NCBI GenBank assembly: GCA_023078555.1
Contig: CM041196.1
Span: 6,149,658 to 6,213,657, forward strand
Reading direction: 5' to 3'
DNA from: Ulva prolifera
Taxonomy: Eukaryota; Chlorophyta; Ulvophyceae; Ulvales; Ulvaceae
DNA length: 64,000 nucleotides
The stretch's first letter is position 1, and every line of letters starts with the position of its first letter. Shown here piece after piece: positions 1 through 64,000 of the stretch. The position numbers and the translations under genes were made by a program. The notes beneath the pieces are model-generated. The model worked only from the letters and a program-made list of their open reading frames with translations, was not told where the DNA came from and searched no databases.

Positions 1-1288
1 TGGTGAAGCTCCTGCTGCGATCGGGGAGAGCCGGTACGGGTTTCAGAGCTACCTTTTGGCTGTTATGAGTGGCAATGAGGATGGGACAAGGTCGAGAGCT
101 GCTAACTTTTGCTGCGACATTGCGTTGTGCTCTTTTGTGTGTTTGTTGATTTGCTGCTACTCGGTCGGTTGCATTGTTGCCTCACAGCCTCACATTCGGA
201 GTTGTCAATGTCCAATAGGATACGGCTCAGTAAATTCAGATTTACTTTACTTTACTTTACAGTGGTGTTCCTGCAGAGCACAGTGGGACGTTTCAGCGTG
301 GAGCGTCGGTGGCAGCTCAGGGCGGTCGCTCCGCAGTGCCGCCAATGCGAGCCTGTACAATGAGGCTGTGGACACGCATGTTCTGGCTGAGGTCCATGCT
401 CTGCTCGTGTCAGTGCTGGTGGAGCTGCTGGCTCACGGTGACAGTGGTGGAATGGATGCTCTGTGCAAGCTGCTGCAATCTGGAGCCTGGACAGTCCAGT
501 TGCAGCAGCAGAGATGTGGCGATAATGATGGCTCGAACACTGGTCACCAAACTGATGGTCTGTCTCTTCACTGGGAGCACTTGGTCCAGCCAGCTGCATG
601 GCATCATCTGCTTGGCCTGATTGCATGGTGGGCCTGATCATTCATGCGGGGTCGGCCATGAAACATCCATCATGCCCTGCTCTTGTGACCCGAATTAGAG
701 GACTCAGTGGTTTGGACTGTGGCTGCCCGGTCTCCTTGATCAAAGACTGGGGTACAGGCTTGCTTTCCCGAACAGCGGAGACTGTGGCGCACCGAGCCCG
801 GGGACTTGTTGAAGGAGCACAATATGTTTTCGAGGCCACAGAGTCCGTGTTGGGCGTGGTGATGCTCAAGTGTTTGCGCCCGCTGGGTGTGCGTGACGCC
901 TCGGAGCAGTTCCATCTCTGCCCTCGAATATCACAGGCACGTACTGGACTCGGGACAGCAGCGCCACTGGCTCTAGAAATCGTTTACATGCAAGATGGTG
1001 TGTGGTAAAAATGCCTGGACAGTGCTGGCCATGCATCCACTATTGACATCGCTCTGGACTGCAGCTGTTGCTGTCCTCCTGTGCGTTGTGCGAACCACCT
1101 AATACCCGAGCTGGGCAACACCTTTGTCGATGTATGCGCGCTTCGGGGCGAGTGCGCTCCTTGGACGATACTTTGTGCCTTTCCGACATCCAGGCAATTC
1201 GAGTGCCCCGACTGGGTCCCTTCAAGCAGGAGGTTCACTGACGATGGCCACCTCTGTAGGTATCCGCAGACGTGGCTCCTGCGTGCAG
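1..1288 (+). other. Possible 5' exons of the LRR/coiled-coil gene; not resolved
   Basis: No complete gene can be drawn here. Two stretches on the + strand read like helical protein: about 330-490 (containing VLAEVHALLVSVLVELLAHG) and about 740-900 (containing RTAETVAHRARGLVEGAQYV). Both resemble the helical N-terminal half of the downstream gene and could be its earlier exons, because the first well-modelled exon at 1289 starts in mid-codon. I could not find phase-consistent junctions linking them. A dispersed repeat at 197-262 lies just before the first stretch and its TTTACAG end could act as a splice acceptor. Confidence 0.3.
197..262 (+). repeat. Dispersed repeat, copy 1
   Basis: Begins CGGAGTTGTCAATGTCC and ends in TTTACTTTAC units followed by AG. 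Related copies lie at 22138-22467 (interrupted) and 62130-62191. Confidence 0.85.
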
Positions 1289-4200
1289 AGTGCTCCCCCA
1301 CGCCCTGGCCGCACTCGCCTCCGCACCACCCGTCCGCAAGCTCCCTAAGCAGGACATGCTCCTTCTGGCGCTGCTCCAGCTGTCCCACCAGCAGGCCTGC
1401 TCTGCAACAGAAGCCACCGCTGCGGCATCACCGCTCCACACGACCACAGCCGACACCTCCAGCAGTGACGACGACTCTGCCGACGAGCGTAGCCACACTG
1501 CAGCGGGGAGTGGGAGGCAAGGGGAGGGCTACAGAGCAGTGAGGGGGGGCGTGGCTGGGCGGGCGGTGCCGAACCCGTGGGCGGATGACAGCGTGCGGGA
1601 CCGGCTGCTTGTCAGCATCGCGAACGGCCGGGACGTCGCCTCCGCTGCCGCACTGCACGCGCTGTGCGCTGTGTACCGCGGCGTGCGGGCGTCCCTGGTG
1701 CAGCACATCCACTCTGACGATTGGTGCGCGCATCCTCGCTGTTGCCGCCCGGCCCGCAGCCTGTGGCATGTACTGCTTCGAGGTGCTGCTGCAGTTCCAG
1801 TCAGGCAACAGTGTACTGCCACCTCTTTTTGGGCAACGTCATGACTGCAACAACACCGATCAGTGTCGTGAATGAGCCTGATGCAGATGTGGCCTGTACC
1901 GATTACACCACATGCATGCTGCTTGACATATGCCACGTGATTGAGCTGACCAGATTTGCATTAATACGCGTATCTTTCGATTTCGGTACGCTAATGCGCG
2001 TATTACACTCTAACGTACTTTATCAGCGTATAGGACGCACGTACGTTTCGGACTTGAGCGTTTTTTGAAAGCCTAGAAATCTGCACTGTGGTGCACCTCT
2101 AGCCACAACGCCAAAGCAGGTTTTGAACATCCCTTGCATTGCATGATGAACCTAACCTGATCATCTGATTTACTGTTACTACTTCAATGTACTGTTCTCT
2201 GCAATAGTGTGCCTAAGCACAGATGACAGCGACCATGGCAATTTCAAGTCTGGCCATCACCGGCTTGGCGCCTCCGGCGCCAAGCCCGTGATGTAGCCTA
2301 TACAGCGTACTTTTAACCCCCCCCCCCTGATTGGTACCAACGTACCATACGCGTCTTTTTGCTTTCCGTACTTTATCATGAAACGTACTAATGCAACTCT
2401 GGAGCTGACCGGGCGGCTGTGCGCCCGTTTCCGCTGCACACATTCACTGCATGCGTGCCAACATCTCACGTCCTGTGCGCGGCGCCGCTGCAGGTCCAGC
2501 CCTGGAGGCGTCTGCGGCCCGACGCTCGCGCTGTCCGGCGTGGCGGCATGTCTCGAGATGGACCTCCTCCTGGACGACACCTGGCCAGTGGCCGCCTGCC
2601 TACAATCCGGCGCCGCGGTGGAGCTTGTCGCGGCCGGCCTGCTCGAGGCGCTCAAGGGCGCGCTCTCCAAGTTCCAGGGCGCCCCGCGGCTGCTCGGGCT
2701 GCAGGCCGTCGTGCTCGTGTCCCACCAGCCCGCCCTCATGTCCAAGTGCGGCCCCGATATACACTCCATATGCACAAGGATGTGGCTACTGCCAGCGGTC
2801 CATACAAGCATGCCGGGACATGCGAGGCAAGCAGTGACGAGGATTGAAATCAACTCTACTGCACAAGTCCAGTGCGTGGCGCTGACATGCATGGGCTGCA
2901 TGCATGCTGATTCACAAGCGCATCACGCACATACTGGCGTATACATATGCTTCAGCGCCAGAGCACGCAGGCTGATCTCTGAGGGCATGCTGGAGCTCTC
3001 GGTGCTCGTGCTGGAGGCGGCGGTGCGGGACCTGTCCCGAGGGAAAGCCGGCCGCGCACAGCCCGCGGCACGGGCGCCGGGTCTCGGCCAGCACGCCGGC
3101 GACGGCCGCGCTCCCGTGTCCCCCGGCAGCAGCACAGGCGGCGACAGCGCCCCCTCGGATCGCAGCCACAGCCACAGCCGAGGCGGGTCCTCCGCTCGCA
3201 CAGCACGCAGCACGGCCGTGAGCTCCGCCGCGAGCTCGGTGTTGCACCGTGCAACGAGGCTCGGCGGCGACTGCACGGAGGCCGCTGCAGCCTCCGCAAT
3301 GCAGGTGCGCTGCGCGGCATGCTACTGTGCTGTGGCCACACGTGCTCTCGTGTCATTGCCACAGCGGAGGAGCGCATGGGTACCTGTGCTGGGCAGGCTG
3401 GCATGCTGGGCTCGAGGCATCAAGCGCACCATTTGCTGCCGTTGATGTTGCGGCACTGAGCCACGGGCCACTCCGCAGGGCATCCAGACCGGGGAGGTGC
3501 TTGCCGCGAGCACCGCGATTGCAGCCCTGGAGCTTGTGGCCCTGCTGAGCCACGTGCGTGACCACGCCGCCGCACGCCGGGACTTCCAGCAGCTCCTCGC
3601 CTCCGCCACTCGGGACTTCAAAAGCGCTACCCTTGCCCCCAGCCCGAGCCTGAGCCGCAGCGCTGCCGATCGCCGTCTCACCCGCGCCGCCGGCGGAAAC
3701 TCAGGCTCCACCTGCCGCAGCGGGTTCTCAGCCTCGGCACGCAGTTCCGGCAGCAGTTCCGGCGGCAGCGACAGCAGCGCGGACGCGTCCCTGGAGGGGG
3801 GCTCGTTCGGGAGCCGAGGGGAGGGCCGTGGAGGCACGGGATGGCGCCGGGGCGGCACCGCGCCGCAGCTGAGCGCCGCGCTGCGTACGCGGCTGCTACG
3901 GCACCTACTGAAGGGCCCGACAATGAAGCTGCTGTGCGCGGCAGCGGCGCTGCAGCAGGCGGCTCCGGCGTATAACTGCTCCGTGCAGCAGCGCACGGTC
4001 GGCATGTTGCGGACGTGGGCGTTCTGCGCACCGGATATCGCGCGGGAGCTCGTCGTGACGCCGTACCTGCTGTGCAAGTACGGGTCTAAACACCAAAAAA
4101 GGAAACAGGCCTGCAGGCCTTGACTTTCAGCCGCATCTGTTGCGCTCGGATTGCTGGAATCTGTCGATGCTTCTCTAACAATGGCTGCATAGCAATGCGC

Positions 4201-7200
4201 AGCCCATCGATGCCGATGAACCATCACGACCGGCTGCTTCCGTGGTGGGGAAGGTGCTGTGTGTTGCACAACACAACCACATCGGATACGAACGGACGGA
4301 TCAAGCCTGCTCCCTGCCGCTGCTGCCAGGCCAATGTGATCTGTCTGCTTGATTGCACATGTGGCTACAGGGTCTGCCCCGCATGATCACCATGGTCAGC
4401 CCCGTTTGAGGCCAATCGTATGTGCAGGCTGCTCGGGGCGTTCCTGCCGATCGTGTTTGAGATCCCGGCCTGCAGAACGTCCCTGCACGACGCCGCCACC
4501 TGGCGCTTGCGGGGCCGCACGGCAGATGCGGGGACACGCGGCCACACAGAGGCGTCCCTCGTGCAGCTGTCCTCGATCGTCGCTGCCGGCCACGGCATCA
4601 CGCCCGCCACCATCGACTCTGTGCCCAAATACTTCCCGCTCTTGCTCAGGGTATGTTTAAGTGCTTACTTCTGCGTAGGCCACACAGCCAATTTGCAGGT
4701 GTCATCACAGTCATGTGCCGTTTGATGTGCCTGTCGTGTGTGCATGCATGGCGGGGTCACTGGCCGCAGGAGCCGTGTCTATGGGGCGCGTGTATCCGTG
4801 CGCTGACACCATTGCACACATTTGCCTCATTTACACCTACCATTCATTTTTACCAACTATTTGTTTCATTTTGCCTCATTTACACCTACCGGCATGTCTT
4901 CATTGTAAGACTCTACTTCAGGGCTGTGAACGGCGCTGCAGAGTGCATTGTACCCAGCAGCGCAGATACCTTGCGCCGCGTGTACGGCTGCGGGCGGCCA
5001 CTCACGCATGGCGCGTGCAGATCTTCTCGGGCCAGATGCAGTGGCCGGACATCGCGGCGCGCACGCTCAACCCGCCTGTCGCGCAGCACAACTCCGAGTG
5101 GCAGGTGCTCGAGGTGCTCATGCACTGGCCGTGGGACCGGCTGGTGCTGAGCCGCACCGGCATGGGCGTCGTGCAGGCGCGGGCGCTCGGCATCTCCCTC
5201 GCCATGGCCGTTGCGCGGGGCGCCGCGCCGCTGGAGCTCACCTGCAACGGCACCCTCCGCACCGAGCACCTCGCCTTGGGCTCCCTCGCCACCGCCGGTG
5301 CGCGCCGCTACGTGTGCCGCTCACGCCGCCGCCCCCCTGGCCGCGCGGCGGTGCCAGACCGCCGCTGCCGGGCGCCGAATTTCCGGCAAACTGTTTCCGC
5401 TCTCGAGGCATCGAGTCCATTTCAAACCGTTTGGTGCAAGGAACAGCGTAACCATATCACGAGGACAGCAAACTTTGTCGTCAACGCATTTGTCACCATG
5501 ATCCCAGAGCACCGTCCGCCTGGCGACGCAATGAGCTAAAGTGTGTGCCACACTCAGTGGATGTGGCAATGGTGGCTGTGCTTCAGGGAAGCACCCGCTG
5601 GGTCGGGAGGAGGCGATTCTGCTCGCCGGCTACCTCTCTGTGCCGTCGCCCGCCGGCCGCGCCGGGGCGCAGGCGCACGGTGGCCTGCGGCGGCTGAGCT
5701 TGATGAACAGCCCGGTCGGCGGCACGGGCATCGCGGCGCTCGCTGATAGCCTCCACGCCAACACCAGCCTCCTCTCGCTTGACCTGGTGTGCTCGCTCCA
5801 CCCCGCTGTTCCCGTCACCTCATCCTCTTGAGCTCAGTCGCGCCAGCCTGTTCGTTCTCTCCTTGTACTCAGTGAAGACTGGCTGTCTTCCGTCTTGGAC
5901 AGCACCGCCGTGAAGACCAGAAGTGCCAAGGTGTAAGGCGTGTGTTTTCGGCCAGAGCCAGGTGTGTGACCGCCAAGTCTACAAGGCATTCGGCTAGCCT
6001 TCCGCCCAGAGAAACTGGCAATTGAGCGCAGCAAGCAAGGTCTGTATAGCTGGCGGTGCGCAAGCCGCCTAGGGACGGTGTCAATGCATGCCTACAATGC
6101 ACAGCACACGCTGGGCGCAGCACTCTGTGCTGCAGACGCTCCCCGGTGCAGGCAGGCTCCCAGATTGCCGGCCCGGGGTGCCACGCCCTCGCAAAGATGC
6201 TCACCCGCAACACCACGCTGCGCACGCTGTCGGTGTTCTGGGCGGGCGCGGACCACGCCGCCCTCTCTGCCCTCGCCGCCGCCCTTGCCTCCAACTCCAC
6301 CCTCACCTCCCTCGCCCTCGGCGACCCCCGCAGCCTCTCCGCCAATCACAGCACGCACGCCGCGTGTGCCGTCCTCTCCAACGCGTCGCCGCAGCTCTGC
6401 CGGCTCGAACTATCTTACGTCTCGGTGCCCTCCCCGGCATCGGCGCAGCGCCTCGCCGCCGCCCTGCGGTGTAACGAGGGCGCAGAGGAGCTCTGTCTCC
6501 CGTACCTCTCGATCAAATACAGCACTGGCCGGGCGGATGCAGCAGGGCCGCCGCAGGCGAAGCCAGGGGACGATGCGGAGGACATGGCGCGGACGGAGGA
6601 GGGGGCTGCGGCGCTGCTGGGCGCTGCGCTGCGCGCGCGGCGGCCGGCGCTGCGTGCGCTGGAGCTGCCGTTCATGCATGTGAGAGCAGCACACGGGGCA
6701 CACGCGGCGCTGCTTGGCGCTGCGCTGCAGGAGGCGACTGCTCTGGCAACGCTTGACATGCTGCAGGTCAGCCTCTGGGCATTGCTAGCCTGCGTTGCAA
6801 CGCATGGAGCTCTGACGAGAGCCATGAAATGTGATCGTCCAGTCACTGTGTTCCGGGCGCTTCTGTATCTCCGTGCCATCTCGCCACTTGTATCGCTGCG
6901 TTGTGCCGGATCGACAAAGATCCCGTGCAAAGATGAACATCAGTCCTGCATACTGGACTGCCGCCCCATGATCTTGCTCGGACAAGCCACCGATACATCT
7001 CGAGTCTGGGAGTTTCTACATGCATGCTTAATGTGCAAGCTTAATGTGAGTGCAGGTGTCTCTCAGTCCCATGGAGTGCCACGCAATCGTCTCGACTCTT
7101 GCCTCCAGCCCCCGGCTTACAGCGCTCCGCTTGTCCATCCCCCCCATCACCCCCGCCTCCGATAACTCTCCCCCTCCCCTAGACCCAGAGCCCGCGCTGG

Positions 7201-9854
7201 CCGCCCTCCGCAGCCGCGGTGTCGCCGTCGACGCAGAAGCCTGGGTGCCGCCGTCAGAGGGGGGCTTCCGGCCGCGGCCATGGGGCGTGTCGGCGGCGGA
7301 GGTCGCTGCGCGGGGCGCGCAGCTGCTGCCGCAGCCGCAGCTGGAGTACGAGGCGGAGCGGCAGGACAAGGTGGCGCTGCAGGAGAGCGTGCAGAGCTCG
7401 ACTTTCAGCCAGGCGGAGGCGCGGCGGGCGGTGGACGCGCTGCGCACGCGCACTGCGGCCCTGCAGCGGGAGCTGGAGGCCGCGCGGGCCGCGACGGTGG
7501 AGGCCGAGCGGCAGGCGCAGGAGGTACGGGAGGGGAGCCCTGTGGCCCTGCATGACCTCACCACAGCACGAGCAAGCGTGACAGAGCACAAGCATGAGCG
7601 AGCATGAAATGGTGACACTGCATGTACCAAACATGCTCTCTGTGGTCATGTCGTCGGCCCATCTGTGGTCTGCCTCGAGAGCAGCTCTTCTGTGTTGCTC
7701 GGAAACACCCGGCATTACCTGTAGCACCGCGATCGATGCGGGCCACGACGCAATCTACGGCCATTAATCAGTAACGCACACGCGTCGGCACCCAGGCGCA
7801 TGCGCGACATGCGCCACACGACAGTGGCCGCTGCCTGCATGTGATTCAATCACACCGTCGTTAATGTGCAGACCCGGCAGGACCTGCACTCGCGGCACGC
7901 CCGCGAGCAGGAGGCGCTGCAGGCCCAGATCGCGACGCTGCAGAAGGCGACCGCAGTGACCTCCATCCCCGACGTCCTCCAGCGCCAGGCCCTGATGGAA
8001 GTGTCCCGCCTGAAGCAGGAGAACGAGGGCCTGCAGGAGCGCCTCGCCGCCGCAGACACCAGCGCCGGCCACGCCGAGACCATCGACGAGCTGCAGGCGC
8101 GCCCACTGCGCTGCGCGCTGTGCGCTGTACGTTGTGTGGCTGTGAACTCGCGAACTGTTTTCAGGTGCTTGTGTCCTGAGAGGAAATGTAGGGGTGTGTG
8201 TGTGTGGCATGGAAAAAGGCGGCAAGGCGGGTGGCGGTAGTATGTGGGTCATACTTCTGCATCTTGAGGGAGGTGTGTGCTGCAGGAGCATATCGAGGAG
8301 CTGCAGGAGCAGCACCGCGCTGAGCTGGCGAGATCGCGGAGCGCAGCACAGAATGACCGCGAGCGGGCGGCAGAGGCGGAGGCTGCCGCCAAAGCACGCC
8401 GGCTCGAGGCGGAGCTGCAGGTCTGGCCACAAAAATGTTTAACCCTTTCACGCAATATACCATTATACATGTCCTGGGTGGTGTGAGCCTGGCGGCGGCC
8501 TTCATATGCTGACACAGCATTGCTGAACGAGATCATTTGGTGCACGAGGAGGCAGGTGGTGGTGGTGCAGGCGGCAGTGGAGCGGGCTGCGGCGGCGGCG
8601 AAGCGGCTACAGGAGGTGCAGGCGGAGGCCGCGGCGGCCGTCCCCGGCGGCACGTCGACCATGGCGCTGCTGCGCAAGGTGCGTGCTCTGGAGGCGCAGC
8701 TGCTGGAGGAGCAGACGCGCCGCGCCGCCGCGACCGCGGCGGTGGCGGACGTCGCCGCGGTGCAGGATGCGGCCGCAGAGGCGGCCGCGCTGCGGGCGCA
8801 GCTGCAGGCCGGGGAGCAGCTGCAGGCGGAGCAGGCGGCGCAGCTGCAGCAGCAGGAAGCACAGGTGCGTGCTGCGTGGCCGTGCGGGACCACACAAGAC
8901 GGCTTTGTCTACTTGGATTGTGATTGATTATCATTGAAGCACGGTTTCGTTGGATTCACGTGACCAATCCTACCCGAAGAGGATCGATCGGACCTTGACA
9001 GCTCTGGTGCGCTGCCCACAGGGAGAGGGGCCACAGCATGCGCACAGGCCCATCAATACATACCATGACAGCATGGCATTTACATTTGCAGCTGGGTGCC
9101 AGCGCTCAGGCCATCACTGCTCTGCACATGGAGGATACTGCTCAGGAGACCCAGATTCACTCCACTTCACATGTGTTTTTGGCTGTACGTAATGCGAATG
9201 CAACACAGCGCTCGTTCGCCGTGATTTACATCGCACCCAGCGGTACCTGCACCGACACTGACGACCAGCGGCCGGGTGCAGATCGCGGCGGCGCAGGAGC
9301 AGGAGGCCCTGCTGGCCCGCTACAAGGCGTTCGGGGACCTGCCGCGGCTGGCGCACCTCGCGGCCGAGACGACGCGCCTCGCCGCCTACGAGGGCCAGTA
9401 CCGCACCCTGCTGCACAGCTTCGACGCCGAGGTCGCCGCGGCGGCGGCGGCAGCCGAGGCCGCCGCCGCCGCGCGCGGCCGCGACGGCGCCCGCCTCGAG
9501 CTGCAGGTGCCCCCCCATCCCTCTCCCCCCTGGGAGCTGTCCATCCACCAGATACCGTGGAGCGCCTAAGATTCACCGCGATCTTTATTTTTGGTCACTC
9601 TCAAATTTTCGTGTGCGGGCGCCTGTCCATGTTGTGATACGACTCGGGTGGAATTTGCACTGTGCGTTGAGCATGATGTTTCCGCCGAACCTTTCCGGGC
9701 GGTGTAGGCGCAGCTGGAGGCGGAGCGGGCGGCGGCCGCGGAGGAGCTGGCGCGGGAGCGGCAGCGCGGCCGCGACCGCGTCGCGCGCCTCGAGCAGCGC
9801 CTCGAGGAGAAGTGGCGTGAAATCACCGCCCTGCGCAAGAGCGCCGCGCCTTGA
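1289..9854 (+). CDS. Large helical-repeat / LRR / coiled-coil protein (14 exons modelled, 5' end incomplete)
   Basis: Exons modelled: 1289-1723, 2494-2745, 2971-3304, 3479-4077, 4428-4650, 5021-5297, 5587-5786, 6152-6766, 7056-7523, 7872-8096, 8286-8420, 8571-8864, 9282-9506 and 9708-9854 (TGA). All phases agree, giving about 1,475 residues without the missing start. The N-terminal half is alpha-helical and armadillo-like, with a Ser/Gly-rich linker near 3620-3850. Exons at 5021-7130 carry ribonuclease-inhibitor-type leucine-rich repeats (LRRLSLMNSPVGGTGIAALA, LTRNTTLRTLSV). From about 7330 to the end the protein is a long Ala/Glu/Gln/Arg coiled coil (LEAQLLEEQTRRAAATAAV). The intron after 8096 appears to use a GC donor. 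I do not recognise a family with this order of domains; a scaffold role is a guess from domain type. It might be two genes, but the splice phases favour one. Confidence 0.6.
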
Positions 9855-11767
9855 CCACGCTCGCTGCCGCAACACCCTCACATATGGGTGCTGCATGTAT
9901 ATGTATGCATACAATGGGGATGGCTGCTTGCACTGAGCACCCCCAAGCACCAGGTGGAGCTCAGTGGCCGATGCATGGCAGTGGAGGCCCTGGACCCCTC
10001 GGAGACATGGTGCCTGTGGTCTGGCGGGGACAGCAGGCAGTGCTTCCGCAGGCTGGTGTGAGCTGTGTGTATCTATCGATGTGGACACTGCAGTCGGACT
10101 CGGCAGAAGCTTGCATATGCAGTGTGACATGGGCGATGTGGCAGGACTCTGCAATTGGATTGGATCCCAACATAGGACCGCCATTGGAGGGCTGTGAAGA
10201 TCATCTACGAGCAAGGCGGCATGTCAGAGTGGGTGTCGGCGGCATGCTGTTGCTTGCTGAAAAAGGACATGGGGTGTCACACTGGCTGACCGGCAAGCTG
10301 TGCCTGGATGTGTGCCATGATCCTACACTGAGCGACTGGTCAGCATTCCTTGAGCACAGAAAAGCCGTTACGAGGTTGGCCTGGGTCTATTTTGGGGCAC
10401 TGAGTGTTTAGTCTGGACCGGCATTGTCTAAAGCAGTCGCTTTCTGTGTTGTGCATGGTGGCACAGATGTGTAGCAATGAACGTGATGGCTCAGTTAAGA
10501 GCTTAAGCCACGGGCGTTGACCTTCGACGAGGATTGAAGTGTCGCCCTGCCGTTGGATGCACGGCAACTGTTTGGGAAGGGCTGCGTGGTGCATGCAGAA
10601 GCTGCAAGGTCTGGCCTTCGCGGCCTGACGCTCGCCTTGAGCTGGTGGCTTCCACGGATACTGCTTTGTCGCAGGTGCATGCTGCATAGTCTTGAATTTG
10701 CGTTGCATGAGAGGTCTCCTGATCCCTCTAAACAAGAAGAGGTTGAGGTGGGGTGTAATTTGTGAATCTACAATGACCTGTTCCGTGGGCTGGCTTGTGT
10801 CAGGAAGGCGAATACTGTGCAAATTGAAGGTGACACAGTTGCACACGGCAAGCACCTACGTCATCGTTCCTCAGTGTGAGGGATCCGTCTGATTTGGTGC
10901 ACTGGTATGCTTGAAGCGGTCAAACATGGAAACCGTTGCAAATACTGACTCAGTCCGTGTTACAAGAGAGGGGGCATACCATGGCAGATGCTACTTTTAA
11001 AAGGGCACATGAAAGATCCCTGCAAAATTTGTCTGTGCTCGAGATGGATATTTCAAAGTGATGAGTCCGCTGAGCGACAATCGATCAGGTCATTCTCGAC
11101 ATGTCCATAATCATGGCAGCTAGCATGGCCTCACCGGCCCGCTCAAGCAGTCGTGATTCCTTTAAGACGTGGGAGCACGAGAACTGCTACACGATGCAAA
11201 GGGGCTTGCCAGCAGCCAGCGATGCTTCATGTGCACTAGGGAACAGGTCTAGCAAGCACACCTGGCTTCAGGCTGAGGACCCTACGTCCCTGTGTGAACG
11301 TGAAAAATGTGATATTTACAACTATCCAGCCAGTATAAACTTCATGCTTGTTTCTGAACGTTCGCAGCTGCCCGCAACAGGGACACACGTAGATGCAAGG
11401 GGATGCCACGGGGTGGGGTGGGGAGTCCGTCTAGCATTACGAGCTGCAAGAGCACAGAAAGTCAGTGAGCCTCATAAAAGTGTCGAAAGCACCTGCATCA
11501 AACTCGCACTGCGCAGTTGATGATCATCGCCTCTATAGCGCGGTGTGCACCGACATGGCTGACAGCAGCGGGAGATGGCGTCAAGGCACACAGCACTTGC
11601 CCCCCGCCAGCAACGAAGCCGTCGAGACTATGGCGACTTTGAGCTCATATTTCGAGACATCCGTGAAATCGACCTTTTCGCGCGTGGAACTGAGCGGGAG
11701 TCAGAACGTCTCCGTGTACGCGCCGCAGTAAATTCGTTCTCCACGTCTCCAGGACAACACAGCAATC
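9855..11767. other. Intergenic; one exon-like stretch
   Basis: A 34-codon open stretch at 9954-10055 (+), bounded by CAG and GT, reads VELSGRCMAVEALDPSETWC and onward and looks coding, possibly a propeller-like fragment. I could not connect it to another exon. The coiled-coil gene ends in TGA at 9854, so it may belong to a small separate gene or to alternative splicing. The remainder up to the eIF3h start shows no convincing coding signal. Confidence 0.3.
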
Positions 11768-13749
11768 ATGCCGGAGGCAGCAGCGCCAATGAGCTTCAAA
11801 AATATTGCTTCTAGAGAGAAGAAGGAGGTGCAGATCAAATCCGTACAGCTCTCCGGGTCAGTCGCGATGAAGATATTGCAGCACTGTACCGAATCAGACA
11901 ACGCAGGAGCATGCGGTCAGCTTCTGGGGCTTGATGTCTCTACAATCCTGGAGGTTACGGAGTGCTTTCCGTTCCTGGTGTGGCCTCCTACGACTAGCAA
12001 TTGCTTCTTGACGGGCGGCTTTCGCCGATGCCTGTACGTTACGTGATCATCAGACACTCCAACAGCACTTCAGTTTGAAATGAATTGCTTGAGTGGGCTG
12101 GTGCGCACGTTTGCATGGGGAGGCTGACAGCGGGTTGTGACCTGTCCTACAGGCATCTGACAACTCTGAGCAGTACCAGCTAGCCAAGATGCGATGTCTG
12201 AGAGACATCAACGTGGACTCAAATACAGTGGGCTGGTATCAAAGTGCCCCTTACAAGGACTTCCAGACGCTGAACCTTCTCGACACATTCATCAGCTACG
12301 AAGAGAGTGTCAAGAAGTGTGTGTGCATTGTATGTGACCCCAAGGACTGCGTGCGAGGATCACTGGCACTAAAAGCGCTGCGATTAAGCAAAAAATTCAT
12401 GGAAATGTACAAGGTCAACACTAGCGTGCGCCTCCCCTGCTTCCAGGTCCACCACCAATCCCGCCTCAGCTGTACCCGCCTCCAACTCATTGCACTGTCC
12501 TGCAGCTTACCGCCAAGCAACTCTACGACGCTGGCATCACATGGAAAGATATCTTCACGGAGGTACCCATCAAGATCGAGAACACACCTCTCGTGACAGC
12601 CCTCATGGCAGAGATTGACCGGCAGACAGTCCTCGACAGCATCACCGCATCACGTCTGCGGCTGAACACTCTACCCTTCCTCGAGAAGCAGCTCGAGCTC
12701 ATGGGCGACGGCATTGAGAGCCTGTACATGGAGGTGCAAGATGTCACAAAGTACGAGCGGGCACGAGTTCGCATGGAGCAAGCCAAGGCTGCCTGGCTGG
12801 CAAGGCGGCAAGAGGTGTGGACTTCTCTTCCACCTCTCGGATTGTCTCGAGTCCACCGCCTGCACTTCTTCCCTCCATGCATCAGCCCATTGCGCAATTC
12901 AAGCAGCTGTGCTGCAATGGCTGTGCATATATGGTCTGAACTGAGCAGCAGAAGTGCCCACGGGTGGTCCAGGGGTTCAGACACAGCTCATCACTGAAGC
13001 CTCTCGGCAGTTGTACCAGAGCGGGGCCAGCCGGTCCCCCTGATACCTCCTGCTTGCTGATCCAGGGCCCATGGCCGGAGCCTCAGGGGCACCACGAGGC
13101 CCCGGCGTCACAGCTCCTGCCCGTGCGCGGTGCAGTTTCATTCTGAGCTTCTCTGAGCGTCTCTTCTTCTTCATTCTTCATTCGTTCATTCTTCTTCTTC
13201 TCATTCTCCTTCATTCGTCGCATTGTCATTCATTCATCATTCTCAACTATTCATTTGAGCTTTATTACCATCGTTTCATCGCAGCATCTCTTTACATCGA
13301 CCTGCTTCGGTTCGCGTGGACAGTCTCCAGCCACGGCGCCACGAAGTGGACCTCAAACTGAGTCCAGTCCCACCCATACTGCAGACCCAACACGTGGCAG
13401 TTCGGCTGCACCGCCACTCCGAGAATGACATCCCTCTGCCAACAGCATAAATGTTTATGCGATTCCAGTTTAAAAGCATGAGACTTCTTGCGTGCATAGC
13501 GTGAAAGGTTCTCGTGTGGGTAGCAGTCACTCATGGGGCGGGGCGGTGCAGGAGAACGTGGCGCGCAAGCAGAACGGCGAGGAGCCGCTGCCGGAGGAGG
13601 ACCCCCAACAGTTCAAGGCCCTCGAGCCCCCCTCCCTTGTCAACTCATTCCTGCTACAGGAGCGCCTCGCCGGCGTGTGCGAGGGCGCCAGCACCGCCTC
13701 CTGCGAGCTCCTCCACAAGCTCAACATCGCGGACTGCCTCCGCCACTGA
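11768..13749 (+). CDS. EIF3H: Eukaryotic translation initiation factor 3 subunit H (MPN domain)
   Basis: Exons are 11768-11977, 12153-12413 (or to 12425), 12506-12814 and 13552-13749 (TGA), all joining in phase 0 to give about 325-329 residues, close to the usual 330-350. The start ATG at 11768 precedes PEAAAPMSFKNIASREKKE. Residues about 17-160 form the MPN fold (VQIKSVQLSGSVAMKILQHC; MRCLRDINVDSNTVGWYQS; GSLALKALRLSKKFMEMY). A conserved segment IFTEVPIKIENTPLVTALMA follows, then a helical C-terminus with the family's GEEPLPEEDP motif. As expected for eIF3h there is no JAMM metalloprotease motif. In known systems eIF3h is a non-catalytic subunit of the cytoplasmic eIF3 complex, supporting 40S recruitment and re-initiation. 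Identification is firm; only the exon 2 donor is ambiguous. Confidence 0.93.
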
Positions 13750-16315
13750 CGCAGCACACAGCGCTCCCGTGCGGCGGGGGCCGCGGATGTATGTAGGCGG
13801 ACGTCATGGACCCAATCTGCGGCAGGTAGAGCATTGCCAGCAGCAGGCGACAGCAGCCGCGGCCTGGGGCCCGTGTTTTGCGCTCCTGCATCCCCCCAGG
13901 AGGGGGGGGGGGGGGGGGGGGGATGGCGCAGCATGCTGTGGCTGTGTGCTGGCCTGGCTGTGCAGCTGTGGGTGTTGCAAGGACAGAGCCGGAGAGGCAG
14001 GTAGCACAACCTGCGGGATGCGGGTGGCTATGGGTGGCGTCGCGGGCGGCGTTGGTGGTGGCCCGGGGGCTGTGCCTGGGTTTGCAGCAGGGCAGCTGGC
14101 GTTGCGTGCGGCACACGTGTACATGCATGAGCCACATGTATGGGCGCGCATGGCGGGGCATTGCGCCGGGATGGCGCCGCTGCGGCACGGTGGTTGCAGG
14201 GGGCTGTGGTGTCGCGCACATGCCTTGTGTTTTCAGGCCTCGCCTCCATCTTTGTGGCATTCGAGTGAGATGTGTGAGCAATCTCTGAGAGGATCCTGCA
14301 GCCTGCACACATTCCCGCACCGTGGCTCTGACAGGGTGGAGAAAGCATCCCATGGCTGGATGCATCGAGACACAGGGCTTGTGCGAAACTCGAGTCGGGG
14401 GACTTTTCGGCTGCCTGTGCTGGATCGGGTATGTAGGTTGTCTTTGGAAACGGGGCGTACTGTATGGGGTGTAAGCTCTAATCGAGGACACAGAACTTTT
14501 CGATTGTGCGATGGTGCTAAACAAGGTCTTCCAGTTTGTTTTGTTGTGGACCGGTTCCGATTCAGCACTTCGGAAGCCAGTCATGTGAACCTGTTATTGC
14601 ATTGTTTGGAAGCGACCGCAGCTGTAGTCTATGCTTCCAACCGCGTCTCGGTTGTATTGACAGCAGTTGGTACGCCATTCACACCGCAGAATTCACAATT
14701 TTCGATATGCCCCTGCATGGGACTGGGAAGCGTCTGAGGCAGCCTATTAGACCCGCCAGGCAAGATTTATTCCAACCATCGACACGAGAATTCGATCCTG
14801 GGCAGATGCGCAGCATTGTATATACTTTGCCCATTCTAACAGCATGTAGTGATGATGTTGACGTTGTGCGGTGATGCTCATGGCCTGTGGGCTCACAAAT
14901 GCGTGCAATGGGTGTGCGCCCCGAATTTGCAGCACGCATGAATGGCAGCACATACTGGACATACAGCAGCTCAGTGCTCGCAGCCCGGAATTGCCCGGCC
15001 TTTTGACAAATTGTCACACCTGCTCCTGCCTCTCCACTATGATGCTGGTTCGTCTACTCGTGCAAGAATCACAATAACACCGACACCGACAATCACAGCA
15101 CTCAGCAATACTTTCACACAGTCAAGCGAGGCACTACAGCGGCCGCGATCGCAACAGAATGCAGCAACACGCTATGCCTGCTATATGCTACAAGGGCAGC
15201 TATAGGCCACCATCTCATGCTTGACAAAGTGCAATGAAGTTGGGGCCCGTTTTGCACATCAGCGTTCATCCGCTGCAGCTATCGCTGCGGATCGGGCGTG
15301 CCCTCGCCAAAAAAAAATTCCCAGCGGTGTTAACAACTTCTCCCCTGCTCTGTGAGCAAGTGGTGGCTTGGGGTGCGCTGTGCAAGTCTGCTGGCTGCTC
15401 TGCTGCTCATTTGGCCCCATCCTATGGATTCTCGATGGTGAGCCTCCATTCTAGCCGCCGCAATTCTGATGAATTCTTCATACATGCGCACAATGTTGCA
15501 GTGGTCCGCCTAATAGTTGCTGGGGAGAGCAGGACGGCGGCAACCCATGCAGCCACAGCCACCACTGTCGTGTCGACAGCCCCATGCGCTCTAGAGACCG
15601 GCTGAACAATGGTGCAGCTGCTCAAAGGTTCGAGCACCACAAACACGCACATGGTGCGTGCCTGACAGCAGCGTGCCATGTACGATCACATCTGCCGAGT
15701 GCCCGACTGTGATCCATGGCACTGCAGGCAGGCATGCACGGTGAAACCGCATTCGGCGCCTGCACGGCTTGTTCTAGCCCCTTCTGTGCCAAGGGGAAAC
15801 CCCAGTGGAAAAAGAATACTGTCCCGGGAATTCGAGTCAATATTCGCCGGTTTCACCGAGATCCTGCCCCGGTTGCGTAGCTCCGCACTCGCAACTCACC
15901 GCGATTTGACACAGTTTCGCTTATTGCCGGGATCCCGGCCGGGTGGAACAAGCCTAGCGCCTGCAACTGTGTGCGGCATCAAAGGCAGGTGCAGGCCTGC
16001 AGATCCCCCCCCCCGCAGGCGCACCGCCACCCTTTTGATGAGGTGCATCACCGCAAGGTGCAGCCATCGGCCGCGTGGTGCTTGTCTGTGGTACTCCTCC
16101 AAAGCAGGGGTTGCGGCACAGGGGCCGGGATCCACCGTGCGGCGGTGGCGATGCTGCCCACGGCGACGCCGTCACCTGCCACAGACGTGTCGCAAGCTGC
16201 GGCAGAACCCTGTCCATCGGAACTGCGGCCCCGCGCTGCAACCGGCGGAGTCTGCGGTGGAGGTTGGCCGACAGTGAAGGTGTAGGCATACACGAAAGGG
16301 GGGTGCGGAGGGTGG
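13750..16315. other. Intergenic region, no supported gene
   Basis: Contains a 21-base G run near 13902-13922. A long open frame at 13514-14737 (+) overlaps the last eIF3h exon in another frame and has no recognisable protein character beyond composition. Nothing else in this stretch could be supported on either strand. Confidence 0.5.
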
Positions 16316-19300
16316 CTAGAAGTGGTCGTGCCACGCAGGCACCTCCCCCCTCGGCACGACCACCGACGTCGTGCCGTTCCAGTGGGCTGCGGTGCCGAAG
16401 CGGCGGATGTTCCACCAGCGCTTGGGGTGCTGCAGCAGCCGCGGCTGCAGCACGGCGAGATGGGGGCCCGTCAGCCCGGGGTCCCTGCGCACCCACGCCA
16501 CGTCAGGTGTGTCCTGTGCGTGGTGAAGCGCAGGCCACGCGATTCCCTGCCCGCCCACCCGCAGGACAGACAGCGGCGGGAAGCATCATCAACAGCAGTA
16601 GGGGTGGGAAATAAAACCCGGGGGAGGGGGGAGTTGGCGTCACGAGGCCAATCAGGCAAAGGGGCCTGCAGCTGAGGGAATCATACAGGAGTCCGGGCTA
16701 TTGCATGGCAGACGCCCAAAGCAGACTACAAGGCCGTTGCGGTTCATGTAACAAGCAGCGGAGAGCTCTGCAGGAGGAGGAGGGGTGGCGCACTCGAAGA
16801 CCTGGGTGAGGTCGGCGCCGGGGACCTTGTGCCAGAGGCGGGGCCGCGCGAGGTGTGGCTCCTGGTCGTCAGGGTGCGCGGCCTCGTGCCGCAGCAGCGC
16901 CTGCCGCACGCCGGGGTTGCACCGCACCTGCAGCAGCATGCGGTGCACCGCGCGCTCCAAGTCCTCCCTGCGCACACCCCGCATGTGTGTGTATGCATGA
17001 AAACATAGCCACTGCCACTGGGATGTTGACAGGTCCTTGCGTGCAGGCATTGGCATGAGCATCGGCAATTCGCTGCGTGTGGCCGCACGGTCATCCGTAC
17101 TTGCATGCATGCGCCGGCATGGCGCGGTCGAGCTGAGCACCGCTGGCGGGTCTCAGGGTGCGGAGGTAGGGTTCGACGGCCGACGGGCCTACTGGGCACT
17201 GGGAGTGAGCACGGCTCACTGCGCCACACACTCTTGTCGCACCTCGCACACACCCGCAGAGGTCTGTGAAATAACATAAAAACCAGAAAAAGAGAGAGGC
17301 ATACGTGTGTGCGGCAGGACACGTCATGCGACGGCGGCACACCCGAAGACACGCTGCGCCAGCGGCAGGAAGTCACTGACCGCCTCCCCGTCGCCCGGGC
17401 TCACCGCGACCCAGCGGCGGATGTAGCGTCCAAACTCGACCGGCACCGCGGCGTTGAGCTTCGGGGGCATGTTGGTATGCATGAACAGCGGCTCGCCGTC
17501 CGTGCCGGGCTGCAGCATCGTGTTGGTGCTGATCGCGTCCCAGCAGCCGAGCGCGTCGCAGCGGCGCCGCGTCACGCCGACGCCCGAGGGGGGCCGGGGG
17601 ACGGTGTGGAACGGCAGCCCTGCGGCGATCATCGCGAACGGGAACGTCTCCTTGTCGCCGAGACCCATGTAGTTGGTGAAGAGGGGCGCGTAGAGCTGGG
17701 CGTGGAGGTTGTAGTGCAGCGCGGACACGAGCGCCGGCCACACCCTGCATGCATGCATGTGCGTATGCATGACTCCGTCTGTGGTCTTTGTGTTCATGGC
17801 GTGCACGCGGATTCTGCGATGCTGCTTGCCCCTCCGGCTTTGCCCTTTCGAGACACTCTGCATGCATGTGCCCCATGCATGCATGTCGCGGCGTGCATTG
17901 AAGATGTGTTGTCAGAGCAAGCGCGAGGAGGCAGGGAGCAGAGGAACGGGGACACCGGCGCAGCACACCTAAGCCACGTCCAGCATGGCCCATGTTTAGA
18001 CGCCGCGCCCTTCACCCGTCGCAAGATACGTGGGCCGTTGCGCGGCGATGATGCGGGGGGGGGGGAGGGGGGGGCCACACCTGTGCTTATCCAGCACCAT
18101 CTGGCCACTCTCATGCGTGTGTTGTGGCAGGGTGTCGGGGTCGACGCCCAGCACCAGCGGCGCGTCGGGCGCCCACGAGGCGTCCCAGAAGTCCCGCCAG
18201 AACACGGCCCCGGTCGCGTTGAACTCGGCGGAGCGCAGCAGCGGCGCTGGGTCGCGCGCCGGGATGTTGTCGGCATCGAGGAAGAGAAGGTTCTGGAAGC
18301 TTGAGAGCGCGACCACAATCGCCTTCATGAAGAACCCGCCCTGCAGCCCCCCCCCCCGCGTCACGTCGGCCTGAGCTGCGGTACACACTGACGACCGTTG
18401 CAGCACAGCACACAGCACACAGCACGCTGGCGATCGCTGGATCAATCATGCCGCCAGCACGGCCCCACGTCACCGTATTTCCGGACGTTCTTCACAGAAT
18501 CTCCGAACGGCATATGGGGGGGGGGGGACTTGACGTGTCCAGCGAACAACGGATCCCTGGCAGATCGCGATGCGATGGGTTGCCGTGGTGCACATCATGG
18601 ACTCGCCACGACGTCCGTACGGGCGCTGACGAGACAAGTCAATGGCACAGGCGCACACAATCAGGGGGGAAAGCTCACATTGCCGAGGAGCCCTGGGACT
18701 GGAAATACGCAGGCGCGCGCGCCCAGCCGCGCAAGGCCCGCCGCGATCTCCACCGACGGCGCCTCCGCCTCGGGGAACCAAACCTCCACCGGCAGAGCGC
18801 AACCCGTGCGCCGCAGCGCGCGCAACGTGACGAGCGTCGGCGTCAGGTACGGCGGCATGCCTCCCAAGATCACGATGCCGGAGCCGGCGAACCCTAGCGC
18901 GACCACCGGCGACGCGGCGGCGGCGGCGCTGCGCGCGTCGGGCAACGCGTCGCCCGCCACGCGCGCAAAGCCACGGTGCAGCTCCGCCGCGAGCGCGATG
19001 TGGGCGGGGTCCATGCGGTAGCCCTTCACGACGAAGTCGTGGCTGCGGTTGCGCGGGCCGGGCGGGAGGATGGTCGGGTCCCCTGGGGAGAGGGTGCCTG
19101 CGACCGCCGCCCACCATGCCAGCGCAGCAGCCGGCGCCGGAGGCAGCGGCACGGCAGCCTCCTCCGCCGTCAGCTCAAACAGCGACTCCAGCCCTGCATG
19201 TGGGGCGGCGGCGCTTGCCGACGGACGGGTGCGATGTGCATGCTGCGTGCTGTGGCTCGGCACAGCATACAGGCCGCGCTGTGCATTGCGGCTGGTGCAG

Positions 19301-20331
19301 ATCGATTGTAGCCTGAGGGGCGGTGCAATGTTGGGTTGCCGGGCTGGCGAGGAGCGCATGCATGGGGCGATCTCGGTGCACACCTTCCGGGCAGGCGTCA
19401 GTCGATGAGATGGGGATGGCGGAGGACGTGGGGTCGCCGGCGCAGCGCTGCGCGCACGTGGCGCGCAGCCGACCCCCCGGCACAGCGCGCAGCGCGGCGG
19501 CGCCAGAGCACACGCAGTACCCCCGGCGCTTCCGGGTGATGGTTGCACCACAGCCTGCGGAGAGCAGGGGCCGCCTGTAGCCACAACACGCCATGTGATG
19601 AGGGACCCACAGCACCATGTTATGCCCGCGTGATGAGTGCAGCCACTTGGTTGATGGCTGTAAGGCCAGGTCCCTCCGGACACAGATCTGGACCCCTCCG
19701 GACACAGATCTGGACACCTCCGGACACAGATCTGGACCCCTCCGGACACAGATCTGAAACCCCTCCGAATACTGAGTTGGCGAGTGCCTGGGAACCGGAT
19801 GTGGAGGTACTACTACTAGCATGGGACAAGCGGCACACGCGCTCTGTGCGGCAGTGCAAGATGTATGCCAGTGCTACCATCATGGGTCATGGGGTCCATC
19901 CCCAGCTGAGGCTTGGGGTGGCTTGGCAGGTGTACCGCATGAAGGTGTTGGCTGACCAGCCCATCTCAACATGTGGCCCCCCTCCCAGCCCTGCAGCCAA
20001 GGATTTGTGCCACAGCAAACCTTGACGATGCCTGACAGTACATGCCTCGCTGGTAGGCAGATTGCGGGGCGTACCCATCTATTTCGCCCTTCCGTGTCAC
20101 GACCAACTCCTCGCACTGCGCAGCTAGAGGCGGGGAGTCGAATGGGGCCGAGATAGATGACAGGGCCCAGACCAGTAAGGACATCAGTACAAGTGGGACG
20201 ATGAGGATTAGGTAGTGCCTGTGTATGTGGGGCAGGCCCCGCTGGCCCGGGACGGGCTTCCGGTTCGCACATGATGGCCTCCTGTCGCTGGCTGACACCT
20301 GCACGACACGCCACGGGAACTTCAGCCGCAT
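16316..20331 (-). CDS. Glycosyltransferase family 71 (alpha-mannosyltransferase-like), Golgi type II membrane protein
   Basis: On the minus strand, in coding order, exons are 19193-18679, 18340-18081, 17744-17343, 16967-16802 and 16546-16316 (stop); phases agree. Recognisable GT71 (Mnn1-like / Mannosyl_trans3) blocks are GIVILGGMPPYLTPTLVTLR followed by PVEVWFPEAE, the exon-2 stretch GGFFMKAIVVALSSFQNLLF running into the DxD-type LDADNIPA, then GAVFWRDFWDA, and TNYMGLGDKETFPFAMIAAG. Family members use a nucleotide-sugar donor, typically GDP-mannose, with a metal-binding DxD motif in the Golgi lumen. An open stretch from an ATG at 20331 down to about 20080 has basic residues then LILIVPLVLMSLLVWAL, a convincing signal anchor, and is probably exon 1; its link to 19193 is unresolved. 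The exon from 16546 and the donor at 16802 are the least certain. A 22-bp minisatellite lies in the presumed first intron. Confidence 0.8.
19675..19762. repeat. Minisatellite, four 22-bp units
   Basis: Four head-to-tail copies of a unit beginning TCCGGACACAGATCTGG, the last one degenerate. The array lies upstream of the first well-supported GT71 exon, probably inside its first intron. There are no spacers, so it is not a CRISPR array. Because the unit is not a multiple of three, the short open frames across it (CVRRGPDLCPEG-like peptides) are artefacts. Confidence 0.9.
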
Positions 20332-22137
20332 CGCACGGAGATATAGAGTGGTTCCTGTACCACTTACGTCCTTACGTTGCCGTCTGGGGCTGCACGAGTG
20401 GATAATTATGCATCAACGGCACTGGGCATGAGGCACGGCGCTTGCGTTTAATTGACGAAGCTTGTCAGCCGAGCGCACCGCGGTCCCTGAACGCTCTCGG
20501 CGTTGCATCCACGGTAGTGTCTCAGAAATCACGGTGATAGTGGCCACAGGCTAAGAACCAAGGTGTCGCCGTGAAGGCCAGCAGAGCAGTTGCGGTGCAC
20601 GCCTTGATGCGAAGCCGTATGTAACCCGGCTGTACTCCTTCAGAGGTACAACGCCTTGACAGATTTCACATACTGACCTAGCTGCTGGCGCTACCCTTCA
20701 GGACAGCGCTGATGCTGGCCTGATGCAGCGAATGTGTAGAGGTGAACTGGTTTAGCCACTCGAAGCAACAGCTGCGTACGTTAAGGAATGTTCAATCACA
20801 AAGCCACTATAATGTCGAATCATACTTTCGGTACATCGTCGCCCGCTGCACTATCACGAATACATACAATTGACCTTGGCCAGCAAGGGGCTGTAGGCGG
20901 TATGGCAGTTAGTCCGGTCATGCACTTCTAGCAGGGTCAGCCTGATGCAATCGAACGAGGCTACGTCTTTGTTTACGTATAACGCGACGTGGCCGCGACT
21001 GGGCCCCGTTGGGCACCGTGCTCTTCGGTGTCCCTGCTCATCGATATCGGCTCGGGGCTGGCCATGCTGCTCGGGACGAGAACTGCACTGCACCTCCATG
21101 CTGCTCGCGTAAGTCTCGAGCTACTGCTCGCCAACACGACCAACGATACGCGCCATACACCACCGCCCGCGGACAAGTCTGCCATTGTTGACGCTCGAGG
21201 CCTGCTACACGAGGGACGCCCAGCCAGGGCGTCCGGATGCCAAGCACGGCAAGGTCGCGATGCGTCTTCAAGAGCCTTACAGGTATCTCTTCCAATGTCC
21301 GGCGGGAGCCTTGTATCACTGAAACCACAGAAGCATCGCCCTCACGGTAGCTGACACCACCAGAGCCTATAGCTGGGCTGTGTCCACTTGCATGAGGCAG
21401 TCGAGCCTAACGCCCATGCTGTTGCAGCATGGGCGTGCAATTCCTGTGCGCTGTTTCGCAGCAGATCCGCGCAGCATATCGACCGGATCACAGCAAGCCG
21501 CTGTGTTGTGGCACAGCAGCCACGCCTGACGCTCCGCCAGGCTTGCACGGCTGCGCAGGCAGGCTGACCAGCTAGACCCGGGATCCCTTGCAAGGCCTGC
21601 GGCCACGCATACAGTGTGCAGTACACATTGCGCATGCAAGCCCACAGCGCAGCCCGATAGAGCCTACACCCCTCACCACCTGCGCATCAATTAGATGCGT
21701 ATGGTCAGCATATGATCCAGCGCGATCAATACGCGTTATCATGCACTCGGCATGTACTCGCATGTCGCTCTTTGGAATTCCGCTGCGGCGCCACGGAAGC
21801 GGCCACGCAACTCGGCTGGGTGCAGGCCTGGGTGCAGCGCCACTGGGGGCTAGCTCTCACCGGAGGTCTGCATGTATGATGCCCTTTGCGCTGATATGCC
21901 CAGTTGTGAAAGTGGTAGCTGACGCGTGGTGGTGTGTGTGGCCATATCACCAGCTGGAGTGCCGCAGTGTGGCACATGGCCCATGTCAAGTAAAATCAAA
22001 TCTGAATTTAATGTATGGGACATGGGCATATGACATGGGCATGCGTGCAAGCCTCCTGTTTGCGTCACAAGAATAGCGTCCTCGGCTCTCCAACTTGGAC
22101 TGCATGCGTACAACACAACAGCGGCTCTGCATTAGCT
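20332..22137. other. Intergenic region with one strong hairpin
   Basis: No protein gene is supported. A 12-bp inverted repeat with a 3-base loop sits at 21410-21436 (arms ACGCCCATGCTG / CAGCATGGGCGT). Scattered open frames are short and have no domain character. Confidence 0.5.
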
Positions 22138-22204
22138 CGGAGTTGTCAATGTCCAGTAGGATGCGGTTCAGTAAATGTATAATCTATAAGTTCCTGTGTT
22201 ATAT

Positions 22205-22240
22205 TTTAGTATGCCATAACATATGTTATGGCATACTAAA
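22205..22240. repeat. Perfect 36-bp palindrome
   Basis: The left arm is TTTAGTATGCCATAACAT, followed directly by its exact reverse complement with no spacer. It lies in the AT-rich insert. Confidence 0.95.
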
Positions 22241-22270
22241 TGTGGATAAAGAATATTCTTTATCCACATT
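22239..22270. repeat. Perfect 32-bp palindrome
   Basis: The left arm is AATGTGGATAAAGAAT, followed by its exact reverse complement. It overlaps the preceding 36-bp palindrome by two bases, so the two hairpins would stand side by side. Confidence 0.95.
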
Positions 22271-22706
22271 GCTAAGTTTAATTCATACATGATGTCGGAA
22301 ATGCCGTCTTTGCCGTAAGGCAAATGGTTATCACTTCGCTATATGCATGGAATCTCTCACTGCTTTGAAAGCGGATATGAACTATCTTTTTTATAATTGG
22401 CCATGGGTTAGGGTCAACTGAATGAAAACCGTGTTTTTGTTTCAGATTTGCTTTTACTTTACTTTACCAAACTCAAGCTTGCACAGCATCAAGGCTGCAG
22501 GGAGCGGAACAGGCCTGTAAGCACACAGCCTTGAATCGTGTGGAAACATCATCGCGCAGCCATGGTGAATCCTTCAAGTTGCCTCATTGACATACCAGGA
22601 GAGCTGGTCATGGTGCAGGTGTGAGCACTCGCTCTCTGATGCCAATGCTCAGGTAAGCTCAGGCTGTGACCAAGGGGACAAGTTCAGCACTTGCAATGCA
22701 ATAGTC

Positions 22707-22711
22707 AAAAA
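22707..22711 (-). terminator. RNA polymerase III T-run terminator for the permuted tRNA
   Basis: Five T on the minus strand, 13 bases after the end of the tRNA 5' half. This is the expected position for pol III termination if the whole permuted unit is one transcript reading from about 22843 leftward. Confidence 0.65.
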
Positions 22712-22712
22712 G

Positions 22713-22843
22713 TGTGAAGGTAATTCTAGTCTGTCCCCTTAACCGCTCGGGCACAAATGCCCAAGATCGCATTTGACAGGATTCGAACCTGCGCAGGCAA
22801 AGCCTAACAGATGACCAGTGATACCGGATAAATCAGCTTCACA
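22713..22843 (-). tRNA. Circularly permuted tRNA-Ser(AGA) gene
   Basis: Read on the minus strand, the 3' half (22812-22768, residues 38-73) comes first, then a 7-nt linker (22767-22761), then the 5' half (22760-22724, residues 1-37). Reordered, it gives a normal type II serine tRNA of 82 nt: acceptor GCATTTG/CAAATGC (7/7 pairs), D stem CCC/GGG, anticodon stem ACAGA/TCTGT (5/5), loop CTAGAAA with anticodon AGA, variable arm AGGC-TTT-GCCT, T stem GCAGG/CCTGT, and B box GGTTCGAATCC. Discriminator is G; CCA is not encoded. The break falls exactly at the canonical intron site 37/38. Leader (22843-22837) and trailer (22719-22713) carry complementary TGTGAAG/CTTCACA, and a T5 terminator follows at 22711-22707. 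Processing would need ligation of the ends or splicing through a circular intermediate, as in known permuted tRNAs. Confidence 0.87.
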
Positions 22844-23676
22844 GATGTCACTTGGATCACCATTGGTGTTCATATTCCACTAGAAATTTTACGAGGCAGT
22901 GCCCATCGGAGCGCTGCCTCGTTTCTGCTCCATGTCTGAGATTGCATGATGAACTATCGTGTTTGCTGTTACAGCCATCGCAGGTGCGTCACAGACGCAG
23001 CGTGATCGGCTGTCGCAGCACGTGCACAGGTAGTTGGTCGACATCGTCTCACGGCTCAGCCAAGCGCCAGCTTAGTCCGTCAGTGAGCTGTTGCAGGACA
23101 AGGACTGCTCGATGAACGAGTCCACGACGTCTTGCATGCGACACCACAAACCGAGGCCTTGGACAAACTTGCACAACAGCGTGCTCTTTTGATGTTTGTG
23201 CGAAGGTGAGCTGATAGTGAGCCGGCCATGCTTGCTGTGGTCTGCTTCAGCAGAGCCCAGCAGCACTGGTAGACTGCGCTATATCAGGTCAAAGTGATAT
23301 TTTTTTCGCATCTCGATCGAGCTCTTGTGAGCGTGTCAGCGTCACTCTTCGGCAGGGAGTGTGTAGGTTACGCAAGACATTGCGTATGCAGGCGTCCTGC
23401 GGCACTTTTCACCTACAACCTATCCCGAAAATTGTTTTATAGAGCGGGAGGAAAAGCCTTTTAAGGGATGCCGGCACCCGCGGTCACCGAGGTGTGTCAA
23501 TATCTCACTGCGCAGAACTTGACTGCCGCAGATGAAGGACACGCTAATTCCTATCCAAAACTACAGCAATATGCGTGTGTAGTCTGCCATGTGGCAGCGC
23601 TGAACAAGCATCCAGTTGCAAAACCTTTTGCAGCAATGTACTCGAGGCATGGGTAAGCCTGCCAGTCCAAACTGCA
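22844..23676. other. Intergenic region upstream of the MYST gene
   Basis: No gene is supported. It should contain the promoter and 5' UTR of the acetyltransferase gene starting at 23677 and the upstream region of the permuted tRNA transcript on the other strand. Open frames are short and without domain features. Confidence 0.45.
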
Positions 23677-27391
<3,715 letters not shown>

Positions 27392-28550
27392 CTCGCTTGA
27401 AGTGAGCGGTCCCGCCTGGTGGTCTCGGGCGCGGCGGGGTAGCGGCTGCCAGCCTTGCACATCTGCCGGCCTCTTCTGCCGCCAGCGTAGAGCAGCAGCT
27501 GGCAGACACAAGTCGTGTGGACACTGCCAACAGTTGGGTCTCCAGCAATCTGTGGTCTGAGGCATTGTGGGGTGCTGGGGTGGGCAGGTTCCATGTAGCG
27601 CTGGTGTTGGGGCGGGGAGGGGGGCTGGTACCCGGCTTCTCCCCCCGCCCAAAAGAAATTGGGAGAAGGAGAAATAGCAGCTGAATTTCTGCCTGAGCTC
27701 AGCTGAGGTGTGAATTTTTTTTGGATGTGCCTGCGATCTTTTGTTGCAGCGTCGGGCAGGTTGACTCGGCTGCCACTGAGGGCTGCCCGCCTGCTGTTTG
27801 TTACGAGGTAAGAGGCGAAGAGGGAAGTAGCAGCTCAGACACCGCCTCCTGCGTTGCTGTTTGGGATTGTGAGTTGTGTGTGTATCACTGGGAGGTGGTC
27901 TGCCCTGAGCTGTCTGCGTCTCGTGTATGCTTGTGCGTGTAAACACTGGATTCCTGTGGAGGACTTTGAGGTTTTCATATGTGAGCAATCTACAATGACA
28001 ACAATCTTATTATATCAATTTAAGATATACGCCAAACCTCGCTTTGAAGCGCGCATCTATCTATGGAGTTGACTGTAGCAGTTGGTCGACTGGTAGCGAC
28101 CGATCGTGGCACACCACAAATGATCCTGAAGAGTACAGCATGATACGTAAAAGGATCCATGAATGTGCTGCTGGGCCACCTGCCGGGTGATTTATGTTGA
28201 GTGGACACAGAAGCGATACAGTGCTGACGCATGAGTCGCCCGGCCGCCTGTGGCTGAAGCGGCGCCATTGCGTTGCTCGATGGCAGCTGGTATTAGGCTG
28301 CCCAGCCTGCGCCTTAGCGTGCATGAAATGCTTTGCCTGGCTGGACGTGTCTGCTTTACATAGCTGCGAATTTCGTTAACGACTGCGGCATAGCATTGAG
28401 AGGTGACACGACATGTGTAGACGAGGTTCTTCAACGCGTAGGTACTTGGCTGTGTGATCCACCCTTGGCAGCGGTAGTAATTCAGTTAGACGTGTGTCTC
28501 CTCTGAACTGCATCTGAATTGCAAATCGTTGACGAACTCGATCAATCTGA
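27392..28550. other. Intergenic region between MYST and DEAD-box genes
   Basis: No gene supported. It should hold the 3' UTR of the acetyltransferase gene and the promoter of the helicase gene. A less GC-rich stretch near 27950-28080 is visible but lacks a recognisable element. Confidence 0.45.
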
Positions 28551-31214
28551 ATGGCGAAAGGCGAACCAAGAGAGAAGAGCGCCGAAGCTGAGGAAGCGGA
28601 GGAACCAGAATCGACCGAGCCGGAGGCAACTTTTGAGTCTCTTGGTGTCTGTACTGAACTTCAGGATGCGTGTAAGGCGTTGAAATGGACCAAGCCGACG
28701 GGCATCCAGGCAGAGTCCATTCCATACCTGATTGAAGGTGCGCCGTGGTGTGAAAATGCGCGCAGTCGTACTGGAGCATACGCATATGGTTTATGCTGTG
28801 TATGGGTCATTATGTCTGGCATCTGCGTGATCCTGCATACAGGAAAGGATGTCGTCGGGCTTGCGCAAACGGGATCCGGGAAAACGGGCACGTTTGCGAT
28901 CCCCATCATACAGGCTCTCCTGAAGAATGTTCAGCCTTTCTTTTCTCTTGTGATAGCCCCAGCCCGCGAGCTGGCAATCCAAATCGCGGAGACGTTCGAG
29001 TCGCTGGGCTCGGGCATCGGGCTGAAGTCATGCGTGCTGGTGGGGGGTATCGACATGATGCAGCAGGCAGTGGCCCTAGGCAAGCGCCCGCACGTAATCG
29101 TGGGCACGCCAGGACGAATAATTGACCACCTCTCAAACACCAAAGGGTTCAGCCTCAAGGTGCGAGCAACCACCGGTCGTAGCTCTGATGTTACTGCCAC
29201 CTGCGCGACCCACTCACAACCTGCTCTCTACAGGCTCTCAAAGTCCTGGTTCTAGACGAGGCGGATAAGCTCCTTGATATGGACTTTGAACAGGAACTCA
29301 ACCAGATCCTCTCGGTCATCCCGAAGGAGCGGCAGACGATGCTCTTCTCCGCCACCATGACATCAAAAGTGAAGAAACTGCAGCGAGCCAGCCTTCACAA
29401 CCCCGTCAAGGTCCGTCCCGCTCACTCTGCACCGCACACAGGCGCACACTGTGCACAGTGTGCGCCTGTGTGCGTCTTCTCACGGTTCTGTGTGCGTCTT
29501 CTCACGGTTCTGTGTGCGTCTTCTCACGGTTCTGCCGCGCCTGCGCGCAGATGCTCCTCAACCTTGCTGTGCCACCGTCTGCCCCACCTGGCACATCCGA
29601 AACCAAGCAGCCTCAGAAGCGGGCTCACTGTTGCCTCTGACCATGTCCCTGCTGCAGCCACATGACCTGCACGCTAGGTCAGCACCTCGATCTTGCAAGC
29701 TGTGTCCATACATGCAGCCGTACAGCACGGGTGTTTCCTCTGCAAGTCCCTTTTGCCGTTTTGTATCATCTCTCGCGTGCCATCTGCCCGTGCCCCGTCT
29801 GCCCGTAGCCATTCCCCCGCACATTTGTGACCCGGCCACAGTCCGTCACGCCTCGGTCTTGGGGTGTGCGGATCCCGAACCTGCAGGCAGGTCGCCACAC
29901 GCTTCCGCTGCTTCCTGACGGCTTACACGCTGCTCGGAAGGCCCACCGAGTGCCTGCTCCGTTGCTGCTCGCTCTCCCGGATCCTCACCAATTTTCAGCC
30001 ATCCTCTGATCAAGGCACCGCTTGCGCCCGCTAGGCCCGGCCCCTCGTCGCATCAGCCTCACGCACCCATGCATGAATTGCATGCATGCGACGCCTGAGT
30101 GAGCCGCACGGTTTGATTCGTTCCAGCGTGCAGGTGGAGGTGGCGACGAAGTACACGACAGTGAAGACACTGCGGCAGCAGTACATCTTCTGCCCGCAGA
30201 AGTTCAAGGACACGTTTGCAGTGTACGCGCTCAACGAGCTGTCCGGCTCGAGCGCGATCGTGTTTGTGCGCACCTGCGATGCGTGCCGCCACCTCAGCCT
30301 CACGCTACGCAACCTCGGCTTCGGCGCCGTGTCGATTCACGGCCAGATGTCGCAGCCGAAACGCCTTGCGGCCCTCCACAAGTTCAAAGCCGGTGCGTTC
30401 TGCCGCCGCACATCCACACCTGCTCCGCACCTGCAGCCACACACAGCCCCGCCCGCACATGTGCGCAGCCGAAAGTACACGCCGAGCTGCGGCGCGAGGC
30501 CACAGCCGCAGCTGGCGCGCATTGCGCGGGCCCGCGGCCGCATCTCCATGCGTGTGACCACTGCCGCCCTCGCGTGTATGCCCGCGTCCACTCGCGCCAC
30601 CCTGTTCTGCGTACCAAACCGTCACTTGTTGAGCTTTACACGCAGCAGGGTCACGGCACCGGCGCACATCGCGTCCCATGCTGTGCATGCTCCGCCATCG
30701 ACGCAACGAGGTGCGCCGGACGCAATCCCTCCCCCAGCTCACCTCCCGCGCAGCGGTCGTGAATGCATCGGACCGGCACAGCACGCACAGCACGCGTGCA
30801 GGGGAGCGCAGCATGCTGGTCGCGACGGACGTGGCGGCGCGCGGCCTCGACATCCCGGACGTCGCGCTCGTGCTGAACTACGATGTGCCGACGAACAGCA
30901 AGGACTATGTCCACCGCGTCGGGCGCACGGCGCGCGCGGGCCGCTCCGGCCGCTCCATCACTGTCGTCACCCAGTACGACATCGAGCTGTACCAGAAGAT
31001 TGAGGCCAACATCGGCATGAAGCTTGAGCAGTTCCCGGCCGCGAAGGAGGAGGCGATGCTGTTCCACGAGAAGGTGGCTGAGGCGCAGCGGCTCGCGACG
31101 CGCATGATGCGGGAGGCCGACGGGGGCAAGAAGGGGGGCCGGAAGCGCGGGATCGATGACGACGGCGCAGACCAGCTGCTTGGGAATGTAGGGAAGCAGT
31201 TCCGGAAGCGGTAG
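28551..31214 (+). CDS. DEAD-box ATP-dependent RNA helicase, DDX47/Rrp3 type
   Basis: Exons 28551-28737, 28843-29159, 29234-29410, 30134-30392 and 30802-31214 (TAG) join in phase to give 450 residues, typical for this group. All motifs are present: Q motif ([19 protein letters not shown] then GIQ, about 27-55), I AQTGSGKT (about 70-77), Ia APARELAIQ (Ala for the usual Thr), Ib TPGRI, II DEAD (about 176-179), III SAT (about 207-209), [23 protein letters not shown] and [15 protein letters not shown]. The C-terminus is a Lys/Arg-rich tail ending [10 protein letters not shown]. Family knowledge: Rrp3/DDX47 works in the nucleolus on early pre-18S rRNA processing. Assignment to DDX47 rather than a sister subfamily rests on overall resemblance, notably [20 protein letters not shown]. 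Intron 3 contains a 42-bp perfect palindrome and a 22-bp triplicate repeat. Confidence 0.94.
29433..29474. repeat. Perfect 42-bp palindrome in helicase intron 3
   Basis: Centre at 29453/29454 (GTG|CAC). The 21-base arms are exact reverse complements; the outer part of the left arm is CGCACACAGGCGCACA. It starts 23 bases into the intron. Confidence 0.95.
29468..29533 (+). repeat. Three tandem 22-bp units
   Basis: Three identical head-to-tail copies of a unit starting GTGTGCGTCTTCTCACGG, overlapping the right arm of the 42-bp palindrome. No spacers. Confidence 0.93.
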
Positions 31215-32621
31215 CGCATGTGTGTGCCGTGTGGGCTGTTGGACGGGGTGCATGCTCGAGGTCACCGTTCCTCGGTCACATGGCGCACCTTCTTGGCACA
31301 TTCCCAGGAGTTCTCTCATGCCGTCACACCCCAAGTCTGTGTGAAAGCACAGATTAGCTCATCATGCTTCCCAACAGCATTTACACAATTGGGGATGCTC
31401 AGATGCTAGGGTGAGGCACCGGTTCTAGAGTTTGCTGTGTAGCGCGTCGTCATGAGACGGCAGTGCGGCGCATGGTGTGCTGGTGACGGAGCCGTACCAA
31501 TGATGCATGCACGTGTCATGGGTGTTCTGGCTCATTGTAGAGTCCGATGGGAGTACGCGTGATCATGGGTGTGTAATTGGAGTTGTCGTGGCCGAGAACA
31601 TGGGGTATTGGCGTGAAGGCCTCACAGGATGGGCAAGAAGTGGTGTAACAATTCAGCAGTAGCATCCACGCACGTGCATGCATCGTGGTATACCTCCAGC
31701 GCTCTAACTGAATCGAGGCTCAGACGGCGGAGCCAGTTTGGGCATACTCTCTGTACACACCAGACATCGAAGAACAGGTTTGTAGACGTAAACACTTTTT
31801 CTTAGGAAAACAAAATCAGGACGTGTCAAATTGCCAGATCGTGATCTGGTTGCGTGTCACAGCCACGTTGCGTTTCAGTTCCTGACGGCACCACTTGAGG
31901 ATTCATTTACACTGCGCTGCTACGTGCGCATCGCCCGAGCATGGCGTGCATGCTCCCCAACTCCTCGCGAGTGCACATCTCGCCAGGCTTTACAAAATTG
32001 GAACACCCGCCACCGGCAAAAGCGCCGCCACACCGGGCACAGGCACAGGCCACTCAAGAAACCGCCGAGGCGCCTGCTTCCGGGCCGGCCGCAGGATGTA
32101 CGGTCACCTCTCAGCTAAAGCAGCCTGGCACATGCATGCATGCAGACAGCCTGCCCCAATCTCCCGCCGAGAGTCCCGGACGGAGTTGGAGCAACGACGA
32201 CCGCTGCCGCACCAACACTCACCGCTCGGACATCCGGTGTGCTTGCATGTTCTGGTCAGTTGCTCAGCTGCCCCTCGGCTTACCTGAGCGTGCTTCTGCA
32301 CCCTGCATGCGCCGCTTACGCCGCACCCTCCCCTGCACTGCGTCGGCACCCTGGCACCAACCCCTGCGTGCCGCTGACGCCGGAAAGTGTTGTTATTATT
32401 TTCCCCTTGACCCCGACTGCGGGCTCCACAGCCGCCAGAACACAGCGTCCTAGGCGCCGAGAAGCCTTGACACACAGGAAAGCACTACTCCCGCGGTTCT
32501 ATCTGCATCCTCGCCTGCGTCCTTGTCGCAAAGCAGCCCCTCATGCGTTTGGCCTCTGCCCCCGGCTACGTCGGTGCATGCATGGCGCCTGCGCCGCGGC
32601 CACACCGCCGCCGCTGCCACC
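31215..32621. other. Convergent intergenic region
   Basis: Lies between the 3' ends of the helicase gene (+) and the antiporter gene (-). It should contain both 3' UTRs. No further gene could be supported. Confidence 0.5.
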
Positions 32622-35600
32622 TCACGCTGCCGCCGTGCCAGCCGCGGGCGGGCCGTCCGTGCCCTCGTTCGCCTTTGCAGCCGCAGCCGCCGCGGCCGCG
32701 GCCTCCGCCGCCTTGGTGTCGCGCGCCAGGAGCCGCGCCTTCTCCCGCTGCACGTGGCTCTTCAGGTTCACCATCGGCGACAGCAGGATCAGCGCGCCGA
32801 CGCATGCGCCGATGAGCGTCGAGAAGTACGCGCTCCAGCCGTACTGCTTCACGATGATGCTCAGCGGGATGCCCGCATTCGCGGCGCCGAGGTAGGCCAC
32901 CCAGCCGAGGAAGCCCTCCGACGCGCCGACGGACTCCGGCCCAACGAGTTCCGCGCCGCAGAGGCCGATGAGCATCTGGGGGCCGTAGATGAAGAAGCCG
33001 AGGAGGAAGACGATCGCCCACTGCAACGCCCACACGCCGGCGGGCGCGAGCTGGAACGCGACGAGGCAGCCCGCGATGCCGACGGTGTACGCCATCACGA
33101 CCTGCATGCATGCCGCGGCGGTGCTGATGCGGATGGTCGAAGGACGATGGCACGAGCTCGGGTCGTTGCATGACAGAACGACCAGATAGACTGCGTAGCA
33201 TTGGCGTCGACCACACTCAATCCGAAGACCCACTTAGCACATGGAATCGATTGCTCTAGTGGAGCCCGGGACTGCTACGCACACACATACAGGTTGAACA
33301 TATAATCAGTGCGAACAACATGAAACCAGGTTGCAGCGCTGTGGCTGGAGCGCCTGATTCTGCAGCAGCAGGCCCACTGTGGCGTGGGGCACGCCGCAGC
33401 ATATCAGCCAGAGAGGAAACCAGAGAGGAAGCTGGTGTCAAGAAATGCAGGTTCACCAAGTGGTGCACCAGAGCACGGGCACATCAAGCACCACGTTTGT
33501 TGCTCGAAAAAGAGCGAGGGGGGGGAGGAGGGGGGTTGCCAGCACACGCTTGCCATGGGCGTCATGCATACATACAGTGGGGGGGGGAGGGGGGCGTGCC
33601 TGCACCCGCTTGCCTACGTTGCCCTCGTTGATGGGGTCCTTCGCGTTGTTCACCATCGCGTCGGCGATGCGGCCCGCGAGCAGCGAGCCGGCGAGGCCGC
33701 CGACCTCGAGGCCCGACACCATGAACGCCGCCTGCGCCGCGTTGGCCACACCCTTCACCTTCAGCAGGTAGAATATCGACCTGCAGCGGCGGCGGCCGTC
33801 ACGCATCGCGACTCACAATGCGCATGTTGGCACTCCGCATGCAGCCCCGGCTGAGCTCTGTGGCTGGGGCGGAGCGGGGAAACGCCAACACGCCGCGTCA
33901 GCACCAGGGTTACTCATGCTATGAGTAGAGATGATCGCCGCTGTGGGTGCGAGACGTGTATCCTGTCAAGTGGCCACCTCAGGTGAGAAGTTGCGGTGCA
34001 GGGGAGTCGGACGGGCAACGCACCAGGAGGTGACGCCCTGGCGGATGACGTAGATGAAGAAATATGTGAGGGCCATGCCCCAGATGTAGGGGTTCTTGAG
34101 GACGGTCTTGATCAGCACCTGGATCATCGACGGCTTCTCGACTGGCTCCGCGTCCTCCTTGTCACCTGCACACTCGCAGCACTGTCAGCACGGCGCCGTG
34201 CGGGTGGCCCCCCTTCCACAGAGGGTGCGTTTCCTTGCACCCGGTCATGTTTGACGCACCCGATCAAGATGTGCGTCAGGACGACAGCATACAACCCCGA
34301 CGAGGGAGAGCGAAGCAAGAAAGTGGTCGCGACGGGCGCTCTGCGCACAGATGGTGTCTGTTGTGTGCATTGCTGCCGACCAAGTGCTCCTGGTTGCAAT
34401 GCTCTGGAGTCTGCTTCGATGTTGTGCCATGCAACGGCCCGGACTCTTGTGATATGGCATACATGCATGTGGCATACATGCATGGGCAAAAACGGTCCCG
34501 GACTCTTGTGATATGGGCCATATCAAATGGCGGACGCGTGAGCAGCCAGAACGAAAGAGGGGGGCGGCCACACCGGTCTTGTCCTCCTCAGGCTCCAGCA
34601 CCTCCACGGGAGGGTAGCCCTTCGCCTCTGGGCTGTCGGCGGTGGAGAGCAGCACATAGAAGCCCATGAAGATGCCCATGATGCCGGGGACCCACATGCC
34701 CCAGCGCCAGCCGAACTCGCGCGCCGCGAAGCCCGCGATGATGGGTGCGAGGAAGCCGCCGAGGTTGTGCGCGATGTTCCACAGGCCCCAGTATGTGCCA
34801 CGCTCCTTGCTCGCAAACCACGTCGTCAGCATGCGCGCGCACGACGGCCCGCCGAAACCCTGCATGCGGAGGAGGTGTGTCAGACCCCGGGGTCCGCTTG
34901 TGCATGCATGTGGTGCGAGGGTGTTCTTGGCGGTTGGGTTCCCCCCAAAGGATTTTGCCCCTTCCTTTGGGACGAGGGGGGGGGGAGGGTTTGAATTGTA
35001 GTGACGCGGCGGATAGGCAGCAGCCGCACAGCGTGTCAAGCCGTGTACGAGTGGCCGTGGCTGCTCACTGTAGAGTGGACAAATCACATACGCACGGGCG
35101 ATTGCACGGTGGAGCCCCAGTAGAGCCTCGACAGACACGCAGCTCGTCCAAAGTACCCACAAGCATCACAGACTCAACGCAAAAGCTCGACTGTCGCGCG
35201 GAGGGGGCAGTGGAGGGGGGAGGGGCGCGCCTGGAGGGTGCCGTTGATCGCCCAGAGCACGCAGAACCAGACGAGGGAGGAGGAGAAGCCAAAGAGGATG
35301 TTGACGGAGGCGGTGCACATGAGGCCGATCGCGAGCAGCAGCCGCGGCGACGTCCGCGCGCCGAGCACGCCCGACACAAACTTCGAGGCACCTGCTCAGA
35401 GCCGCACTGTCACCACATGACGCGGCCACAATCCGATTGCGCTAAAGATGATGTAGCGGGTAGGTGCCGTATCGCTGGATGACTGCTCCGGCCACGGTTG
35501 TGCATGTTAATGCTGGGCCTGGGCGTAGCTTGGCGTCAATGTGTGAGTTTGGGTGTGCTGCTAGGCTGCTGGCGGGAGGTTTGGACGTGTTCAATGCATG

Positions 35601-36617
35601 GCGGGTGGGTTCTGCCCTATGTGGGGGCAGAGCCTGTGGTTTATGATGGTCTTTCAATCATTGTGTCAATCATGTTCTTCATTGCAATGCTATGCGGTCT
35701 GTCGTAGTGAGCTGCCGAGCGCATACAATTTGTATTCTCGCCTATCGCGGACGAGCTGGATTCGAGTGGCTGTGATGCAGATTGGTCGAGCGAGGGAGGG
35801 CGTGGTGCCCCGCCAGCTGTCACAATGTGTCATTGTCACAAGAACAAGCCCTCAGCAGTGCTCATCTACATGGGCATGGTCGCGGCAGCTGAACTGGTGT
35901 GATGGAGCGTTACAGCGCTGCAAGATGTTGGTCCGGCGGTGGGGTGTGCATGCACATGCTGTGGATGAGCCTAATTCAAATGAGAGCCGGGCGCTCCTGC
36001 GAGTGGGACTGACAGACAACGTCAAGCACCATAGTGGAGCGTGGACTGGACAGCAAGGCGGAATGTCTCACTCACGTGTGAGCAGTGGCTGCATGTTTAT
36101 GGCAAGAAACCAACGCCGGGCTGGCGGCGCCCGGTGGCCGCAGACACACTCCCGTTGCATCACACTGTTGCTGAGTTTAGGTCAAGACAAGTGAAAATGC
36201 AGGAATTTGCAGTGGGGTGTGTTCGCAGGAGCTGCGCTGGTTTGCAGGTGGTGCAAGTCAGCTTGTACATTGTTGCATGGCAGGACAAAAGTGTGGGGCA
36301 GTGCTCTCATCGACGCCGAGGTGCCTTGCTGAATGCCACTGTGGGATACTTGAGGTGATGCTGCCAGATTAAGCTTTGAGAGAGAGCTGAGCTGAACTTG
36401 CATGAGGAGACGCACCATAGGCGATGGGGAAAATTGATGTCATCGCTGCTACCTCGGTCATGCCCAGACCTAGAGTTGGATCTGCCACCATGACAGGATT
36501 CACATAGTTGAGCGAGTTACGGCATAAGTAGTAGAAGGAATATCCGAGGACAAGGCCTGAGAACAGGAACCAACGTCTCAACCGGAACTGCATCGAGTAC
36601 TCGTTCTCCCCCAGCAT
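32622..36617 (-). CDS. Glycerol-3-phosphate / organophosphate:phosphate antiporter (MFS, SLC37/GlpT-UhpC type)
   Basis: In coding order, minus-strand exons are 36617-36416, 35391-35231, 34859-34574, 34165-34024, 33780-33606 and 33101-32622 (stop). Phases agree, giving 481 residues from the ATG at 36617. The first exon carries the family's RRW..F start (RLRRWFLFSGLVLGYSFYYL then CRNSLNYVNPVM). Later blocks are ASKFVSGVLGARTSPRLLLA, GFGGPSCARMLTTWFASKER, YWGLWNIAHNLGGFLAP and QMLIGLCGAELVGPESVGA, all typical of the 12-helix organophosphate:Pi antiporters of TC 2.A.1.4. The protein should exchange glycerol-3-phosphate or a sugar phosphate for phosphate; substrate and membrane cannot be told from sequence. 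The frame stays open upstream of the ATG to an AG at 36751, so about 44 more N-terminal residues are possible. The tail is Ala-rich. The intron after 35231 uses a GC donor. Confidence 0.92.
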
Positions 36618-36750
36618 CTTGGCGAAGAAGCCCTCTGGACCTCCGGCATTACTCTCCTGAGGTGCAGCACCAGCACCAGAGGCGGAAGCAAGAGGTCGAT
36701 GCTGCGGGTGGAGGTGCTTGGCGATACGTTGTGGTCTAAGCGGATGCGCC

Positions 36751-37994
36751 CTGGAAACGCGACTGGTCAGATGCTACAGTCAGCCCGACATGGCACAGCT
36801 CGAATGACGAAAGGCCCGCACCTCAGTGTACCTTGCAAGCGAGCCGACGTGCAGCCGGGTGATGTTCTGACACTAGCCATTGTGCCGAGTACTCCTGCAA
36901 TATTGCGAAGCTGAATGTGCTGCGTCTACTCACGGGCCTGCAAAATCTTCGAAAGACGATGGCGACAGTATATCATACATTACATGTGGAATTTGCACCA
37001 TACTCAGCTTTATGTACCTCCCAGGTGCATCGCGATGTCTGCGTGGGTGCCACCGAATGCGATCGCATGTCACGCCATGGACTGCCACACCACCTTTCAC
37101 AAGTATAATGCGACTATACTGTCGGTTTCGGCAATAGAATTTTGCATGGAAGATCACCCCAGCTTTCGAATATGTCAGCTCCAGATACTGTTTCGGATCA
37201 CACCTGTCAGCGAGGCGAGAGGACGATGGCGTGAAGCTGTCCGGTTTGATGAACGATCTATATTCCAAGGCAGCGACTAAAATGCAAATCTAAGTAAACG
37301 TATTGAAACCAGCTGGCGTACTTCTCCGTCCGCCCAGAACGGAGGGTTACCGAGTCTGTTTCCGAAGAGCAACAGCTAAAATCGGCTGCAGCTGCTTCCA
37401 GTCTGTTTATGTCCGTACACCCGATTTCGCTTGTGACTCATGAAACAAACTGAAGATGCCAGTGCATGCCCATGCATTCCGATTGCGTCCAGCAATGGCC
37501 TTTGATGCTTGTGGACACCAGAAATCGCAGCTGTTCACGAGCGACATCGAGAGTGTGCACTTCGTGAGACCCCCGCGTGTACGCTGACCATGCACCGCTA
37601 TGGCTTCCTCAAACATATTACTATCCATGGTGCCTTTCACTTGACTGCGTACATGCTGCTGCGCGCAATTTTACACAGGGTGTTCTTCGACGCGTCGATG
37701 TATGCACTGGCTCTCCCTCCCCATTTACGTGTATACATCGCGCAACGACGGGAGTTCAAATGCGATTACCGCTTGATTGACTTTTATTTCTGTGTGATAG
37801 TCCCGTTTGCGCTGAATGTGTCGCCGCTCCGATGTTGCGGCGAATTCCGAAGCTGACACACTTGAGGCTGAAGTGCGCTGCCGGTGCACTCATGCTCACG
37901 CCACACACATGAATCACATGGAATCCAGGCGTGAATCGAAAAGTTAAAATGCACCAACCATATCGCAGCGACATGCAACCTGTGCGCTACTCAC
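36751..37994. other. Intergenic / 5' region of the antiporter gene
   Basis: No gene supported. Upstream exons of the antiporter may lie here, because its first exon is open at the 5' side. Confidence 0.4.
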
Positions 37995-38129
37995 AGCTCT
38001 GCCTGGGTCCTGCGTCAGACGCAGGTATTCATGCACGTACTCTCCATACGATCTGAACAGACGGAGCGCACAATAATCTCTGAAAAGCCTAATGTGCTTT
38101 CCTGTTTCGTCAAGGATACTATCTGTGCC
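37995..38129 (-). CDS. Isolated exon-like stretch, gene unknown
   Basis: A 45-codon open stretch on the minus strand, preceded by TTCAG and followed by GTGAGT, reads GTDSILDETGKHIRLFRDYC and onward through YGEYVHEYLRLTQDPGRA. Composition and splice context look genuinely coding. It lies between the stop of the coiled-coil gene (38265) and the antiporter's first exon, and I could not attach it in phase to either. It may be a 5' exon of the antiporter transcript or part of a small unmodelled gene. Confidence 0.4.
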
Positions 38130-38264
38130 CTGAATAGGACGATGTTCCTCGCGTCGACTCACTTGTTACTCATCTCCGAAGCTGCAGCTTTCTCGAGATA
38201 ATCAGCCGGGAGCTGCCATCTTGCACACCGACACGATCTCAGGACCAAGCCTTTGCAGAGCCCA

Positions 38265-41200
38265 TCAAGCATCACATAGTGATGCTACTAGCGCCTCCCA
38301 CTCGGGCTCATTCTCAAGCAGCATGTCGATATCATCCGGTAGCTCCAGCACCATTCCGAGAGGCTGTTGTCGTGGCTGGCTGCCTGCACAACAGTTCAGG
38401 CTGCTTCAGAAGTGGATCTCATTCCTCATCGTGTCTATGGCCTGTGCTTGTCCGTGGACACTGCAAGCATATCACACACAGACTTCAGGCCGCGCCAGGA
38501 GTCAACCTGTTTCCCCCTCTTGTTGATTGATGGCCTGCGCACGATCATTGAGATGGAGCTCAACGAGGCTGCAGCGACAAGCCAGGAAACAATATCACCG
38601 TACTACGGGCCACACTGCCTGCCTGCAACGTGCCGATACTCTCTCAGAGTCCAGCAGTCGGTCCCAGCGGCCCCAATCACGCATGCGCTCAAGGGCTGAG
38701 CCACTGTGCACACGCCATATCACACAGCTCTGACGAGGCCAGAAAACGCGCACCTGCAGCAGCTCGCGGACCAACACCCCCAGAGTCCCTTGCACTCTGC
38801 ACATGTAGCCCCGCTCCACTCGTGCAGCCCCTGCGCTGCACACCCGCGAGCTCCTCGCACCCGAGGTTGCACTGTATGATCGCGTCCAGCGCAAACACAT
38901 GGTTGAACACCATCTGGCACCCGGCCTCCGCAGTCGCCACGCTGCGGGCAGCTCCCGTCCCACCCCCCCCGGCCTGCTGCGCCTCCCCGCGGCCCCCTCC
39001 CCGGCCGCCGCTCCGCGCCTGCTGCAGTGCAAACAGCAGCGCCTCGTTGCGCATCCGCTCGTGCCGCAGCTCACGCTGCAGCCCGTCCGCGCCCCCGCCC
39101 CCGGCAGCCCCTGCCGACGACCGCACGCTCTCGTCAGGCCCCATGGCAACAGGCCCCGACAGCCGCGCACTGCAGTCACTCCTCCGGGAGTCATCCCGGA
39201 TGCAGCCCCCACTGCCGGAATCGCAGCTCTGCCGTCCCGCCGCCTCCCCCGCCGGGGCCCTGCGAACCCTGGAACTTTCCCGCGCCTCGGACCCCACACA
39301 CGCGCTGCCCGCGTCTCCGCTCGCCCCTGTGTTCACCCCAGCGCTGCGCCGCAGGCCCCCCGGGTCTGCAGCGTATCGCAGCGGCAGACCTCCATCCGCG
39401 GAGGCTGATGTCTGCTGCCATGCATCCAGGGACGCATCCCCACAATCACTGCCGCACCCCACCGACACACTCGCAGTGGCCCTCTGCTGCCCTCCCCCAC
39501 GCGGCCTCTGCGTTCCCGGTCGTGCCTGCGTGCAGTTCCCCACATCCGCAAACGGCGGGCGCGCTTCCGGCACGTGCAGAGAGTCCTTCGCGTCCGGTTC
39601 TGATACTGCCATGGCCGAGGCGCGGAGTGGCTCCGTCGGTGGCTGTGACGGTGACGAGTGGCCGCGCGCATCTGCTGCAGGTGCTCGAGGACTCCCTGCT
39701 GGGCCTGCTGCGGAGTCCTCAACCGGCGGCCCCCTGCCGAACGACGCGACCTGGGTCTCCCGGGCACCGGGGGCGGGGCTCTCGGACCGCCCCGTGCTCC
39801 GGGACCGCAGCGGCGACGGCTCCGCTGCGCTCCTGCGTCGCCCGCCGGCCTGCGCGAGCGGCATGGACGATGGGCTGAGGGGCGCAGTGGGCTGTGTGGC
39901 GGAGATCGCGCCAGCTGTGCGGCTGCTGTCGCCGTGCCTGCCGGTCGAGACTCTCAGCGACTTCAGGCCGTGGCCGTCGCCGCTGGCCTGAAGGGCTGCG
40001 TCCGGAGAGCTGCTGTGGAGGTCTGCCGGTGCGCTGGGGCTAGTGCTGCACGGCGGGGAGGCGGGGGCGCACGGAGGGGCGAGCTGTCTCTCGTACCAGT
40101 CCATCCTCAGAACCGCTTCATCTAGCTGCATGCACAGCAAGAGTCGGGTCCATGTGGCCTTGTTTGGCCGCTACAGTACTACCTAGCAACACCATACATG
40201 AATAATTCACATGTCGCTGGCCGCAGTCCACCTCGAACTTGACCGATATCTGGTCACAACCTGACAGTGCAGACCGAGTGGTGTCACAAGCACAGTCACC
40301 GGCAACGAGGTTTGTGTGAAGATTAAGCAGATGAGTGCGATGCCGCTGTAGTGACACCAAGAGAGCCTAGAAAAGTTGCTGGTGCCGTGTCATATGTAGC
40401 CCGAAGTGGTGCTGCGAACCGCGGCCCGCATGGCAGCCAGGGCTGATGGCAATTACCCATGGGTCAGCGCTGGGCTATCATGCAAGGGAGCGACAGCACC
40501 AGGATGGCTGCATAGGCTGTCGACACGGTCTGGTAGCGATGCGATGACCAGAAATGCTATGAGAGTGGGTGACAGTCAAGCGCGTGACAGCCGGCCTGCA
40601 CCTTGTCTGTGACGGACTTTAGGTCGGCTTGCAGCTCACTGCAGAGCTTCTCCCGTGCTTGCAACGCCAGCTGAGCTTCACCTGCTTGGTCAGCAGCCTC
40701 AGCGGCTGTCTGCTGTAGCTCTGACAGCTGCTCCTGCAGTTGCGCCTGTGCCGCTGCAGCCTCAGCTGACCGAGTGCTCAACTGTTCTCGAGCAAACATG
40801 AGCTCGCGCTCCGCTGTGATGGCACGGTCACTCAAGTCGGAGCCACGCATCTCGAGCTTTGAACACCTCTCCTGCAGGGAGCATTGTTCTCAGTCTCTGT
40901 GCCTGCTTCGGATGCATGCGCGTGGACATCTTTGTTTGCATTGTACAGCCTCGGACCTGCCTGCAGGTTGCCGATGACTGACAGCACGCACGACCTGCAG
41001 ATCGTGGCAGCTATGCACATACCTGCAGCTGCTGTAGCTCGGTGTTGAGGCTCTTCTGCTCAAGTGCATGCGCTTGCGAGGAAGCATCTAGCTGAGTCCT
41101 TAACCTCTTGCTCTCCAGGCGTGCCTCATCAACTGCAAGCTGAGAAGCCGCGGCCTGCTGCGCGTATGCATTCATACGGCCCCATGCTTCTTTCAAAGCA

Positions 41201-41859
41201 GCGGTCTCTCCCCCAGTATCAGCCTTGCCAGTGCTGGTGAGGCTTGTCCCTATTGCTTTCTGCTGCCGTGCCATGGTGAGCTCACGAAGCATTTGCTGGA
41301 TAACTCGCTTCATAGCACCACCCTGTTCATCAAAGTTGTGAGTTTAATCAATGCTTGCATCTCACGTGGCGGATGGACATCGTCATTTTGAATTCTGGCT
41401 TGTCGCGACCGGAGCAACACAGCGAGCTCTGGCGATCAACGGCGTGCGGGTTGTTTCATGTAATGAGATGACAGAAAAGCAATGGCAATATGGCTGAACA
41501 CAAATGCATTGGTGCGCTACCTGGCTGGCGCAATGATGGTGAACGGCCAACAGCTCTGTGAGGGCCACGCGAAGCTGGCTGTTGTGGAGCAGGACGTCAT
41601 CTGACTGGCGAGGAGGATCGCAGTCTATTCGTAGAAGATTCAGCACTGAACACCCACATAGACGCTCGACGTGGCTGAGAGCATCGGTTTTGGTGAAAGA
41701 ATCCGGTTGTGTCGCCAGCTCGGTCGCATTAGCACTGTCGCGACATTGGTCAGGCCGCAGTCCGTCTCCAGCAAACAAGAAGTTGTAGGAAGCTGATACT
41801 GGAGGTGCTTTCAAGGGTCGCATGTGGCTGAACTTGTATCCTGCGCCCTTTACTTGGGC
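38265..41859 (-). CDS. Coiled-coil protein of unknown function (partly resolved)
   Basis: In coding order, minus-strand exons are 41859-41521, 41322-41023, 40871-40602, a large one from 40125 to an uncertain end near 38.7-39.0 kb, probably 38695-38640, and a last exon 38383-38265 ending in TGA. The first four join in phase 0. Exons 2 and 3 form a coiled coil (EQLSTRSAEAAAAQAQLQEQ; RELTMARQQKAIG). The large exon is Ser/Pro/Gly/Ala-rich and probably disordered, with a helical patch (LQRELRHERMRNEALLFALQ). The last exon reads LGMVLELPDDIDMLLENEPE and ends SLCDA. I do not recognise the family. The opposite-strand frame across the large exon is open but is a compositional shadow. The donor of the large exon and the 5' start are unresolved; 42005-42241 (-) may hold an earlier exon. 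Confidence 0.5.
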
Positions 41860-42553
41860 CTGCGCAGCGGCACGACAGTTCCACAATAACGACGAGGGCA
41901 GAAGATCACGTCGCAGGAAGACTATTCCTTGCGAATAGCTGCATTTCGCATACAATTTCAGTAACGCTGAAGCACCGATGCGTCATGTATGCTGCCAATC
42001 ACATCTAGCAAAATTCGATAGACTGTCGCCGTTGCTCCCGCAGATACATTGAAACACTAGGTCCCAGAGCACGCTCGAGCATGCCGGGGATAGTATACAA
42101 GACGTATCTGCTTCTTGGAACATCAGACGATTGGTGAACACAGCTGCAAGCGGACACATCCTCTCCACCAGGAGGTGTCTTCAAGGGATGCACCTCGACC
42201 ACAGCCTCGCTCTTGGTGAATCCGTGTTCAAGCACATGCAAGCTCCATCAGTGAGCGTTGAAAAGCATTCACGGCCATGTGGACGATGCTGGGACACAAG
42301 CCTGTAGCGTGCAGTTAAACGGAATACCATCCAATTACACGTTGCTGAAACGTTGTACGTCGTGGCCTTAACAATCCACACGATCTTGAACAATGGTTTG
42401 AGTAAGCGTAAACATAGTTTGTAGCGTTTGCTTCTTGGTGTTGTTATATCGGTGCGTGTGTGGTGCGGTCGTCAGACTACGCTCCAAGCAGGCTTAAATA
42501 GATCAACATTTTGGGGCACGCACGTATGTGACCACGTACCCGCCCGCGACATC
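41860..42553. promoter_or_regulatory. Probable divergent intergenic region
   Basis: Lies between the coiled-coil gene (-) and the ViaA-like gene (+), so it should hold the promoter of the latter and perhaps of both. No core promoter motif could be assigned. The minus-strand open stretch at 42005-42241 (EHGFTKSEAVVEVHPLKTPP) might be a 5' exon of the coiled-coil gene. Confidence 0.3.
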
Positions 42554-45500
42554 ATGTATCCGCCGAGAGCCGTGCGCACATCCTTGACGACGCTGACGCT
42601 TTCGCGGCCCTTTTCACGAAGAGCAGTCAGGTTGGCACGGACGTTCCCAATTGCGTTGGCAGCTGCAAGCGATGAAAACGGCGATGAAGCAAACAAGAAG
42701 GACCTGAACAATAAGCTACAGATCCCCACAGACTCTTTGGCTTTTGTCGCGGGCGCATGGCAAGGATCTCCGTCCAAGGTCCCTGCGGACCTGCTAGCCA
42801 GTGTGGCCGATCTGCCCATGACCAAAGGTGCGTACCACCCCCAAAACAACAATCAGCTTGATTGATTTGCCATTAAAAATTCTGAAGATGTATTCAGTTT
42901 CATGTTGGGGCGTGAACCGACCTCCCCGTACGCAATGCCGTGCCAACTCCAGCTTGCAACGCCCTGGGTCATTTGCAGATGTCCCTGACTACCAGACCAA
43001 AGCTGAAGGGTTGCAGCATTGGCGTGCAGCACTGCAGAAAGGCCGCCTGCCGCGAAACTCCACCATTGAGTTCCCTGTCGAACCATTCAAGTCCAAGTTC
43101 CTGGTGTGCTTCCGTCACCTCTGCACAGGACAGCTCAGCACTCTGCACAGTTGAGACCCTCACCCCGGTTCCATGCCGAGCATCATGTGCTACATATCCG
43201 ACGTGCTAGAACAGTGGATGTGTGAGAGTTCCAACACTGTGCATCTGCATCCTTGCAGATGTCTACCCAAATGGTCGCATACCAAAACAAATACAACCAT
43301 GCAAACCACAACGCATAAGCACACACATCCCTGATTCATCACATCATCAACGCCTCAGCTTCGCTGTCGCTTTTCCCGCTACCACCGCTCATGCAGGCGC
43401 AGCACGCACATACACACAATCTCCCGATCGAGAACTTCTTAACAAACCGAGTCATGCAGTAAACAGCTCCCTTGCGATCAGATTGCTATGCATATACCAG
43501 AACAGCCCTGTTGTTCAGCACTGCTGGTCACTGCAGTGATGTTCCGGGCTAGAGCCTCGGGCGTCCCGCTCGCATCTCTCAACAGGCTCGTGCACAACCC
43601 CAGCAACGGCTAGCGGGAAATCCAGAATCCAGGGAGGTGTTCCTGGCGTGCAGGAGTCGATGAGCAACCTCGAGATGCCCCGCTTCACGCGCCGCTACCC
43701 CCAGCTCACCGACGCCGTCCTGCGCCAGATGCTCGCGTACGCCCGCGAGTTTGAGGAGGAGCTGCTCGCGCAGCAGGCGCAGCAGCAGCAGCCGCAGCAG
43801 CAGCGCGCGCCGCCGCCGCCGCAGCAGGGCGGCTCGCCGCAGGACGGCGAGAACCAGGAGGGGGACCCGGACGCGCCGGAGGACGCGATGCCGATGTCGG
43901 GCGGCGGGGACGATGCGCCCGACGCCGCGGACGACCAGGACCTGACGCCTGGGTCCGGGGATCAGCAGTCTGTTCAGGCGCGGCCCCCCAGTGCCGCCGG
44001 CCTCATGCATGCATTGCTGAGCCACACATGCATGCGTGCATGGGTCACATCAGAGTCCATGGCAGTAACCCGGAAGTTGCGGTGGCCGCCTGCGCATGAA
44101 ACAACCCCTCATCCGGGGAATGCTGCTGCTTTTACAGCCGTGGCAGCGGCTTGTGCGTAATGCATGTCGTGCATGCAAATATGCGCGCCAGACCCGGCAG
44201 TGACGAACGGTACGTCAGCCACGTTGCCGGCCCATGCACCGTGTGGAGACCGATGTAAACGCGGCATGCAGTACTGCCCCTTCCCTTGCACTCCCACAGC
44301 TTCAAAACAGGCCGTTGGAGTGCTGACGCTGCGGCTGATGGGTGCAGGAGCAGCTGGAGTCCGGGGAACAGGGGCAGGAGGGTTCCCCGGAATTTGAGAT
44401 CACACTCGAGAGCGACGACGCGGCGGGTGCGGCGGGCTCATCGGCGGGGGCCGGCGACGACGGCGAAGCCGATGCGGACGACGCGGCGGCCGCGGCGGCC
44501 GAGGAGCTCGCCGAGGCGATTGCCGAGAAGTTTGAGGAGGAGCTGGCGCCGGTGGTGGAGAGCATCGAGGCCGCGATGGAGCACTTTGGGGACCTCGACG
44601 AGCTGCTCGAGGGGCGCAAGGGGTGGGACCTGAGCCAGGGCGTGTGGCAGAAGCGGGGGTGGCGGGAGTTCCAGAGCCTGCGCAAGAAGCTGGAGAACCT
44701 GCGGGAGCTGCGGGACCTCGTGCGGGCCTGCCCTCCTGAACATTGACAAGATCACTTCTGTTGCCACAGTTTGAGCGTGGCTTTCCAGTGTGCAACGGTG
44801 ACACGCAGTTTGCAGGTGCGCAGCCTCGGCCGCGGCGGCGGCAAGGGGCCGCTGCGGCGGGCCCCCGAGGAGGTGTACGCCGTGAAGCGCCCCCCCGGCG
44901 TCATCCGCTCGCCGCTCGTGCCGGAGGAGGTCCGCGGCCTCCACAGGTCCGGCAACCTCACACAGATGCTGCCCGCAGAAGCCGCCCTCATGGCCGTCGG
45001 CTGGCCGCGGCGGCCCGCGGCGGAGGCGGACAGCCGCGGCGGGGACGGGGGCGGGGCCACGGTGGAGGAGGGGCTCGGCGAGAGTGAGGCGGAAGAGGAG
45101 CGGGGGTCGCACCCGGCGCGGCTGCTGTTCATGGCGCGCCTGGCGGAGAAGGGGCTGATGTCATATGAGCGCGCAGGTGCGGCCGTGGCGCCTGTGTGTC
45201 ATATGAGCGCGCAGGTGCGGCCGATGCGCAGCGGAAGTATTCGCTTTTGTGGCAGAGCCACGTATGAGCGGTCATATGCTCTCTCTGCAGTGCCCTATGA
45301 AGCCGCTGTGTTCGCGTGTCCGGAGACATGCCGAACACACGTGTGCATAGCTGTTGCAGAGACGCCCCCTGCCTCCTCCCCTCTGTATTTGTCACACGCC
45401 CGCTTCCGGTGCAGGGTGGCTGGACGACGAGCCGGCGCGGGTGACGGGGCGGATGGAGATGCGGCCCGCGGCGGAGCTCGGGCCGATCATCGTGTGCCTT

Positions 45501-46446
45501 GACACGAGCGGCTCGATGTACGGCGCGCGGGAGGTGGTGGCCAAGGCCGTGGTGCTAGAGTGCATGCGTGGCGCGCACCGGCAGGACCGCAAGTGCTTCG
45601 TCTACGCCTTCAGGTGCGCCCCCGCCAACCTCTGTAGGCATGCATTGTTCAAGCATGTGTGTGGCTGCGATGTGCGGTGGCGTACATGTACCATTGAGTA
45701 AACCTGGAGTCGCCGTATTCCTTCGGGAGATTGACAACTTCGGATAACCGGGGCCACATATGCCGGAGGGGCAAGCCACATGTGGCGCTTTGTGGGGGTG
45801 TATGTAGCTACGCAGATGACGTGTTGGATCGAGGACCACGGTATGTCGGTAGAATCGTGGCGATACGGCGTTATGTGTGCATCCGGCGTCTGGTGTGTTC
45901 GGTGTGGCCCTCGCCGGAGAAGCATTGCATTCCGCAGCGGAGGCTGTTCAGGGATGCAGTGTATTTCGATGCGTGTCGCTCGACCGGCTATCTCTGTCAA
46001 CCAGTCATGGCTTCGTTGTTCCGTGGCTTGGCTTGCCAGTCGTGAACGGTGCTGAGGAGGTCGTGCCGTGATGCAGTGGGCCCGGGCAGGTGCAGTCACT
46101 GGAGCTCTCCACTGGCGTGCGCTCCCTCGAGACGCTGCTAGAGTTCCTACAGTGCAGCTTCTCCGGCGGCACGGACGTCGACGCGCCGCTGGAGCTGTCC
46201 CTGAAGCAGCTGCAGCAGCAGGAGTGGGAAGCTGCAGACATCCTCATGGTCACGGACGGGGAGATCCCTCGGCCACGCGAGAGCCTCCTGGCCGATGTGC
46301 GGCGCTGCAAGGAAGACCTGGGGCTCGAGGTGCACGGTCTGATGGTCGGGAACGACGTGACGGCTGCTATGGAGGACCTGTGCACGCACCTGCATGTGTT
46401 CAAGAGCTGGGGTGTCGTAAGGGGTCGCGGTAACGAGTGGGCGTAG
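42554..46446 (+). CDS. ViaA-like VWA-domain protein, putatively organelle-targeted
   Basis: Seven exons, 42554-42827, 42979-43103, 43654-43977, 44348-44719, 44816-45176, 45415-45613 and 46077-46446 (TAG), join in phase to give 674 residues. The C-terminal von Willebrand A domain has the full metal-ion site: DTSGS (about 515-519), the Thr of GGTD (about 584) and TDGE (about 611). Its sequence (GPIIVCLDTSGSMYGAREVV; FLQCSFSGGTDVDAPLELSL; EWEAADILMVTDGEI) follows bacterial ViaA, the partner of the MoxR AAA+ ATPase RavA. The middle has ViaA-like helices (RKKLENLRELRDL, VRSLGRGGGKGPLRRAPEEV) plus acidic and Gln-rich inserts. The N-terminus, MYPPRAVRTSLTTLTLSRPF then SRRAVRLARTFP, is rich in Arg, Ser and Thr without acids, as in plastid or mitochondrial transit peptides. 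No MoxR-type ATPase lies in the window. Intron 3 appears to use a GC donor. Confidence 0.85.
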
Positions 46447-47745
46447 GTGGCACGGCAGCGAGAGACGTTTGGCTTCGAGCGTGCTGACTTGATCGTAAGC
46501 TGCATGTTTATGGGCGTGGCTGCAATGTTAGATGCAGCAGTGAAATCTCCTGTACGTGGCAAGGCTCGGTGACGCGGTCGGTGTATGCGCGGAGCTCTCG
46601 AGGCGCGCCTTGGCCAGGATATTGCATGTAATATGGATATTTGTAGTGCAGTGCAGTGTGAGTCTGCTTCTGTGGCCACTGTGAGACGGTGGGACTGCCG
46701 CGTTGCGCTTTATACAAACTCGTAAGACTTTTCAACCGGGGGAAACAAAATCACCCCTTTTTTTTCAGGCAACACATCTCAGTCAATGCACCCGGGCGTG
46801 AGTAGCGTTGTTGGCATTAACTTGGAGCTGCTGGAATCATCCAGGTGGAAGCGGTGTTGGATACATGGCATGCCTGTCCACACTCCGATACGCAAGAGCT
46901 CTGCTCTACAATGTGATTACACATCCCTTGCGTCGGTGAGTGCGTACATAAATCAGTCCAAACAATGTGTGGTTCCCTTGCGAACTTGGATATGCTGTCG
47001 ACAAAGTGCTGGCCGAAGCTTGATGGTGCACTGGAGCCTACAGGTTCCATTCGTCACCCTCTTCTCATACCCATTACGCCTACGTGCAACTAGTCCAACA
47101 GCAATTAGAGCATGTGGCGAATCTGCAACTTGCCGGACTGCCGACAAACATGTATTAGCTGCGCATATGTGTGCGATCTTCCCATGGCCTGGAACAGTTT
47201 CAATGGCCATGCATGCATGCGGGCTAACGGCAAAATCGGGCGTCGCTGCTCAGTGCACAGTCAGAGCTGAGGCTGCTCGTGTGGGTGACTTCACGGAAGC
47301 GCTGGGCACTGGCACGACGTCCAGGGGAAATCGGACCCAATCGTCTGCGGCGCACAGTTTCAGTGACATCAGATACTTCTCAGCGGCAAGATCCTCACAC
47401 GGGCAAGTGTGAAGTGCTGTAGCACATGTGCCATCGTAGCGCAGGCGTATGAGGTTTCAGATGGTGATTGCATCCACCGCCATCGAATTGCAAGTATTAC
47501 CACACGAGTCGCTGCGATAATGTATGCTAGGCGGAAGTTGGGATTCGGCAGGGGCGCTGACGATGCGGCCCGCATCTGAGCGCCGCCGTGACATGGAAGA
47601 TCAGTGGCGAAGGGCAAATCGGCTCACAATTGTCATCGTGCGCACGAGACCGCACAAGATACCACCGCATCGACATGAGCGACGCAGTGCAGTGTCCACT
47701 TTCTTGCACGTTTTCTGCAGTTTAGACTAGCAAGGGTGACCTCTA
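46447..47745. other. Intergenic region
   Basis: No gene supported. It should contain the 3' UTR of the ViaA-like gene and the start region of the next gene, whose first exon is unresolved. Confidence 0.4.
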
Positions 47746-50700
47746 TTGGAGGCAGACCTAAGCACGAACTTTGAATTTAGTTTCTTTCATTGCCTTTCCG
47801 ATCGCAAGGCACACATTGGACCCAGAGAAAGGGATATGATACAGTTCGAGTACCTACAGCGATTTGTGTCAACAGGAGGATGTGCAGTCGGGGATAGCCA
47901 GCAGCTGGACATCAAATCGCTCAAACAGGAGCTATGCAACTTGAACACTGAGATCCATACAGGATGGAATCAAAGGTAGCGTCAAAATCTTCTATTGCTG
48001 TCTTACGCTGCACGATCTTGCTTCTGTACATCTTAGTTTCCTCGCCGCGGGGGGGAGGGAAGTGCTGCAGCTACGGACACCCACGGCGTGTTTGCCATCC
48101 TCTTCGCTTCCAGTGGGCGACAATGTACACTAATGGATGCTGCTGAAAATTTTGCTTGCGATTTGTGCTGTTGGTGTTGACGGCATCATGATGGCCCGGC
48201 ACATGGCGGGTTTCGAGATGATCCCCTTGTCTCAGTCTGCCATATCTGTGCATTCACAAGCGGCGATTCCATCGTTATAACATTGCTGTTGGTATTACAG
48301 GAACATGCAAGCCATGACATCCGCTGTCAAAGATGTCCTCGCGCCCGTGGCCGCATCACACGAGAACACTTGTGTGCAGCCATCGCCGGAGATGCGAGGA
48401 TCGACGCTCGGAATTAAGGCAGTGCCACTATCACAGAACATCGTGGTACAGCTCGTTCGACTGGCACATGAATTGGGCCTGCAGTGCGTGCACGAAGTCC
48501 TGTGCGGAATCTTAGCCGAGGAATTCGACTCCGCGCCGTTGTATGTCCTTCAGCAGGCGCTCTCGCCCAAGAGCCCCGGCCAATCTGATCCGTCCGACAT
48601 CATATCACAGGCTTCCGCCATGTGCGTGCTGGCGAATGTCCAGGACCTCGCACGTGCCACCAAGGTGCGCTTACGCCAGCTTCCTCGGCGCGCCCTGCTC
48701 TGTCATCTGCAGCGCAACGCAGATGAGGCATTTCTGTGTCTTCGCATGCCTCTCCGAACCGTCCAGCTGTGAATGCGCACCAAGTGCGCTCATTGCATAA
48801 GGTCACTGACTCACGAGGATCATCAACACATTCCCTCATTACACGGAGCACACACGGCTGTCCGTCAAGCCTCGATGGACCGGACCAAGCTGGCCCGTAC
48901 ATACTAACAAGCAGCGCGTCTGCTCATCCAATCCCATGCACGTAAAGTCCAGTGAGACACAGTCACTGACACCTTCGCCTGTTCCCCGTGTGAACAGCCG
49001 TAGAATGCATGCACTGCATCTCTTTCCACCACGGGCCAACTCACCCACTGCCACATGTCCTCAGAGCACCGAGCACAGCCAGGACGGAAGGGCACGCACC
49101 GTTCACGCAGTCTCTGCCATGAACACGCATGCACACGCACTCATCGCACCATCGCTCTCACCCAGCCGCACCCCCAGCCACATCACGGACTTGATCGCCC
49201 TTCAGTGTCCGGCCATCAATTGCACAGGCCGCATGCAGTCTGCTCCCAAACTGCACACATCCACAGACCCACCTCCACCAGCATCCCGGCACACCACAAC
49301 CACCACATGGCAGAGCTGCCGCCGCCATGCAGGCCACGCAGCCCCAGGCAGCGCTGCCGCCGCCACGCAGGCCATGCAGCCCCAGGCAGCGCTGCCGCCA
49401 CGCAGATTTGAATCACTTACACGGGTTCATCGACGCACATCGCACGGCAGAGCACACGCACACAGACGGCAGCCCGCGCCGTGCAGGTGTGCCCGCAGTG
49501 GCAGCGGCTGCTGAGCATGCGGGAGGCGAAGGCGGTGTTTGCGCCGCGCATGCACCCCGTCGCCGACGTCTTTGAGGCCGCGTTGCAGCCCCACAGCGAG
49601 GCGGTGGCCCCCGGCGCGACGTGGCAGGACGCGCACGGCCTCTTCCAGGCGGTGCTCGCCGGCAGCGCCCCCCTCGAGCACCTCGTGCCGCTGCTGCATG
49701 CCTCCCTCAAATCCCTCACCCTCGCGGCCCCTCAGGTGCCGTTCCGAGCTGTGCATCCGGGTCTGTGGCTGTTGTATCGCCTGGATGAAGCCCCTCTGCC
49801 CTCCACCCCACACATCCGTACACTGATGCCCCCCCCCCCCTCCCCGCCCCTTGCCCGCGTGTGATCCATGTTACACAGGATTGCTGGTCTTGACGTGCGA
49901 ATTGATGCGGATTCGATCATGAACCGCCATGGACGACACGTGATCCCCCCCCCGCACAGCTGGGTAGAGCACCCACCTGCTTCTGCATATCAGCTTCGAC
50001 TGTGCCAGCCGCCGGACATGTCGCAAATGTGTATGGACGGGGCGCGCAACGTATACCGGCCGGTGCTCCGGCACCAAGCGACCGCGGCACTCGTCCGCAG
50101 ACACCCGGCCGTGATCGCACGCGGTGTGCCTCCATGCATGCTGATGGCGGCCGCGACACTGTGCCGTGGCGCGTGCTGTGACGCGTGCCTGGGGTGTCTG
50201 CAGCACCTCGGCTCGTTCACGTTCTTCGCTGCGGTGCTCGTCGCGATCGAGCGTGCCTGCACGGCCGCGCCTGCGGCCGCCGCCGGCGCCGCGGCGGCGG
50301 AGACCCTGTACCAGGCGGTCGTGCAGCTGCGGGGGGAGCTGCTGCAGCGCCTCGCGGCGCTCGCGCACTCCCCCCCGCACATGTCTGCCCTGGAGCACTT
50401 TACCCTTCTAGCACAAGTGCGCGCCATTCTACCCCCAGCATCTCAATGTGGAAACGTTTTCAAAATTTGCAGAAAGAGTATCGAGATAATGTTAATTTGA
50501 TATAGACGTGATAACTTGAAATAAAATGATATCATATGTGTGCTTACGTAGGCTGTGTTGTGAACTTACTTAGCGGGTGATGTGCCCCCCCCCACGTTCT
50601 TGGTCTTTCCGGATGGCTGTAGGAGGGTTTTCTGTGCATGAAAATGAGTGTCATCGTACTGGCGCACTGGTGTTTGCCCATGTTCTTTTGTCCTGGCACA

Positions 50701-51644
50701 GTTAGCAGGGGCTCCCACCAGACACAGCGTCTCTGCACAGCACCCGCTCCCGTGCACCAGTGTTGGGGCGCTTTGCAGCATTTCCAGGACTGCCACCCCG
50801 AAATTAGATCTGAATATTCGGAGTCGTTCTATGTGATCGGGCCCTATGACCCAAAACTGCTGTGCACCCCACACAGCTCTGTTACCGCTTCCACCCCTGC
50901 AGCAGCCCCACAGCACGGCTCACAACGTGACGCCGCTCACCGTTGCAGGCGCGAGAGCTTCTGAGCCGGGCACAGGAGCTCGCGGCCGCGAACTTTGACT
51001 CCGCAATCGCAAAGCACATCTGCGCGCGCCTCTCGGGCATGCAAGATGAGCTGACGCTCAATTTCGCGGCATCCGACCGAACCGTCCAGCTCGCGAGCGC
51101 GCTGCCGGTTGCCGCCGTCTCTAGCAACCCTCTCCTCGCCCGCGTCCTCTCCGGCAGTGTCTACCGAGTCCTCCCGCCGCAGGAGCGCCAGCGCCTCGGG
51201 CTCCCACGGCCCACGGCGTTCACCGCGCAGCGCGTCGACGAGTCCGAGGGCGCGGCGGTGACGTACCGCTGCGCAGGCGGCGCGACCGCGGCCGTGCCGC
51301 TGCGGCTGCTCAGCCACTTCCCGCGGCTCGCGCGCCACGTCGCGCTGCTGTGCCGCTGGCGCGCGCTGCACCGGGAGGGCGCGGAGGCGGGGGGGTTCCT
51401 GCCGCCGGCGCTGCTGCGCGGCGCGCCGCTGCATGTGCACTTTCACGCCCTGCACGAGATGCTGGACTTTGCGCGCGCCGCGTCGATGAACGTCAAGATG
51501 GGGGACCCTGTCGCGGTGCGCGCGCAGTTCAAGAACATCTGGATGGCGCAAGTGGCGCAGGGGTCGCTGAGGCATGCGGTGCGGGAGTGCGCGGACGTGG
51601 TGGGCTGCGAGGAGGCGGCCGCGGCGCTGCGGCACTGCGGGTAG
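47746..51644 (+). CDS. Helical protein of unknown function (5 exons, 5' end uncertain)
   Basis: Exons end or start at 47975, 48301-48664, 49487-49735, 50204-50416 and 50949-51644 (TAG). All junctions agree in phase and give about 583 residues. The start of the first exon is uncertain: the frame is open from 47746, with an in-frame ATG near 47836 (MIQFEYLQRFVSTGGCAVGD). The predicted protein is mostly helical, with Ala/Leu-rich segments (NIVVQLVRLAHELGLQCVHE; LGSFTFFAAVLVAIERACTA) and a compact C-terminal part (FHALHEMLDFARAASMNVKM then GDPVAVRAQFKNIW). There is no signal peptide, membrane helix, zinc motif or catalytic signature I can name. It could be a subunit of a larger complex, but that is only a guess from its helical character. 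Confidence 0.65.
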
Positions 51645-54600
51645 GGTTCCTCCACGGACCACAGCTAAACTTCCTCCAGACCGGCCGCCGTTTGAGGGTG
51701 TGCCTGCATGTGTGCACACGCTGGTCCGTGCCGGTCGTCTCCGGAAGGTCGCGGGTGTCGGGCCGTTGCCCGCGGCGAGTGCCGACTGCGTGTCGTATAG
51801 CCCTCCTGGAGAGGGGGCCTGTGGTGGGTCTGGAAGACCACCTGCAGGGTGCTGCTGGGCCGGTCCAGATCCGCCAAAACACAGCTGGTCGAGCGGTCTG
51901 GGGAATGTTGGGTGTTTGGCTGTGGTGTCCGGGGCATGCTTCTGCCTCGCCAGCGTCCTGGGGCACGCGTGACACAACCAGGCTAGAGTGGCCTTGGCTA
52001 CACGCCATGAGACAAACACAAAAAGAAAGTACGGACATGAACGTACAGGAAAAAAAATCGGACAATGGACGGCTGTTGTGTGTGTAAGTGTTTTGGTGTG
52101 CAAGCCCTGACTGAGTTGTAATGAAACTGTTGTTGCCGACCAACAGTGCTTTGAGGAAAGCAGCCGAAACAGGCTGTAAATTATAGCTGCGCTTGCACGC
52201 AGCTTCTGTGTAGGGTGTTGTAATGCTCACGACCGCCTCGCAGAGAGTCTGTGAATCACAAACTGTGATGCTGCCAGGTGGTCCATCTCTTTCCTGATTC
52301 TGTGCCTGTAGAGAGCACTCGGCGGGGAGGCAGCGGAATCAGCGAGCCAGGCAGCGATCGGCACTGTGTCTGGTGTGGGCAAGCGCCACCTGGAGAAACT
52401 GGCTGAAACGGAGACATGCTGTACATGAAGCTGTGTGGTGGTCAAAGCCGCACAGGCAATGGCCGGCACAACATATGCAAGAAAACTGTCTCAGAGGTAT
52501 GGCATTACTTGCATTTGCTGTGGCCGTTGACAGGCAGGTTGTGCACCTGGTCAACTTTGACATGTGCCTATGCCTCGCATAGTGCCATGTGCCGAGACTA
52601 GACACCTTGCACCTGGCAAATGCCGTTAGCTGCACGCCAAGCCAAGGCCGCAATGGCTCAGTTTGAGGCAGCCTTGCAGCACGTACTGTGGGAGCCAACA
52701 CGAGCAAGTGGGGCAACTGCACACTTGCATGAGATCTGAATGCTGATGAATCGCATGCAGACTGCAGACTGGTGTGTTCCTGTGTGCCACCTAAACGGCA
52801 TCCAGTACAATCACAATTGATCCATTTGCTTAAAGCAATGAAGCATGCATTGCGAAGCATCCATTGTGCTTCAGCTAGCCGATCTACTTACAAGTCTTTG
52901 CAGGACGGCAAGGGTCAATGGTGCCCATTGTGTTGCTGGGTAGCATCTGCGCAGGCTCCGTGGGCATGCAATGACCTTTTCCCCAGTCATGCTGACGACA
53001 TTTGCAGATGAACTGCCTTCCAATTCTCGGGATGAATCTGTTGTCAGGCACGCTGGGCCCCGCATGGGCGATGGACGACGCTGGTCGTTTACCGCGGCAT
53101 CTCTCTCAGTCTACACGAAGGCACGCACGCACAATACAAGCAAATGTCACCGACACTCTGCAGACTGCGAAGGTTGTGTACGGCTGCATGACTCCGTCCC
53201 CTTTGGCCGGACCCACATTGGTTGCTACATCTGTGCTGTACAGCTACCTCCATGGGTGGCCGCGGCACAACACGAACACCGAGCGATGATTCGAGGCTTC
53301 ATTAGATCATGACACGATGGCGTGTGCTGCCCCCCTCCCGTCGAACTGGTGTCGAACCGTCAGATCAGCGAAGGGTTGCGACATGGTCTCCGACAGGCAC
53401 ACAATCATGGAACGAAGGCGTAGCGGACTTGTAATGGCGATTTTGTTGTACATCTAGCATCAGGGACAGGCCGCGCGATGTCTCACAATGGCGAGCGGAG
53501 CCTTGAAAATTCCAGCCGCGACACTGGTAGACACAACAGAACATGGCCTGACGGGCCATTCCGGACTGGTCCCTTCATGTGCAGAGCGCTACTAGAGCAT
53601 TGCAGAGAACATGAAATACATGAAGATGATGCGAGGTTGATGTCGTGACTGTGTTTGTTGGTGTCATTGCTTGTCCGGGAACCATGAGCACTTCTACCGA
53701 TCGATGGAAGCGCGCCAAGATGGCTTCGGCCGGTCTGAACGTGACAAGACACTTCCGCACATTGCGAGAAATGGGAGCAGATGGCGGAGTTCCTTTCGAT
53801 CAACTCGAATTCGTGTGCGCCTTGGGAGGTGCGGCACATTAGACCGGCACGCGCGCACCCGCTCGATGCTGCATCCCAACACTCCACCAGCAGGACCATA
53901 GCGACCACTAGAAAGATAATTTCATCTGATGTACCTCATTTGCTTGCTGCGTCCGCCGCGCGCGTGTGTGTGTGTATATATGTGTGTGTGTGTGCGTCCT
54001 TGTCGTTGCGCCGTGACCTTGTTGAACGATGAGCTAGTCGCACGTTTCCCGCTGCTATGGTGCAATCCCAGTGAGCCTCGCCTCAGGTCTCCGAGCGCCT
54101 GGACTAGAATGATGGGCAAGGCTTTCGGTCAGTCGAGGGCCATGTTACCGGACAGATCCGCGCCGGCGGTTTCGGCTCGTTTTTGAACCGCGCCTCCTCG
54201 CCAGACCAGGGCGTGAACGTAGGGCACATGGGCACATCCGTTGCTACGCACATATCTTCACTCCTGTCCTGCAGAACACCCAGCGGATTGGAGCGATCGT
54301 GGCAGCGACGTATCGCCCTGCTGCGACGTCGTGTACAGCGAGCTCGTGGGCACTATCTCCTGAGATAGTGGACAAGCTTGAGCGGGCGCATGCAATACTG
54401 CGACTGCGTTGGTATACACGAATGGCTCTCTATGCTGCAGGACCTGAGCCCGAGAGGCAGGTAGTCCTTAGATCCCGGACAGCAGTACCTCGCCACCCGC
54501 CCACAACAGCATCGCGCCCAATCATGCATACAATGCTTGAATGATACATTTGTGAATAACCACCAGCCACCCCCGCCACTCCCTTGCACCATGACTTCGC

Positions 54601-55854
54601 AATGGTCACATCTGGGTCGTCTCTCAACACTGTATTCGTGACCATCTCTACGTCCGGTGTATGGCCTTTAGTCGACGCAGGACGTCCTGCGGTGATCATT
54701 CGAATTCGCCACCTAGGTCTTTGATACAACATGTGTCGACAAGTCGCTGCCGGGAGACAGCCTACAATCGGTAAAGTCACACACTATCATGATGTAAGGC
54801 CATTTCCTGACGTGGCAATTGTTGAATCATAGAGATGGCCCGCGCCTGCACTGACGCGACGTCGGCAGCATGCTGCAGCATCAGCACGTGGCCGCGAGTT
54901 GCGCCGCCGCGGCGGTGGCCAATCGTCGTGGCTGTTGTTACAAAAGAGTGAACGGGAGAAAACAAGCACTGAAACCGAATCTCATCCGTCGTGGCTATTA
55001 CATCACATGCAACCGCCGGGGCCCAGCCGGGGGCGCCTCTCAAGCGAGACGTCTTCCCATTGCAAGGTTGTGCGCAGTTGCGGCGCACTCTTGCTGTGGT
55101 GGCCGTCATGATACGCCTCGACACCTCCTGATCTGCATCGTGACGAACTGCCGCTTCGACGCGTCGAAATACACATGTGGCCCGCTCGCGACCTTTTAGG
55201 CTTTGTCCCGAGAACTTTTTCGGCCGCGCGCGGTTTGAGATATCATCGCCCCTCCCAGCGGATCCGGCGTGATTCTTCGACAATCATCCGCGCCCTCGTG
55301 GCCGGCACATCTCAGGTACCAACAAGTTCACAATCATGATTGCCACTGATCGATGAATCATACCATCAATGACTTGCATCCTCATAAATGTGCATATGCA
55401 TGTATACATGAGCGCCAGCTGCATACCGGCGTGCGACAGGCCCCGCAAGTCTTTTGGCCTGGACGGGGATCCCGGAATCGGGCGCCCCGTCGTCGGCGCC
55501 ACCCCTGCCCACGGGCATCGATCCCAAACTCCATTCTCCTACCACTCCCTCCACCGTCCTTGCAGTGCCAGGCCAGATGAGTATCACGCGCATGTAGTAC
55601 AAGTACATGCCACGAGATGCTGCTCAACAAGCGTAGCAATCGCCGCCAATTCGCCTCACGGTGGTGCGGCGAATCGCCACCGCGGCGCCGTGCGGACTGC
55701 ATCGCCACACACGCGCTCCCCTCAGCCTGCCCGAACGGAGGCCGCAGATAGTTCAAGCGACACCCTGTACAGCCACGCGCTAAACCACGGAGCACATGTC
55801 AGCGTGTCTGTGGCGCTAGCGCTGCTGTGTGTGACGTGCGGGGGGTGCGTGCAG
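51645..55854. other. Long region without a supported gene
   Basis: No exon set could be built on either strand. It holds a (TG)n-type microsatellite at about 53962-53996 and a 9-bp inverted repeat around 54352-54371 (CACTATCTC / GAGATAGTG). The 5' exons of the protein kinase that starts at 55855 must lie in or beyond this region, because the first visible kinase exon begins inside the glycine loop. Confidence 0.45.
53962..53996. repeat. TG microsatellite
   Basis: An alternating GT/TG run broken by a short TATATA, at the boundary of an otherwise unremarkable stretch. Confidence 0.85.
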
Positions 55855-58800
55855 AGGGGGCGTTTGGCACGGTGGACAAGCGGCGGTACACAGACGAGCA
55901 CGGCAAGACAGCGTACTACGCGGTCAAGCGCCTCAAGAAGCAGGACGTCTCCCTCGAGGTGCCGTCCCTACCCCCTCTCCTATTGCCTCCCCTACCCTCT
56001 CTCCTATTGCCTCCCCTACCCCCTCTCCTATTGCCTCCCCTGCCCCCTCTCCCATTCACCATGCCGCCCTGCCCCCACTTCATACACCATGAAGCCCGAG
56101 TGTGCGTATCGCAGATGTGAAGTCACGGCAGGGAGCAGTCAGGCATAGCTGCACGGCATTGCTGTGCGTGTGCGTGTGCGCTTCCTCTGCGGCGCTACCG
56201 GCCTCCCCGACATCGGCCCTGCCCCTCAGAGGACTGTGTGCGCGCATGGTACAGATTTGTGTGGTGCTCAGCTGTCATCGTCGCGGCCAGCGCAGGGCCT
56301 CGTCCCAGGCAGCATGCTCTTTTGCTGTCTGCGTCGCGTGAGCGCGGTGCAGGCCGTTGTGAGGCACATACTCTCATGCATGTGCCGTGCGGACATCACA
56401 TGCTTATCAGCATTGGTGGGATTACACCCCAGCCGCCTGGTACTGCACCGCCACCTGGGTATGAGCCACCCACGCCTGTGTCTCTCGCTCGCAGCGCCAG
56501 CACCTCCGGCTGCCAAGGGTTGTACCTCACCTGTACGCACTTCTGCCAGCATCTCTGTGTCAGCAGTGAGCGGTGCCATGTCTTCGGGCCTGCCCACGAC
56601 GAACTGATCAAACGACCAAGAGCCGTGTCCCATTGCAAATTCCGTGGATCAAAGCGCACAGAGGGGCAGAGGACACTGCCCCTACTACGGATAAGTTTCT
56701 CTGCAAACGAACACGCTCTGCAGGACCCGGACAGCAAGAGCAAGGCGTCGCTGCTGCGTGTGCTCACCAAGGTCAGCAGCCGCGCCTCCCGCGGCACCAT
56801 CAGCAGTGCCTCCGGCAAGCCCCGGCCGCCGAACCGCGACGACAGCGCGATGGCGAACAAGCGCACCTCCTTCACCGACATGGCCTCCATGCCCAGCATG
56901 CAGAGCATGCCCAGCGTGGAGCAGCCACTGTCGCCCGCGGAGGAGGAGCAAGAGGATGACCAGGTGTCCGCGCTCATTGAGGCCATGTCAGAGGTGCTGC
57001 CCCTCCGACCCCCACATGCCCACCGCACCCCCGGGGGGGATGCTGTGGCAATCCAGTGATTTGGCCGCTGTACCACGGGACTGGTGCCCCAGTACCTCGC
57101 CCCCCTCGGCATCTTCGGCATTCCAGTGATATCACCGCGGTAGGTTTCTGGTGGAGTAGTGGTCATGTCACTGGAGGGCTGAAGATGCCGAGGGGGCTGA
57201 GATGTTGAGGTACTGGCCCCGTGGCTGCGGCGGACGGGCTCACCGTCTCTCGTCGTGAGGACGGATGCATGCCTCCGTCCTCGGGGGCGTTGTGTGCTCT
57301 TGTGCCAGGGTGCATGCCTCCGTCCTCGGGGGCTTTGTGTGCTCTTGTGCCAGGATGCATGCCTCCGTCCTCGGGGGCTTTGTGTGCTCTTGTGCCAGGA
57401 TGCATGCCTCCGTCCTCGGGGGCTTTGTGTGCTCTTGTGCCAGGATGCATGCCTCCGTCCTCGGGGGCGTTGTGCGCTCTTGTGCCAGGGTGCATGCCGA
57501 CCGCGGGGGCGCTCAGTTAGTAAGAATTCTTACTAAACCAAGACCGTTCACTTAAGTGAACGGCCTTGGGATCGTTGGGTTGTTCAGCGTTTCCAGCAGG
57601 CCGCAGGAAAGGTCGCTTGGGTGTGCGTTTGCTGGACTGTGGGCTGGGCTCGGCTGAACCGCCGCACGGCGGGGACATAGCGCACAGCACACAGCGGGCC
57701 AGAGGGGTAGCAGGCCGCTCACTGGCCAGATGGGCAGTGAGCGGCGAGAGGTCAGCTGGACTGTGTGGGGGGTCGGGTGTGATTGAGGGACGCCCGGGTC
57801 CTGGGTTGCCCAGATCAGAGGTGAAGCCCTCTGGGCAGCGGGGCCCGCGGCATGGGGCGTGTGGGGCCAGGTTGTGGGGGCCATGTGGCCACGCTCCCGG
57901 GCCGGCCGGGCGCATTCCTGCTGCTGTGTCAGAGCGTCCCCCCCCCCCCCCCCCCTCCATATTAGCATATCCTTCGCGTTCTGAGCTCATTGTTTCACAG
58001 CCCCCCCATGCGTGCTGCACATGCAGAGGCTCCAGAGACTCCACAACAGTGTTGATGCTGTCAAGTGCAGTGGTTCGAAAGGTGCTGTACGTATCGCCGC
58101 CTGAGGTGCGAAGTGAATCCGGACAAGCAAAACCAACGGGTTGACGTGTTTTCCGGCCACTCTCCGCTGGATGTGAGTAGAATGTGGTGGTGGCGGCTAT
58201 GACTCTGCATGTGCCACATGAGGCACATGTGACATGTGGTACGTGAGAACTGCAGCTTGCATGCTTGCGACCTGAAGAAAAAAAGCTGATGCGGACGGCT
58301 GTCCAGCGCCGCGCGCCGCCCTAGTTCGTGCCAACGGCGTCTTGGACAGATCCGGCCTCTTTGAGCGTGATCACGCGTGAGCAGGTGCCATGGATGCCAC
58401 ATGCATCATTGCAACTGCAGCTCACTACATGCACGTACAGCTCCGGGCCGTAACTTCCGGCCCCGGAGCCGGCTGCATGTACATGCATACGTATTCATAT
58501 GTAGTGTAAACATCACTCGCTAGCTGGGCGCGCTGCTGCAGTAACAAGTAAATAGACGTGAAGGGGTAGATCTTAATCAAATTGACCCGTTCGCGCGGGC
58601 GCTGTCTGATCGATCTTGAGATAGGGCTATAGAGGTCGGATCGGACCGCGCGCTGATCATGTCGGTCTCGCAACTGTAGATGTACTCGCAAGCTTGGTCA
58701 AGCGGGTCCTCGTACGATCGATACGGTTCACGTTGCGTCGACGGAAGCGTTCGAGTGCCGAGGCTGAAAGTGCGGACGGGCACAATTGACGTCAGGTGCA

Positions 58801-61800
58801 GTCATCACATGCGCGTTTACGGACTGTGAGCAGCTGTGTCCACTGGACCAGGCGGCTCGGCTCCGCGTCGGCGTCTCAAGCCCGCCTGCCACGCTCTGAA
58901 AGCGTCTGAAGTGCGTAGTCAGTCTTCCTGGGCCTGAGCTCGAGTCACGCTTGACCCAGGTCGCGATGTATCCGATTTGAACGTGAGCTCAACATTTCTG
59001 GTGATAGCCTAGAATTCGCACGATGTATTCGGTTCATCAAGCAGAGGGTGACGCTTTCAAGCACGATGAGCAGGTACAGGCCTTGTCACCGCTGCAGCGC
59101 TCGCTGAGCTCCTGACCACATACCTTTTGACATAATGTCGGAATGTGTCATGAAGGATCAGTGTCGATCGTAACATTACACCGTGGCTCGGTCGTGTGTA
59201 CTGTGAACCGTGTTCAAGTATGGTCAACTTCGTTCCGGGACCACAATCCAAAGACAGGTCTCGGGAGTCCCGAGCCGGGACAGGTGTCGAAACCGCCACA
59301 GGTGTCAGCGCAGCCCCCTGATTGCAGGCAGGTTCTGTCCGCAGCAGCACCAGTCCCAGGCGTGCCGTGGTTGAGGCTGCGTTGTCTCTGAGATGGTGTG
59401 TAGAGTCCAGCTGGACTGGGAATGGCTGTGCGGCATAACCATGCGGACGCATGGCATCTGCCTGTGGCATCGGCTGTGCTTGGTGACCGAGGCAACAGAG
59501 GCTGGGTGGTTCTGGTCGCATTGTGTGCGCCCAGTGCGCCCAGTGCGGGCAGTACAGTTGAACTGTCCAGCCTGAAAATGGTCTTGGTCCTCTCTGGACA
59601 GTTTCAGCACCTTTATGCACAGGCCCGTCAGCACCAATCAGTATACATGATGGCACTGCCAGATGTAAACACATCTTGGTGCCTCCAAGCTGTGTGAAAG
59701 TAAGCTTGGGCTGCATGGTCTCAGGCAGAATCACACTGGCTAATGCAAATTCTCGGAGACAGTGTGATTCACTGTGATTCAGTGGCATTCACTGTGATTC
59801 ACTGTGTTTCAGTGTGATGCTGTGTGGATCACTGTGTCTCAGCAGCGTGTCGGTGTGATTTCAGTCAGCCTCAGCCTTGCATCAATCCATCAAATCATGC
59901 CTGTAGGGGGATAGCCTCTGTTCCCACAAGGATGTCCACTCAGATTGCAACTGCAAGGCACATATGATATTGGTAACTTGGTAACAGCATCTGCACCCCC
60001 ATGCCATGACGCAGCACATTTCACACAATCAGATCAGACCATTGCACTGCCCTGGCCCTTGCCCTCTCGCCGGGATGCTCCGCCAGTGCACATAAGCATG
60101 GTGGGTACCTGTGCTGAACACGGTTTTGTGTCACAAGTACAAAGCCAGGGAGGCAGGTAGCAGCGCAGGGCACCAACGCGGGCACCAACACACCCACGCA
60201 ACCACGAACCACCAGCACGCAACACAGACCAGCACGCCTACACCACCTCACACGCCAGCACCCATCCCCGCAGTCTTGTGTGCCCTCTGTGTCTTTCAAA
60301 GATAAAGGTGGCGAGGCGGGCAGCACCGCGGCGGCGTGTCGGTAATGCGTGCCCTTGGCGAGAAGCTGTGAGGCTGTGTGGCGCGTCCGTGCCAATTCCA
60401 ACACACCATTCTCTCCACCTGTACCATTATCCACATGGACATGGCCAGACCCTTGCTTGTTTGTTTGTTATGATGTGATGATGCTGCAAGCTCTTAGCAT
60501 GTCCCCGGCAAAGCTGTGGCAGCTGTGGTCGGCAAAACGTCAACAGCACGTCACGATCGTGGAACATGCTGCTGACATCACCCACCCAAGCCCTGCAGCC
60601 TTACCTCAGGCTGCTGCTGTCCACCAGTGACGTCACCTGACCTCTACATGTGTGCAAGCTGTTGCGTTGTGGCTGGTGTGTGGGGATGTTGATGCGGTCC
60701 GGAGATTCTTGTGCTGTGCTTATCCGCACCCGCCCACTCGTCTGTATCACCTGCACACGCTTCATGTACACCTCACCGGCACGAGGGGCCACGCCATGCT
60801 CATCCACACACACCCATAACAGTAGCTGAGGCAACGCTCTTCTTCCGGAGCTGATTCTGGGACTCTGCATAGAGCCGATCCTGGCTGGCTGGCTGCGGAC
60901 ATCATCCCCAGTCAAGGCTCTGCCCAGCCTCTTGGACTGCAGCCACCCTCCCCGGCAGCCACCCTCCCGGGCCTACCCCACACTGTACTACCCCCACCGT
61001 ATCACCCCCAACAGAGACAGTGGAGTGCTCACTGAACCAAACGTGCGGTGCAGGATGACCGCATGTTCATGGCGGAGATCGGGATCATGCGCAAGCTGTC
61101 GCACCCCTACATCATCCGCTTCCTCGGCTGCGGCGTCATCACCGAGCAGCCGGCCCTCAGCGCCGCGCCCGGCACCGCCCCGAAGCACTTCCTCGCCGTC
61201 GTGCGCCCCCCCCCTCCCCACCATCTCTTTGTGCATGCTGCGGCTCTGCAGGATTGTAGAAGTCCGTAGTGCCTGTGATTTTTTGCAGAGTTGTAGGCCA
61301 GACACTGCCACACACTAGAATTCTCTCTGACACTAGGACACCTGCGGGCCTGCGCGCCGCCGTGTGCACCCTGTGGCCGCCGATCTGATGTGTTTGCGTA
61401 GCGCTACATCATGATGCGGTAGCGGCGCAGGCGTCACATGGTATCGTACGCCATGACGTACGCTACCTTGCTCTCCAGGCGTCTCCTCGAATGATACGCT
61501 ATAGCCCAGCTGCTGACCCTCCGCACATGCATGTGATCCAATGGAGACTCTCCACACAGCCATCTGGGCGGGGCCACACCGGTGGAGGTCCCCGGAATGT
61601 GTGCAGGCACAGGAGTGCTGCGAGGGGGGCTCCCTGATGGGCCTGATGATGAAGGCGGCTAGCAGCGGCGTCGGCAAGAGGGTGTATGCATACACCGACG
61701 CGTTGCGGTGGGTGACGCAGACCGCCAAGGTGCTGCAGTACCTGCACGAGTCGCAGCCGCAGGTGCTGCACCGCGATCTCAAATCGGAGAACCTGCTTCT

Positions 61801-64000
61801 GTCGGAGCGCGGCCGCGGCGGCGACGTGCGGGTGATGGACTTTGGACTCACGAAGCTGCGCAGTGCGGCCCTCGGCTCCCCCGCCCCCGCCTGGTGCCCC
61901 GCGTCATGTATGACTCGTCTTGTAAAGTACGGTCCAATGGGTTGAGGACGGTATAAAAGCTACCCCCTCCTTTTCAGGAGGTCGTGGGTTTGATTCTGCG
62001 TGCGCTTTGGGGAATCAAAACGGCCATGCGTGACCACCTCGCTTAGCACAGGAGGAGGCCCGGCGAGTCGCGTACGGTCGTCTGAGGGGGGTCTCCAGGT
62101 GGTTCACCCCTTATGTGGTCCTGTTAATGCGGAGTTGTCAATGTCCTTTAAGAATACGGCTCAGTAAATTCAAGTTTACTTGACTTGACAGTCAAGCAAT
62201 CCTGGATTCATCCAGCGGGGAGCTTGAGGTGATATGAAAACGTGTTCGTTTGCAGCGCTGCAGCAGACTGATCTAACCGCGTGTACTCCGACGTTTCGAT
62301 TTGTGTATGCATGAGCGCTGGTACATCGCCATGTGCATACGGACAGCAATACCATTTGTGCTCCGCACGTCGTAGATGACCACTGGCCGGGGGGACTCCA
62401 TCTGTGTACCCCGGGGCCGAGTGTTTGTTTTTGAGGTGCGGATGTGTAGCGATAGGATCAGACCGCTGCAGGGTTACATGTGGTCACGATGTGATGCGGT
62501 CCGTGATGGACGGTGCGCCGCGCACATGTAGCCACACCTGGCACGCTCGGCAACAGTGCTGGGTCCGCTGGCCGAGCGAACTCCAGCTCCCCCCTTTTAG
62601 AAGACTTTCACCACAGTTTTTTTCCGGCATGCATGATGACGGCACTCGTCAGTGAGGTGCATGGGTGTGTGTGCAGAGATGGCGACGGTAGGGTACACCC
62701 AAGCGGTGAAGACCGACATGTATGAGATGACGGGAGAGACCGGATCCTACATCTACATGGCGCCGGAGGTAGTTCGCTCTCAGCATTACAACGAAAAGGC
62801 AAGCCCCCCCCCCTTTGATTTCTCGCCCTGCTGGATATCAGCAGACCGGATTCCCGTGGTGCCATGCATCACCTTGTCTGGATCGCCATGCCTTGTGCCC
62901 GACCACATGTGACGCAGCGCCCTCATGCCGCAGTGCGGTGAATCCAAATTTACTCTGCTTTACTGTACACAATGCCTGTCAGGAGGGGCTCTCAGGAGAG
63001 GTTCTTAGGAGAGGCCCTCCGAGGGGGCAGGAGGCCACGTGAGTGCGCGGGCGGGTGCAGGTCGACATCTACAGCCTCGGGATCATCACGTACGAGCTCT
63101 TCATGATGTGCCCCCTCTCTATCCGCGTGCACAAGAGCGGCGAGCCCGACGAGTTCCCGAACTACGCCTGCGCCGTCGCCGCCGGCCACCGCGAAACCCT
63201 GAAGCCCTCGTGGCCACAGGAGCTCAAGGTGATGCCCCCTCCCCCCCCAAGCAGCGCTGCTGCCTCCGGCTGCTGTGGCTGCAATCAGGCGCACTCACAC
63301 GCGTATGGCTGCTCTTTCATTCGGCAACGCGTGTGCTCCTGCGATGTCGGCAGTGTGGCATGTGTCTCGAGCCGAGAGTGAACCCTGTGAGGCCTGGGTG
63401 TGTTACAAGGATAAAGGTGGCGAGGGCGGCAGTACCGCGAAACCAGCAAGCAGCGTAAGCACACAAACCCGAATGTGTCTCCTGAAACCTGGATCTGTCT
63501 TCTGCATCTTCTTCACATGAGTGTGAATGCCTGGCTCGCGCTGTCGCCCTCAAGGGTCGCGCATGTTGCAATGGATGTACCCTGTATTACGGGTGCACTG
63601 TGGAACCGCAGCGGCGCTGGCATAAGGCGTACCATTTACACAGCATCAGGCCAGTGCATGGCAGAGCACCAAATCGCAATACAGAGTACGGCCATCGAAA
63701 TCAGTGACTCCGCACGCACGCATGCACACTACACCCACCGTCTCCGGACGGACCGCCCCAATTGACAATCCTTGCTCCGGCAACAGGGGGCCGCTTCGGC
63801 GCACAGGCGGTGCCGCGCGGCGCGGGGCAGAGCGTAACGGCGCCCCATCATGCAGGACATCATCAGCCAATGCTGGCACGCGGACGCAACGGAGCGGCCG
63901 GCGGCGCGGGAGCTGGTGCAGCTGCTGGCGGCCGCGGCGGAGGCTGTCGGGCAGATGGAGGCCGCATGCAAGCGCGGGGTTGTGCCGCTGCAGTCCGGCA
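55855..64000 (+). CDS. Serine/threonine protein kinase, possibly TKL-like (partial at both ends)
   Basis: Visible exons are 55855-55958, 56724-56963, 61054-61200, 61613-61862 (possibly from 61607), 62677-62798, 63061-63228 and 63856 to the window end; all phases agree. In order they carry the glycine loop GAFGTV, the beta-3 lysine YYAVKRLKK, an 80-residue insert, the alpha-C glutamate (FMAEIGIMRKLSHPYIIRFL), GGSLMGLMMKA, the catalytic loop HRDLKSENLL, DFGLTKL, the activation segment ending MAPEVV, DIYSLGIITYELFM, and the late motif CWHADATERPAARELVQLL. All catalytic residues are present, so an active kinase is expected. HRDLK indicates Ser/Thr specificity, and the CWHADATERP ending resembles TKL/RAF-type kinases. 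The insert between beta-3 and alpha-C is Ser/Met/Pro-rich. The first glycine-loop residues and everything upstream are missing. The intron after 62798 uses a GC donor. Confidence 0.9.
55969..56040 (+). repeat. Three 24-bp pyrimidine-rich tandem units in a kinase intron
   Basis: Units beginning TACCCCCTCTCCTATTGCC repeat three times, with a degenerate fourth to about 56053. They start 11 bases after the donor at 55958/55959. Confidence 0.92.
57266..57498. repeat. 45-bp minisatellite, five full copies plus a partial
   Basis: Unit starts TGCATGCCTCCGTCCTCGGG. Five complete copies end at 57490. Because 45 is a multiple of three, all frames stay open and give 15-residue repeat peptides on both strands. 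It lies in the 4.1-kb kinase intron, so these peptides are probably not made. Confidence 0.93.
57517..57569. repeat. Two adjacent perfect 20-bp palindromes
   Basis: 57517-57536 (left arm TTAGTAAGAA) and 57544-57563 (left arm CCGTTCACTT) are each perfect. The second extends to 57538-57569 with a single mismatched pair. Both start close to the end of the 45-bp minisatellite. Confidence 0.93.
62130..62191 (+). repeat. Dispersed repeat, copy 3, possibly the tail of a tRNA-derived element
   Basis: Begins CGGAGTTGTCAATGTCC, continues TACGGCTCAGTAAATTCA and ends in a degenerate TTTACTTGACTTGACAG. Upstream at about 61950-62010 is a tRNA-like stretch: CCTCC and GGAGG around TTTTCA, then GTGGGTTTGATTCT, which resembles a decayed B box. 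It sits in a kinase intron. The other two copies lack the tRNA-like head. Confidence 0.7.

Follow-up and report, generated by a model that had tools for sequence, protein, structure and literature searches.

A functional, type II (37/38) circularly permuted nuclear tRNA-Ser(AGA) gene is probably encoded on the minus strand of the Ulva prolifera window (the whole 64-kb stretch of DNA analysed here), as one of three dispersed copies that appear to be the sole source of this isoacceptor. Judged from the sequence, the probability of this reading is about 0.9. It is based on the order of the two tRNA halves, the pairing of the stems, the match to a permuted covariance model (R1), the three dispersed copies, compensatory base pairs, an hBH splice motif kept in 3/3 copies, and the finding of no conventional gene. 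The TATA-like/ACAYC layout, a T run in 2/3 copies and exons resembling Sen2 and Sen34 add to it, as do the published maturation pathway and the permutation of the same tRNA in other green-lineage genomes, as described in PMC3978253 and PMC4494063. Counted against it are an acceptor mismatch and the lack of a T4 run in one copy (C2), TATA-like elements matching at only 4/6 positions in C1 and C2, weak covariation, and predicted folds that are not cloverleaves.

On the minus strand, the 3' half of the tRNA (nucleotides 38-73; 22768..22812, with A38 at 22812 and G73 at 22768) precedes the 5' half (nucleotides 1-37; 22724..22760, with G1 at 22760, the anticodon AGA at 22727-22725 and A37 at 22724). 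The limits of the 3' half were read from the sequence and the permuted covariance model. The halves are separated by the 7-nt intervening sequence ATCTTGG (22761..22767), and CCA is not encoded. Reordering the halves gives an 82-nt class II tRNA with anticodon AGA in which every stem is paired: acceptor 7/7, D 3/3, anticodon 5/5, variable arm AGGC/GCCT 4/4, and T stem 5/5 with one G-U. U8, G18G19, U33 and U54U55C56 are all present in the resulting cloverleaf, and the 37/38 junction is that of type II. The conventional layout of an intron-containing tRNA gene, with the 5' half upstream, is not what the locus shows. Direct reading of the sequence thus bears out the swapped halves and 7-nt gap of the original prediction and reproduces all its stem counts. 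The span that it gave, 22713-22843, contains the gene and includes flanks; the core is 22724-22812.

ARAGORN called no tRNA in the 64-kb window, and Rfam reported none there at gathering score. This silence is expected because the halves are swapped, and the earlier expectation that standard scanners would miss the gene holds for both. A permissive Rfam search of 22600-22950 likewise gave no tRNA, only four snoRNA matches at chance level. Model R1 was built from 18 class I tRNAs of the same genome, permuted in silico with random 7-nt spacers; its training set contains no Ser or Leu tRNA. R1 scores the window copy at 36.1 bits (E = 2.9e-9) and the other two copies at 34.0 bits (1.4e-8) and 30.0 bits (2.8e-7), all E-values being rough. 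Over 70,253 bases (the window and the loci of the C2 and C4 copies), the three permuted copies are the only matches up to E = 10. Over 32,259 bases from 11 loci, seven around other tRNA genes and four around permuted copies, they are the top three of 10 matches; the other seven reach at most 17.5 bits (E 0.0016 to 0.17) and lie in or beside conventional tRNA genes. A loose pattern in permuted order, T arm then D arm, matches once in the window versus 0.09 expected, and 9 of 100 shuffles contain one match. The exact permuted Ser pattern occurs in none of the viral contigs and in none of the prokaryote genome contigs searched. Order, stems, the R1 model and two further copies together support the predicted identity as a circularly permuted tRNA-Ser(AGA) gene.

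The window is part of contig C1 of an 88.9-Mb assembly of 44 contigs. The two further permuted copies lie on other contigs, C2 (L002; 87% identical) and C4 (L003; 83% identical). The 3' half comes first on the same strand in 3/3 copies, with spacers of 7, 7 and 15 nt that contain neither promoter nor terminator, and no CCA follows G73. In ungapped comparisons, the 3' halves agree at 42-43 of 45 positions and the 5' halves at 35-36 of 37. The leader (22813..22848 in the window) is also similar across the copies, with ungapped identities of 28/37, 24/37 and 20/37 over -1 to -37. Identity falls to 2-4 of the first 12 trailer bases and to 17/63-22/63 from -38 to -100 (ungapped). The homology among copies therefore covers the gene and the leader and ends near their edges.

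Two stems differ among the copies on both sides of a pair. Specifically, at acceptor pair 4:69 C1 has U-A where C2 and C4 have C-G; at T-stem pair 50:64 it is C4 that deviates, with U-A against C-G in C1 and C2. Both-sided changes thus occur in 2 of 24 pairs, and 71 of 72 cells are paired versus 31-44% in slid controls; with three sequences this covariation is weak taken alone, 62 of 500 shuffles reaching it. The single unpaired cell is an acceptor mismatch, 6G:67G, in the C2 copy, which also has no T4 run within 60 nt. Because of these two features, the C2 copy may be weaker or decaying.

Such a copy would suit another explanation, namely a pseudogene without product, in which two tRNA-Ser fragments stand next to each other with their order reversed, either by accident or as what is left of a tandem array. 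Permuted genes are, moreover, proposed to originate from a tandem duplication in which the outer halves are lost (PMC3978253). Against a pseudogene, the order, the junction, the leader motif and the position of ACAYC are all kept in three dispersed copies, two stems carry compensatory changes, and no conventional gene was found that could have taken its place. We consider it very unlikely that the locus is a pseudogene.

Dispersed repeats lie near two of the permuted copies. A 43-nt stretch of the window (22137-22179) recurs with 88% identity roughly 0.5 kb from the C4 copy, and inverted 22-nt repeats at 21985-22006 and 22441-22462 are 91% complementary. Some 450 bp downstream of the permuted gene, 22205-22270 is taken up by two adjoining perfect palindromes of 36 and 32 bp, the first being TTTAGTATGCCATAACATATGTTATGGCATACTAAA.

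In an hBH motif at the 37/38 junction, nucleotides 32-35 pair with leader positions -6 to -3 and leave a three-nucleotide bulge at the 3' cut. In the window, the leader bases CUGG (22815..22818) face CUAG at nucleotides 32-35 and would form the H helix; this CUAG:CUGG helix has 4/4 standard pairs in 3/3 copies. Folding calculations are less uniform. The fold in which the hBH motif is forced lies above the best cloverleaf-constrained fold by 3.2 (C1), 0 (C2) and 1.1 (C4) kcal/mol. In the better folds of C1 and C4, CUGG is taken up by a leader hairpin, and a stretch of the leader (within CUGAUYU) pairs with some bases of the anticodon region and with the start of the trailer. For the C1 precursor, the hBH-forced fold has an energy of -38.2 kcal/mol and the cloverleaf-constrained fold -41.4; the lowest energy, -45.1, belongs to the unconstrained fold, which is not a cloverleaf. 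Among the mature sequences, the minimum-energy fold is a cloverleaf for C4 and not for C1 or C2. Some pairing between leader and trailer is found in all three precursor folds. The hBH reading is thus supported by conservation more than by energy, because CUAG:CUGG is kept in 3/3 copies while the C1 and C4 folds prefer alternatives.

Pairing of the leader with the anticodon loop would also suit joining in trans, as in the split tRNAs of Nanoarchaeum equitans, whose halves come from separate loci and separate transcripts and which the splicing machinery joins at a BHB motif. The Ulva halves, however, are separated by 7, 7 and 15 nt on the same strand, at a single locus in each copy and with no space for a promoter or terminator between them, and the promoter-like and terminator-like signals stand outside the pair. 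It is therefore scarcely credible that each half has a transcript of its own and that joining takes place in trans.

Putative promoter signals stand upstream of all three copies. ACAYC lies at -36 in 3/3 copies (ACATC at 22844..22848 in the window, an initiator-like motif), and C1 has a second one at -57. A TATA-like hexamer with at most two mismatches is found at -62 to -65 in 3/3 copies. It is a perfect TATATA in C4, at -62, and a 4/6 match in C1 and C2; in the window this weak element (22869..22876) reads as AATATG at -64 or TATGAA at -62 from the 3' half, each with two mismatches to TATATA. Downstream, the trailer (22707..22723) ends in TTTTT (22711-22707), a probable RNA polymerase III terminator. 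The T run is T5 from +13 in C1 and T4 from +16 in C4, with none within 60 nt in C2. From the ACAYC position we infer that transcription starts near -36, so that the conserved leader would be the transcribed leader.

Conventional tRNA genes of the same genome carry similar signals to varying extents. Among 60 such genes, the 70 nt upstream contain a perfect TATATA in 15 and at best a match with one mismatch in 25, two in 17 and three in 3, and a run of T4 or longer follows within 40 nt in 51. ACAYC lies within -32 to -1 in 13 of the 60 and at -100 to -69 in none. A TATA-like element 24-29 nt before ACAYC occurs in 8 of the 60 with at most one mismatch (shuffle mean 0.3, maximum 2) and in 11 with at most two (shuffle mean 1.8, maximum 6), and these motif statistics are descriptive because ACAYC was picked by inspection of the same genes. 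This spacing is absent from most conventional genes (at least 49 of 60). Conserved leaders are not peculiar to the permuted genes, because tRNA-Gly(GCC) and tRNA-Lys genes share leaders as well. Specifically, CTCCAGCCGCAA(A)GCTGCGG stands just before the tRNA in five of six Gly(GCC) genes (L033, L052-L054 and L081), the sixth, L032, having a close variant, and CCACACCYTG is common to five Lys genes (L008, L009, L067, L068 and L075).

Five pattern searches of the 88.9-Mb assembly, which are not equivalent to a complete tRNA scan, found no conventional tRNA-Ser(AGA) gene. The D arm GCCCGAGCGGTTAAGG, with at most two mismatches, occurs at 18 places: the three permuted copies, Leu(TAG), Ser(TGA), two Ser(GCT) genes, and 11 places without an ARAGORN tRNA. 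A pattern for the 5' half of Ser-NGA tRNAs matches five places, the three permuted copies, Ser(TGA) and one place without a tRNA. The 3'-half pattern matches four, the three permuted copies and a Ser(CGA) gene with an intron at 37/38. The contiguous anticodon-arm pattern also matches four places, Ser(TGA) and three without a surrounding tRNA. A longer D-arm (Leu/Ser) pattern matches 10 places, all of which were read: two Leu(CAG), two Leu(AAG), two Ser(GCT), an intron-bearing gene and three places where no tRNA was called. The two Ser(GCT) genes of this last search are additional to those found with GCCCGAGCGGTTAAGG, and the intron-bearing gene is labelled Val(CAC) by ARAGORN, whereas we read it as Leu(CAA). 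None of the 10 places is a permuted Leu or Ser gene. The Ser(CGA) gene, at L090 1438-1536 (C6:7091029) and with a canonical 37/38 intron, is labelled Thr(CGT) by ARAGORN; Ser(CGA) is our own reading.

The Ser(TGA), Ser(CGA) and Ser(GCT) genes found are all conventional, and no other tRNA for UCU and UCC is among the genes found by the pattern searches. AGA thus appears to be served by permuted genes only. As to whether a normal tRNA-Ser(AGA) gene exists, the patterns returned none and brought out three permuted copies instead. The original prediction had made dependence conditional on this being the only AGA serine gene; no conventional AGA gene was found, and there are three permuted copies, not one. 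Because all three copies are permuted and five pattern searches found no conventional AGA gene, it is probable that the cell depends on permuted tRNA maturation.

The permuted gene could nevertheless be real and redundant, with a conventional Ser(AGA) gene that is missing from the assembly or too diverged to match, and with permuted copies that contribute little. The assembly could indeed lack a conventional gene, and the searches are pattern-based. The Rfam tRNA family search (RF00005) scored 63 of 1780 candidates, so absence from it carries no meaning; among those scored, it gave at least 60 matches covering 29 anticodons, all conventional in ARAGORN. However, the 5'-half, 3'-half, anticodon-arm and longer D-arm patterns do find Ser(TGA), Ser(CGA) and Ser(GCT) and no other AGA, and the three contiguous anticodon-arm matches outside Ser(TGA) have no tRNA around them. 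Redundancy is improbable on this evidence.

The searches also returned sequences of other kinds. No permuted initiator tRNA gene was found: the iMet pattern matches 20 places, and the 10 loci read comprise three conventional genes and seven that are not tRNA genes. The 5'-half pattern of iMet matches on contigs C1, C2, C3, C4, C5, C7, C8, C9 and C10, and 17 of the 20 matches differ at the 5' edge from the three true iMet genes. The seven of these 17 that were read (L118-L124) contain only nucleotides ~11-40 of iMet followed by TGT, and look like primer-binding sites of half-tRNA-primed retroelements, presumably copia-like. A class I tRNA with anticodon ACT (L055; C1:8917863-8917934) is labelled Ser by ARAGORN and lacks a long variable arm. 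An AT-rich Thr(TGT) tRNA (L017; C8:1520038-1520108), whose best TATA match has two mismatches and whose first T4 comes at +35, is perhaps an organellar insertion.

Two exons match the catalytic domain of the tRNA-splicing endonuclease. One is closest to Sen2 (8iss, E 2.7e-7) and the other to Sen34 (6z9u, E 1.5e-6). Six open reading frames of the window were compared with Pfam and gave MOZ/SAS acetyltransferase, MFS transporter and helicase C domains, a sub-threshold mannosyltransferase, and two without a match; these have no bearing on the permuted gene. Elsewhere, the assembly has 38 LHC-domain matches, and three sequences searched resemble the chlorophyll a/b-binding proteins LHCII, Lhca8 and CP29. 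Taken by themselves, these matches point to a green alga as the probable host or, less probably, to an alga whose plastid is green-derived. For two of the three sequences the top match is an LHCI chain of 9vfj that contains multiple repeats, and its score is the sum over several of these. The CP29-like sequence scores 243.9 bits to 6kac and 189.4 bits to 8bd3, which we take to be from Chlamydomonas and Chlorella, respectively. PsaA and PsaB had no match in the assembly. By eye, no telomere repeat was seen in the first and last 90 bases of 11 contig-end stretches.

For a functional permuted gene, the following route to the mature tRNA may be proposed. RNA polymerase III would start near -36, directed by the upstream TATA-like element, and the primary transcript would run from leader through 3' half, spacer and 5' half to trailer. 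A Sen2/Sen34 endonuclease would cut before A38 and after A37, and a circular pre-tRNA would arise when tRNA ligase seals A37 to A38. The spacer would then be excised from the circle by RNase P and tRNase Z, and CCA would be added. With A34 converted to inosine, the tRNA could read UCU and UCC (and UCA).

The conserved block runs from the putative start (-36/-37) to A37, which raises the thought that copies spread through RNA. The permuted gene would then have wholly replaced the normal gene and multiplied as a unit, with copies arising by reverse transcription of the permuted precursor or of its circle. The leader would persist for its function: it would pair with the anticodon loop and define the splice sites. 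The one line of evidence for retroposition is where the homology ends, and selection on the leader could equally explain those ends; we therefore regard this history as rather unlikely.

Permuted tRNA genes as a kind are already known. A 2014 review lists 34 of them in seven species, with type II commonest in green algae, and describes an hBH motif at the junction and a circular pathway demonstrated by RT-PCR; it gives no permuted tRNA for Chlamydomonas reinhardtii (PMC3978253). Permuted tRNA genes are also reported in Auxenochlorella (PMC12636532; preprint PMC12633428). Such genes are rare, and the lineage list given earlier is slightly outdated in that it omitted Auxenochlorella (PMC12636532). 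Strain UTEX 250-A of that alga shares with Ulva a green-algal nuclear genome from which standard tRNA scanning yields an incomplete set (PMC12636532).

The closest counterparts are the permuted Ser(AGA) genes of Micromonas pusilla (nuclear) and the Bigelowiella natans nucleomorph (PMC3978253). The Amorphochlora amoebiformis nucleomorph has two permuted Ser genes, postulated to go back to the green ancestor of its plastid (PMC4494063). All three organisms have the same tRNA and anticodon as here (PMC3978253, PMC4494063), and the M. pusilla and B. natans genes are likewise 37/38 type II without an intron (PMC3978253, Table 1). Compared by description, M. pusilla and B. natans are single entries with spacers of 64 and 5 bp, whereas here there are three copies with spacers of 7, 7 and 15 nt (PMC3978253). 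The permuted genes of Cyanidioschyzon merolae likewise have swapped halves, with spacers of 7-74 bp; most have an upstream TATA-like element, and a T stretch lies downstream, to which the TATA-like hexamers of the Ulva copies and the T runs of C1 and C4 may correspond (PMC3978253). Their circular intermediate has been shown by experiment (PMC3978253). C. merolae differs in having 11 permuted genes of four junction types, compared with one isoacceptor of type II known here (PMC3978253).

The accessible part of the open-access literature on permuted tRNAs yielded no description of a three-copy, sole-source family. What is new here is apparently such a family of three dispersed copies, together with a shared upstream promoter layout. 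An apparent sole-source family in an 89-Mb nuclear genome suggests that permuted genes are not necessarily relics of tiny genomes, and the divergence among its copies suffices to reveal which flanking parts are kept. The TATA-like/ACAYC layout, present also in some conventional genes, bears on how transcription works in genes whose A and B boxes are inverted. Finally, the patchy occurrence of permuted tRNA-Ser in green algae and in green-derived nucleomorphs raises the possibility of common descent.
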